Positions 1 through 64,000 of a stretch of 64,000 bases of DNA are shown here, piece after piece (the first letter of the stretch is position 1; every line of letters begins with the position of its first letter). Below the pieces are notes generated by a model. It was not told the DNA's origin. It did not search any database and saw only the letters and a program-made list of their open reading frames with translations. Origin of the DNA: Liolophura sinensis (lineage: Eukaryota > Mollusca > Polyplacophora > Chitonida > Chitonidae); the NCBI RefSeq assembly GCF_032854445.1, contig NC_088304.1, forward strand, positions 2,852,001 to 2,916,000, in the 5' to 3' direction. The position numbers and the translations under genes are program-made.

Positions 1-120
1 GGTGCTGATTCGGACAGCGATGATGAACTCGATGAAAAAAAGACGGGCAGACCCTCATTATTGTCAAAACAAGCTAATGTACGTCTAACTGTGCACACTC
101 AAGAAGACTCTATATTATAG
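1..120 (+). CDS. C-terminal exon of an unidentified gene (partial)
   Basis: The reading frame is open from the first base to a TAG at 118-120, giving 39 residues. It starts with an acidic serine/aspartate stretch (GADSDSDDELDEKK) and ends QEDSIL. The gene would begin upstream of the window and this would be its last coding exon, because no splice donor is needed before the stop. The final S-I-L fits a class I PDZ-binding motif (S/T-x-hydrophobic), as found at the tails of many channels, transporters and receptors, but so short a motif also arises by chance. No family is recognisable from 39 residues. The acidic bias and the clean stop favour coding; chance cannot be excluded. Confidence 0.45.
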   Translation, partial: GADSDSDDELDEKKTGRPSLLSKQANVRLTVHTQEDSIL

Positions 121-1394
121 TGATGATGACATTCCAAGGAATTGGCATGCTCTTGTATGACCATTGATATTATTATTTTTTAAATATTTATATCAGATTA
201 TGTTGTGTATGTTAGTGGGGTTACACGTTTCTGTCTAGTTTGCCTCATTATTTAATTTGCTGCAGAATTATATTGCATCATGGGCGTACGTAGGTTGGTG
301 ATATTACTATTATGTTGTTTTGTACACTTTTCAATATGTCGGAATTTTGCTTGACTGTTCAGGAAAAAAACCCTTAGAGTTTACCATGAGGACAAAAATG
401 TATATAACTTCACTTCGAGGTGTACTAAGTTAAGGTTTTAACAAATAATGGCCATGCTGAGATGAATTTTCGTCCGTTGGTTATATAGAGAAAAGCTGCG
501 CTAAAGCTGCCTTGACTGGTTGTAAATCGTCTGAGACGCTTATTAGTCTTACAAAAGTCATAGTTGTATTAGCCACTCTCTGTACTGACTTGTTCACGTT
601 CCGTTTTTTGTTCGCCCATTCGACCCTCGCTTGGCCTTCATCATTACGGGGATAGTGCAACGGCTGGTAAACCCGTATCAGTATGTTGCCATTGGATAGG
701 GTAGACAGTAAGTCATTGTAAGGTGCAGCTGCTAGATTTGTTTGAAATGTGGTTTGGACATGGGACAGTTTGCAAGTGCGTTGATATTTACTTGTAATTT
801 AAAAGAAAAGACAAGAAAGAAATAACCCTAATTCGTTTCGGAAGGGGGTTGGGAACTGACCAATATGGCCACATCAGTTTCGATTCTCATGTACTCGGAA
901 ACTTAATAAATTAAGTTTTAATCTGGAATTTTCGCGAGACCTTGACATACGCCATGTTAGGGAAACCGGAAACGCGATGTTACGTCACTCCACGCTCACA
1001 TATAGCTACAAGATAAAACAGGGATCGAGTTACGTTAGCAGAAACAGCTGTGCTGCAGAAAAAACTCGTACCTGATTGATATAAATTGCTGAGGAGGCGG
1101 CACTTTCGATTTTGTCAATGTACACGTTTTAGTTTACTTTAAACTATGATATCTAAGGTTTGCAAACATTACAAATATTAAAGCTTACGCTTTTTAAACC
1201 TTATGTTGGATAGTTTGTCGAAGCAATTAGTCATTTGGCATAGTGTTGTCTTTTCTTTTAATTATAGAGGAGTATATCATCTCGACTTTGATATACCGAT
1301 ATGAGCCGGGGTGCTGGGAAAATTTGCTGACGTAAAGCCGCAGAGATGTAAACGAGATATTTCGAGTTTGGGAAGATTTACAGGGTAGCTGTGG
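121..1394. other. Non-coding stretch, no gene seen
   Basis: This is AT-rich DNA with no convincing ORF or recognisable repeat. It probably includes the 3' UTR of the partial gene ending at 120. AATAAA occurs at about 904, but it is too far from the stop to be assigned with confidence. Confidence 0.4.
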
Positions 1395-1850
1395 TTGATG
1401 TATGTAAGAATCATGTATGTATGTATCATGTATGTGTGCTTGGGGTTTAACGTCATACTGTTTTGGTCATCTGACGATGAGGAGTCATTGTGTGTACACA
1501 TACTTTGCCCTGCGGTTGATGTGTGTATGTATTATGTATGTATGAATAGGGGTTTAACGCCGTACTTGTTTGGTCATATGATGATGAGTCATTGTGTGTA
1601 CACATACTTTGCCCTGCGGTTGATGTGTGTATGTATCATGTATGTATGAATAGGGGGTTAACGCCGTACTTGTTTTGGTCATATGATGATGATGAGTCAT
1701 TGTGTGTACACATACTTTGCCCTGCGGTTGATGTGTGCATGTATCATGTATGTATGAATAGGGGTTTAACGCCGTACTTGTTTTGGTCATATGACAACGA
1801 GGAGTCATTGTGTGTACACATACTTTGCCTTGTGGTTGATGATTTCATTT
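1395..1850. repeat. Tandem repeat, ~104-108 bp x4, built from a SINE tail
   Basis: There are four successive copies of a unit containing GGTTTAACGCCGTACTTG, a TGATGATGAGTCATTGTGTG segment and a short (GTAT)n run. Copies of the first motif start near 1443, 1551, 1656 and 1763. The same sequence, as TTTAACGTCGTACTC plus GACGAGGAGGAGTCATT, forms one end of the dispersed SINE-like element at 2414-2758. The array therefore looks like a local amplification of that element's end. ORFs in it on both strands are repeat artefacts. Confidence 0.75.
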
Positions 1851-2413
1851 TCATATCAATTTTCATTGATATGGTGCATGTTTTAATCAAAATATTTAGA
1901 TGGCATAACAACCATATATTTTATTGATTCACAAATTTTAATAAAAATGTAGAAAGCCATAGACCTGTAATTTTATTGGCATTGTATACATGATTTAATT
2001 AAAATTAGAAGGTGCTGGATTAGTATTTTACGCCATGTTCAAACTCACTATGCCTTGGTCGTTTTCGTTCGGTTCTCCTTTCTCCGTTCGGTCTAGATTT
2101 TTCTGGTTTCCTCATTTGACCTCGAAAACCATTTCACTTGGTGGTATCTCAAGTATCCGTTCCAATGTTACCAGTATTGTGACATAGAAGTCATAATCAT
2201 TCGTCTATTTTATCACAACTTTATGAAGGCATCCTATGGAAGAGGGAATACCACTTCGCCAAGGAGAAACACCCATATTTTTCTTCATTTCGGCTTTCCC
2301 ATAACACCACTTAAACACAACTGCTAACGTATTCACAAGTGGTTTTTTTCGTATTTTGCGACAAGGAATTGGTGTTGCTGACAAGAATTGCCTGCCTTCA
2401 CACTCTGACAGTA

Positions 2414-2758
2414 ATTGTCATCTTTGTATGAATGAATGAATGAATGCTTGGGATTTAACGTCGTACTCAATAATTTTTGTGTCATATGACGAGGAGGAGT
2501 CATTAGTTTGTGTACAAAAATTGTGTCTTCATGCCGCCAAAGTGCTGTCACCACTGAGTATCATGCCGAAGACACCAGAAATGAAATCCGGCCCCCACTA
2601 AGTTGCCATTATAATAGCCACGAGTAACCAGTCCTGTTTCCTTGATCTAACCTCTCAGTGCTGAGCGCCAAGCGAGGCAGCAACAAGAACCATTTTAAAG
2701 TCTGTGGTATGACCAATCCGGGTTTGAACCCGGGTCTCCCGACTTAGTGTCATGGATA
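2414..2758 (-). mobile_element. tRNA-derived SINE, family B, minus orientation
   Basis: The right end, read on the minus strand, contains GGGTTCAAACCCGGATT, which resembles a Pol III B box within a tRNA-like head. The left end is a (GAAT)n tail next to TTTAACGTCGTACTC. Related pieces lie at 20095-20285, 28160-28425 and 58027-58165. The shared body motif is AGCGCCAAGCGAGGCAG followed by AAAGTCTGTGG. No target-site duplication was identified. Confidence 0.55.
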
Positions 2759-2970
2759 GAAATGGCTAACAACTAATACAGGTAAAAGTTGGCTGATAAA
2801 ATATTCTCTAGAAATCTATAAGTCGCGAATAGTTTTGCTAATATTATTCTTAGATTATTTCCATATCTAATTATCACTTGCCAAAACACCACGCTTTCGC
2901 CTCTACACATACACACACGTACTTTGATCGAAACGTGGGAAACTCTCAACAACCTCTGGGTTCAGCTGGA

Positions 2971-3042
2971 AGTCGTCATATCAGTGAAATATTCTTGAAT
3001 ACAGCGTAAACACCAATGAAATAAATATACAAATAAATAAAT
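2971..3042 (+). mobile_element. 3' remnant of SINE family A
   Basis: Only the tail remains: AGTGAAATATTCTTGAATAC, then a degraded CACCAATGAAATAAATA and an AAATAAATAAAT end. Confidence 0.7.
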
Positions 3043-3579
3043 CTTTCGGCTTTGAAAAATGTTTTATTTAAATATCTGACTCGTACATCTCCATTACATT
3101 TGATATCTTCAAAATTTTAAATTATTGCAGGAATGATTTCCTGACAAGTGCCAGCGAGTTGCTTAAAGGTTGAATGAAACGGACGAGAAGTATGACCGTA
3201 ACAAATCCACCTTTAATATGAAAGCGCCTCGGCTTGACTAGGCCGCCACATCTGAGTCATTACGACACGAGGGACAGTTTCAGTTTTGACACTACAATAT
3301 ACCTTGCGCCTTTCCAACATTATTGAAAACTCTTGACAGTTTCTCTTTGCAAGATTCTGTCCTAATTACTTTCTGAGTTCCTAGATGGTCTGTGTTATAC
3401 GTCGTTTTGGGAAATGGCCTTGCGGTTATTGATCTGGAATGTTCAGTTTGATTAATGGCTGGTATACGAATGTCAGCCCAAAGATTCCCTCAGATCTAGT
3501 TAGCGGCAAGTCTGGTTAGGTAGCGATAGTTCGATTCGACACTGGTGAGCTTGGTTGTTCAGATTTGTGCATTGTCTAT

Positions 3580-3712
3580 ACCGGGGCGGTTTCATGAAGC
3601 TCACTTAGCTAAGTAAGCCCTTAACTACCGTGACAACGTACGTTGTAGAGATATACAGTGTACTTAGCTAAGGGCAACTTAACGTTAAGTAAGGTTCATG
3701 GACCCGGTCCCA
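3580..3712. mobile_element. Short palindromic MITE-like element
   Basis: The left end reads GGCGGTTTCATGAAGCTCAC and the right end, read in reverse, GACCGGGTCCATGAACCTTA, so the ends are imperfect inverted repeats. The interior holds two inverted-type ACTTAGCTAAG motifs. There is no coding capacity. The superfamily is unknown. Confidence 0.45.
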
Positions 3713-3715
3713 GGT

Positions 3716-6700
3716 AATAATTTACGTTCATCCCTTTCCGCCGTTTCTTACCTTCTGCTAGATGGGTTGTCGAAAACAGCTTGTCTGTTTCTTTTGAATC
3801 GCGGAGAACAACTTGGCTATTTCGTTTTGCTGAGAACAAAATACTATTTCATCTGTGAAAACATGAAAACAACTTGCTATTTCTTTTTAATGGCTGAAAC
3901 CAGCTTGCTGTTTCATTTGTATTCATGAGTATAGCTTAATATTGCATGTAAATATCTGAGAAATTGTTACTTAATTTGAATGCCTAAGGTCCGGATCTAG
4001 GAAGTTCTTAACGGATGCATCATCACTACGAGAGGCCATATGGAGTATTGTCCCTTTGTTTAGTACGTGATTTGTACATTCATCTGTGGCGAAGGTTTGT
4101 GCTGTCGAAATGCATTCTATTTTTTTAAAAAAGGTTTGACTTTGCCACACATGTTGTGACATGTTCGATCATCCGAAAACAACATTTCATTTTTATATGT
4201 TCATTTCTTTTGTACACATATGCTCATAAAGTCTAATACGCTATTTTATTTGACATTCGCCAACATTTCGCTCGTTAGTAGTCATTAAATTGTGTTGATC
4301 ACTTTCATCTTACGTATTTTCGATGAATACACTAGAATAGAGATAATGCTATACACAAGTATAAGTATCGTCACTGTGATACCTTGATCCACTTCACTTA
4401 TATTTGTTTTACTTGACTGGTGCTCCACGCCATAATCAGGAATGTATTATACGGACAGCGCTCAAGGAAACCACCGTACAATATAGGCCTACCTGAGAGA
4501 GCTCCTGACGTGAGGCCACAGCCAGACAAACAATGTACTGGATATAGTTGCTGACATACAATTAATGCATAGGGAGGGTAAAGAGGGGTAAACCAAGAAA
4601 ATCTGGTCACACATTACCTGTGGAATACGTTCAGTTTGTCAGGGTTTTATTATAACATTTGATGACAATTCTTAAATTATGGTATAGCACATTCAGACGA
4701 ACATAACAAACGAGTCAATATTTACAGTAGCTTGGTCATATAGCGCCCTGTTTACACGAAATCTCGAAATCCGAGAGATTAAAATGATAGCAAATCATCT
4801 TAGCACACATAATGGTTAATATTTTTATATATTAATACAGATTAAAATATATGTTAACCTGATATATGTATAACATTCGCTGGAAAATAAAGGATTTTTT
4901 AAATAAATATCCATTTAGGCATTAATTACACCAAGTGAATATAGGCTTATGTATTGTCATGGAAGTAGCGCTATAATGATTTCTTAATATATATTTCATT
5001 AAAACTAATACGTTAAGACAACTATTTTCTAATGAACTTTTCTGAGCTACTAACTCAGGTTAGATAATCAAATTTTCGGAACTATCTCTGCTGAGGTCTT
5101 CGAAGTGTTTCGGTTTCACTTTCGTTTTTATCCTTAAACGATTGCCTACTATGCACATGGACAGTCTACAGATACAGCGTGTTGCAAGTAACACTGTAGA
5201 GTTAAAACAAGACAAAACATAAAAATGAAGTGAGCATCAAAAGAAAGACCGTTAGAACACTATCCAAAATAAGTTCATTCATATTTTTTAATTTTTACCT
5301 TTTGTTAACTGAAGTAAATGTTTGGGGTGTAAGATAGAGACTCGGAGGGCCATACTAATACTGTATGCCTCCCTTGAGTTTATTCCCTCTTTTCTCTGAC
5401 CCGAAACTAGGTACTTGTATTGATTGTGAAGATTTGATTGTGACATGCAAAGTCACACATTACATGAGTGAACTTTACAAGAAGCTTATTTAAACCTGAA
5501 TAAATAAATCTAGAAAAAGTTATTGCTACACCCCATATCAAAATGACATTCAATACAGTGGCAAAAATCTAAGATAAAATAAGTATTCCCTATTTTTCTT
5601 TATTTTTTTAGACACCTGGTCTACTCATTTTAGCCAATATACATGTATATGTAAATGTAGCAGGAATATTGAGTTTCTTTTTTCTCACCTCATTGGACAA
5701 TCTAATGAACAACGTACTCATATCTATAATTTTTCCAAAAGACTGGTAAAGAAATGTAATATTCTACTTTCATCACTACAAATATCTGTTCCAAAAATTA
5801 GAAGAATTAGGGTAGGCATTTTCAGCTACAGTTTTTAGCTCTCTTTCTGCTGACCGCAACATTTAGGTTCCATAAAGTTCCAATGACATTCGAAGACAGA
5901 ATAGTATAATATCTTATAAGGCACAAATTAACAAAAGTCACACTTAGTAAATCATACAGTTAAATACATGGATAGGAGCTTAGAAAGGTCACCATATTAC
6001 AGCTAAGAAATGATCAATATTTCAGCCGTACGAAAATGTAGCATATTTGGGTCTTCTTAGCGTATGTCCTTAGACCAGTTAGGCACCACTTCGGTATGGG
6101 AAAAAAATATCAAGGGAATTCGACTTTAAACAAGGCCTATTTTGTCATTGCCTTTAAAATATTTCTCCTACCCTAATATCCTACCCTAAAGACTTAACCA
6201 GTTACATGGGCAATAAAACAATATACAGGTAATAATAAAAACAATTAACGTTTATGATTCAATTTCAGTTTCAAAACCAACTATCCATTTCCATATGGGC
6301 TATTAGCCAAGGGAAACAACTCTCTGTTCACAAAACGAGTTATTCAGTGCTGAAATGTTCGTTAATTGATTATGAAAAGTAAATACTAAAACCGTAAATA
6401 CTAATGCTGTTTTTTGACTGTAGTCTGGCTAGCCGTAATGGACACTGGATCGTGAGGTGACATGTGACGGAGAAATTGAAGCCATGATTTTCAGGTTAAT
6501 AGTCGGCCTTACCTCGCGTATTCCTTACTTTATAAAGAAATCTTGAACAACGCTGAGGTCACTGAGTCACGGTGATCAGGCAGGAAGTGATGTCATAAAA
6601 CACAACAACTCTGTCTCTACTTTTGTTCCTACCAATGCTTTACACACATGCACTTTCTTTATCTAATGTACAACACAATTTTAACCAAAGCCGTCAACAA

Positions 6701-7034
6701 TTCTGTTGACGAATGCTGATTAAATAGACCCGCGAGAGGACGCAAGAGGTGCGGCTAAGCTTAAACAAGCCTATGTGGGTCTCACAAGCTCCAAAGGTCT
6801 GCTTGTCTAGTGGTGGCAGTCATGTAAAGCGAGCGTAGAGAGTGGATCATGCGCTGCAAGGAGTATGTTTCCTTAGTACGTCTTATTATAACACGTCGTG
6901 TTGTAATACGTGAACATTCGAGGAAATGAACATCGGATACATAGGCCAATGCAGCCAGTTGGCTACAAGAGATGTAAGATTTACAAGGGCGTGAATAAAG
7001 ATCTTCAAATCTTCCAGTTACACTGGTAAAAAAT
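3716..7034. other. Non-coding stretch, no gene seen
   Basis: This is AT-rich DNA. Short ORFs (for example 3698-3928 and 6782-7039) have no recognisable motif, no splice context and no compositional bias. No repeat family stood out. Confidence 0.4.
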
Positions 7035-7607
7035 TCCATATCCTTCTAGTGTTTTCCTCTAATTTTCCATATCTTTTCAGTGTTTTCGTCTAGATTTCCA
7101 TATCCTTCCCATGTCTTCTTCTAGATTTCCATATCCTTCCGGTATTTTCATCTAGGTTTCCATATCCTTCCAGTATCTTCGTCAAGATTTCCATATCCTT
7201 CCAGTGTTTTCGTTTAGATTTCATATCATTCCATTGTTTTAATCTAGATTTGAAATATCCTTTCAGTGTTTTCTTCTAGATTTCCATATCTTTCCAGTGC
7301 ATCCATGTAGATTTCCATATCCTTCGGGTGTTTTCGTCTAGATTTCCATATCCTTCCAGTATTTTCTTCTAGATTTCCATATCCTTCGGGTGTTTTCATC
7401 TAGATTTCCATATCCTTCGGGTGTTTTCGTTTAGATTTCATATCATTTCATTGTTTTAATCTAGATTTAAAATATCCTTCCAGTGCATCCATGTAGATTT
7501 CCATATCCTTCCAGTGTTTTCTTCTAGATTTTCATATCCTTCGGGTGTTTTCATCTAGATTTCCATATCCTTCGGGTGTTTTCATCTAGATTTTCATATC
7601 CTTCCAG
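7035..7607. repeat. Minisatellite, 31-bp unit, ~18 copies
   Basis: The unit is AGATTTCCATATCCTTC followed by (C/G)(A/G)G and TGTTTTCGTCT. Copies differ mainly at CCAG versus CGGG and by small indels. It lies about 290 bp beyond the stop codon of the minus-strand gene at 7898-12474, so it may be in that gene's 3' flank. Confidence 0.85.
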
Positions 7608-7897
7608 GGATTTTATCAGAGCAAAACAACTGAAGCGTCGGGAGAAAACCGAAGCAACATACATAGAACTCTTACTTTGTTCTGATAGAGAAAAGAACAA
7701 AATTGCCAAATAGCCTTTCGTTTGACTAACAGTCAATAGGTACCGTAAGAAGATATTATGTGGACTAAATACGCAGTATGCTCAACTTTATGACGATAAA
7801 GCTATCAAAACCGAAATATTCCTTATGGGAATAATAATTTGTAGTCTGTACATAAATTTGTTTTTCTCAGAAGAAATGCATCGCATTCTACGCACTC

Positions 7898-8138
7898 CTA
7901 GTAAGCGAAGGCGTATTTCTTAAAATTAAAGTTTACACCCTGTTTCTTTTGAAGTTGCATTCGCTTTGCGTGGATGACTTCTGACATCCATTCTTTGTGA
8001 ATGGTGTAAGTGGCCGGCCGAGACGGTATGGTGTTCAGGAAAAATGTCTGCCAATTCTCCATGTGACCGCCAGGGGGCTCTGGTGGGATGACGGGCTCAT
8101 CGCACGTAACCGTATAGGTTAGACGCTTACTAGTTCTC
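7898..8138 (-). CDS. Unnamed gene, exon 3 (last coding exon)
   Basis: This exon encodes residue 327 (split codon) to 406 and the stop. The acceptor is TTTTGCAG just above 8138, and one exon base completes the lysine codon. The frame is uninterrupted and ends in TAG. The exon is in no listed ORF because it lacks an early ATG, yet its composition and splice fit are clearly coding. Confidence 0.8.
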
Positions 8139-11100
8139 CTGCAAAAATAAAACTTAATATTGAAGAAACAATAATATCTGAAGGAGTAATTTCTTCATAC
8201 AGCACGTATTTAGAAGCTAGAAGTACGTTACTTTGTTTCAGAAAACTGAATTTATTAGATTTATTTATTTGATGGGTGTTTTACGCCGTACTCAAGAATA
8301 TTTCACTTATACGACGGCGGCCAGCATTACGGTGGGTGGAAACCGGGCAGAGCCCGGGGAAAACCCACGACCATCCGCAGGTTGCTGGTAGACCTTCCCA
8401 CGTACGGGCGGAGAGGAAGCCAGCACGAGCTGGACTTGAACTCACAGCGACCGCATTGGTGAGAGATTGCTGGGTCATCACGCTGCGTTAGCGCGCTAAC
8501 CGACTGAGCCACGAAGGCTCCTCCGAAAACTGAATGTGATTTAAACTTTTTTTTTTGAACCATGGTGCTAGAATTGGCTATCTGCTGTAATTCTTCAGCT
8601 TGTTCATATGTTTGCAACGTGTTTACACGGACATATGCTGAAGCAATTATTCTATGTGGATTAATAAAATTGTACTTTTTGTGAATGGCCAATTCAACAA
8701 CTGTAATTTTGCAGTTTTGCCAGCAAAATCAATTAATAAATGTGCATAAATTGCTCTGAAAGTTGCTCTTTTATAACCCAAAATTCCGGATTCATACACA
8801 AGGCTACTAGTAGATCGTAAGTGGGCGTTTCAAGCCGCCTGTTAGGCCAAGTTTGAATCTCTTAAACCCATTAAATAATGTCAACGTGGAAGTGCCTGAA
8901 GCTGAAAGGTTAAACTCACTTGAGGCCGTACGGATCTCCGTGTATTTCAGCTCGCCAACCGTATTTCTCCAGGGCCTCGTCATACTCGTCTTTAGAGGTA
9001 TCCGCCTCATCCTCGGAGTCACTATCGTCCCCAGGGTCCTCCAGGGAGAGATCAGCGATGTTAGGGGTCGGGTTCTGAGGTCGACTCTGCGCACTCTCCG
9101 TGCAAGTGACCCCAGGCTCGGCGGAATGAGTCTCCCGTTTGGGAACGGGAGTTAAAGACGTTGTCTTGACCGCGGGTGAGGTTTGTGGGCGCTCAGAATC
9201 AGGAAACTGTACTCTTGGCATGGACCGACGAGGTCGTGCAGACTGAACGGGTCTTTGTCGGGGTGCCCAAGGTGTCGGGGCCCGAGCGGTGGGCTGTATG
9301 TGAGTGGGCGGGGCACTCTTGATGCGGTTGGGTCGCCGTTTAAGCTCTTCCCTGGAGACAAGAGGGCTCCTAAAATTGACCCGGTGGGGGACCGGTTGAG
9401 TCCGAGGCCCTTCGGGGGTCAGCAAGCACTGCCTGAGCTCTTCTGTTGAATCGTACCTGGGAGGCGGCCAGAAGAATTTTGGGTACTTCACCCCCTGGGG
9501 CTGGTGGATTTTCTCCGGGCTAACTGTGATCGGAGTAGCCTCTGTTTTCGTCGGCTTATCCCAGACCTCTTTTGGAGTCGGGATAGGGCTGGACTTGACT
9601 CTGGGCGCTGGTTTAATGACCAAGAATGGGGACCCTTGCTCCAAGTCGACCTGTCCCCGTTGTCGGGCTGCACTCTGTGATCCCCTAGGGGGCGCGGGTG
9701 TATACCTGACATCTGGCCCAGGTGGATCCTTTAATCCTAGCGATATAGTCGGTTTAGGAGGGGTTACCTGTCCGCTGTGGTACTTGGAATTCTGAAACCG
9801 GAACATGCATTCCAGTTCTGAAAAGAAAGACGAGGCTTTCATCAATTCCCAAAAATTCTGGAGGACGACAGACAAGGCTCCTTCCCTGTGTTTTGTTTTT
9901 GTTGTTATTTTTATACGTTTTCATGTTGCGATGTTGAATTCTAGGACAGGACTACAGTGCGCTTTTGTGCAATCATTGTACAGGCACTAATATATCATGT
10001 ACTCAACTTTCTGGTCATTACACATACTACTGGACAAAATATAAAGTATTATAGACCCGATTGAGATTTATTCCAACTGTTCATTTAAATTATTAAATAG
10101 TAGCAACTTAAATGACCCCTACAGCACCGTCGCTAAAAGCAGCCGAGCAGTAGGTGAAACTGTTATTAACAGTTGTGTTAAAAGAGGCTTTTAATCATTG
10201 GTAGGAATGCCCTGCCTTAAGGTGGATTTAACGTTCCAATTGTAGAAGGGACCTCGATGGAACAATGAAATTTACCATTGGGGATGTTGTGGTATCGGGC
10301 CTAATTTCGGTACACGTTGTTTGCCGATTTAATGTTCCAATTCTAGAAGGGACCTCGATGGGACAATGAGACTTACCATAAGGGTTGTTATGGTATCGGG
10401 CGGCATTTCGGCACTCGTCGTTCGCCGATTTAAAGTTTTGATGTAGAAAGGACCTCGATGGGACAATGAGACTTACCACAGGGGTTGTTGTGGTATCCAG
10501 CGCCATTTCGGCACACGTCGTTTGCCGATTTAACGTTCTGATTGTAGAAAGGACCTCTATGGGACAATGAGACTTACCATAGGAGTTGTTGTGGTATCCA
10601 GCGGCATTTCGGCACACATCGTTTGCCGATTTAACGTTCTGATTGTAGAAGGGACAATGAGACTTACCATAAGGGTTGTTGTGGTATCCAGCGACATTTC
10701 GGCACACATCGTTTGCCGATTTAACATTTTGATTGTAGAAGGGAAAATGAGACTTACCATAAGAGTTGTTGTCGTTTCGGGCAGCATTTCTGCACACGTC
10801 GTTTGCCGATTTAACGTTCTCATTGTAGAAAGGACCTCGATGGGACAATGAGACTTACCATACGGGTTGCTGTGGTATCGGGCGGCATTTCGGCACACGT
10901 CCTACGCCGATTTACCGTTCCGATTGTAGAAAGGACCTCGATGGGACAAGGAGACTTAACATAGGGGTTGTTGTGGTATCCAGCGGCATTTCGGCACACA
11001 TCATTTGTCGATTTAACGTTCTGATTGTAGATGGGACAATGAGACTTACCATAGGGGTTGTTGTGGTATCCAACGGCATTTCGACACACGTGGTTTGCCG

Positions 11101-12474
11101 ATTTAACGTTCTGATTGTAGATGGGACAATGAGACTTACCATAAGGGTTGTTGTGGTATCCAGCGGCATTTCGGCACACGTCCTACGCCGATTTAAAGTT
11201 TTGATGTAGAAAGGACCTCGATGGGACAATGAGACTTACCACAGGGGTTGTTGTGGTATCCAGCGCCATTTCGGCACACGTCGTTTGCCGACTTAACGTT
11301 CTGATTGTAGAAGAGACAATGAGACTTACCATAAGGGTTGTTATGGTATCGGGCGGCATTTCGTCAAAGGCCGTTTGCCGATTTAACATTCTGATTGTAG
11401 ATGGGAAAATGAGACTTACCACAAGGGTTGTTGTGGTATCCAGCGGCATTTCGGCACACGTCGTTTGCCGATTTAACATTCTGATTGTAGATGGGGCAAT
11501 GAGACTTACCATAAGGGTTGTTGTCGTATCGGGCAGCATTTCGGCACACGTCGTTTGTCGATTTAACGTTCTGATTGTAGAAGGGACCCCGATGGGACAA
11601 TTAGACTTACCTTACGGGTTGCTGTGGTATTGGGCGGTATTTCGAAACACGTTATTTGCCGATTTAACATTCTGATTGTAGAAAGGACCTCGATGGGACA
11701 ATGAGACTTACCATACGGGTTGCTGTGGTATCGGGCGGCATTTCGGCACACGTCCTACGCCGATTTACCGTTCCGATTGTAGAAAGGACCTCGATGGGAC
11801 AAGGAGATTTACCATAGGGGTTGTTGTGGTATCCAGCGCCATTTCGGCACACGTCATTTGCCGACTTAACGTTCTGGTTGTAGAAGGGACAATGAGACTT
11901 ACCATAAGGGCTGTTATGTTATCGGGCGGTATTTCGGCACACGCAGTTTGCCGATTTAACGTTCTGATTGTAGAAGGGACCTCAATGGGACGAGAATTAC
12001 CATTGGTTTTGCTGTGGTATCCGGCGGCATTTTGACACACGTCGTTTCCCGATTTAACGTTCCGATTGTAGAAGGGACCTCGGTGGGACAATGAGACTTA
12101 CCATACGGGTTGCTGTGGTATCGGGCGGCATTTAGGAACACGTCGATGCCGATTTAATATTTTGATTGTAGAAGGGACCTTGATGGGACAATGAGACTTA
12201 CCATAAGGGTTGTTGTGGTATCCAGTGGCATTTCGGTACACGTCGTTTGCCGATTTAACGTTCTGATTGTAGATGGGACAATGAGACTTACCATAAGGGT
12301 TGTTATGGTATCGGGCGGCATTTCGACACACGTCGTTTGCCGATCTAACGCTCTGATTGTAGAAGGGACCTCGATGGGACAATGGGACTTACCATAAGGG
12401 CTGTTGTGATATCGGGCGGCATTTCGGTAAACGTCTTTGGCCGATGGGTACCATCCGTAAGTGATCTCCTTCAT
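7898..12474 (-). CDS. Three-exon gene for a 406-residue proline-rich protein of unknown function
   Basis: The coding exons are 12393-12474, 8920-9817 and 7898-8138. Both introns are GT-AG and phases match exactly (phase 1, then phase 2). The start is supported by an in-frame TAG six codons upstream of the ATG at 12474. Residues 29-326 are rich in proline, basic residues and serine. An acidic run lies at about 287-308, followed by EKYGWRAEIHGDPYGL. Exon 3 is a compact conserved-looking tail with NWQTFFLNTIPSR and HKEWMSEVIHAKRMQLQKK, ending FNFKKYAFAY. No signal peptide or membrane segment is visible. The aromatic/proline style recalls small ciliary or sperm microtubule inner proteins (the SPATA48/SPMIP type crossed my mind), but I cannot verify this and assign no name. 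Intron 1 is filled by an array derived from the end of exon 1. The model is strong; the function is unknown. Confidence 0.8.
8252..8524 (-). mobile_element. SINE family A, full length, in intron 2 of the unnamed gene
   Basis: Read on the minus strand it runs from the tRNA-like head (GAGCCTTCGTGGCTCAGTCG), through the B-box region (GAGTTCAAGTCCAGC), to the tail core and AAATAAATAAATC. It is flanked by a perfect 11-bp target-site duplication, GAAAACTGAAT, at 8241-8251 and 8525-8535. It lies wholly within intron 2 (8139-8919). ORFs on both strands here are SINE artefacts. Confidence 0.92.
8920..9817 (-). CDS. Unnamed gene, exon 2
   Basis: This exon encodes residues 29-326 of the unnamed protein. 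The acceptor is CTTTCTTTTCAG above 9817. The donor is CTCAA|GTGAGT at 8920/8919, so the TGA at 8916-8918 lies just inside the intron and is not the real stop. It is much richer in GC than its surroundings. It carries many PxP and SPxP motifs and an acidic segment before YGWRAEIHGDPYGL. Confidence 0.85.
10228..12392 (-). repeat. Exon-derived tandem array, ~22 units of ~90 and ~101 bp, in intron 1
   Basis: Each unit, read on the minus strand, contains a degenerate copy of the last ~50 bp of exon 1 (AACGACGTGTGCCGAAATGC then CAACCCTTATG), immediately followed by the donor GTAAGT and TCATTGTCCC. Some units carry an extra 11-bp block (containing CATCGAGG), which makes 101 instead of 90 bp and shifts the frame. 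The 90-bp units read as a 30-residue repeat with NVKSANDVCRNAAGYHNNPY. A higher-order pattern is visible: the stretches near 10425-10550 and 11189-11310, and those near 10896-10953 and 11751-11806, are almost identical. The array starts directly at the exon 1 donor, so exon 1 itself is the end unit. Confidence 0.88.
12393..12474 (-). CDS. Unnamed gene, exon 1 (first coding exon)
   Basis: This exon encodes residues 1-27, starting MKEITYGWYPSAKDVYRNAA, with the donor TATG|GTAAGT in phase 1. An in-frame TAG lies 18 bases upstream of the ATG. A possible acceptor (GTTTTCCAG, exon base 12525) suggests that 12475-12525 is 5' UTR and that a further non-coding exon lies upstream, but that exon is not identified. 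Confidence 0.75.
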
Positions 12475-12525
12475 TGCCGCTGCTTGCTAATTCTTGTTGT
12501 CAGATAAACTACCTCCAACAGGTTT

Positions 12526-14079
12526 CTGGAAAACACAAAGTAGAGGTGATAATTAAACCAAATGTCTCATAATTGTGACAACACTATACCTAAATGATGC
12601 AAATTTGCAGCTTTTAGGAATCACCGGTGTTTCCTTTGCATACCTTTTCCTAATAATGTGTTTAGACCAGGAATAACTTCCACACAAAAATTCATTTTTT
12701 TTCTTTTGCTTGGCAAACTCTGTTTTGAAACTGACACTGTCTAGTTGAATAGGTCAAAAGGTGTGAAGAAAAAGGTTCCACAACATACGTTTCATCATGC
12801 ATGAAGCTTTGCATCAAAAGGCTCTCTCTGAACCACTTAATTATCTAGTATTCATTAATATGGTCTGATTCGCTGCGAATTACAACCGGAAATTCAATTT
12901 ATGATAGAGTAGATCGATTGGTAGGGCACATCCCGGAGTGACACGGGTGGGCTTAGCATTCTCAAGGCCAAGTCCCCTTGCATTGTTTTAATATTTTTTT
13001 ATACTGGTATGTTAAATACATGACAGCACAATATTATAAGTAATACGAGATCAGTGACGTCTAATAAATTGCAATCAGCATCACTGCATATTTATTCTTA
13101 ATGCCGTGGTACTTTGGGGCGTGTAATTCGTTAGTATTTAAACATAAAGAACGAACTGTTAGAATAAATTCCTAAATGAAGTGAAATGACCAGAGGTCGT
13201 ACGTCTCCAGTTGCGTGCTACCATTTGTCAGCTCTCATACTGTCGTCGCTGCTCTATGAAGTCTTTAAGCTAACAGTAAATCTCTCCGTCAACGAAATGT
13301 CTTAGCTTTCGGTTAAACACGTTGACAAAAAACCTGTTCCTTTGAGTGGCCTGAAGCAAGAATTGACTAACACCTACCTCTGACCTGTGACCTGCATTTC
13401 ACGTGGGGAATCCTACCCGTATTTGGCAACAGTCTACAGATTTAGCTAGTCTATTGTCTATTTAGGATCCACCGTTGGCTGCTGCCAGGGCCTGGTTATG
13501 CATCACTAGATATAACAGGTCCGCTGCATCATTAATAATGCACGCAGCACGTGCTTCAAACACGCCATTGGCTACTACCTACAACGCCATTACTTTTACA
13601 GGTAATCAATATTACAGCTTCCACACGCACACTGACTGGGAGGGCCGAACAAACATCAAAGGTTTCGGATACAAATGATTGAGTGGTGATTTGCTAACTG
13701 ATTCATTAACTCATATGGTTAATCCACTTTTACATTTTTTTATGAATTACACTTTTTGCACAGTAATGTATGCTTGTAAATCCTTTGTTTACGGGTCTTG
13801 CAGCATTCCTTAAATTGGGGTCACGACCTCTGACATAAAATGACATATCTTTATTTCACTCGTATTGGTTGACGACTGGTACACGAATGTCGGTTCTGAC
13901 ATCTAGATTTAAGGTCATCAATACTTGTCCTCATTTACCATTTCCACGACTTTGCCATCTCTAATTAATTTATGTAGCTCCTTAGTAGCGGTCGCCAAGA
14001 AAACACCGCAGGGGAAGTAATAGTAGTAACTATTCACTGACGTCCTTTATACGATGTCATGTACATGCCGATACATATG
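12526..14079. other. Non-coding stretch with one dispersed repeat
   Basis: This is the upstream flank of the unnamed gene. It holds a copy of dispersed element D at about 13050-13125 (GTGACGTCTAATAAATTGCA). The ORF at 13475-13678 has no support. No promoter motif could be fixed with confidence. Confidence 0.4.
13050..13125 (+). repeat. Dispersed repeat D, copy 1
   Basis: It shares GTGACGTCTAATAAATTGCA, then a CATCACTGCAT-type segment and an AATGCCGTGGT-type segment, with 14765-14855 and 26150-26235. Reverse copies lie at about 15420-15510 and 18130-18210. It has no coding capacity. Confidence 0.6.
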
Positions 14080-14522
14080 TGCACATAACCGCACGGACAA
14101 ACACACAGACAAACGAACAGACAAACGCACGGACAAACGCACAAACAAACGCACTGACAAACGAACGCACACACAAATGCACGAACAAACACACACAACA
14201 AAACCGCACGGACGAAGGCACAGACAAACGAACGCACAGACAAACGCACGAACAAACGCACAGACAAACGCACAGGCAAATGCACAGACAAACGCACAGA
14301 CAAACGCATACACAAAACGCACGGACAAACACACAGACTAACGAACGCACATACGCAGGGACAAACGCACTGGCAAATGGACAGACAAACGCATGCACAA
14401 ACCCACAGACAACGCACAGACAAACGCACGGACAAACGCACAGACAAACGCATGGACAAACGCACGGACAAACGCACAGACAGACGCACAGACAAAACGC
14501 ACGGACAAAACGCGCGGACAAA
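14080..14522. repeat. Minisatellite, 12-bp unit (with 8-bp variants)
   Basis: The unit is ACAAACGCACAG, with variants CACGG and AACGA. The strong base asymmetry keeps several frames open on both strands, giving Thr/Gln/Asn-rich or Cys/Val/Arg-rich ORFs that are not genes. Confidence 0.9.
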
Positions 14523-14764
14523 AGTGACAATAATATGCTGAAATATAGTCTATTTTTGCAAACTTGAACTAATCTCCAATCGCTATTATCTATTCATAAA
14601 CACGAACTACATACAAGCTGAGTACTGGTGGCATGCACCCAGCCAAGCGGCGTGTTTGAAGGAAGCATCTATAATTTGTGCTTTTTCGCGTTAACAACAT
14701 GAATATATCTTTGACGTTTGAAATCAAACATGGCACATGGATCTACTGACCGAAAGATGAACAT

Positions 14765-14855
14765 TCTGGACCAATGACGTCTAATAAATTGCAGTTAACG
14801 TCACTTCATTTGTATATCTGATTCTGCTTAAGCCATGGTGCTGTGAGGGGCTTGT
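14765..14855 (+). repeat. Dispersed repeat D, copy 2
   Basis: It reads ATGACGTCTAATAAATTGCA, then TTAACGTCACTTCAT and later TAAGCCATGGTGCTGTG, which parallels the copies at 13050 and 26150. Confidence 0.6.
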
Positions 14856-15319
14856 ATGGCTGAAAGATATCCTTTCATTTGCTTTCACGACAAGGCGTTG
14901 TGAAAGTCAAAACAAGATGAATAAATATAAGATGGTCGACAAAAGCCATCTTTCATCACGAAGTTCAGGGGAAAACAAACCCAACCATCCTCTCACCAAT
15001 CATGATATAAAAGTCTACAGCAATGACGACAGAGTGATAGCAAATGACTACAGACAACCGGTGAAATGCGGGCCCATTGTCAATTTGGTTAGGGTTTTAT
15101 TATAAAACTATTCATATATCCTTAAAAGCAGAAACGTATACAGCCCCTAGAGGCATTAAGCAGAGTCAGGTTAACCTGGAAAGCGATGACAATGATTACG
15201 CTATTATCTGTATTTTGATTGGGTAGCTGTTGAATCCGAACCTTTGTCAATTTACCTCGACCAACGTGTTATTCTAACCGTTCATATAAACGCTTAAAAA
15301 CTATCCGCAGCAAATATTC

Positions 15320-15510
15320 CCTACCACCATGGCTCAAGCACAATTAAGTAAACGCAGTCATGTTAATCTTTAACACCATGGTTTACCCAGAATTAGGTAA
15401 AAAATGCCTTGATGTCAATTGTTAATCCTTTACATCGTGGCTTAAGTAGAACTAAATAAGAAATGGAATGATGACTACTGCAATTTATTAGATACCACTG
15501 GTCTAAAATT
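15320..15510 (-). repeat. Dispersed repeat D, reverse-oriented and partly duplicated
   Basis: TGCAATTTATTAGATACCAC near 15480-15500 is the inverse of the family end. The segment with CACCATGG(C/T)T(T/C)A motifs occurs three times between 15328 and 15440, so this copy looks internally duplicated. Confidence 0.45.
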
Positions 15511-18129
15511 ACTCATAACGCTGTGTTGTCATCAAGGCAGTGTTCAAGTATGAAAGGGATTCTTTGGTCTGCGTTCAAAATATTGATAAAATATAACATT
15601 GCAGATGGATCAGAGTGATTTGTGAAAATGCACCTGGCTATAGGTTCGCACACTTTACGGTATTACTGACCTGGTCATAAATCTTGTAAATCTACATACA
15701 GTAATGTTGTATTTCCGCGAACGTGATTGCTTCATACATTCGATACACTGTTATACCCCGGCCATATACATTTATCAAGACACCTCAGCTACAAATTCTC
15801 GCCCGGTGCCTTAAAAATGAGACATGCTCGATTGTCTGTAAGCATTAACGCAGGCGTTAGACAACTGCGAGGAGGCAACGAGAAAAAACAAAGCCAGTGT
15901 AATTACATAATTCCTATAATCGGATTATCTACAGTCCAGTCATTATCACAAACGTAATCGCACGTGCCTGGAGAAACATGTTTGCTTTACCTATACATGC
16001 ATGGAGCATAAAGCATTTACATAATCAACTCACGAGCTCACTGAGTTACATCCCACATCGTATGTACGACTGTACAAGTGAATAACAAAGACACCTCGCT
16101 CACCCTTTGACAGAAACACCTCCCTGTTCACCTATACCGTGATTGATCACCAATTACTGTGTGCGTTTACGGTTTGCTTCTGAATCCCCCGACAGTATAA
16201 AGCCAGGTATATTTAGAGTCTACATTACCAGGTAACCATTAACCTTCTAACCTGTAAACCTCTAAAACTCCCGTATGTTGTTATATTCGCAGAAACGTAT
16301 TACGTATACGCACATTATATTTATGTAAAGGGCAGAAACTGTGCCCGGTGTGTTTCTATACGAGATATGCAAGGTCGGGTAATTAGGGTTACTACCCTAG
16401 AGGCAGCTACACGGGTTCTACTAGCATCACATCGATCCCCAAATCAATAACCATGAACCAACAAACGTATATAAAGACCTGTGTGGGAGGCTTCGAGGGT
16501 AAACAGAGCAAAGTAAGCAAGCTTATAGAAAACACCAGGCCAGATATGAATGGACTGGTGAACGGAAAGGCAACTTTCGGAATTGGGTCGTGAATTTAAT
16601 ATCTTTTCCGAACGTTCTACATATATGTCCGAACTGAGGGTAAGATTTATGGGAGGTACTTTGTGGAATATCACTGCGTTAATTAGCCTCCGTCAGTAAC
16701 AAACGAAGTAGAACTCCAAAGCTATACTACTAGGTTAAGTGCAGTAGCCAACTAGCACACGATCGCCACCTAACTGGTATTAGTTTCCATGCAATTTGAT
16801 TCTGCCTGAATGCTGTCAATAAAACCTACAAAGCGGCCAGGAAGACCCGTCAGCATTGTTGTAGGGGACCATCAGGGTTGTTGTAGGGGACCATCAGCAT
16901 GGTTGTATGGGACTGGTACGGTATCCAGTCAGCACCGCTTCAACCTTGCACTGTCTGTTGCCACATCTATAATTGTTGACATGGTTTAATGCCGACGTGA
17001 GCCAAGCCATATGTAAGCATTTTTACGTGCTTTTACAAATTTGCATTTCACTGGCAATATCCCGCCTTTTATCAAAGCAGAGCGAAGATATGTACACTTT
17101 TCATCTTTCCTGCTGGTATCATACATCATCATACATTTGTAGGTGTCTTTATGAGACAATTAGCTATAGTACACTAGCACTTAGCCATGACAGCAAAAAG
17201 CGGTTTTCTCAAGTATGGACGTTTTTAAAGCCTGTGAAGTCTCTTATTGCTGATAATGATAGCTTGGACACGACGGAGAATAAATAGTACTCAATCTGAC
17301 AAATAAACTAATTCATAGGTGTTGTGCTTTGTTTATCTAATGATTTTCTAATATTTTCTCATTTTGGTAGACTGATTTCATAACAACTGGTTAGGCAACT
17401 TTTTAAATAGATCGTTTGATCTGACGGGGACAGTCTGTTTGCGTACTGAAGATCAATTTTATAACCAAAATAGGCCTGTGAAGGAATTATTTATCATTGT
17501 GTTTTTTCTACAATAATTTATCAGTCCAAGTTTTAAATACTTTAATGACGATGAAACGATCTGACCGATTTCACCTTTGAAGTCTTAGGAACCGGCGATA
17601 TATCGGAATAGAGTTTGACAAGTAAATGTTGCTCAGCTCAGTTTATTTTAAGAAAAGATTTCACCAGGATATGACTCTCATAACATGTACTTCAACCACC
17701 TGGAAAAAATATCAAGACATACTTTTATTTATATTCTAAAGACAAGCGCTTTGATATCATTAAAAATAAATGGCGATTAAAAAAACAACAGGATTGTTAA
17801 TTAACAACTATTTGATTGACGGACCGTGACTGTCAAATACATATTTTTAAGCTCTCCAGTCAAATCAAGGTGAGAAAAAGGGAATAATCGAATCCTACAT
17901 GTTAATAATGTTTGATTTACAGATTGACTGATATAGACCGACTGGTTGATTGATTGTTATTTAAAGGCTTACTGAAGAATTTTTACACCATGGCGTTTAG
18001 CGTGATGAGTGGAGGAAACAGGACTCCCCGGAGAAAACACCCGAACTTTGGCAAGTCCTTATGGCCTTGTTTACTATGCTAAACACTACTGTTCCTGTAT
18101 ATGTTTAAATAGCATCAAGTTTACATCAA
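15511..18129. other. Non-coding stretch, no gene seen
   Basis: Open frames at 15727-15957, 16444-16674 and 16973-17287 show no motif or splice logic. A short ~24-bp direct repeat with TTGTAGGGGACCATCAG lies at about 16857-16912. Confidence 0.4.
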
Positions 18130-18210
18130 GCCCCCTTCGCACCATGGATTAAGCAGCATTATGTGAAAACATTGCCGTGATGTTAATAACAATTTATTAG
18201 ACGTCACGCG
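18130..18210 (-). repeat. Dispersed repeat D, reverse copy
   Basis: CACCATGGATTAAGCAG, followed later by CAATTTATTAGACGTCAC, is the inverse of the copies at 13050, 14765 and 26150. Confidence 0.5.
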
Positions 18211-18386
18211 TTTAATAAATGTATGCAGCTTTGCATCGTCTTCGACAAATAGTTAATATTTTACACTTTTAATTACCATGTTGTAAATGTTTTTGAAGAA
18301 AAGTTTGCATTACAACTTTTACAATTTAACAGCAAAGTGACAAACAAATATGTTACTTCTGCGACCTATAATAATCCAAAAGTGTA

Positions 18387-18610
18387 TTTGTTTATTTATT
18401 TGATTGGTATTTTATGCCGTACTTAAGAATATTTCATTTTTACAACGGTGGCCAACTTTATGTCGGTAGCAGACCGGGCAGAGCCCGCGGGAAATCCACG
18501 ACCGTCCGCAGGTTCCTGGCAAAGACCTTCTCACGCCCGACCGCGGAGGAAGTCGGCATGGGCAGGGCCTCACTGGTGAGAAACACCTGAGTCACACTCT
18601 TTGCTGCTGG
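18387..18610 (-). mobile_element. SINE family A, diverged copy
   Basis: The minus-strand tail (TTTATTTATTTGATTGG read on plus) is followed by diverged core and body (CAGACCGGGCAGAGCCCG). The tRNA-like head is degraded and no target-site duplication is visible. Confidence 0.75.
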
Positions 18611-20094
18611 CTATAAAAACTGAATAGGAAGGTCATGTCCTTTTTAATAATATACACGTGAATTTCTGCCTATTCATGAAAATAAGTAAATAAAAATAAT
18701 GATGAACTTATTATTAGCATGCACATATTTGTGTATGTTGCCGCAGAGGATTAGAGAAGCAATAAAGGTTTATAATACAATTCACAAACGTGCAGCCAGT
18801 TCCAACACAAACTCTCCTTCATACAAACCCTACACTTCTCGCTTCAGTTAGTGCCTTTGTGCCGTATAGGGTCGTAAAATGACAATTTCGTCCAACAAAG
18901 ACTTTTCATTGGTTACGCTTCCTGATGCGTATGATCCGAGAGATCTTCGACAACTGTGGACTTTTTTCTGTTCTGTCCACCAGACAACATAAGCATGCTC
19001 TCTGGCACAATTAGATCTTGTTATTTGCTCTCCATTACAGCTTTTCAAAGAGGACCATGACCCATGCAGATAAACTTAAAAGCTTCGTTTCTACTTTCAG
19101 ATCTGTGTATGTGTACAGTCGCTCGAAAAAAATCGAAGAGTATCTTCGTTACTAAGCAAATAGTGCCGACTATTATAACGTGTACCATCCTGACTATGAC
19201 TATAGTACTGTTCGTGCGGTTTCTTGGGGATAGTAGTTTGACACTTAAACCGTTGTATATTTGTATGGTGCTACTCCATATGTATTTTAACACAAGCCTA
19301 ACATCCAAGCGCATAATTATTTAACGACCAAGAAACTTGGAAGATCATGAGCGCAGGTTGCTAAGTATACGTACTAAAACATGACAACAAACATCAAATC
19401 ACTCTTAATCTTCGCACCTGCAGTTACCATGGAAAGGCAAGTTTACAAACCGAGTGCAAATGGTTAAGTTCTTTCTTTACAAACTTATACGTCCGAGGAA
19501 TACTCAATTAGTTGAATGAGAATTTAAAAATTTAAACAGAAGTGTACTAATTACGCACTAAATAGGCGTACATAGGTTTTGTATGGTGTAATCCGTGCCT
19601 AAGCTAATACACATAAATCCAAAGTCGTTCGTATTACGTATGTCTATACACGTCCCGATTGTGAAGCCGTAACTAAGATGACTGGGATATCAGCCGTGGG
19701 TATATAATCCCATTAGACATTAGTACAAGAATGACATATACAGCTGTGCGTAAGCCCAATGATAAGAAAGTTAGTAAGCGTGTAATATCAGCTCTTCATG
19801 CATGTACATGTTAGATTTTGATTAACAAACACACTGGCACGCCAGGTTATATAAATTCACATGGTCTTATCAGCGGTTAATATAATTTATTATATGTACG
19901 TACATATTTGATATGACGTTTTGGGGGAAAGCGCGAACATATATTCAGGGTATCCCTAGACTCTATACATCGATGTCTCGAGTCAAATGTACGGTTGGTG
20001 AAACGTGTGGTAAACAACATTAGAATACACTTAAACAAGATGATGACAATGGTGGAACATTTCGGAAGTGGCTCTGGTAAAGATCAAATGCCCC
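18611..20094. other. Non-coding stretch, no gene seen
   Basis: Overlapping ORFs on opposite strands at 19045-19324 are mutual shadows without motifs. No repeat family is evident. Confidence 0.35.
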
Positions 20095-20285
20095 AATATA
20101 CATACATCTATACGTGATACACGTTTATGTCATTGGCGTCGGCACTTTGGCAGCATGGATTCACACTGCCACAAGACACAGTGTATTTACACACACCTAA
20201 TCACTCCTCCTCATCTTATGACTGAAAAATGCTTAAATACGATGTTAAACCCTAAGCATATATACATACATATACAAGCTTATAT
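20095..20285 (+). mobile_element. SINE family B, 5'-truncated copy
   Basis: It has the GGCAGCATGG / CACTCCTCCTCATCTTATGA / ACGATGTTAAACCCTAAGCA succession, which is the reverse complement of the left half of the 2414-2758 element. It ends in a (CATA)n tail. Confidence 0.6.
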
Positions 20286-20729
20286 ATAATGTTCAGAACA
20301 AAGCTGGAAGTTAAATCTGCTTCAAATTAAATTAATAACTTAAATTAGATTTTGTATCAGCGGAAGCTTTATTGCCATCATAAATCGATCCATGCGGAGC
20401 ACTCCGAACTTGATACGACCTGTATGTGACGTCATAAGCCTACTATTCGATGTTTAAGTCATATATGTGGTATGTTCGTGCAATGTCACATACTCCTTGC
20501 CTACACTTGCAAAGGGCTTTTTTATGTCAACGTATAAGCGTCTTTCCACATTACAAATCTCAAATCAAACAGCAAATATTATTAAGTTTTACTTCAGCGA
20601 AGATGTTGACCTCAGGAATTTCATGTTGATATATTTATTTGGTTTGTGTTTGATGTTGTACTGAAAACGTTTTTATACTATGTTAAAGGTTGTCGGGTTG
20701 TTGGCAAAACCCTGTGGAGAAAACCCTGA

Positions 20730-21996
20730 GTGAACCAGAACCACCTCGCTTCTCCACAAACCACCACCCTTCTCCATAAACCACCACCCTTCTCCATAAA
20801 CCACCACCCTTATCCATAAACCACCAACTTTCTCCATAAACCACCACCCAACTTTATAAACCACCGCAATTCTCCTCAAACCACCACCCTTCTCCATAAA
20901 CCACTACCCTTCTCCACAAATCACTAGCTTTCTCAAAAGCTGTCACTTTTCTGTACAAACCACCACCCTTCTCAATAAATGACCATGCTTCTCCATAAAC
21001 CACCACCCTTTTTCACAAACCATCACCTTTCTCTACAAACCACCACCCTTCTCCACAAACCACCACTCTTCTCCACAAACCACCACCCTTCCTCATAAAT
21101 CACCACACTTCTCCATAAACCACCACCCTTCTCCATAAACCACCACCCTTTTCCATAAACCATCACCTTTCTCTACAAACCACCACGCTCCTCCACAAAC
21201 CACCACCCTTTCCCACAAACCATCAGCTTTCTCTAAAAACCACCACCCTTCTCCACAAACCACCACCCTTCCGCATAAATCACCACCCTTCTCCATAAAC
21301 CACCACCTTTCTCAATAAATCACCACCCTTCTCCATAAACCACCACCTTTCTCCATAAACCACCACCTTTCTCCACAAGCCACCACCCTTTTCTGCAAAT
21401 CACTGCCCTTCTCCATAAACCATCAACTGTCTGTAGAAACCACCAGCCTTCTGCATAATGCACCACTCTTCTCCATAAACCACCACCCTTCTACACAAAC
21501 CACCACCCTTTTCTACAAACCATCACCTTTCTCTACAAACCACCACCCTTCTCCACAAACCACCACCTTTCTCCACAAGCCACCACCCTTTTCCTCAAAT
21601 CACTGCCCTTCTCCATAAACCATCAACTGTCTCTACAAACCACCACCCTTCTCTACAAACCATCACCTTTCTCTACAAACCAAAACCCTTCTCCACAAAC
21701 CACCACCTTTCTCCACAAGCCACCACCCTTTTCCGCAAATCACTGCCCTTCTCCATAAACCATCAACTGTCTCTACAAACCACCACCCTTCTCTAGAAAC
21801 CACCGCACCATCTACACAAACCACCACCCTTATCCATAAACCACCACCCTTCTCCACAAACCAAGACCTTCTCCACAAACCAAGACCTTCTCCACAAACC
21901 ACAACTTCTCTCTATAGACGACCACCTTTCTCCATAAACCATTACCCTTCTCTACAAACCACCACACTTGTCCATAAATTCCGACCCTTCTCCACA
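20730..21996. repeat. Minisatellite, 20-bp unit, ~60 copies
   Basis: The unit is CCACCACCCTTCTCCATAAA, with many substitutions (CACAAA, TCTACAAA, CATCACCTTT). Some stretches repeat at a higher order: the segment near 21560-21640 recurs near 21700-21790. Minus-strand Gly/Trp/Glu-rich ORFs arise only from the repeat. Confidence 0.9.
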
Positions 21997-22867
21997 ACTA
22001 CTTTGTTGACCTGATTTATTTATTTACTGACTAAAACACCAAACAAACAGAATCATATGAAACCTATTAATGTGTTTAATTACGCTGATGTCCACAATTT
22101 TCACGACCAGTATATAGTTTTAGGGGAGACTTGTCAATGTACATGGATCCTACGAAACTAGCCAAGGTCCAGTATTTATTGGCACAGTTAGTTAGTTGGA
22201 CGTTTTGTTGCTCGTCCTGCCATAAGCCGAAATACGACCATTTCAGAGATACGCGGGCGTCTGGGACTATATTTTCATCTGTTTAATGTTAACTCATTTC
22301 ACAATACCAAGGATGAGACTTTGACATGTTTCACATCTATTGATCTAGAGATAGCTTGAAATGGCTATAAGATTGACCCAGCTAAAATAAAGCCACTGAA
22401 CCTAAACCAGATGAAATTACAGAGATGCTGACCAAAGCCCAAATAGTGACTATAATAAATATTTCCAATAACGGAAGTAACCCCCCCCCCCCCCCCCCGC
22501 CCACAATATATTAACTATAGTTGCCTTAGCCAAGTAGAAGCAAAATCAGTGGGTTTTTTTTTGTTTTTGTCAATCTTCAAAAAATAAGCAAGTGTCAACA
22601 TTCTGAAACCTGTACAGGAAGTCCTGCATGCAGTACATGACGTGGTACAATCAGAGTTATTACTTTAACATGGTGCTTTTACGAACAGTTGCAATCAAAG
22701 CGCGAGTTATCTATATTTTTATTCGACCTGACAAAATCGAAAATGCGTCAAAGCGGAATTATATATAGGCCTTTACTCCACAGTTAATGTGCGTTAAAAC
22801 GGGTTATACGGCTTATACTAGTGTATATACATGTACATGCACGACTATTAACATTAGTATTGCATCC
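21997..22867. other. Non-coding stretch with a poly-C run
   Basis: No gene is seen. An 18-base C run lies at 22481-22498 and an AT-rich promoter-like TATATATA stretch at about 22760; neither is assigned a role. Confidence 0.4.
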
Positions 22868-22975
22868 TATTGCCTGTGTTTAAGTATTACATACCTGTGT
22901 TTAAGTATTACATACCTGTGTTTAAGTATTACATACCTGTGTTTAAGTATTACATACCTGTGTTTAATGCTCTAT
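22868..22975. repeat. 21-bp tandem repeat, five copies
   Basis: The unit CCTGTGTTTAAGTATTACAT plus A is repeated almost perfectly, so it was formed recently. The open frames across it are artefacts. Confidence 0.9.
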
Positions 22976-24136
22976 ACCAGTCCGTTTTATTACCAGGCTG
23001 TATGTCCACCACTTTGTGCCAACATCACACACACGTCAATGTTCCTCAGGGATACCAGGTGGACATTCAAACCGTATATAGACAGTCGAGGCGAACAGGT
23101 GTAAATCTTGTCACAACACTTTGCCACTGGGTCATGCACTTGTCACGAACTCCGATCAAACACCTTTGTTGATTTCACAGTTGTAGAGCTGTGTTACTGA
23201 CAGCCCGATGCCGCGTGTATATATAATTCCTCCATACGTCTCACTCACAGGTATAGAGCTACTGTATATACCACACCTGCCGCTCGCCCCGAACACCGTC
23301 CATGTTTTTGACAGCTAGCCGCTCACTGTCTGGACCTAGCATGTCGAACACACGGTTCACCTCCAGATATCTATTACCCGTTTGATTTCGCCTTTATTGT
23401 CAATTTGCCAGTCTATGTTAGGCCACTTTGCTTCGCTGCTGCCAACCCGGTCATGCGTGCATGTCCAACATGTGTATTGCGGAGTTACTAAGGGACGCGC
23501 CACCTGACGACCTGGACACACTGTCAGCGCGTGTTCTCACTCGAACCCGAGAGCGGGGATTTGACAGAGGCTCTACCGGCGGTGTGTCGTTTCGCGGAAA
23601 AAGAACAGGGGAACACACAGATGCAGGGGGCTCGGCAAATCAGTTACATCAATAAACATATTTGTTAGTTCTTATTTGAAAATCAGATTAAACATCAGTA
23701 GATCTGGGAGTTGATAGATCAACTTCCTCCAGTTTTTATGGATTTATGTAGATTGTTGACAGGAAATGCGAGATCTTGAACCATTTATCAGTGTTAGTGC
23801 TGTTTTTGATTTAAATCATTTCTCGTGATGCTTTTGTTTGTAACCTCAACAGGTCTAAAGGTACCATGGATTATGTGCTCTTTATTTCTTGTTTGTATTT
23901 AAACCTGAGCATTTCACTAATTAATTGTAATACTGTTCACTTTAATTCCATACCACTGTTTTGATTTGTTGGTGATTGATGTGTTCCGGATTGAATGCAC
24001 TCTCGATTGATGATCAATAACACATACGTTAGGTTCTTTTTGTGTTATATCGACATCACACCATCGACCTGCAGCGTCAGTAATATCGGTATTTGTGTAA
24101 TGTCTATAACTATAACAGTACAATAGATTAATATAA
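22976..24136. other. Non-coding stretch; weak promoter-like or exon-like signals
   Basis: A TATATATAA motif lies at about 23216, followed by moderately GC-rich sequence to about 23655. A frame at 23428-23655 (75 codons, containing PPDDLDTLSARVLTRTRERG) is more protein-like than its neighbours, but it has no ATG at its start and no confirmed splice sites. I see no recognisable product. Confidence 0.3.
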
Positions 24137-24281
24137 GCTCATGCTGGCCTCCTCTCCGGCCGTACGTGAGAAGGTCAGGCAGCAACCTGCCGATGGTCGT
24201 GGGTTTCCCCCGGCCGCCGTCGCATAAGTCAAATATCCTTGAGTACGGCGTAAAACACCAATCAAACAAATAAATAAATAT
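24137..24281 (+). mobile_element. SINE family A, 5'-truncated copy
   Basis: It begins inside the body at GCTCATGCTGGCCTCCTCTC, lacks the tRNA head and ends ACCAATCAAACAAATAAATA. Confidence 0.85.
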
Positions 24282-24627
24282 ACTTCAATTCCTAAATAAC
24301 AAAAGCTTCCCAATCCATTAACCCTGAAAAAAGAGAGTAAGAGCGCTTCATAAGAACAAATTGTAATTTTTCAATGTTACCATGACGACTTGAAAGAGTT
24401 TCCAAGTAACAATCAGTTTATTTATTTATTGATATCATTTGATTGGAGTTTAATGTCATACTTTTTAAAAGAATTTTTCAAATACACGCTACAGGGGGCA
24501 GGCTTATGTTGTTTGTTTTTGGCTGAACATCGTTTTCAGCATTATTTCATACATTTCATGCACGAGGCTGTCTTTTTGTAGCGGCCCGGTTTCATTGCCG
24601 ACATATTAATAGTGCTACCGCACTGAA

Positions 24628-24745
24628 ATGTATGTATGTATGTATGTGTGTATGTGTGTATGTATGTGTATGTACGCATGTATGCCGGGTGGTTTACGTC
24701 GTACTTAAACAATTTTGATGACGAGGAGTATTTATATGTGTATAT
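24628..24745. repeat. (GTAT)n microsatellite joined to a SINE family B end
   Basis: The GTATGTATGTATGTGTGTAT run passes into GTGGTTTACGTCGTACTTAA and GATGACGAGGAGTA, the same order as in the family B elements at 1395-1850 and 2414. Confidence 0.65.
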
Positions 24746-24839
24746 ATATTCTTCTTGTGGCAGGGGTATTGTCCATGCCTCGTCTTTTATGAAGACTGGT
24801 GAAAAAAAACGTGTGCAAAAAACAGCTATGCATGCAGTA

Positions 24840-25165
24840 TATCAAAATGCTAGCTTCCCAAACTCGGACTACCGTTAGTTCCAACCATGTCGCGTTAGGA
24901 CACTATATAAAGTACATGGAATTACATGTCTGTGTAGAGCTACTGAGAGCGTATATGTTGACCATAACTATATGCGTCGAAACAGACATTCGTATACCAG
25001 CCGTCAACCAACAAGGACGTCCCATGTCAATAATCGGAAGGCCAATTTCCAAAAACGATAAACGACCATAATACTGAGAAAGTAAATGCAGCACCAAAAT
25101 AATGCAAAGATAATGCAAACGGAATCATGCAAAGAGAAGCAGTCAACAGCTTGATAAACACCCAT
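24840..25165. repeat. Dispersed repeat E, partial copy
   Basis: GGAATCATGCAAAGAGAAGC followed by AGTCAACAG near 25120-25150 recurs at about 60850-60872 and, with AGTCAGC, at 61929-61953. An adjacent GTCAATAATCGGAAGGCCAA resembles GTCAATAATCAAAAAACCGC at about 60959. It is unclassified. Confidence 0.45.
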
Positions 25166-26149
25166 GAACGCTTGTCGTTCAAGATCCGTCGCAAGAAGAG
25201 ATATAAAATAGTACTTGACTCATTGCCTACATTCTTTGTGTAAGTGTATTGTGTGCATATGTTAACAATACCAGCCTATCATAATGCTATCTTCCCAAAC
25301 ACGTTCTTCAAAACTCAAACTACAGTAGTTTCTAACAAGGCATGTTTGAACACCTGTGTTGGACAATAAATGCACACTCTATTAACTTTTCTAGTGTCTG
25401 CACTGGCTATAGTTAGGCCCACGGATGAAATAAAAGGTATCTTTGAATACCTTTGGTTAACGGGAAAAGGTTTTTTGGTTTTCTTTTCTATTGCGCTATT
25501 TGCTTACACAGGTGTCGTGTCTCGAACGTACTTGTCATTTCAATAAATAGCACGCATTACATTTTCCACTAAAGGCAAGCTTCCCGGTCATGGATTCGCC
25601 CTTTCTGTCCAAAGCAAGTCAGTTCCAACCTTTACGAAGTCTATACACTCCAGTTTCACAAAGACTGGTACGGCATTCGTATATTTGTCGTACGACGATA
25701 TTTTATACGTCACTATTACATTTGCGACATCTTTGTGAAATTGTGCCCAGTTCTTACTTAAAGCAACAGGAGAAACAGCGACAGTTGAAAGCCTGCCTCC
25801 CCTCTTGTCTTTATACATTAGAATCGCGCGCTAATTCCAGACTCCGGACTAGTTCATAACATTTTGGAGAAATTTGGGTGCATTACAATAGAAATAAATT
25901 GATTTTGGCAGCAACAAAATACATTGTTTAGCGTCAATATGATTGGCTTAAGAAAAAAAACATTACACTGTCACACATGGCCAAACAAACAGGCGTCGAC
26001 TGATTATCGTTCATCAAGGCGCCAAGAACAATGACCCCGGTGCACAATGACATCTGGTGGACTAAGGTGGACCTGGTCCCTTTGCATTGCTTTAGTGCTA
26101 TTAAACCCTGTGTGTTAAATGTGATGAAAAGAGCATTTTGAGTTATTCT
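25166..26149. other. Non-coding stretch, no gene seen
   Basis: Opposite-strand ORFs at 25588-25859 are mutual shadows. No recognised family is present. Confidence 0.35.
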
Positions 26150-26235
26150 AGACCAGTGGCGTCTAATAAATTGCAATTAACGTCGTCGCATTTTTTTTAT
26201 CCATTTCTGCCTAAACCATGTTGCTAGGCGTGCAA
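26150..26235 (+). repeat. Dispersed repeat D, copy
   Basis: GTGGCGTCTAATAAATTGCA, AATTAACGTCGTCGCAT and TAAACCATGTTGCTAGGCGT match the copies at 13050 and 14765. Confidence 0.55.
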
Positions 26236-26766
26236 TTTGCTACTATTTATGCATTTTTTCACCCAGTCGAGGCCGTCTTTTGTCACAGAGGTCGCGAAGT
26301 GAACGAGGTGATAAAAGGCGGCAAAGACTGGCTGATCATCTGTCTTGGACACCGAAACCAAAGGCGGTAATTGACTTACATTACTGGCTCCATTGTTTGG
26401 CAAGAGTCTTTCGTTTCATGAAATCGCCGTTTTAGCGACTAAAGTCGGACGAATTTTCTAAATATTAAACTTCATCTTTATTAATACGTCTGCGACGCGC
26501 ATATATAGGCCTGTAAAACTATGTACACATGTATTCCACTAATATATTAGCGATACTGATGTAGTCTTACACGACGATTTTATCCATTACACATGTTGCC
26601 AAGACAAGACCTGCTTTCTAGTGCTTATACTAGCCGTAGAAAACGAGGAATACGGAGCAGGCCCGATGGTAGAGAGATGGACTACGGACAAAGAGATCCG
26701 ATTCCAACTACAACGAGTGAAGCATTTAATTTAACTCTATTATTAAGATCCCAGTTATATATTTGA

Positions 26767-27031
26767 GGGGCCTCCGCGGCTCAGTCGGTTAGAGCGCTAG
26801 CGCAGCTTAATGACCCAGGGGTCTCTCACCAATGCGGTCGCTGTGAGTTCAAGTCCAGCTCATGCTGGCTTCCTCTCCGGCCGTACGTGGGAAGGTCTTC
26901 CAGCAACCTGTGGATGGTCGTGGGTTTCCCCCGTGCTCTGCCCGGTTTCCTCCCACCATAATGCTGGCCGCCGTCGTATAAGTGAAATATTCTTGAGTAC
27001 GGCGTAAAACACCAATCAAATAATTAAATAA
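26767..27031 (+). mobile_element. SINE family A, full length with target-site duplication
   Basis: The head GGGGCCTCCGCGGCTCAGTC contains a tRNA A-box-like segment, and GAGTTCAAGTCCAGC matches a B box. The body and tail core (TTGAGTACGGCGTAAAACAC) are intact. A 10-bp duplication, ATATATTTGA, flanks it at 26757-26766 and 27032-27041. It is one of the best-preserved copies here. Confidence 0.93.
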
Positions 27032-27130
27032 ATATATTTGATTTTATCTTTAATTTTTAGACAATTGTGATATCCGTCTCTCATGCGTAGTACCGTTAGT
27101 CGAGTTCGGACGACACGATTTCCACTTGAA

Positions 27131-27230
27131 TTTATTCATTTGAATGGTGTTTTTCGCCGTACTCAAAAATATTTCACTTATACGACGTCGGCGAGCATTA
27201 TGGTGGGAGGAAACTGGACAGACCCCGGGA
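27131..27230 (-). mobile_element. SINE family A, 3' fragment
   Basis: The tail and about 80 bp of body are present in reverse (TTTATTCATTTGAATGGTGT, then AAAATATTTCACTTATACGA). The head is missing. It lies 100 bp from the full-length plus-strand copy, giving an inverted pair. Confidence 0.8.
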
Positions 27231-28159
27231 TTTCGACTTAAACAATTCAAAACTATCAAAACGTCGCAACGTAAATGTGGAAGTCGTGTGCTTGTTAATT
27301 AACATGTATATGTAATTACTGAACGATTCCATGTAACAAAATCGTACTGTGTGAACTGACACCACTTCCTCAGTGCACATCGTGTCAACGACCAACACTC
27401 ATCAAACTCGGGCTGTAGCTTTGGTACAATGACTTAATATTATGTTGCAAGAAATCATACCTTTCATTTCATCAAGTTTACATGAAGGTCTTGTGCCTCG
27501 AGTCATCGAGTCCACCATATGCAGAATCAGAGAGAATTCGTAAGAGGCCGTATTTCACGAGTTACGTGTGAGCTTTAGACAACTATCACACTTTCCCTGC
27601 TCTGGTTTTACTCTCTATTTTGTACGTCTTTTACACTCCTTGTGGTCTGTGCTTATTTATACTCCCCATTGCCTAAAATGACTGCCTGACAGACTTGCGA
27701 CAAAATCCTGTAATGATGACAAAATAAAATAAAACAATGACAAGACATACATGTAGGTGTATTAACATATTATTTATCATACATGAATGTAACACATGAA
27801 TGTAACACATGAATGTAACACATGAATGTAGCAGACAGACGTATGGACGTGGAGCATATGCGTGGATGTTTATTCATGATGCCCGACATTCCGTACAAGA
27901 TCATCTTACCATCTCTGTAATTCGGCCGACATATGAAGAAAGTATTTAATTTTTTTATTCCATCGATGTTTCACATCGTACTCTAAAACGTGCCACTTAA
28001 ATAATGGCGGGCTGATTTAATTGGTGGATGAAAGTGGAGAGCCGAGAGAAATCGCCGCACATTGTCAGGTACAGACAGGAAACTACAGCTGAGACAACCG
28101 GACGATAGAAAGTAATACATTCGTTGATAAAACCAAAAGTTGACATACCCATTAGAGTA
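27231..28159. other. Non-coding stretch with a short direct repeat
   Basis: A ~13-14-bp direct repeat of AACACATGAATGT lies at about 27783-27830. No gene is visible. Confidence 0.4.
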
Positions 28160-28425
28160 AATCTAATGTATATGTATACTTAGCGTTTTACGCCCTACTT
28201 AACAATTTTCCAGTCACATGACCATGAGTCCAAGCCGCCAAAGCGCTGCCGCCACTGAAGTGTCACGCTGAAGGCACCAGACAGGACACCTCATCCAGCC
28301 ACATTATACCGACAAGGGCCAACCACCAGTCCAGTTTCCTTGTCCTAACCTCTCAGAGGTGAGTGCCAACAAGTGTCATGTTTTAAGTCTTTGGTATCAC
28401 CCGACTGGGTTTGATCCTAGAGTAA
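28160..28425 (-). mobile_element. SINE family B, diverged copy
   Basis: The same block order as 2414-2758 is present: GCGTTTTACGCCCTACTTAA, CAGTCACATGACCATGAGTC, CCGCCAAAGCGCTGCCGCCA, CAGTCCAGTTTCCTTGTCCT, and a decayed B-box end. Confidence 0.65.
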
Positions 28426-30466
28426 ATCTAAAATAATCCGGATTTACATGTTAAGCCATTCGCGTCGTCGTACATGACGTTTTTGGGACATCACTTGAGG
28501 TGAAAGTCTGGGTCCCAGATGTGGAGGAAATTCGTCAGTTACTTACAAATGGTTTGTGGTTTTCTTCGGCTTTCCTTCACCCATGGCAGTGACAGTTTGA
28601 TGGAAGTGAAATAATTGGCTTTTAGCACCGGTCAATAAAATAAAATCTTCTTTTGACGATGCTTTTACGTCACGTAAGAAGAAATAGAAATATGTTCCAA
28701 ATACAAACTTGAATGACAGTCTTTTTAACAGAATTTCAAACAATATTATATTGGATTTCACAGTTAAATAATAGTAAGTTACCCATGGAATAATTTAGAC
28801 AAACCTGAATGAAACTTTGCAGCATGTAATCAGCATGTAAGAGACTGAATTAAGGATTGTGCATAACAATGACACAAATGGCGGAAATTTCTATTGTGAA
28901 TACCAACATGCATGCCATCTGCCACTTTTACTTAAAAATAAATATGCACCTTTTACTTCAACGCCATGTAAATGAACTGCACCTACATATAAATATAGAA
29001 TTATACAAATCTGATTGCAGCAAAATGATGATTAGCAGTGATCACTGCTGATGTAGATTGTTATGGTAAGACAGAATTCACAATTTCTACAAGGAGAATA
29101 GCACTGCTGGTATTTTAACAAACAGGATTAATATACTATTCAGATTCAGCAGCTGAACAATAAACATATGTTATGTAAATACACCTATAACAAGATGATT
29201 TAGGCTTAGGTTCCAAAAAACCTGAGACATAAGTGTCAATTTCATACAATTTATCCTTAAATTAAGGAAAACATTTATTTCGTATACTTTAAAGTGCAGA
29301 AAACACTTTTCCAAGGTATGAATTGTCCTGAGCAGGGGTGTTGAAAGAACAGCCAGGTGCATTTGCATGTTGTTAATGTCCTCAGAGTAGTCACCAATCG
29401 TGTCATTTTCCTACAGCTGTTCCATTTGCCTCCCCCATAATTGTCTGCAACCTTTCCCTGAGGTGGAAAAAGAAAACAATAAAACTTACAATTACAGCCT
29501 TCAATAAGAAGTGTTCATAAATTATATACCAAACTATTTTTGCATGTTGAAAAACTATACAGAACAAACTTAGAAAAGTTTGTTTGCTTAGTTTGAGGCT
29601 TCAGATAGCTTTCTAGATGCTAGTACTCATCTCGACCATGTCTAAAAGGTTTTGGTGTCCAAATTCTATCGAAAACTGTTCTCGCCACAATTTGGCTGAA
29701 AAAGTGGCATCAAGCCGCAATCAGTCATTCATTCATTCTTCTAATAGGTCATCCAAATACCTAGTTATTTCAGTGCTGCCTCACTGGAACACCATGCCAG
29801 AGACACCAGGCATGACGACTCACCGAGTGAAAGTATAAGAACACGACAACTGTCCAATCAGGTCTTGGAATAGCTATTTCCTTAGGATGAATGCCATATG
29901 ATTGTCACCTTGGCCAACAGTGGCGAACCTGAGATTAAAATGGTCTCAGACAGTACAGCAGTGTATTGACATGGAGTGTGAGGGAAGTTGAGGACAGAAG
30001 TAGGTGTTCATGTAGTCAACACAATATGGTAAATAAGATGAGGTGAAAGTTACGCCCATACTCAGTATAACTTTGCCTTGTTTGAATGTGTTTGTATATT
30101 AAATGCGAGGACAACACAGAATTCTGAGTACTTCTAGAACATTGATGTCTAAAAAATGTCTGCAACTAACATCACAGCATTTTTTTTTACTGGTAATGCG
30201 TGCGACCATTTGCAAACTAGCACTGCTCGGGTTTTACTCCCTACGCTGTCATCTTTTTACATTACAAATTTTTCATGTAAAAAAAAAAGATTAGTCATTG
30301 GAAGTCACAAAATAAGCCAGATAAATAGGATTAATACCCAAGTTTTCGAAGGTTAAGCGATGAATGAGTGAAATATCTTGGATGAAACTTCCTATTGCTT
30401 CAGAAAAAACAAAGTGGGTTCAGCACACATACAAAACCTGGAAAGCATTGTATTCAGATGAATACT
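28426..30466. other. Non-coding 3' flank of TBL2, no gene seen
   Basis: This is AT-rich sequence beyond the predicted TBL2 polyadenylation site. Short ORFs have no motifs. A degraded SINE-like piece (CACCATGCCAGAGACACCAG) lies near 29790. Confidence 0.35.
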
Positions 30467-30702
30467 TGTTTATTTATTTGATTCGTCTTTTACACCGTCA
30501 TCAAGAAACTTTCACCTGTACCAAAGTGGTCAGCATTATGGAAGTAGGAAACCCAGTAAAGCCTCTGTGAAACCCACAATGACCAGCCTCAGGTTTCTGG
30601 CAAACCTACTCACGTACGACCAGAGAGGAAGGCAGCCAGTAAAACCTGGATCTGAACTCACAACAACCGCATATGCTAACCACACACTAACAACGGAGGT
30701 CC
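30467..30702 (-). mobile_element. SINE family A, old copy 3' of TBL2
   Basis: A diverged body and a recognisable tail (TTTATTTATTTGATTCG) are present on the minus strand. It sits 267 bp beyond the TBL2 stop codon, on the same strand as the gene. Confidence 0.7.
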
Positions 30703-30895
30703 TTTCTAGCATGAATATGATTGGCTTAAGGTATGACATCAATTGAAACATGTTATTTTCAAATAAAAGTTATGGTGTTACATGAAATGTAGGAACATCC
30801 CATTTGCAACTAACAACAAATAACATGTTATTTCGTCAATAATACCCACAGAAGTTCTAAAATTTGTCTTCCCTTGATGCAAAGTGTAACTTGCC

Positions 30896-30901
30896 TTTAT
30901 T
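30896..30901 (-). promoter_or_regulatory. Candidate TBL2 polyadenylation signal
   Basis: AATAAA on the minus strand lies 68 nt after the TBL2 stop, at a usual distance for a short 3' UTR. It is preceded by an A/T tract. Confidence 0.45.
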
Positions 30902-30968
30902 AAAAAAAAAAAGTTTGGTTTTTCTTCAGCAGAACAATGAAATAGTAAAATATCGGCATCGTAATCTT

Positions 30969-31189
30969 TCATTTCATTTTCTCGTCGTTTACTGACTCAT
31001 ACCTTGCTTCCTCTATTTGCTGCCGTATCCTCTCCTTCATGGCTTGACTGGTAGCTTTCTTCTCCTTCTCCTTCAGGTCTACTATGGTTGCCTTGTACCC
31101 AGCCACATTATGCATTACGTGGATGTGTTTATCACCCGCAGTTAACAAGTACCTGTTACTGAGATCAAATCCTAACCACGTCACTGGTG
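30969..31189 (-). CDS. TBL2: TBL2 exon 11 (last)
   Basis: Codes from the split Ala373 to Lys445 and TGA. It holds the last blade (VTWLGFDLSNRYLLTAGDKH) and the Lys/Glu-rich helical tail. Confidence 0.93.
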
Positions 31190-34100
31190 CTGAAGAAAAA
31201 ATGAAAGAAACAAGTTTCGTCATAATCCGTGGGATTTTACCAAATCTGGCAGCGCAAGTCAAACATGAAGATTTACCACCGTACTCACCAAATTCATGTG
31301 TTCTCGACTTTAATAAACATTATTTTGGTCAATGACAATGTTATTCCTTTGTAGCATGCTGTCATAACACCTCAGATTCAATTCTAGAGAGTACCCAGAC
31401 TGCAGGATTCAATGTCTTAGGTACGAGCGGACTCAGAAAAGAATGTCAGACCCCAGGATCATGAAATGATCTCAGATTTAAGTCATAATTTCAAATCACT
31501 TTAAAATTGTTATTTTTTATGTAACAAGGTCAAATTTTGCTTGACAACATAAATTCTGGGTAACTTATTGTTCAGCGTATTTCAGCTAAAATAACTGAAA
31601 GGAACAAACCAAATTTAATGATTAAAATATTGACTTAAGCCTAAGACTGCTTCATGATCCAAGGGCCAGGCCTCCAGCTTAGACATCTTTAACCTGGATA
31701 GCACAGGTACTCACAATAAAACTTGTAAAGGCTAAGATTACTTCATGAAAAACCGATGTGCTTTAAAAAAAAAAACAAAGAAAATTTTTCTCAATCAGTA
31801 CTTACAAAGTGAAGTGCATTGGATTGATGGGTGGAGGAAATCGAAATGCCTGAAATAAACCACTGACCTTTGCCAACCTACTGATGAACTTTTCCATGTG
31901 TGACAGATTTGTGGACCATACTGATGGGAGACAAGGGTCCTTTGATGAGCAGAAGGCTGCACAAACTACTATCACTATCAAGGGCTTTATACTCTGGGCA
32001 GGGCACCTACCAACTGTTGGGGAGTGAGGCTTGGGGCGATGGGAGGTGTACGCTTAAATTGACTGCTTGGGTTTGTACGTACCACTGTGCATGTCATCTA
32101 TACTCTGCTCCTTCTCCCCTGTCCCTGTGCTGAATATAGTGACAGACGTGTCCGCTGCGATGGCAACCGTCCTGCCGTCAGGAGAAAGGGAGATAAGGCT
32201 GTGGAGCGGACTTTCAAAGTTCCCCGTATACAGTAAGTATGGATCTTGACCCATCTGATAGCGAACTGAAGAAAAATACAGAAATGTGGTGACTTTATTT
32301 ACTATCTTTTGTGATTTGCATCATTCTTTCATGAATGCTCTATCCCATAAAATAACCTAGGTCATATTATGGGAGAGAATAGATGGCAGACAATGGTGCT
32401 GTGTTCAGATATCCATTTATTTATTTGACTGGTGTTTTACGCCATAGTCAAGAATATTTCACTTATACCCCTGGAGTCCTGCATTATGGAGGGAGGAAAC
32501 CGGGCAGAACCCTGAGAAAACCCACTACCATCTGCAGGTTGCTGGCAGACCTTCCCAGTGACGGCGCGTTCAGATAAATCACTAATTTACATGCTTTGAT
32601 GGATCCTGTCAACATTGTGAATTATTCTGACTGTTGGTGGCACAAGACTCACAGGGCGAAGTAGGCAGTAGAACTAACTAATGGAGAATTGCTTTGGTTC
32701 TAAAATCAGTGAAACAGTGATTTAATGTATACTACACTGGTTGATTTGGCAAAACTCAGGACTGAGTTTGTTTGGAAGGTAGGATGATATCCAACAAGGA
32801 AAATGTATAGTTTGGCACCAAAAGTAAAGTCTCATGACACTTATTTGCCTCTAAAAATGGTCTTTTGTGGTTGAATTTTGAGGTCATTTAGGGTAGCTAG
32901 TAGTATAATTGGGCCTGTAGCATCAATAAGAAGGAGTGTTGTTCAAACCTAACCAGGGTCAGACTTTGGACCTGGATACATGTACAATAACAGAGCAGGG
33001 TAGTCTTCAAACTAAAACTCTTCAACATTTTCACGCATTAGTAAGATGTTTAAGATGTTCACACAATATCTCTGTCACTAGTAAAATGGAATTAACATAT
33101 TAGAGCTTTTGTACTCACTATCAGTGTCCCAAAATCGCCATGTTCCATCTTTGGATACAGAAGCCATTCTGAAAATAGTGAAAATGGCATCGCTCAGGCA
33201 ACAAAATACAAGGTAATCATTGACATCAGACCTATTCTTACTTTCTTGATTGACAGATTGACAGACTGACCTATTAACAGAGCTACCTCATAACGCTGGG
33301 TTTGGGCCCCGTGCCACAAGGGCAGAATAGTTTCTGTTCCATAAGTGTGAAAACAATATGAGTCATCGATGACAGAAAACCAGAATCATGGAAGACAGAA
33401 AACCAGAATCATGGATTACAGAAAACCAGAATCATGGATTACAGAAAACCAGAATCATGGATTACAGAAAACCAGAATCATGGAAGACAGAAAACAAGAG
33501 TCATGTAGGACAAAAAAACAGAGTCACGGAAGACAGAAAACAAGAGTCATGTAGGACAAAAAAACAGAGTCATGGATGACAGAAAAAAAGTCATGGATGA
33601 CAGAAAACAAGAGTCATATAGAACAAAAAACCAGAGCCATGGTTGACAGAAAACCAGAGTCACCTTGAGTCATGTATAACAGAAAACCAGAGTGATGGAT
33701 TACAGAAAACCAGAATCATGGATTACAGAAAACCAGAGTCATGGATAACAGAAAACCAGAATCATGGATAACAGAAAACCAGAATCATGGATCACAGAAA
33801 CCAGAGTCATGGGTGACAGAAAACTGGAGTCACGGATAACAGAAAAACCAGAATCATGGATGACAGAAAACCAAAGTATGTAGTCATGGATGACAGAAAA
33901 CCAGAGTCATGGACTACAGAAAGCCAGAGCCATGCATGACTGAAAACCAGAATCATGGATAACAGAAAACCAGAATCATGGGTGACAGAAAACTGGAGTC
34001 ACGGATAACAGAAAACCAGAATCATGGATGACAGAAAACCAAAGTATGTAGTCATGGATGACAGAAAACCACAGTCATGGGTGACACAAAACCAGAAGCT

Positions 34101-37100
34101 GACGGCCAAAAAAATCCAAGGACTTTTCAAGTACTTTCAAGTACTTAAAATACAAATTCAAGTACCTCAAACGGCAGTCACAATCTCCGCCTTCACGTAC
34201 AAACTGCAACAAGAGGCACAGCTTGAATGCGTTTTTAGGTAATTTTGTAAATGTGGTACAGCCATGCCGTGGCATTCGACCAGTAGGCAGCCTTGTGTTG
34301 GTACCATAACCTTCAGTCGGTGCTGACATCACTGATAATCAGACAACCCATCATAGATTCTTATAAATTTTCCGCTATCCGTCAGAATAAAAAGCTCAGC
34401 TTAAAGTAATTCTGCACAACGCAGGTGTTTGTAAACAGCGACACTGTCAATCATGAGTGGTAAAGGGTGACTTGCCCATACTGGAGACATCTATACTTCA
34501 GAGGCACAATAAGCACTGACTGACACTGCCGGCGTCGTGCACAAGCCATCCTTGAAATCTGGGAACTGCAGGCATTCATCACTAAAATGACAGCTGCCGG
34601 CATCTCTAATGCTTTTGTTTTCACGCGCCAACTCACTCTCAATGACTACAGTGTAAGTTCTTACCGCCAAACAAAAACAATGCGATCTTAGCGCCCTCTA
34701 AGGGAGAAAAGAAAGTAGTGGCGAAAACTATGACCGCATGCATACCACTGGCGGCCGCTTTAGGGGCATGCCTGTTGCCAATTAATTCACAGATTCTTAC
34801 CACCAAATAACTTTCTTCATGTGACAAAAACAAAATCAAGTACTTTCAAGGACCTCCACACAAAAATGGTAAAATTCAAGCACTTTCCAGTACTTGTATT
34901 ACCAAAATATAATTCAAGTACTTTCAAGGTTTTCAAGGACCTGTGCAAACCCTGGGGTTATGGATAACAGAAAACCAGAGTCATGTAGAGTCATGGATGA
35001 CAGAAAATCACAGTCATGTAGAGTCATGGATGACAGAAAACCACAGTCAAGTAGAGTCATGGATGACAGAAAACCAGAGTCATGTAGAGTCATAGATGAC
35101 AGAAAACCACAGTCATGTACAGTCATGGACAACAGAAAACCACAGTCATGTAGAGTCATAGATGACAGAAAACCACTGTCATGTACAGTCATGGACGACA
35201 GAAAACCACAGTCATGTAGAGTCATGGATGACAGAAAACCACAGTCATGTAGAGTCATAGATGACAGAAAACCAGTCATGTAGAGTCATGGATGACAGAA
35301 AACCAGAGTCATGAACGACAGAAAACCACAGTCATGTAGAGTCATGGATGACAGAAAACCACAATCATGTAGAGTCATGGATGACAGAAAACCACAGTCA
35401 TGAATGACAGAAAACCACAGTTATGTAGAGTCACAGACGACAGAAAATCACAGTCATGTAGAGTCATGGATGACAGAAAACCACAGTCATGTAGAGTCAT
35501 GGACGACAGAAAATCACAGTCATGGATGACAGAAAGCCAGGGTCATGGAAAACAAAATTGGCAGTTAAGTGCAATGACCTGTGACCTAATTCATAGTTTA
35601 CACTAGCCAGCAACGCTGGCCGCCCTCACTGGCAGTACAACAGGAGTAAAACTACTGGTTTTAATACATAGGTCAGGAACCAGGCCTTTAGGCTGGCAAT
35701 AAATAGAGTGTGTGGTGGGGGGTGTGGAGGGGGAGGTCTTTGGGGTGCTGCTATATAGAGAGACTGGAATGTATAATAACAGTCTGAGATTGGAGCATTT
35801 AATGAATAAAAATCAACGCTTCTCGATAAAAGCAGATTTGGACATTCACATGTAAATATTACTGTGCAAAGCCATCAAAAAGGGGTCAATTTAGGAAGTA
35901 CTCACCGACTCGAGTCGCTGGAGAAGGAAAAACTATGTACCCCGGCTTTATGACCCTTGAGTTCAAATGCTCGTGCCACCTCCTTAAAGTTACCTCCCTT
36001 GTCAAAGCACACCTCCCATACCTTCACGTCAGGTGTAAAGCCTAAGACAACAGAGAGCACATCACACTCAAATTTATTTATCACAGGAAGGAACAACACA
36101 CTGTAACTGATACAAATCAATAATAAATTGCCCAAAATTTGGTGTGTAAAGTCTTTTTTTGCTGCCAGCCTGCCACTTTGGTGTACAGGTATTTTGACGG
36201 TCAACCTATGTCAAGATTTTTATGGCTTCTTTCTCACAGGCTGGGCCAGGTATTCACCAAAGCTTATTGGCCATGGAATGATTGGGACTGAGCTACAGCA
36301 CTAAACGCTAACATTGTCACTTATGGAAAATTAATGAGGGTCTGTGAACAGTGGAGAAACTATAGAATACAGATGTTCACAAAAGATACTGCTAAATATC
36401 CTTCTGTAGAATACTTGCTATTCACATTACACTGGCTAGATTACCTGATGACGCCACAAATCTGCCACAAGGTGACAAAGCGCCGTGAGAGTTGTTCATC
36501 TGATGAGTGTCTATGGTTGCCAGCAAATCACCTGCAACATTTTAGAAAGATGCTCTGAGGTTTGTTTAGAAGCTAAAATAGTATCTGTAAGCTTCAGGAC
36601 TAAAAGATATGTATTGTGACCTTTGCCTACACAATGCATTTCTTCATTCCAATTCTAAAAGACAACATCAGACTAAATGTATAAAATTCACATGAAATTT
36701 AAAAAGCATAACCTTCTATCTTTGTGATGTAAGTAAGCAAATTTGCACACATTGAGAAAATTGCCAGTGTTGCCATGCAATCAATTTGGATCAATCACTC
36801 AAACCTTGGACTGACTCTTAACCATACATGTATGTGTGCGGGATACTTTCACCCACTGACCCATTCACCCTCTCACCCATCGACCCATTCACCAATCGGC
36901 CCATTCACCCTCTCACCAATTGACCAATTTACCCTCTCACCAATCGTCCCATTTACCCTCTCACCAATCGTTCCATTTACCCTCTCACGAATCGACCCAT
37001 TTACCCACTCACCAATTGACCCATTTACCCTCTCACCCATCGACCCATTCACCCTCTCACCCATCGACCCATTCACCCTCTCACCAATTGACCCATTCAC

Positions 37101-40100
37101 CCTCTCACCAATCTTTCCCATTCACCCTCTCACCAATTGACCCATTCACCCTCTCACCAATTGGCCCATTCACCTCTCACCAATTGGCCCATTCACCCTC
37201 TCACCAATTGGCCCATTCACCCTCTCACCAATTGGCCCATTCACCCTCTCACCAATTGGCCCATTCACCCTCTCACCAATTGACCCATTCACCCTCTCAC
37301 CAATTGGCCCATTCACCTCTCACCAATTGGCCCATTCACCCTCTCCCAATCAACCCACCCTCTCACCAAACGGCCCACCCTCCCACTGGCCCATACACTA
37401 ACCAATCAACATATCCTCTCACCAATCGCCACACCTTCTCACCAAATGCCACACCCTCTCACCAATCACCACACCCTCTCACCAATCTTTCCCATTCACC
37501 CTCTCACCAATCGACCCATTCACCCTCTCACCAATCGGCCCACCCTCCCACTGGCCCATACACTAACCAATCAACATACCCTCTCACCAATCGCCACACC
37601 TTCTCACCAATTGCCACACCCTCTCACCAATCACCACACAGTCTCACCAATCTTTCCCATTCACCCTCTCACCAATCGACCCATTCACCCTCTCACCAAT
37701 CGGCCCACCCTCCCACTGGCCCATACACTAACCAATCAACATACCCTCTCACCAATCGCCACACCTTCTCACCAATTGCCACACCCTCTCACCAATCACC
37801 ACACAGTCTCACCAATCTTTCCCATTCACCCTCTCACCAATCGACCCATTCACCCTCTCACCAATCGGCCCATTCACCCTCTCGCCAATCGACCCACTCA
37901 CCCTCTCATCAATCGACCCATGCGCCCTTTCACCAATCAATCCATTCACCCTCTCACCAATCGGCCCATTCACTCTCTCACCAATCGACTCATTCACTCT
38001 CTCACCAACTGACCCAGTCTCCCACCAAGCGACCCACCCTCTCATCAATCCACCCACCCTCTCACCAATCAACCCACCCTCTCACTGGCCCACACACTAA
38101 CCAATCAACACACCTTCTCACCAACTGCCACACCCTCTCACCAATCACCACACCAATCACTCTCTCACCAATCACCACACCCTCTCACCAATCAACTCGC
38201 CCTCATTATATTCAACCCGCCCTCTCACCAATCAACCCGCCCTCTCACCAATTGGCCCCAACTATCACTTGCCTGCCCACTCACCTTTCAGGTCCCAGAT
38301 CAGCATAGTGGTATCACTGTGACAGGTCATGATGAACTTCCCAGAGCTCGCAATCCCAATGTTGATAATCTCTGCATCGCTTTTCTGAAAACAAGAACAT
38401 TGCCAGTTTCATGCATAATTAAATAGAAGATAATGCACAGTGAAGGTTGAATATCATAAATGTTGTTTCAGTGAGAGGCGGAAATGATAACCCACTCTAC
38501 AAGTATATAAATGCGTATCAGTTATCTGTTGCATTCGTGGAAAAAATAAGCAATGTGCTATCTTCGTCGTATTTCTGATTCTATTCATACGTGCTGCATT
38601 TTCGTTCACATCCGCGCTCACAAAACCTTTTTACAGTTTTGAATGCTGTCTATAAGTAATTATACATTCTACAAAGGTGCTTAATGCTGATGCAATATAG
38701 GTACGTAATATTTACGTAAATTAAGCACATGAAGAATTTCTACCTCTTTTTTTTTGGCAAACTATATATTGTGCAGAAGTGCGGGGCCTTGTGATGCAGT
38801 CCATGAAGTGTCAAGATCTCCAGAAGTGTAATAGCAAAATGTAATAACAAAAGTTGATATCTAACTAGTGAAGATATCATTTCTATCAGTGAAGGAAATA
38901 CTGGGATTTTACTGGTATATAAATAATAAACCACAATATTGGTTAAAGTGACCGCTGCCTTGAATATTCAAACTATAATTATCTCATGTAGATGCACTGC
39001 TTCAATTCAGATGGGTACAGATGTCATTTTAGAGAGTGTGACCACTGCATGTTTTGAACCAGCAACCTCAGAGTCTTGCACCAAATCGCCAGCAATACAT
39101 GTCATCCGTCTAGACCACTCGACCAACAGGCCTTCCACAAAAATAAAAGGTAGTTGACCGGTAGACTTTACAGCGAACATGCATTACCCTCTGATGATCA
39201 CAAATGATGTCACTCCCTCAGGTCAATATATCAGATAGGTACAGATGTCAGATGTCATTTTAGAAAGTGGATCAAGTAACAGTATTAGCGTTAATAGGGA
39301 TTAGACTTTCTGAATATAGCACAGATTCTAGTGCTGAAATTTTGCTGTGACCACTGCGGGTTTAGAACCAACGACCTCAGAGTCTTGCACCAAATCACCA
39401 GCAATAAATGTCATCTGTTTAGACCACACGATCAACAGGCCTTCCACAAAAATAGAAGGTAGTTCACCGGTAGACTATACAGTGAACATGCATTACCCCT
39501 CCGATGATCACAAAAGTTTCTATTTTTGTGCAAGGTCTGTTGGTCGAGTGGTCTAGACGGATGACATGTATTTTTTGCTGGGGATTTGGTGCCTGACTCT
39601 GAGGTCACTGTTTCGAAACCCGCAGTGGTCTCAGCAAAATTCAGCACTAGAATCTGCGCTACATTCAGAAAATGTAATCCCTATTAACGATAATAATGTT
39701 ATTGCTTCAGTTGTTTTCAACATTTGTGATCATGAAGCCTCTGGAGTTACCCTAGTGTTGTTTTGATATAAAATCCAAAATGGTCAGAAGGAAATTCATC
39801 TGAATCTTTACATTTGGGACAACAAGACGGCCTTAAAAAATGCTAGTCGCAGAAGGACCTAATTTTTGGATGTTTTTTTCTGACTCCCATCTTGTTAGTC
39901 AAACCACCCATGCAAACACTTGTAAGAATGAGTTTTACACCACACTGAAGAATATTTCACTTATACAACAGCAGCAAGTAGTATGGTGAGAGGAAAACAG
40001 GAGAAGCCCATGACCATCTGCCATTATTGGATGACACAATTGACCAGAGAGGAAAACAGCAAGAGCTGGACTGGAACTCACAGTGACTGCACTGGTGTGG

Positions 40101-43100
40101 AGCTCCTGAGTCATTCTACTGTGCTAGCACTCTAACCACTCCGTCACTGAGGCCCAATTCCCTCTTGAACCAGAAAACGGCCTCAAAGCAGTTTTACTGG
40201 GTAAATATCAAAAGAAATGAGTTCCAAAACAAGATGAGATACCATCCTCTCTGAGCTGACCACTATACAACTCTGTGAAGTCTGCTCCGAGTTGATACTG
40301 AAAACAAGGAGAGACATTTTCCTGATTGATGTCTAAGAGGTGATAATAAAAATGTATCTTACCTTTTCAAACTGAACCGCCATGGTAATGTTTCCAGCTG
40401 AGCCATCATCTTTCTTGCCTATTTTGTAAACACGTAGAGCATTTTCAACACTGGTGCTTACCAAATATGCCCTGAAAATAGAAAGAGTGAAAAACAAAAA
40501 TAATGAAATGAGTTGTAAAAGACTTTGCAGGCACTGTTTACATTTTCTTGTAACTACATTGGTTGCTTTACTATTCAATCCATTACAAATGTACATTGTA
40601 GTCAAAGTTCAGTTAAATATCCAACATCATTAGCAAATAATTACACTCTTAATGCTAATAAGTCCTGATTTGTCAAATTTCCCACACACACATGTACACT
40701 GACAAAAATGAAGGCTCTCTTAACCATGTATTTTGGATACTGTAACTTACTAATAAATACAGCACTATGAAACTGTTAACAGATGTACACTAACAAAAAT
40801 GCAAGATCTCTTGATCCTCAGAAGTTCAGATTTCCACACACGCACAATGACAGAAAAGAAGGTTCTTTCCACTCTCAGGGGCGTCAGTCTTACCTGCTGT
40901 CAGGACTAAACTTCACATGGGTGGCGTGGTCATACTCAACATTTCCTCGTATCACCCTGAGACAAACAAATCGAAAGTGACACGATAAATATTTACAGTT
41001 ACTTTCATGCTCAACTCAATTATCTATTTCCATGTTTGCAATAAAATGCAACAATCATTAAATACAATTTTAAATAAATTATGTACTTTTCCAATTTCAA
41101 GAAAATTTTTCCTGAAATATTTCCTCTCACATTTCTGTCCTTAATAAAATTAATAAATCACTAACTGACTGCCAAAGAAATCGTCACTCACTTGTGTTCT
41201 TTTTGGTTGAATTCTTTTACACTCCACAGCAAAACTGTTCTGTCTGGAAAAAAGAAGCACTATTGTAATAGACGTTTGGGACATTTGAGTAGCATCAGAA
41301 GTACACCTTCAAATATTTAGAACTACAGTACACTGAAAACAGAAAGAATTTCTTCACAGCAAGACGTAACATTATACATGTAGCAAAGACAGCATTAATA
41401 ATTACCCTCAGCAGCTGTTGCCAAGTATTTTCCATTGGAGCTAAAATCGAAACTCAACACACGCCCACTATGACCCTTCAGTGAGCTTGACAACCAGGGA
41501 TGGGAAAACATGACTTGAGGGGCTTTTTTGGAACGTGGCTGGCTCTTTTGCTTCTTGCTATGCTTATCTCCCCTGGACTGCTCTTTGCTTTCACTCTTGT
41601 TGGATGAACTGTTATCATCTGGAACAGAAAATAAATATGATACCACAATGGGCCTGGGTCTCCTAGCACAAGATCATAATCCCAGCCTTAACTTTACAAT
41701 CAACACTTTTCTTGGCGCAAAGGGATTGTAAGCTATGATAGTGGTAACTTATAATCAGAAATTACAATCGGGTTTACCCTGTTCTAAACATTCACAATCA
41801 CCCCCAAATTAATGTTAATGTCATTGAGGCAGAATAGAACAAACAATTTCCTCAGTCTAGTGAGCAAGAAAACATGTTTCAGTGAAGGCTTGCGGCAGCT
41901 GTCTCATTATCCAAGATTTTCTGCATATAACTTTTCAGAAATGAATTTAAACGTGTATGACTGACTGCAAAGATCCATTCTGCCATATTAGATTAGATTT
42001 AAAGCAAGGCTGACTTTGTTTCACAAAGCGCTTTGATCGACCAACTGGGTTTTTCTGTTCAATAACTAAATGTCTGAACTAAAAAATCTGAACATGTTGA
42101 AAATAGACCTCAATGTTTAGTTTAATTGAACTATTGCCTTATGTAGACACTGACAGACTGCTGGTTGATAACTCTTCACTTGGTTTCCAATGTGCAATTT
42201 AATTGTTTTAAAAAGATATTTTTTTACATTTTTTCACATTTTGTTAGCAGCAGAATCATTATGGTGTATGTAAAGCTGGTTTGCTATGACAGCAGTGTTT
42301 GAGGTAAGATTGAGAATTGCCCACTGGCTGTCTATTGTTAGAGGTGTCACCAACTGGGCAGAGGCCCTTGGCTGATAAGGGCATGCAATGGGCGATGCAT
42401 GTATACTTACTTCAGAGATGACTGCAATTGCAATCCATCTATTTATTTGATTGGTGTTTTCACCGTACTCAAGAATATTTCATTTATACGACAGTGGCAA
42501 GCATTGTTGTGGGAGGAGAGCGGACAGAGCCAGGGGAAACTCATGCCATTCACAGGTGGCTGGCAGACCTTCCCACGTACGACTAGAGAGGAAGCCAGCA
42601 TGAGCTGGACTTGCTCATGGGTCATTGCCTCACTTACGTACGCTAACCACCTCGGCCATGGATTATGACATAGACCTCATTTGAAAACGATGGTAAGAAA
42701 AAGTTTATGACATTTTCCAAATATACAGGCTAACATAGCGTACAAGTCAAAATTTGGAATATGATTGCGATTTCATTTAAAATTTTGTGCAGTTGCTGTG
42801 GCCTGTATTACATCCCGCCAAACATTAGGCATCAAACCAATCAGCTAACCCATGAATTTTATTAACTGCTTGTTGCACTTTTCCAGTTTTCATCTTGTCA
42901 AAATTACGGGTACCATAGACACTGATAAAAATTCCTTCCAGTTCAATTAATTAATTCAGCAGCATCAAAATATACAGGAAACCGAAACTGGTCGGGCCTA
43001 TGTTGATGTTGTACTGAGCATCATGTTTGCCACGCACGCAGTTTAGATGCATCACACCATCATATATGACAGCGGAGCTCATCAACAAACTTGTACTGTA

Positions 43101-43225
43101 CCTTCACGTTCCCCTTTATCTCTACTCTTGATGACACTGCAAAATAATCCTAGCAGCAAAACGATCGCGCCTACAGCCGCAGTGACAGCGATTACCGGCA
43201 AAGATCCCGAATCCACGTCGGCCAT
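30969..43225 (-). CDS. TBL2: TBL2, transducin beta-like protein 2 (complete, 11 exons)
   Basis: The 445-residue WD40 protein is close to human TBL2 (447). Coding exons, 5' to 3': 43102-43225, 41406-41618, 41192-41243, 40894-40956, 40363-40471, 38285-38384, 36445-36531, 35906-36041, 33119-33168, 32083-32265, 30969-31189. All introns are GT-AG and all phases agree. Residues about 9-31 form a single N-terminal membrane anchor, then comes a Lys/Ser-rich linker (about 43-80), then seven WD-type blades (about 88-400) and a charged helical tail (about 403-438). Family hallmarks are SPCGRFVASSGFTPDVKVWE and MASVSKDGTWRFWDTD. Known for the family: TBL2 is an ER membrane protein that associates with PERK under ER stress and supports ATF4 translation. 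The gene is head to head with POLD4. Its introns contain minisatellites, SINEs and a MITE, which explains the 12-kb span. Confidence 0.96.
32083..32265 (-). CDS. TBL2: TBL2 exon 10
   Basis: Codes residues 313-372, with GQDPYLLYTGNFE and the blade SLISLSPDGRTVAIAADTS. The acceptor is TTCTTCAG and the donor G|GTACGT, phase 1. Confidence 0.93.
32412..32567 (-). mobile_element. SINE family A, truncated copy with TSD, TBL2 intron 9
   Basis: The minus-strand tail and part of the body are present, with the head missing. A 9-bp duplication, GTTCAGATA, lies at 32403-32411 and 32568-32576, which indicates insertion of an already 5'-truncated copy. Confidence 0.85.
33119..33168 (-). CDS. TBL2: TBL2 exon 9
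   Basis: A 50-bp exon coding 16 full codons, MASVSKDGTWRFWDTD, the most conserved blade end of the family. The donor is GATA|GTGAGT. Confidence 0.95.
33368..34100. repeat. Minisatellite, 23-bp unit, in TBL2 intron 8
   Basis: The unit is ATCATGGATTACAGAAAACC plus AGA. Variants have GATGACAG or GATAACAG, and some units are lengthened. Because 23 is not a multiple of three, all three frames rotate and short ORFs appear. Confidence 0.9.
34101..34955. mobile_element. hAT-like non-autonomous element (MITE) inside the intron 8 minisatellite
   Basis: The left end reads GGCCAAAAAAATCCAAGGAC and CAAGTACTTTCAAGTACTT. The right end, read in reverse, gives CAGGGTTTGCACAGGTCCTT and GAAAACCTTGAAAGTACTTG. 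Inverted, degenerate CCTTGAAAGTACTTGAATT-type ends and a terminal CAGGGTTTG are typical of widespread hAT-derived MITEs. There is no transposase frame. Flanking 8-bp duplications could not be recognised, probably because the target is a repeat. Confidence 0.55.
34965..35550. repeat. Minisatellite, 33-bp unit, in TBL2 intron 8
   Basis: The unit is CATGTAGAGTCATGGATGAC plus AGAAAACCACAGT. It contains the 23-bp unit of the neighbouring array enlarged by a TGTAGAGTCA-type block. The 33-bp length keeps an 11-residue frame open on both strands, which does not indicate coding. Confidence 0.9.
35906..36041 (-). CDS. TBL2: TBL2 exon 8
   Basis: Codes residues 251-294, FTPDVKVWEVCFDKGG through the ELKGHKAGVHSFSF blade start. 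The acceptor is GTCTTAG and the donor CG|GTGAGT, phase 2. Confidence 0.95.
36445..36531 (-). CDS. TBL2: TBL2 exon 7
   Basis: Codes residues 222-249, DLLATIDTHQMNNSHGALSP then CGRFVASS. No ATG-started ORF reveals it; it was found because exon 6 ends in phase 1 and exon 8 begins with two bases. Both splice sites fit (TTGCAG, G|GTAATC). Confidence 0.92.
36847..38275. repeat. Minisatellite, 24-bp unit with a 165-bp higher-order unit, in TBL2 intron 6
   Basis: The basic unit is ACCCTCTCACCAATTGGCCC plus ATTC. Near 37381-37880 three 165-bp higher-order units follow one another, each including CCCACTGGCCCATACACTAA; this motif starts at about 37382, 37547 and 37712. The array runs up to the donor of exon 6 at 38284. 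Read on the gene strand, most units contain GGTGAGAGGG, which resembles the true donor GGTGAGTGGG. A 462-codon plus-strand ORF through it is an artefact. Confidence 0.92.
38285..38384 (-). CDS. TBL2: TBL2 exon 6
   Basis: Codes residues 188-220, KSDAEIINIGIASSGKFIMT and CHSDTTMLIWDLK. The acceptor is GTTTTCAG and the donor AAAG|GTGAGT. The minisatellite begins almost at its donor. Confidence 0.95.
39007..39205 (-). repeat. SINE-like element, family C, copy 1 (TBL2 intron 5)
   Basis: Block order AACCTCAGAGTCTTGCACCA, TGTCATCCGTCTAGACCACT and GACCAACAGGCCTTCCACAA. In reverse this has a tRNA-like beginning (GTTGGTCGAGTGGTCTAGAC). A second copy in the same orientation is at 39279-39515. Confidence 0.6.
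39279..39705. repeat. Inverted pair of family C elements (TBL2 intron 5)
   Basis: The left arm (about 39279-39455, minus orientation) and right arm (about 39520-39705, plus orientation) are imperfect reverse complements separated by ~65 bp. Paired motifs are CACAGATTCTAGTGCTGAAA and TTCAGCACTAGAATCTGCGC. The right arm has A-box-like GGTCGAGTGGTC and B-box-like GTTTCGAAACCC, as in a tRNA-derived SINE with a long variable arm. Confidence 0.65.
39929..40156 (-). mobile_element. SINE family A, old copy, TBL2 intron 5
   Basis: The diverged body (GAATATTTCACTTATACAAC) and the head (CACTCCGTCACTGAGGCCC read on plus) are still recognisable. Confidence 0.7.
40363..40471 (-). CDS. TBL2: TBL2 exon 5
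   Basis: Codes residues 152-187, AYLVSTSVENALRVYKIGKK and the linker to AVQFEK. The donor is AAG|GTAAGA, phase 0, joining directly to exon 6. Confidence 0.95.
40894..40956 (-). CDS. TBL2: TBL2 exon 4
   Basis: Codes residues 131-150, VIRGNVEYDHATHVKFSPDS. The acceptor is TGTCTCAG and the donor AG|GTAAGA, phase 2. Confidence 0.95.
41192..41243 (-). CDS. TBL2: TBL2 exon 3
   Basis: Codes residues 114-129, RTVLLWSVKEFNQKEH. The acceptor is TTTTTCCAG and the donor AA|GTGAGT. Confidence 0.94.
41406..41618 (-). CDS. TBL2: TBL2 exon 2
   Basis: Codes residues 43-112: a Lys/Ser-rich linker, then LKGHSGRVLSFDFSSNGKYL of the first blade. The acceptor is CTGTTCCAG and the donor G|GTAATT, phase 1. Confidence 0.94.
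42438..42661 (-). mobile_element. SINE family A copy, TBL2 intron 1
   Basis: The tail, body and a decayed head are all in reverse orientation (ATTTATTTGATTGGTGTTTT, CACGTACGACTAGAGAGGAA). Confidence 0.8.
43102..43225 (-). CDS. TBL2: TBL2 exon 1 (start and membrane anchor)
   Basis: Codes residues 1-41, starting MADVDSGSLPVIAVTAAVGA, with a hydrophobic helix at about 9-31 followed by KSRDKGER. The basic residues after the helix fit a type I-like or signal-anchor topology as known for the family. The donor is G|GTACAG, phase 1. Confidence 0.93.
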
Positions 43226-43664
43226 GCTTTCCTTTCTCGTTTCACAATCCGCCGAACTTTTTCGTAAGCTCCGCTCTCATTGGCTACCACATGATCTTCT
43301 TGGGTTCAAAGATCAAACCTAGCACAGTAACGGAAAGTTGTAATCTACATAATATTTATCAGTCGACATAATGCACTAAATTACTTACTAGCATCACACA
43401 CTAAAATAATATTTTGAAATACCTTCTTCATTTAATTACATGCTGAGCCAAAACATTTTCATATTTTATTTTAATATTTCTCGTTCGTATTTCAAGTCAG
43501 TCTTTCGGCGGGTACTTAAATAGGTCAACAAATATTTCAAAGCGAAGCGTGGCTGTACTTGTTAGGAAAAGAGCTAGGATTTAAATCTGTCAGTTTTGTG
43601 TTGTCTTCCATCATTGATAAAGAGACTGCCGATGGGTATAGTGTAACGTAATCCAAAAGCAATC
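43226..43664. promoter_or_regulatory. Probable bidirectional promoter of TBL2 and POLD4
   Basis: Only 439 bp separate the divergent start codons, so both 5' UTRs and core promoters must lie here or overlap, unless there are upstream non-coding exons. No clear TATA box is positioned for either gene. The transcription starts cannot be set from sequence alone. Confidence 0.6.
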
Positions 43665-43761
43665 ATGTCTAAGTTACTAACAGACACATACAAGCAGGTA
43701 AAGAAAAGTAATCGGTCCACAAATGATGCCAACGTCAAAATCCAGAGTGATGCTCGAAATG
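43665..43761 (+). CDS. POLD4: POLD4 exon 1
   Basis: Codes residues 1-32 with the PCNA-interacting N-terminus. The donor is AATG|GTAAGA, phase 1. Confidence 0.92.
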
Positions 43762-43916
43762 GTAAGACAGCCAAGGAAATCAACAATCTCTGTAAGGCCA
43801 TGACTACGTATCCCGCTACAGCTAGTATCACTGCCCAGTTTAGTCTGGTTCCATAAGCGTACCTTGAACCCTGATGAATAGTCTTGAGTACAGCACCAAT
43901 CAAAACACCAATGAAA

Positions 43917-43951
<35 letters not shown>

Positions 43952-45846
43952 ATACCTCTGTACTTCCCGTGCTCTCCGCCAAATTTGTTTTTCTGTTCTC
44001 GCAGTCATCTCAGCTATCAGTTCCAGGTAGGTGTCCCGATGTGTCATCGGTAGTAAATCCACACAAGTATAACATTGTTGGAAAGTGGATCATAAAATTC
44101 CAACCCAACCGCTATTTTTGAATGAATAAGGTAAACTTAGGGAACAAGACAGGGCAGTGACGTTGCCCGAAAATCCGGTTTAAGGATGGTTCATATTTAC
44201 TGATACGCGGAGACCCAATTTAAAACTTTACAGCCAATTTCTTGGCTAGGCTATGACTGTATACGTGTGTAATCACAGCCCTACTGAGCTAGAATAATAC
44301 ACCATTTCACAACGTGGTACGAGTTCTCAGTCCTTAATTGAGTGGGGAGGCGGGGTGATTGGTGGGTATGGAGACTGTGTTGTAAAGTTGGAGTTGCTGT
44401 ACAATGTTTGTTGTTGACCCACATCTCAAGTGCACATCTCTAAAGCGGAGTGTTGAGTGAACTGCCGACCTGACATTATTTCCTCAGCCACATGATGTAC
44501 TTGGTAAACCTGGCTTTACAACTCCTTCCAGATGTCTTCCTTTGCATACATTCAACTTAATTGACCTTCATGATCAATTCTGAGCTCATTCCTCCATTGA
44601 AGTCAAAACCTTAACTCAGATTCATGTGACCCCTGAGATGGGTAATGTTAAAATCTCACAGGGCCCTCCTTCACATAAACCTAACTTCCAGTGAAAAATT
44701 CTTGAGTACGACACCAATGAAAAAAATTTGTAATATCTCATAATTTTGTGGAGGCATCATTTGATTAATTATCAGAATGTGGATGGTACAATATCACCTC
44801 AGGGTCGTTCAGCTGGCCAATCAGTCCACATTAAAGGTTCAGAAAATAATGAACAGTAATTCTGAACAAATCAGATCTGTTAACATTTTTAAGCTGAAAC
44901 ATCAAGCGCTTTCATTGTAGCGTTTAACTGTAAATAAGTAAATAAAAATCATCTGATGTTCTCATTTGAAAGTTGCCCCTTCCACAAGCAAAAAGGCTGT
45001 ATCTGATGATCTGGATAAACTCAAACAGTTTGATCTCAACTGGGAATTTGGTCCATGTGCAGGTAGGAGTTTTTATTGTTTTTGTTTGTTTTTTGCCTTT
45101 CAAGTGTATTGTGTAAAACAGGGGTTAAACTAGAATTAAATCAAATGAAATCTTGCAAGAACATTGTATCATCGAGAGGATAATCATTTTTGGATGAAAA
45201 CTGAAGGATAAGTAAAATTATATTGCTAGTCCTTAACACTTTGTTTACATATAAAACACATGTGCCTAGAGTTTTATCTGATTTTTTTCATCATTCTGTC
45301 ATTTTTGGAAATAAGAGTGTTTGAGATAAGCCTTTTATACTGGTAGAGAATGATTGTAGTTGACTGAATGAGTGTTTTAAAATGTGTAAACCCCGAAACA
45401 GGCATAACTCGTATGGAAAGATGGCAGAGGGCCCAGAAACATGGATTGAACCCGCCAGAAAGTGTAAGAGACCTCATCACACTTCACCCCAATGATGAGA
45501 GGTATACCAAAAGGTTAGTACGCATTTGAAATGGCTATGATGAAGGAAAGAACAGCGAAAATGAAGTGAACTGAAGTTTAGGGCAGAAGGTTTATCAGGT
45601 ATTCACCAATAGATCTGATTTTAAGACATCAGTTCTTTCAACAGTTTTAAAATCAGTCATATCATACGATTCGGATAAATGCTCCACAAAAGTACAAACA
45701 AATATGATTATCTTTTTAGTAAGTACATGTAAGTCCCATTCCAGAACTGTTTTCTACAAGAATCATTTATTCATTCATTTGTTAGTAAGCCTACATGTAA
45801 TTATTTTTTTATCTGTTTCAGCTTGTGGAATGATTATGACTTATAG
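43665..45846 (+). CDS. POLD4: POLD4, DNA polymerase delta subunit 4 (p12), complete, 4 exons
   Basis: Coding exons are 43665-43761, 44973-45062, 45402-45513 and 45822-45846. All introns are GT-AG with matching phases, and the protein has 107 residues, the same as human p12. The N-terminus MSKLLTDTYKQVKK corresponds to the PCNA-binding region of p12 (KRLITDSY in human). The conserved core is LKQFDLNWEFGPCAGITRME then RWQRAQKHGLNPP, and the tail is SLWNDYDL. Known for the family: the smallest subunit of polymerase delta, stabilising the complex, binding PCNA and being degraded after DNA damage through CRL4-Cdt2. The start is supported by alignment to the family N-terminus. It is head to head with TBL2, and its 3' side runs into a large tandem array. 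A minus-strand ORF over exon 1 is a shadow. Confidence 0.95.
43876..43955 (+). mobile_element. SINE family A tail with (AAAT)n expansion, POLD4 intron 1
   Basis: Only TAGTCTTGAGTACAGCACCA and a partly duplicated ACACCAATGAA remain. They are followed by about ten AAAT units (43914-43953), an expanded SINE tail microsatellite. Confidence 0.8.
44689..44728 (+). mobile_element. SINE family A tail remnant, POLD4 intron 1
   Basis: AATTCTTGAGTACGACACCA followed by ATGAAAAAAA is all that is left. Confidence 0.5.
44973..45062 (+). CDS. POLD4: POLD4 exon 2
   Basis: Codes residues 34-62, ending FDLNWEFGPCA. The acceptor is CATTTGAAAG, with a weak pyrimidine tract, and the donor G|GTAGGA, phase 1. Confidence 0.9.
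45402..45513 (+). CDS. POLD4: POLD4 exon 3
   Basis: Codes residues 64-99, ITRMERWQRAQKHGLNPPES to ERYTK. The acceptor is CGAAACAG and the donor AG|GTTAGT, phase 2. Confidence 0.94.
45822..45846 (+). CDS. POLD4: POLD4 exon 4 (last coding)
   Basis: A micro coding exon of 25 bp giving the end of the serine codon, LWNDYDL and TAG. The acceptor is TCTGTTTCAG. It matches the conserved SLW tail of the family. Confidence 0.9.
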
Positions 45847-46213
45847 TCTCTGTGACGGAGTTATCTCCCTTGGGAGTCGGGCAGCAACCAACAGGACAAC
45901 ATGACCAAAGTTGTCTGAAATTCATATTTCATTGCGTATAAGAATATTACATGTACATGTGTGTGTCTGAGTTGTTGTTCACATGAAAATCTGAGTGTAG
46001 TTAGAAAGAAAAAAAATTTGGAATTTGGAAAAGTATTTGTCAGTGTGGTTAGAGGTATTGTAATCAAGTAGACCTTATGCATGAAAATCTGCAAATTGAT
46101 TCAAGTGAAAAAATGCATACTGATCCATTACTACATCAGACAGCTGATAAGATTCTCAGAGTAAGTGTGAACAGTGAGCATTGTGGTTGCATAATCATGG
46201 GTTCATTTTTTAA
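45847..46213 (+). other. POLD4 3' UTR or flank
   Basis: No AATAAA was seen between the stop and the tandem array, so either a variant signal is used or the transcript extends into the array. The first clear AATAAA further on is at about 51564, beyond the array. Confidence 0.35.
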
Positions 46214-49200
46214 GACTCTCCCATCTGGGAATGTATTTCTGTGTTTGGAATACTGAGTGAGTGTGCAATACGCATATGTTGATCATCATTTGTTTGTTCA
46301 TGTAAGACTCTCCCATCTGGGAATGTATTTCTGTGTTTGGAATACTGAGTGAGTGTGCAATATGCATATGTTGATCATCATTTGTTGTTCATGTAAGACT
46401 CTCCCATCTGGGAATGTATTTCTGTGTTTGGAATACTGAGTGAGTGTGCAATACGCATATGTTGATCATCATTTGTTGTTCATGTAAGACTCTCCCATCT
46501 GGGATTGTATTTCTGTGTTTGGAATACTGAGTGAGTGTGCAATACGCATATGTTGATCATCATTTGTTTGTTCATGTAAGACTCTCCCATCTGGGAATGT
46601 ATTTCTGTGTTTGGAATACTGAGTGAGTGTGCAATACGCATATGTTGATCATCATTTGTTGTTCATGTAAGACTCTCCCATCTGGGAATGTATTTCTGTG
46701 TTTGGAATACTGAGTGAGTGTGCAATACGCATATGTTGATCATCATTTGTTTGTTCATGTAAGACTCTCCCATCTGGGATTGTATTTCTGTGTTTGGAAC
46801 TCTGAGTGAGTGTGTGCATTACACACATGTTGATCATCATTTGTTGTTCATGTAAAACTCTCCCATCTGGGAATGTATTTCTGTGTTTGGAATACTGAGT
46901 GAGTGTGTGCATTACACACATGTTGATCATGATTTGTTGTTCATGTAAGACTCTCCCATCTGGGAATGTATTTCTGTGTTTGGAATACTGAGTGAGTGTG
47001 TGCATTACACACATGTTGATCATGATTTGTTGTTCATGTAAGACTCTCCCATCTGGGAATGTATTTCTGTGTTTGGAATACTGAGTGAGTGTGCAATACG
47101 CATATGTTGATCATCATTTGTTGTTCATGTAAGACTCTCCCATCTGGGAATGTATTTCTGTGTTTGGAATACTGAGTGAGTGTGCAATACGCATATGTTG
47201 ATCATCATATGTTTGTTCATGTAAGACTCTCCCATCTGGGATTGTATTTCTGTGTTTGGAACTCTGAGTGATTGTGTGCATTACACACATGTTGATCATC
47301 ATTTGTTTGTTCATGTAAGACTCTCCAATCTGGGAATGTATTTGTGTGTTTGGAATACTGAGTGGGTGTGTGCATTACACACATGTTGATCAGCATTTGT
47401 TGTTCATGTAAGACTCTCCCATCTGGGAATGTATTTGTGTGTTTGGAATACTAAGTGAGAGTTAGTATGTGCAGTACACGTGTTGATCATCATTTGTTGT
47501 TTATGTAAGACTCTCTCATCTAGGAATGTATTTGTGTGTTTGGAATACTGAGTGAGTGTGTGCATTACACACATGTTGATCAGCATTTGTTTGTTCATGT
47601 AAGACTCTCCCATCTGGGATTGTATTTCTGTGTTTGGAATTCTGAGTGAGTGTGTGCATTACACACATGTTGATCATGATTTGTTGTTCGTGTAAGATTC
47701 TCCCATCTGGGATTGTATTTCTGTGTTTGGAATACTGAGTGAGTGTGTGCATTACACACATGTTGATCATGATTTGTTGTTCATGTAAGACTCTCCCATC
47801 TGGGATTGTATTTCTGTATTTGGAATACTGAGTGAGTGTGTGCAGTACACACATGTTGATCATGATTTGTTGTTCGTGTAAGACTCTCCCATCTGGGATT
47901 GTATTTCTGTGTTTGGAATTCTGAGTGAGTGTGTGCAGTACACACATGTTGATCATGATTTGTTGTTCGTGTAAGACTCTCCTATCTGGGATTGTATTTC
48001 TGTGTTTGGAATACTGAGTGAGTGTGTGCAGTACACACATGTTGATCATGATTTGTTGTTCATGCAAGACTCTCCTATCTGGGATTGTATTTCTGTGTTT
48101 GGAATACTGAGTGAGTGTGTGCAGTACACACATGTTGATCATGATTTGTTGTTCATGCAAGACTCTCCCATCTGGGAATGTATTTCTGTGTTTGGAATAC
48201 TGAGTGAGTGTGTGCATTACACACATGTTGATCATGATTTGTTGTTCATGTAAGACTCTCCCATCTGGGAATGTATTTCTGTGTTTGGAATACTGAGTGA
48301 GTGTGTGCATTACACACATGTTGATCATGATTTGTTGTTCATGTAAGACTCTCCCATCTGGGAATGTATTTCTGTGTTTGGAATACTGAGTGAGTGTGCA
48401 ATACGCATATGTTGATCATCATTTGTTGTTCATGTAAGACTCTCCCATCTGGGAATGTATTTCTGTGTTTGGAATACTGAGTGAGTGTGCAATACGCATA
48501 TGTTGATCATCATTTGTTGTTCATGTAAGACTCTCCCATCTGGGATTGTATTTCTGTGTTTGGAATACTGAGTGAGTGTGCAATACGCATATGTTGATCA
48601 TCATTTGTTTGTTCATGTAAGACTCTCCCATCTGGGAATGTATTTCTGTGTTTGGAATACTGAGTGAGTGTGCAATACGCATATGTTGATCATCATTTGT
48701 TGTTCATGTAAGACTCTCCCATCTGGGATTGTATTTCTGTGTTTGGAATACTGAGTGAGTGTGCAATACGCATATGTTGATCATCATTTGTTTGTTCATG
48801 TAAGACTCTCCCATCTGGGATTGTATTTCTGTGTTTGGAACTCTGAGTGAGTGTGTGCATTACACACATGTTGATCATCATTTGTTGTTCATGTAAGACT
48901 CTCCCATCTGGGAATGTATTTCTGTGTTTGGAATACTGAGTGAGTGTGTGCATTACACACATGTTGATCATGATTTGTTGTTCATGTAAGACTCTCCCAT
49001 CTGGGAATGTATTTCTGTGTTTGGAATACTGAGTGAGTGTGCAATACGCATATGTTGATCATCATTTGTTGTTCATGTAAGACTCTCCCATCTGGGAATG
49101 TATTTCTGTGTTTGGAATACTGAGTGAGTGTGCAATACGCATATGTTGATCATCATTTGTTGTTCATGTAAGACTCTCCTATCTGGGATTGTATTTCTGT

Positions 49201-51150
49201 GTTTGGAATACTGAGTGAGTGTGCAATACGCATATGTTGATCATCATTTGTTTGTTCATGTAAGACTCTCCCATCTGGGAATGTATTTCTGTGTTTGGAA
49301 TACTGAGTGAGTGTGCAATACGCATATGTTGATCATCATTTGTTGTTCATGTAAGACTCTCCCATCTGGGAATGTATTTCTGTGTTTGGAATACTGAGTG
49401 AGTGTGCAATACGCATATGTTGATCATCATTTGTTTGTTCATGTAAGACTCTCCCATCTGGGATTGTATTTCTGTGTTTGGAACTCTGAGTGAGTGTGTG
49501 CATTACACACATGTTGATCATCATTTGTTGTTCATGTAAGACTCTCCCATCTGGGAATGTATTTCTGTGTTTGGAATACTGAGTGAGTGTGTGCATTACA
49601 CACATGTTGATCATGATTTGTTGTTCATGTAAGACTCTCCCATCTGGGAATGTATTTCTGTGTTTGGAATACTGAGTGAGTGTGCAATACGCATATGTTG
49701 ATCATCATTTGTTGTTCATGTAAGACTCTCCCATCTGGGAATGTATTTCTGTGTTTGGAATACTGAGTGAGTGTGCAATACGCATATGTTGATCATCATA
49801 TGTTTGTTCATGTAAGACTCTCCCATCTGGGATTGTATTTCTGTGTTTGGAACTCTGAGTGATTGTGAGCATTACACACATGTTGATCATCATTTGTTTG
49901 TTCATGTAAGACTCTCCAATCTGGGAATGTATTTGTGTGTTTGGAATACTGAGTGGGTGTGTGCATTACACACATGTTGATCAGCATTTGTTGTTCATGT
50001 AAGACTCTCCCATCTGGGAATGTATTTGTGTGTTTGGAATACTAAGTGAGAGTTAGTATGTGCAGTACACGTGTTGATCATCATTTGTTGTTTATGTAAG
50101 ACTCTCTCATCTAGGAATGTATTTGTGTGTTTGGAATACTGAGTGAGTGTGTGCATTACACACATGTTGATCAGCATTTGTTTGTTCATGTAAGACTCTC
50201 CCATCTGGGATTGTATTTCTGTGTTTGGAATTCTGAGTGAGTGTGTGCATTACACACATGTTGATCATGATTTGTTGTTCGTGTAAGATTCTCCCATCTG
50301 GGATTGTATTTCTGTGTTTGGAATACTGAGTGAGTGTGTGCATTACACACATGTTGATCATGATTTGTTGTTCATGTAAGACTCTCCCATCTGGGATTGT
50401 ATTTCTGTATTTGGAATATTGAGTGAGTGTGTGCAGTACACACATGTTGATCATGATTTGTTGTTCGTGTAAGACTCTCCCATCTGGGATTGTATTTCTG
50501 TGTTTGGAATTCTGAGTGAGTGTGTGCAGTACACACATGTTGATCATGATTTGTTGTTCGTGTAAGACTCTCCTATCTGGGATTGTATTTCTGTGTTTGG
50601 AATACTGAGTGAGTGTGTGCAGTACACACATGTTGATCATGATTTGTTGTTCATGCAAGACTCTCCTATCTGGGATTGTATTTCTGTGTTTGGAATACTG
50701 AGTGAGTGTGTGCAGTACACACATGTTGATCATGATTTGTTGTTCATGCAAGACTCTCCCATCTGGGAATGTATTTCTGTGTTTGGAATACTGAGTGAGT
50801 GTGTGCAGTGCAGACATGTTGATCATGATTTGTTGTTCACGTAAGACTCTCCCATCTGGGAATGTATTTCTGTGTTTGGAATGCTGAGTGAGAGTTAGTA
50901 TGTGCAGTACACACATGTTGATCATCATTTGTTGTTCATGTAAGACTCTGCCATCTGGTAATGTATTTCTGTGTTTGGATTTCTGAGTGAGTGTGTGCAT
51001 TACACACATGTTGATCATGATTTGTTGTTCATGTAAGACTCTCCCATCTGGGAATGTATTTCTGTGTTTTTAATACTGAGTGAGTATGTGCAGTACACAC
51101 ATGTTGATCATGATTTGTTGTTCACGTAAGACTCTCCCATCTGGGATTGT
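46214..51150. repeat. Satellite-like array, ~91-bp unit, ~54 copies
   Basis: The unit runs from AAGACTCTCCCATCTGGGAA and TGTATTTCTGTGTTTGGAAT to TGTTGATCATCATTTGTTGT and TCATGT. Two main subtypes differ in the middle: GTGTGCAATACGCATATG and GTGTGTGCATTACACACATG. Long stretches recur at an offset of 2,591 bp (for example 46,750-48,250 versus 49,340-50,840) with very few differences. Minus-strand ORFs up to 303 codons are artefacts of the repeat and are duplicated with it. Confidence 0.95.
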
Positions 51151-51656
51151 GTTTTCCTCAGCATATGCACTTTATGCTTCTTTTGATACTGCTCATCACA
51201 TTATAATTGTAATGCCACCAATATGGTATAAAACCGTTATTATTGACACATTCGTTCATTTAAAAGTCTATGTGAAAGATCTTTTAAAAGAGCTCTCAGA
51301 CTTCTGTCATATTTAAGTTTGTACAACAGGGCTCACTTCCACAAAACTTTGTTCCTCCAATTTCCCGTAACCTTTTGTATAAATGACATGGTCTATTTTT
51401 TTAGCTTCAGAAGGCATCTTGGTTGGTGGAAAAAGTTATGATAAAATTAATGTACAAAGTTTTTTGAAAGTCGGTGAAAGCGTGTGTCTTTGTAAAGTTA
51501 ATCTTATATTAGCATGTTGTATCATCAAATTGTCTTACATTGGTAAAGGTTGCCTAACAGAACAAATAAAGGTTTATACCTCATTTGTAAGTTTTTCCTC
51601 AACACTTATGTAGGCCATGTATGTCTGTGTAAGCCATCCTAAAGCTTTTCCTGCTG
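51151..51656. other. Unique spacer between two arrays
   Basis: This is AT-rich DNA with a possible AATAAA at about 51564. The ORFs at 51080-51316 and 51383-51613 have no motif. Confidence 0.4.
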
Positions 51657-53115
51657 CCTGCTCTAGATAAATACCTTATGGTGTGTTTATGCTTGAGAGC
51701 TCCTACAACCTGCTTGAGATAGATACCTTATGATGTGTTTATGCTTGGGAGCTCATACAACCTACTCTAGATAAATACCTTATGATGTGTTTATGCTTAG
51801 GAGCTCATACAACCTGCTCTAGATAAACACCTTATGGTGTATTAATTTTATACTTGGGAGCTCATACAACCTGCTTGAGATAGATACCTTATGATGTGTT
51901 TATGCTTGGGAGCTCATACAACCTACTCTAGATAAATACCTTATGATGTGTTTATGCTTAGGAGCTCATACAACCTGCTCTAGATAAACACCTTATGGTG
52001 TATTTATACTTGGGAGCTCATACAACCTGCTTGAGATAGATACCTTATGATGTGTTTATGCTTGGGAGCTCATACAACCTACTGTAGATAAATACCTTAT
52101 GATGTGTTTATGCTTGGGAGCTTATACAACCTGCTTGAGATAGATACCTTATGATGTGTTTATGCTTGGGAGCTCATACAACCTACTCTAGATAAATACC
52201 TTATGATGTGTTTATGCTTGGGAGCTCATACAACCTGCTCGAGATAGATACCCCCTGTGTTTATGCTTGGGAGCTTATACAACCTGCTCTAGATAAATAC
52301 CTTATGGTGTGTTTATGCTTGGGAGCTCATACAACCTGCTCTAGATAAATACCTTATGATGTGTTTATGCTTGGGAGCTTATACAACCTGCTCTAGATCA
52401 ATACCTTATGATGTGTTTATGTTTGGGAGCTCATACAACCTGCTTGAGATAGATACCTTATGATGTGTTTATGGTTAGGAGCTTATACAACCTGCTCTAG
52501 ATAAATACCTTATGATGTGTTTATGCTTGGGAGCTTATACAACCTGCTTGAGATAGATACCTTTTGATGTGTTTATGCTTGGGAGCTTATACAACCTGCT
52601 CGAGATAAATACCTTATGGTGTGTTTATGCTTGGGAGATTATACAACCTGCTTGAGATAGATACCTTTTGATGTGTTTATGCTTGGGAGCTTATACAACC
52701 TGCTCGAGATAAATACCTTATGATGTGTTTATGCTTGGGAGCTTATACAACCTGCTCTAGGTAAATACCTTATGATGTGTTTATGCTGAGGAGCTTATAC
52801 AACCTATTCTAGATGAGTACCGTATGATGTGTTTATGCTTGGGAGCTTATACAACCTGTTCGAGATAGATACCTTATGACGTGTTTATGCTTGGGAGCTT
52901 ATACAACCTGTTCGAGATAAATACCTTATGGTGCGTTTATGTTTTCGAGCTTATACAACCTGCTCTAGGTAAATACCTTATGGTGTGTTTATGCTTTCGA
53001 GCTTATACAACCTGCTCTAGATAAACACCTTATAGTGTGTTTATGCTTAGGAGCTCATACAACCTGCTCGAGATAAATACCTTATGATGTGTTCATGCTT
53101 GGGAACTCATACATG
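51657..53115. repeat. Minisatellite, 52-bp unit, ~28 copies
   Basis: The unit is CTCTAGATAAATACCTTATG, ATGTGTTTATGCTTGGGAGC and TCATACAACCTG. Variants alternate CTCTAGATAAATA with CTTGAGATAGATA, and GAGCTC with GAGCTT. Alternation of variants suggests partial dimer-level amplification. Confidence 0.93.
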
Positions 53116-53130
53116 TGTATACCACCTTTC

Positions 53131-53297
53131 CAGTTCATGCTGTTTTCATCCCTGGTCGCACGTGCGAAGGTCTGTCAGCAAGGTGTGGATGGTCACAGGT
53201 TTCGAGCCCGGATTCCTCCCACTGTAATGCTTATTGCCGTCAAATAAGTGAAATATTCTTGAGTACGGCGTAGATCGCAAATCACACAGATAAATGT
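53131..53297 (+). mobile_element. SINE family A, 5'-truncated diverged copy
   Basis: It starts in the body (CCAGTTCATGCTG) and keeps the tail core AATATTCTTGAGTACGGCGT. It lies directly after the 52-bp array. Confidence 0.8.
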
Positions 53298-55875
53298 ATG
53301 GCCTTTCCTGTATCATTGTTTCGTTGTCTTTGTTGTAATGTCATGCAACGGTACTTAATTTTTAGTTTTTTTGTTTTAGATTCTACGCGATAGTATAAAT
53401 ATCCTTGTATCTGTATCTTGCCTTTCTTGCAGAGAAGAGCATGATAGTTGTGATAGATTATCTCCCCTATGTGCTCAATTGATTCTTAGCTTTTAATATC
53501 TAGCTTTGTTTTGTTTGTACCAGAAATGTTGTATGTAGTTTTGTTTTCTTTTTTAAGCATTTGGCTAATTCTGTGCCAACATTTTTAAGGATTATGTTTT
53601 AAAGTTTAAGCAAATGTTTGTGTCCGTTGTTATATGGAGAAACCAATAGTATATCTACAGTACATATATCCATATACATGTATGAAATAAATATATCCAT
53701 TTTATAAAGGGACCTTCTTTTTTTTTTTTTACTTCTTACTTTAGAAACTCTTTGTTGAGAAATATGTGACGTTAGGACTGGCTGTATAATGTGTCCGATT
53801 TCCACCAAGTCTGTCTGATATATGTCCGTCATCACGTTCTTAGGTTCGTTGGTATTTAGCTGTTGATGTTGTTGTCTGTACTGTATATCCAGGTGTCCGT
53901 CCGCTTGATCGACCATTGGTCTGCATTTGGACAGTACGAAATCTCCCCAACTGCTGCATAGGCGGAATTGAAAGCTTTGGGACAAAGAATTGCTCAAATT
54001 ATTATCTTTCAATAAATACCAGACTCTTGGCTCTACTATATAGTGTTAAACCTGAAAAAGTTATAATGAGACGCTTTATCAATTTTAGGAGCTGTATCAT
54101 TCTACCGATTTGGAACGGTAACACGTATGCAGACGAGGCTGATATTTTGTGAAAGGCAGTTATTTAGGTTATTTAAAATAATAATAATATTTAAAAAAGT
54201 AAGACTGTATTTGCGTGGGTCGATTTTTGTCAAAAATCTCCGGTATAGTCTTTTTGAACAAATTCGGTTTGTAGACTGATGATCTTTTTGGATTTCCCTG
54301 TCCATTCATCCTATCGTTACTGTTTTGAACGACGTTAAAGTGTTTTGAAACTGTAGCACATTATATCTTTGTCCATACAATGTCTTTAGAACCACCATGG
54401 ACTGAATTGAAGCCTCATGATATTGGCGTGAATTAAGTCAAATTTCGATGTTTGGTCAAGTGAGAATAACACTTGGGAGAATGAGCCAGGAAGAGCCCTT
54501 TTAGAACACATAAAGGAGACCCAGGGTATGTAGGAGCCGTTTTGCAGGACCCATTTTGCAGGACCCATTGCTTGGTGATTTTTCAGTTCCATATGTAAAG
54601 AACCATCATGTAGGCTATTATCACATCCCGAAAGAGGGTGTATGCGACCTCACTGGTGTTAAACGATCAAATAAATAAATAAATAAATCAGATGGCATGC
54701 CTTCTCTTGGACAAAGAGCTAGGTTGAGTGTTCAAATCCACCCATCGTTAGATAAAGAGGATAGCCCGCTACCTGGCACTGTCGTTTATCTTCAGTACTC
54801 TTGAGTATCTAACATATATCCCCAAACCACAAAAGAAACAAATATCCGGATATCACATGAGGGATAATTTTCTAAGGTGGACAATTTGCAAATACTAGCA
54901 ATGCACTTGAGTTGTCGCCCTTGTGTGCCTGGTGAAGACTCGCTTGCACCTGCGCATGTCCATATTTAGGCCTGTTTCGGACAGCTCTGTTTTTTTTTCT
55001 AAATCCTTGAAACTTATTCTTTATAAAATGTTACCTTTGTATATACGTGACATTTAAAAAACAAATAGACTTCAGTTAAATAGACGTGTGACAAGTCGGA
55101 CAGGCATAATTTTTGACGTTCCATTCATTGGAACTAGTTACGGGGAGTTTTAATTTAAACCTTGTAGTTATTAATATTTGGTAATATTATGAACCGGATC
55201 AGTGAATGAGCATATGACATAATTAGTCGTTTGATAGATTATTGCTCTTTTAAGATTGAATTGATATAGATGACTTAAATGATTTTTACATCCAACCTTT
55301 TGGCAGTGGCCTATGGAAGGGGATATCCGCCAAAACCGTATGCGTGGGACTTCGAACGGTGCAAGTTCTACGCTGCTGTGTAAGTCTGCAGCGTCTGCTA
55401 TGTTGCTACCGAAATGCGAGTAAGGTATGTAATCTGAGCATTGTAAATTGTGATGCCGCAGGCGCTGTGTTTCGATGGCGTGCATTTGTTTCCATCATTG
55501 CAGCTCAGGCTATGGATGAGACGCATATGCCAGTAACGCTGTTAGCCACATACACGTCTTACAACACTGCTCTCACCTGTGGCGATGCGCAATTATGACA
55601 ACAGGGAGCGCTGTATTCAACTAAACGAAAAAATAATAACCGCTCCCAATCCTGGAAGAACAGTCCACTTTACGGCAAACTGTTCAGTTGTCGTTGTTGT
55701 TGTTAAGATAATAAGACGTCAATCATGGATGGGTTATGCTAATTACACAAAAAAATTGCTAGGACTTTTTAGTAGTTTTGCTGATGATTTCATTACAAGT
55801 GTTGCGACAATGTTTGAAAAACCCTTTTCAATTTGTAATGATATTATGAGCGTTGTTAATATTTTAGCAGTCGAT
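53298..55875. other. Non-coding stretch, no gene seen
   Basis: ORFs at 53599-54012, 55171-55485, 55344-55598 and 55579-55935 show no family motif and overlap each other on opposite strands. An AAATAAATAAATAAATC tail at about 54670-54690 follows TGGTGTTAAACGATC and looks like another SINE end. Confidence 0.35.
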
Positions 55876-55888
55876 TCAAATCTGTTGT

Positions 55889-56166
55889 GGGGCCTCCGTG
55901 TCTCAGTCGGTGAGCGCGCTAGCGCAGCGTCGTGACCCAGGAGCCTCTCACCAATGCGGTCGCTGTCAGTTCAGGTCCAGATCATATTGGCTTCCTCTCC
56001 AAGCTGTACGTGGGAAGGTCTCGCGGCAACCTGCGGATGGTCGTGGGTTTCCTCCCGATCTATGCCCGGTTTCCTCCCACCATAATGCTGGCCGCCGTCG
56101 CATAAGTGAAATATTCTTGAGTACCGTACGGCGTAAAACACCTATCGAATAAATCAAAAAGATAAA
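55889..56166 (+). mobile_element. SINE family A, full length with 13-bp TSD
   Basis: The head GGGCCTCCGTGTCTCAGTCG, the body and the tail are complete. The perfect duplication TCAAATCTGTTGT lies at 55876-55888 and 56167-56179, so insertion was recent. The tail core has a small internal duplication (GTACCGTACGGCG). Confidence 0.93.
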
Positions 56167-56349
56167 TCAAATCTGTTGTTTACATTTTGGTCGCAGTAGT
56201 TCAAAGTGTCCGCCATCTTGTATGGGCACACTCACAGTCAGAAGGTTGCCCAGCAGCCCCATGGGTTTAGGGGGCCCCTAAATTTACACTGACTTTCAAA
56301 ATTTAACGTTTTGTGTTTTTATTTTATTTCTTTTTTTTTTGGGTTTTTT

Positions 56350-56364
56350 GGGGGGGGGGGGGGG
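56350..56364. repeat. Poly-G run
   Basis: Fifteen consecutive G after a T-rich tract; its length is prone to sequencing error. Confidence 0.9.
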
Positions 56365-56515
56365 TTGCATATGTGGCAGGCCATGTGTTTGCCCATTGGC
56401 CCATGATAATATTATACTAAGACAATCTTTTAATCTAACACTATCTGAGAGCAAATAAACACTTAGGTGTTGTATTCCGCACCTTCGTCGTATGTTTCAC
56501 GTCAGAAATGTTATA

Positions 56516-56613
56516 GCCTCTGTGGTCGTCGGTTTCCCCCGGGATTTACTCGGTTTCTTTCCACAACAAGTGAAATATTCTTGAGTAAGGTGTAAAACAC
56601 CAATCAAATAAAT
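56516..56613 (+). mobile_element. SINE family A, 5'-truncated with TSD
   Basis: Truncated body and tail are flanked by AAATGTTATA at 56506-56515 and 56614-56623. Confidence 0.85.
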
Positions 56614-56623
56614 AAATGTTATA

Positions 56624-58026
56624 TGGTAAATTTAAAAGTCTTAAAGTAAGCGGTGTCATGCATGCGCATTATACCCAGATGTTGGCCTGTAATGGACGTT
56701 TCTAGGTCTTAAAGAATGCAAATATATCCAACAAGTAAAGAAATTAAACAGCGATACAATGCCACCAAGAAAGGCGTTTATCTAGAACCGTAAGGGCAGT
56801 CACACCCTTATCACTCAAAGGTATTCATGGCCTTATTCTATCCCTCCCAATTAGAGGATGTATTTTTCATCACATGTGCATACACTCTTCCATAACGTGA
56901 TGGTAAATTGTATCAAATCAATGAAATTGATTACCTCAATGAAAAAACACATTCCATCAACAGAAGAAATGCAGGATTCTGAATGGGGAAAACGATTCTT
57001 TTAATGAAAGCACATTTCGTGCGGTGGTCGGCACTTTTTTAAACTATCGAATCTATGGTGAAAATGGCGATGGAGGTCTGTAGGCTTAACAAAAGCTTCC
57101 GTTATCCTGACGGAAATTACCGAGAGGGTCACGTGACGGCTTTATCCGGCGACGGGTGTAATTCCTTTGGTCTAAATTCATTACTGTAATCAATGCGTGT
57201 AACTTCTGATAGAGCCGAATCAATGCAGTTTGATTTGGGTTTATGTCTCCAAGAGAATAACAGCTGTGAAATGAGAATGGGTCGTTAGATAATTTACCAC
57301 GATCGATTCCCATTGCGTCGATACATTTTTTTTTTCGTCTTTCGGCTTTTTATGAATTTATTTCAACAGTATTTTTCGGATTTGTATAGCTGTTGACGAA
57401 AGCGAGGCTGATGGGTTATTGCTGATGCCGCGGGGGAAAACGATAGCTCTTTGCACACAGAATGCTGAATGAGACTGCACTGAACGCTTTATCGCTCTGG
57501 GGGTTTCATGGCCTACTCTACAGGACTATGACAATTGCACAGGTCCTAATAAAAGCAACAAATTACGCAGATTTCTCCCAGTAACAACGTTGATAGTTTA
57601 TTGGTGAAAGGGGTTTATTCGAAATAATATATGTTAAAGAGAAGTAGCAAGGGACTAAATACACTCATGAAACTAAAATGCTATAAATGGCTATAATCAT
57701 GTTCGATGTTTTGGCAATGGTGGAGGAGGAAGAGCTTTTATACTGTTAAATAAACACGTCTTAACGCCTTACAAGATGTCACAACAATTTTAACGTTATT
57801 TTAATGCCTTATTAACTCTTTGTGGCGCTTTATGCACCTTCATGGTGCGCTATATCATAAATGTTAAGTAAAATTCTTTCAAACAACCATTACACGGCGT
57901 GACATTTTACAGCGGTTAACATGTTGCACTAATTAACATTTGCTTTTTAACAGTGTAAAGGCCATATCACAGCCGTGTTATTCCACGAGCAAAATTTCAC
58001 TCTTTACAATGATCAGAAGTAATCTC
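56624..58026. other. Non-coding stretch, no gene seen
   Basis: A minus frame at 57086-57313 (75 codons) has protein-like composition, but no splice sites or motif could be tied to it. No repeats were recognised. Confidence 0.35.
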
Positions 58027-58165
58027 AATAAGTGTCGAGCGCCAAGCGAGGCAGAAAAAGTAACATTTTTAAAGTCTGTGTGATGACTCGACCCGAGCTT
58101 GATCCCAGGTCTCACGACTTCGAGGAGGACGTTCTAACCATTAGGCCACCGAAGTTGGCCTCCTG
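58027..58165 (-). mobile_element. SINE family B, head portion
   Basis: In reverse it has the tRNA-like head GGTGGCCTAATGGTTAGAAC and the B-box region GGGATCAAGCTCGGGTC, followed by ACAGACTTTAAAAATG and CTGCCTCGCTTGGCGCT. It shows the tRNA origin of family B most clearly. Confidence 0.7.
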
Positions 58166-58220
58166 ACTCTCTCCCCGTATATCTCTTTCCTTATTTGTAG
58201 AACTCCAAACACCAAGTCTG

Positions 58221-58483
58221 GGGCCTCCATGGCTCAGCTGGTTAGCGGGGTAGCGCAGCGTAATGACCCAGGAGCCTCTCACCAATGCGGTCGCTGTGAG
58301 TTCAAGTCCAGCTCATGCTGGCTTCCTCTCCGGCCGTAAGTGGGAAAGTCTTCCAGCAACCTGTGGATGGTCGTGGGTTTTCCCCGGGCTCTGTCCGGTT
58401 TCTTCCCATCATAATGCTGGCCGCCGTGGTATAAGTGAAATATTCTTGAGTGCTGAGTATAATACCATTCAAATAAATAACCA
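58221..58483 (+). mobile_element. SINE family A, full length
   Basis: The head GGGGCCTCCATGGCTCAGCT, B box GAGTTCAAGTCCAGC and body are intact. The tail core is altered (TTGAGTGCTGAGTATAATAC). No target-site duplication was found. It lies 55 bp from a family B head. Confidence 0.9.
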
Positions 58484-58861
58484 ACAACATGTTGATATTA
58501 TACATACTGTAAAGTCTGCACTGTGCACAATGCAACACAAGCATGTATCCACATGGATTTTTTTTTACTCTATACTATAGTGCTCTGTCTCTCCTATAAG
58601 AGGTTTCTGCACTTTTATACCAAAGAGGTCGCCAATTCGAATACAGCTTTCGCTGGTTCATACCTGGTTTAAAGATATGGGGATTGGCAAGTACCTAAAA
58701 CTGAGGTAAATTGACAAGAGGTTGTAATTCATCCGTTACATGTGACCATGTACCAACTACCACACGGTAGTTCTAGCTCAAGCGGCTCTGGTATTACTCT
58801 CTATGCTGTAGTCGTTTATACTACAAACAGCGGGGGTGTCACTACCCATTGTAACAGTGAA

Positions 58862-59060
58862 TCAGGGGTCCTCCTTGGCTGGGGGGATTAGCACGCCCAA
58901 TGCGGTTCCTGTGAGCTCCAGTCCAGCTCCGACCATACATGGTGAGGCCAGTCAGAAACGTGCTGATGGTGCGGTTTCCTCCCACATAATGCTGGCCGCC
59001 GTCCTACATATGATTGAAATTTTCTTGAGTACGGCGTAGAACACCAGTCAAGTAAATAAA
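58862..59060 (+). mobile_element. SINE family A, internally deleted copy with TSD
   Basis: The head and body have deletions but the tail core GAGTACGGCGTAGAACACCA is kept. A near-perfect duplication, TAACAGTGAA / TAACAATGAA, lies at 58852-58861 and 59061-59070. Confidence 0.8.
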
Positions 59061-59070
59061 TAACAATGAA

Positions 59071-60399
59071 CACCAATAAATTACATCTTAACAGATAAAT
59101 GCAATTCCTTTTCAAAGATATAATCCGATGCTTTATATGTATTTCAACATCATGGTTAGGGATTAGCAAAATGTAGACTTAGCGTGGAGTTTTTTGTTCC
59201 TAATATTACTCAGTTTAAAACCGTATGTTCTAAAAACCGACATCCTCATAAATAATCGTCTCGTCCCGATTTCTTAAGTGACTGTATCTGATAAAAATAA
59301 AAAAGATTTAAAAGTGAAGAAGCTGTACATATAACGTTAACTAGTTGTGGACATCGTGCAGATATACACCTATGCTTCTACCATGAGTCATACCAGGATG
59401 TGTTGACTAAATGTTAATTATTTTCGTTGCCTTAAAATATTTACCATGTATTTGCGTCGTGATACAACTAATATTGCTCATGCTGCTCTGTTTTTTTTTT
59501 CTTACATAGTTCGTCACTTAAAGTGTAATTCGAAAATGACAGTTCAATCCCATGTTTCAAATTTTGCGTCTACCCATAAAGAGTGTCGTGCCAACATGGC
59601 CTAGAAGCAGAGGTCGTAAGCACCTTTTTGAAGATGTTAGTGGCTTAAAATGACTTCCGTGGTGATTTCAAGGCACGCCATGAGGACATAGCTAGATGAT
59701 GTCACTGCACCCCCCAGTAAGATATGAGAGACAAAATAGCGATTAGGAAAGGGGGATACATCACGTCTCAGGTGAGAAACACTGCGCCTGGTCTGACCAC
59801 TCTGACACGACCTAGAGATAAACAGAGTGTTCGTCTCTTGGCCGAGTGAGTCACAGCGATGACGTACCAAGAAGATCCTCTCACGTTGTTTTCTTAGCCA
59901 GACGGTTACATGTATATCTCTGTAAACAGCTATAGTAAAATGTGTCATCTAGTACCTGTGCTTTCCCTTACGGTTTAATTTCACTTTCCTCCAGCATTGT
60001 TTTCTACTTTTTTTGACCTGTTCGTACATAAAACGAATGTTATGAAATCCAAAGTCCGATATTCTACTTGTAAACCATGAAAAGGCGTTACAAATCGACA
60101 ATCGCAAAGACGCATTTCGAAAACAACCGAAAACACTAGGGCCCATATTTATCAAACCTCTTAAGACCTGTTCAAAAATCTAATACAGCTGCAATTTAAA
60201 GGTTTTGCACTGGAAAGTTTAAATTTTGCACATTGATTCTTTACTGAAGAATAATGTACAAACCATGATTTGGTTCTTTCCTGTTCTGAGTTTGGCGTTT
60301 AAGCAGTTACAATAGGACTTACAAGCCCAGTTCGCTAAGCAATATACATGTATGTAAGAAATAGTATATACACGATAAACAAAGCTGGTAATACACTGA
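59071..60399. other. Non-coding stretch, no gene seen
   Basis: Minus ORFs at 59637-59948 and 59949-60155 lie end to end but have no recognisable motif. No repeat was assigned. Confidence 0.35.
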
Positions 60400-60446
60400 T
60401 GATAGGGTAGAGGCGTAAAACACCAATCAATTAAATAAATAAATAT
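60400..60446 (+). mobile_element. SINE family A tail remnant
   Basis: AGGCGTAAAACACCAATCAA followed by TTAAATAAATAAATA; the rest is missing. Confidence 0.65.
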
Positions 60447-60649
60447 CAGATAGAAGAGGTTATCACTTTTTAATTATGTAGGGAGGACATCTAGTTAAAA
60501 GTTCGAATTCTTACCCTTGAAAAATTTCCTGGTCGAACACAAATATAGGTATCGTAATCGCGGTTTTACCGCTTTTATTTTTTATTTTTTTATTAATTTT
60601 TTTGCGCTTTCATGCGTATACAGCACCTAGCCCCGATGGATCCCTTTGT

Positions 60650-61140
60650 TAAAGCTCTGTTAAGAAAGTATTTGCCATGCAAGAAGAGTATTAAACTATG
60701 CAAGGACTTCGTCACAGACCTGCATCGTTTTCTGCTATACAATGCAATAGGCGTAGTGTAAACGTAAGCCCAATTCCCAACACAACGTTCAACAAAAACC
60801 ACCAAAGAACTAGTAAAGAGTACAAAGTACGAAATGAGAACAGAATAATGCAAAGAGAAGCAGTCAACAGTTTTCGGTGATGCTAGAAAGACGCAAGGAA
60901 TGTTCTTGAATGAATGAAAGCAGTTTTCAAATCGTGTAGCATGCTAATATATACAAGCTGTCAATAATCAAAAAACCGCCAATCGTTGACCAAGAAGGAC
61001 GATTGTTTCTGGTGAAAATTATTAGTCCTTTACCACTGAGGTCGCATTTCGAATCTAACTCCCGATTTTAAGTCCAAAAAATAAATTCAGATTTTTAGCC
61101 ATTGTCAAGAAGTCCTTAGTAAAGTTTTTCGATATTGCTT
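60650..61140. repeat. Dispersed repeat E, copy
   Basis: It shares ordered blocks with 61800-62110: an AAGAACTA-type block, TGCAAAGAGAAGCAGTCA, a TCGAATCTA / TCCCGATTT block and a GAAGTCCTTAGTAAAGTTTT / GAAAAGTTCTTAGCAAAGTT block. Its class is unknown. Confidence 0.5.
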
Positions 61141-61799
61141 ATTATGTATTATTAGACCTCATATTTGGATTCTCGGTTTCTGTTAGTCTAGAGACGATCA
61201 CATGATATTCCGCAAATCATGTTGTACAACGATCATGCGCCCAAAGAGTGCAATGTCACGCTCACAAAGTTATATCCCACGTTCACGAGGCTATCGTTAA
61301 CGATCTCGCGCTAATATCCAACGATCACGTGCGTTCATTGCACAGCGGTCGTCTCCGATTGTGCATGAGCTCACTGACGTCTGCTTGTTTGAAAAGCAAA
61401 TAACTGGACGGTGCTTATGGCTCCACTATTGACGTAAAAATTGATGTAAAGTACAAACCGAAAAGGAACCTGGTGCACTGTTTTGTTCTCTTTTTTTTGG
61501 TATAATAAAACATATGGTGTATGCTGTGGGATGAGATATCAGAAATTATTAGCTTATTTAACTCGGGCTTCGGCTTCGTTGAATATCACTTCTCTCGAGC
61601 GAACAATTCCCGATATTCCATCCCACAGTATGGCTTATCTGTATATTGTTTTATATTTTATAACTTATAAGAACCGGCGACGGTTCGGAGTACATGTTTT
61701 AAGGGTATGCTACACAATTTTACATATATTTATTTAGGTGTTGGCACGCCAACCACTCAACCACGTAGGCCCCCGTGCTCTGTCATTACAGTATTTGAC

Positions 61800-62110
61800 G
61801 AGCATTAAGTTATGCAAGAACCGCAACAGACCTTCCAGGTCAGTACAGGTATGAGACAATTCCCTAAACGACGTTTAACACAAATCACTAAAGAACTAAG
61901 GAAGTATGAAAAGCACAAACTTAGGGCGGAATCATGCAAAGAGAAGCAGTCAGCTATCTTTGTTGACACGGGAAACACGCATCCCGCGTGTTCGAATCTA
62001 GGTCCCGATTTCCCGAAGTCCAGAAAATGCATTGAGGTTTCTGGTCATTGTTGAAAAGTTCTTAGCAAAGTTTGTTCGACCTCGTTTGTTAAAGAACTTT
62101 ATAAATATCA
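61800..62110. repeat. Dispersed repeat E, copy
   Basis: It is the second tandem-oriented copy of the family at 60650-61140 and is more compact. ORFs on both strands (61805-62054) follow the repeat and are not supported as genes. Confidence 0.5.
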
Positions 62111-63780
62111 ACGGGGCGGAGTTGTTAAGGGGTAAGTTGAGGTTACACAAAAATGTAATTATGCCTCACAAAATATTATATGCATTCAATATGAAATTGC
62201 ATTCAACCTTGACAGAAGCGGCAGCACCCATCCTTCGCACGCGCGATCACCGGCCAATGTGCCTTTGTAAGTCGAGATTTTAAGTTCAAGGTCATTTACT
62301 GTGGATATTTTCACTCCAAACAGAGCACAGTTTGATCGGGAATTTCCGGTAGCTTCGTCACTGATTGGTTAGGCCGAAAGGAGTTTCACCGATCGACGCA
62401 ACAACCGATGGGTTTCGAATGGATTTGACCTATAAATGTCGTATCAAGATTTGTAGTGTTTTCCCTTTTTGCTTTCGAATTCCATTATTTAATGTTGCAT
62501 TACAGTGGTGGGCTTATCGAGGTCGCTCGTGAGAAATTGTTGGTTTAGCCAATCGTGGCTCGTTGAGGATCGTCCGAGCGTACGTCTCAGCTTTACCTGC
62601 GCGTGGAGAAATGTACCCCCGCCATGTTTGTTAAAGGGTTGGGACGTTGTAGTAGTGAAGGGCACTTATTGACCAGGGTGATTTACGGCGGCTTTTGACC
62701 CATGGGGGTGTTAAAATGAAAACCTGTAACAAACTCTGGATTTTTTCGCACAGTTTAAGAGCCCTATACTGGTGTATATGTACATAGCCCTCACCATTGA
62801 TGGCTTAACCACATACGTTGTTTGAGAGAGATAAAAAAAATCCGATTAAAGTAGTCCCCCGTGGACTCCACTAGTCACCACTTTGATACCTTGGAGAGAA
62901 AACAGCTGTTTTCACGAAGGCATACAACTTTTAGTTTTGTTTCATTATTTATAAATACCAATTATATTCATTAACACGTGTTTATGTCCTATACCCAATA
63001 AAGGAACATATCGTTGTTTAACACACAATTTCGAACTTAATTATCAAGTAATAGCGTCAAAAGATTAATGACGACTTAATTAAAGAAATTAAAATTGCTA
63101 CTTGTTAGGAGGAAGTTAACCTTTCTACTCAGCGAGTGTTGCATTAATATATTAATTTCGCGACACGAGAAGAACCGACCCCTCTCGACAATGGTACATA
63201 TATACATCTTCAGTCATTTATGACAATTGAAACCGAGATATATGCCTTACGGGTTCTTTTGTCTCAAATATCCATGGAGCAACTTTTTTTAAACTCGTGG
63301 TTTATCGAGATTTATTATGTTGTTAATGTAAAATAATACAACCAAAGAGAGTAAACCTAGACAGCGTGGTAGTTGGCAGGTGGTCACATGTATTAATCCG
63401 GCCTGTTGTCAGGATTTCATTCCGACTGTTTGTGTTTATGCGTAAAAAGTAGCAATGTACAAATCCCCCCAGAAATATGGCTTAATAAAGAACAATTAGG
63501 TAAAACAGACCTTGCTAATTATTGATGAAAAAGACAATGTTTCACTACTCGGTTATAATTACTTTTAACAGACGTTACCCAGCTCGGTGATCTCTACTGA
63601 GGGATCCAATGAGCTCTCTGACGATTTCAATCAAAGTTATAAGTTATTACTGCAAAATCTGTGACGAGGTTCTTCCGCCAAACGCCTTCAGTCTAAGTTT
63701 CTTAAGTTTTACAGTCAGTGTAACAAGTAACTATGGACAGAACCTCTGGTACCGATTGTATGACTGTCTAATTCCGCTTA
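62111..63780. other. Non-coding stretch, no gene seen
   Basis: This is slightly richer in CG near 62230-62630, with an inverted CCAAT-type GATTGGTTAGG at about 62361, but no ORF or exon could be tied to it. Confidence 0.35.
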
Positions 63781-63808
63781 ACCCGATAAATATATATATA
63801 TATTCAAG

Positions 63809-63940
<132 letters not shown>

Positions 63941-64000
63941 ATTGAATTGAATTGAGGACGGACAGATTGAGCTAATTATGCAGTAACTGCTGATAAGTTG

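Follow-up and report, generated by a model that had tools for sequence, protein, structure and literature searches.

Tandem repeats that run across exon–intron boundaries have been described in lancelets, where they were named 'mirages' and are known in Adh3, the globins BflGb6 and BflGb9, TnC and PGBD5 (PMC3087553, PMC3902484). The accounts of them give unit lengths of 10–72 bp in Adh3 and of 150–160 bp in the globins, place splice signals in many, but not all, of the units, and report that mirage length is unstable (PMC3087553, PMC3902484). The Adh3 data and RT-PCR of the globins suggest regular splicing of the mirage genes, and the Adh and TnC mirages are said to yield no aberrant mRNAs (PMC3087553, PMC3902484). 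A duplication that crosses an exon–intron boundary copies splice signals, as a review notes (PMC3443670), and in human segmental-duplication genes internal tandem minisatellites at such boundaries are reported to alter gene structure (PMC2812944). An intron minisatellite of 27 bp is on record for abalone, in an account whose passage on the repeat does not state that it crosses an exon boundary (PMC6905558). A limited search of open-licence papers, made with few terms, gave no example of a molluscan boundary-spanning array among the matches listed; within that search, the array described here appears to be the first boundary-spanning 'mirage' by that name outside the lancelets.

We analysed a stretch of 64,000 nucleotides from the chiton Liolophura sinensis (the window, to which all positions refer unless another source is named). 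TRF reports a single array at 10225–12445 with a period of 101 and 23.0 copies, and with that copy number its score of 2419 rules out a chance origin of the pattern. All unit counts come from cutting the array in one fixed register, after which the units were realigned. In this register the minus strand reads as 23 head-to-tail units, from 12445 down to 10228, that is, 22 units beyond the terminal one; an earlier reading made from the letters of the DNA (the sequence-only reading) had put their number at about 22. Ten units measure 101 bp, three 100 bp, one 98 bp and nine 90 bp, in agreement with the two lengths given there (90 and 101 bp), and the 90-bp units are without one 11-bp block within the intron part. 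In the unit, columns 1–53 match the 53 bp at the 3' end of the predicted exon, and columns 54–101 take in the donor and the intron start, the intron part amounting to 48 bp, or to 37 bp in the short units (the 5' splice site plus 31–42 bp). The fusion of exon end and GTAAGT that had been described thus stands, in 19 of the 23 units, with a longer intron part than the supposed GTAAGT and some 20 bp. The array had also been placed at 10228–12474; its distal end is confirmed, and 12446–12474 turns out to be exon sequence outside the array. The exon–intron boundary by which a mirage is recognised lies in the first of the 23 units, which comprises the predicted exon end and the intron start. This terminal unit departs from the array consensus at 9 of 101 columns (91% identity). 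The ATC found at both inferred breakpoints (Table 1) is consistent with a possible microhomology, a weak sign at only 3 bp.

The array was searched for elsewhere in the 609-Mb genome with a 300-bp piece, in a DNA search that scored only the best candidates and skipped very common words. All 11 matches fall inside the array, and a dispersed satellite or transposon-derived repeat was rejected on that ground. The assembly was made from HiFi reads with a mean length of 8.3 kb at 14-fold coverage, according to its description (PMC11068029), which named the species L. japonica, a name since corrected to Liolophura sinensis (PMC12441733). Since such reads are longer than the 2.2-kb array, its collapse or false expansion is unlikely. 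Within the array, a diagonal scan detected near-exact block repeats of 178 bp at an offset of +853 (98.3%) and of 127 bp at +763 (99.2%), which indicate unequal exchange or conversion. Mean identity to the other units is lowest, among the 23, in the distal edge unit (0.812), and the exon-edge unit, at 0.837, comes fourth from the bottom, after the distal and two internal units. The nine differences between the exon unit and the consensus comprise six that are private, one common to the third and distal units, and two each shared with one internal unit. With six of the nine private, they say little about the direction of change.

Tandem repeats with a period of at least 10 occupy on average 10.7% of 20 fixed-position 10-kb pieces of the genome and 22% of the window. 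The window also holds a 93-bp minisatellite at 46211–51154 (53 copies, 94% matches), with minus-strand open frames of up to 320 aa. The unit of a 165-bp array at 36892–38023, which is covered by a plus-strand open frame of 482 aa (36860–38308), likewise has a strong donor-like site on one strand. At 1413–1841 a 108-bp unit occurs in four copies, with a plus-strand open frame of 125 aa over 1550–1927.

Table 1. Predicted exons and array features, in window coordinates.
Feature	Positions	Strand	Evidence
Predicted exon, 133 nt; ATG at 12474–12472; coding part 27 codons + 1 nt	12393..12525	-	flanking acceptor (12525) and donor (12393)
Predicted coding exon that follows, of 898 nt, in phase with the donor at 12393	8920..9817	-	long open frame, splice-site scores
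Predicted final coding exon of 241 nt, including the stop codon	7898..8138	-	acceptor score; native joining
Terminal unit: 53 bp from the 3' end of the predicted exon, its donor and the first 48 bp of the intron	12345..12445	-	unit alignment
22 further tandem units (90 or 98–101 bp): exon-end copy, donor position, intron start	10228..12344	-	TRF, unit alignments
ATC at the exon-side array edge	12443..12445	-	matches the ATC just beyond the distal edge, 10225–10227

Joined from the ATG at 12474, the three predicted exons give an open frame of 406 aa; an in-frame stop lies upstream of the ATG, which has a G at −3. The splice sites were scored with approximate weight matrices. On that scale, 15 of the strand's 3605 AG sites, the 12525 acceptor among them, score at least as high as that acceptor, and 0.6% of 4162 GT sites, a share with the array copies in it, equal or exceed the native donor (12393). 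For the 9817 acceptor the figure is 0.17% of AG sites, for the donor of the 8920–9817 exon 1.0% of GT sites, and for the 8138 acceptor 1.0% of AG sites. Such a high rank for this acceptor-like site, in the stretch 12510–12545, suggests that an untranslated exon lies upstream and that the 133-nt exon first taken for exon 1 is probably internal; its predicted end lies in the terminal unit, 12345–12445. With its 27 codons this exon counts for little in statistical terms, and chance would put a donor in phase in about one case in three. We infer the exon at 12393–12525, its use and the direction of origin from sequence, the exon being a predicted one.

The predicted protein has no Pfam match at E up to 1 and no match among PDB sequences at E up to 10. 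Against the bacterial/archaeal and viral collections it gave 19 and 5 pattern matches, respectively, none of which was confirmed by tblastn, and in its own genome the matches were the three exons from which it was predicted and a single further place at E = 5.5, so that below an E of 5 it found only itself. Eight matches to the haemocyanin beta-sandwich family, which is typical of molluscs, lie in a row on one strand at G000:C8:37880506-37891931, with none in the 14 control genomes, as befits a molluscan genome. The next intron of the predicted gene contains a SINE-like element, its head tRNA-like by eye, which ends in a 28-base motif at 8275. Eight copies of this motif, with 0–3 mismatches, lie in the window (8275–8302, 18406–18433, 24232–24259, 26986–27013, 27146–27173, 32431–32458, 56574–56601 and 59018–59045), against 0 in 100 shuffles. 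Such tails are common in molluscs. ARAGORN found no tRNA in the window, and an Rfam scan of the window gave nothing informative.

As in the lancelet mirages, splice signals are found in many, but not all, of the chiton units: 22 of the 23 retain the GT and 19 the full GTAAGT, the copy at 10960 being the one that has lost the GT. The donor 9-mer of the native site, ATGGTAAGT, is also the commonest (15 units, native included), followed by GTGGTAAGT in three units, ATGGTAAAT in two, and AAGGTAAGT, ATGGTAATT and ATGTTAAGT in one each. The score of the native donor is not above that of most array copies, and one copy, AAGGTAAGT at 11611, outscores it. Conservation was assessed by counting changes per alignment column over the units, with the 11 indel columns left out of the comparisons; these tests treat the units as a tree, an assumption that exchange between units violates. 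The six donor columns show 4 changes, and 13 of 85 six-column windows are equally low (permutation p = 0.16). When the three preceding exon columns are added, the changes number 7, and 15 of 82 nine-column windows are equally low. Changes per column average 0.67 in the donor, 1.49 in the exon and 1.06 in the rest of the intron, the deficit in the donor not being significant. Thus, no significant conservation, and with it no sign of selection, was detected in the donor columns (p = 0.16). The exon copies look neutral in their changes. Parsimony changes at codon positions 1, 2 and 3 number 22, 24 and 31 (chi-square p = 0.42), and the 49 distinct variants from the consensus in 22 copies, the terminal unit left out, comprise 12 synonymous, 34 nonsynonymous and 3 stop variants, against an expectation of 28/67/5% with transitions weighted.

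Three readings had been offered at the outset: a source of variable protein repeats, a splicing decoy, and the inert growth of a satellite from a coding exon as its seed. The first of these, in which the units would be translated and their copy number would vary the protein, is contradicted under the predicted start, and we regard it as having next to no chance. The frame behaviour on which it drew had been described correctly, the 90-bp units reading through and the 101-bp units shifting the frame; the 90-bp consensus is open in two of its three forward frames, and minus-strand open frames of 208, 120 and 142 aa run over the array. Yet the opposite strand is open as well (126 and 156 aa), and a synonymous excess is absent among the variants. 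Read through the native donor, the frame from the ATG stops at 12156–12154, at the end of the third unit. Only 2 of the 22 further donor positions are reached with an open frame, both in the wrong phase, and the stop precedes the other 20; with start and exons as predicted, none of the 22 gives an in-frame product. A protein-coding tandem repeat was rejected on the absence of in-frame donors and on the codon-position changes. The same joins bear on the decoy, in which the array donors would compete with the native one, the early-ending frames would lead to nonsense-mediated decay and the unit number would tune the amount of protein. In its favour, all 22 alternative joins, with 10960 counted among them despite its lost GT, stop early, at least 847 nt before the last junction; the native 9-mer ATGGTAAGT stands in 15 of 23 units, and AAGGTAAGT at 11611 scores higher. 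Against this, conservation of the donor columns falls short of significance (p = 0.16), one copy is without GT, and the lancelet mirages, in the accounts cited above, are reported to leave splicing undisturbed; we hold the decoy to be improbable. It is compatible with an origin from the exon, so the odds of this reading and of the preferred one overlap. A stronger form, with a molluscan mirage array as a heritable splicing rheostat whose extra donors divert pre-mRNA into unproductive splicing, seems more doubtful still. Were it true, the unit number, fast-changing by unequal exchange, would set the output of the gene between individuals.

Two further alternatives concern the exon itself. The array might have come first, and its end unit might later have been recruited as an exon end, supplying the donor. 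The coding stretch is short, no protein relative was found (Pfam, PDB, bacterial/archaeal and viral collections), six of the nine exon-unit differences are private, and the sequence as it stands is compatible with either order. However, the search of the best candidates matched the array nowhere else in the genome, and at column 18 the exon base is common to the distal edge unit and the third unit, which fits an ancestral exon, albeit at one site; we think this order of events unlikely, on a par with the decoy. Somewhat less unlikely, though still well short of an even chance, is that the exon is not real, the donor-like motif being there by chance in the unit of an intergenic or intronic minisatellite. 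The exon is a predicted one, no relative of its protein was found in the collections searched, and a donor in the unit is not rare: among 33 arrays with a period of 30–400, taken without gene annotation from the window and the 20 sampled pieces, 2 (the present array included) have units that contain a strong donor, where base shuffles lead one to expect 3.0. This sample gives no excess of strong donors, and boundary arrays are not shown to be frequent here. On the other side stand the ATG with its G at −3, the strong 12525 acceptor and the strong in-phase donor, and the strong 9817 acceptor requires an upstream exon.

Our preferred explanation, which we consider probable, is that a minisatellite of the lancelet 'mirage' kind was born inside a gene when the boundary was duplicated, expanded, and is spliced out as inert sequence. 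A tandem duplication would have taken in 101 bp, from the 3' end of a short coding exon into the intron that follows it, possibly via the 3-bp ATC microhomology at the segment ends. Slippage or unequal exchange would then have raised the unit number to 23, tandem repeats being common in this genome. All the added units follow the authentic donor and so belong to the intron. The spliceosome would pair the acceptor at 12525 with the first donor, at 12393, yielding the normal exon of 133 nt, whereas exons ending at the 22 array donor positions would span 234 to 2250 nt; the array would leave with the spliced intron, and its exon copies would then drift as non-coding DNA. This explanation supposes that the exon is real and preceded the array, that the first donor wins by exon definition, the exon being short, and that the array is functionless. 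That the array comprises a whole number of units and has the predicted exon end in its terminal unit counts for an origin at the exon edge, which is also favoured by the phase of the 12393 donor with the 9817 acceptor and by the joined frame of 406 aa. Among the three readings first offered, the last, a satellite grown inertly from a coding exon, is the best supported, by the neutral-looking changes, the whole unit number, the near-identical blocks and the published parallel.

The array appears to extend a little-known minisatellite type of lancelets to a mollusc with a tandem-repeat-rich genome. It is a natural setting in which to test how the spliceosome chooses one donor among some twenty that are near-identical, and it carries a warning for gene prediction, in which boundary arrays could be called as false exons.

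In comparison with the human cases, where novel introns are reported and an alternative transcript retains the repeat in 66% of the intron modifications described (PMC2812944), the chiton array allows no in-frame retention under the predicted start. Unlike the boundary duplications treated in the review cited (PMC3443670), it would have lengthened an existing intron, and we infer no new one. The lancelet mirages are nearer. Their host is a cephalochordate and here it is a mollusc, and the two BflGb6 haplotypes described have 3 and 6 units, against 23 in the chiton. Splicing and length instability have been studied in some of the lancelet genes covered by those accounts, whereas the chiton array is known from the sequence of one assembly. 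In BflGb6, as described, the repeats involve the acceptor side; the donor side is duplicated in BflGb9, as it is in the chiton. The edges of the BflGb6 array are reported to be less homogenised, and in the chiton the distal edge has the lowest and the exon edge the fourth lowest mean identity. The unit lengths reported for lancelets (10–160 bp) bracket those of the chiton and, as in the mirages described there, the chiton units span a predicted exon–intron boundary and many of them hold splice signals.
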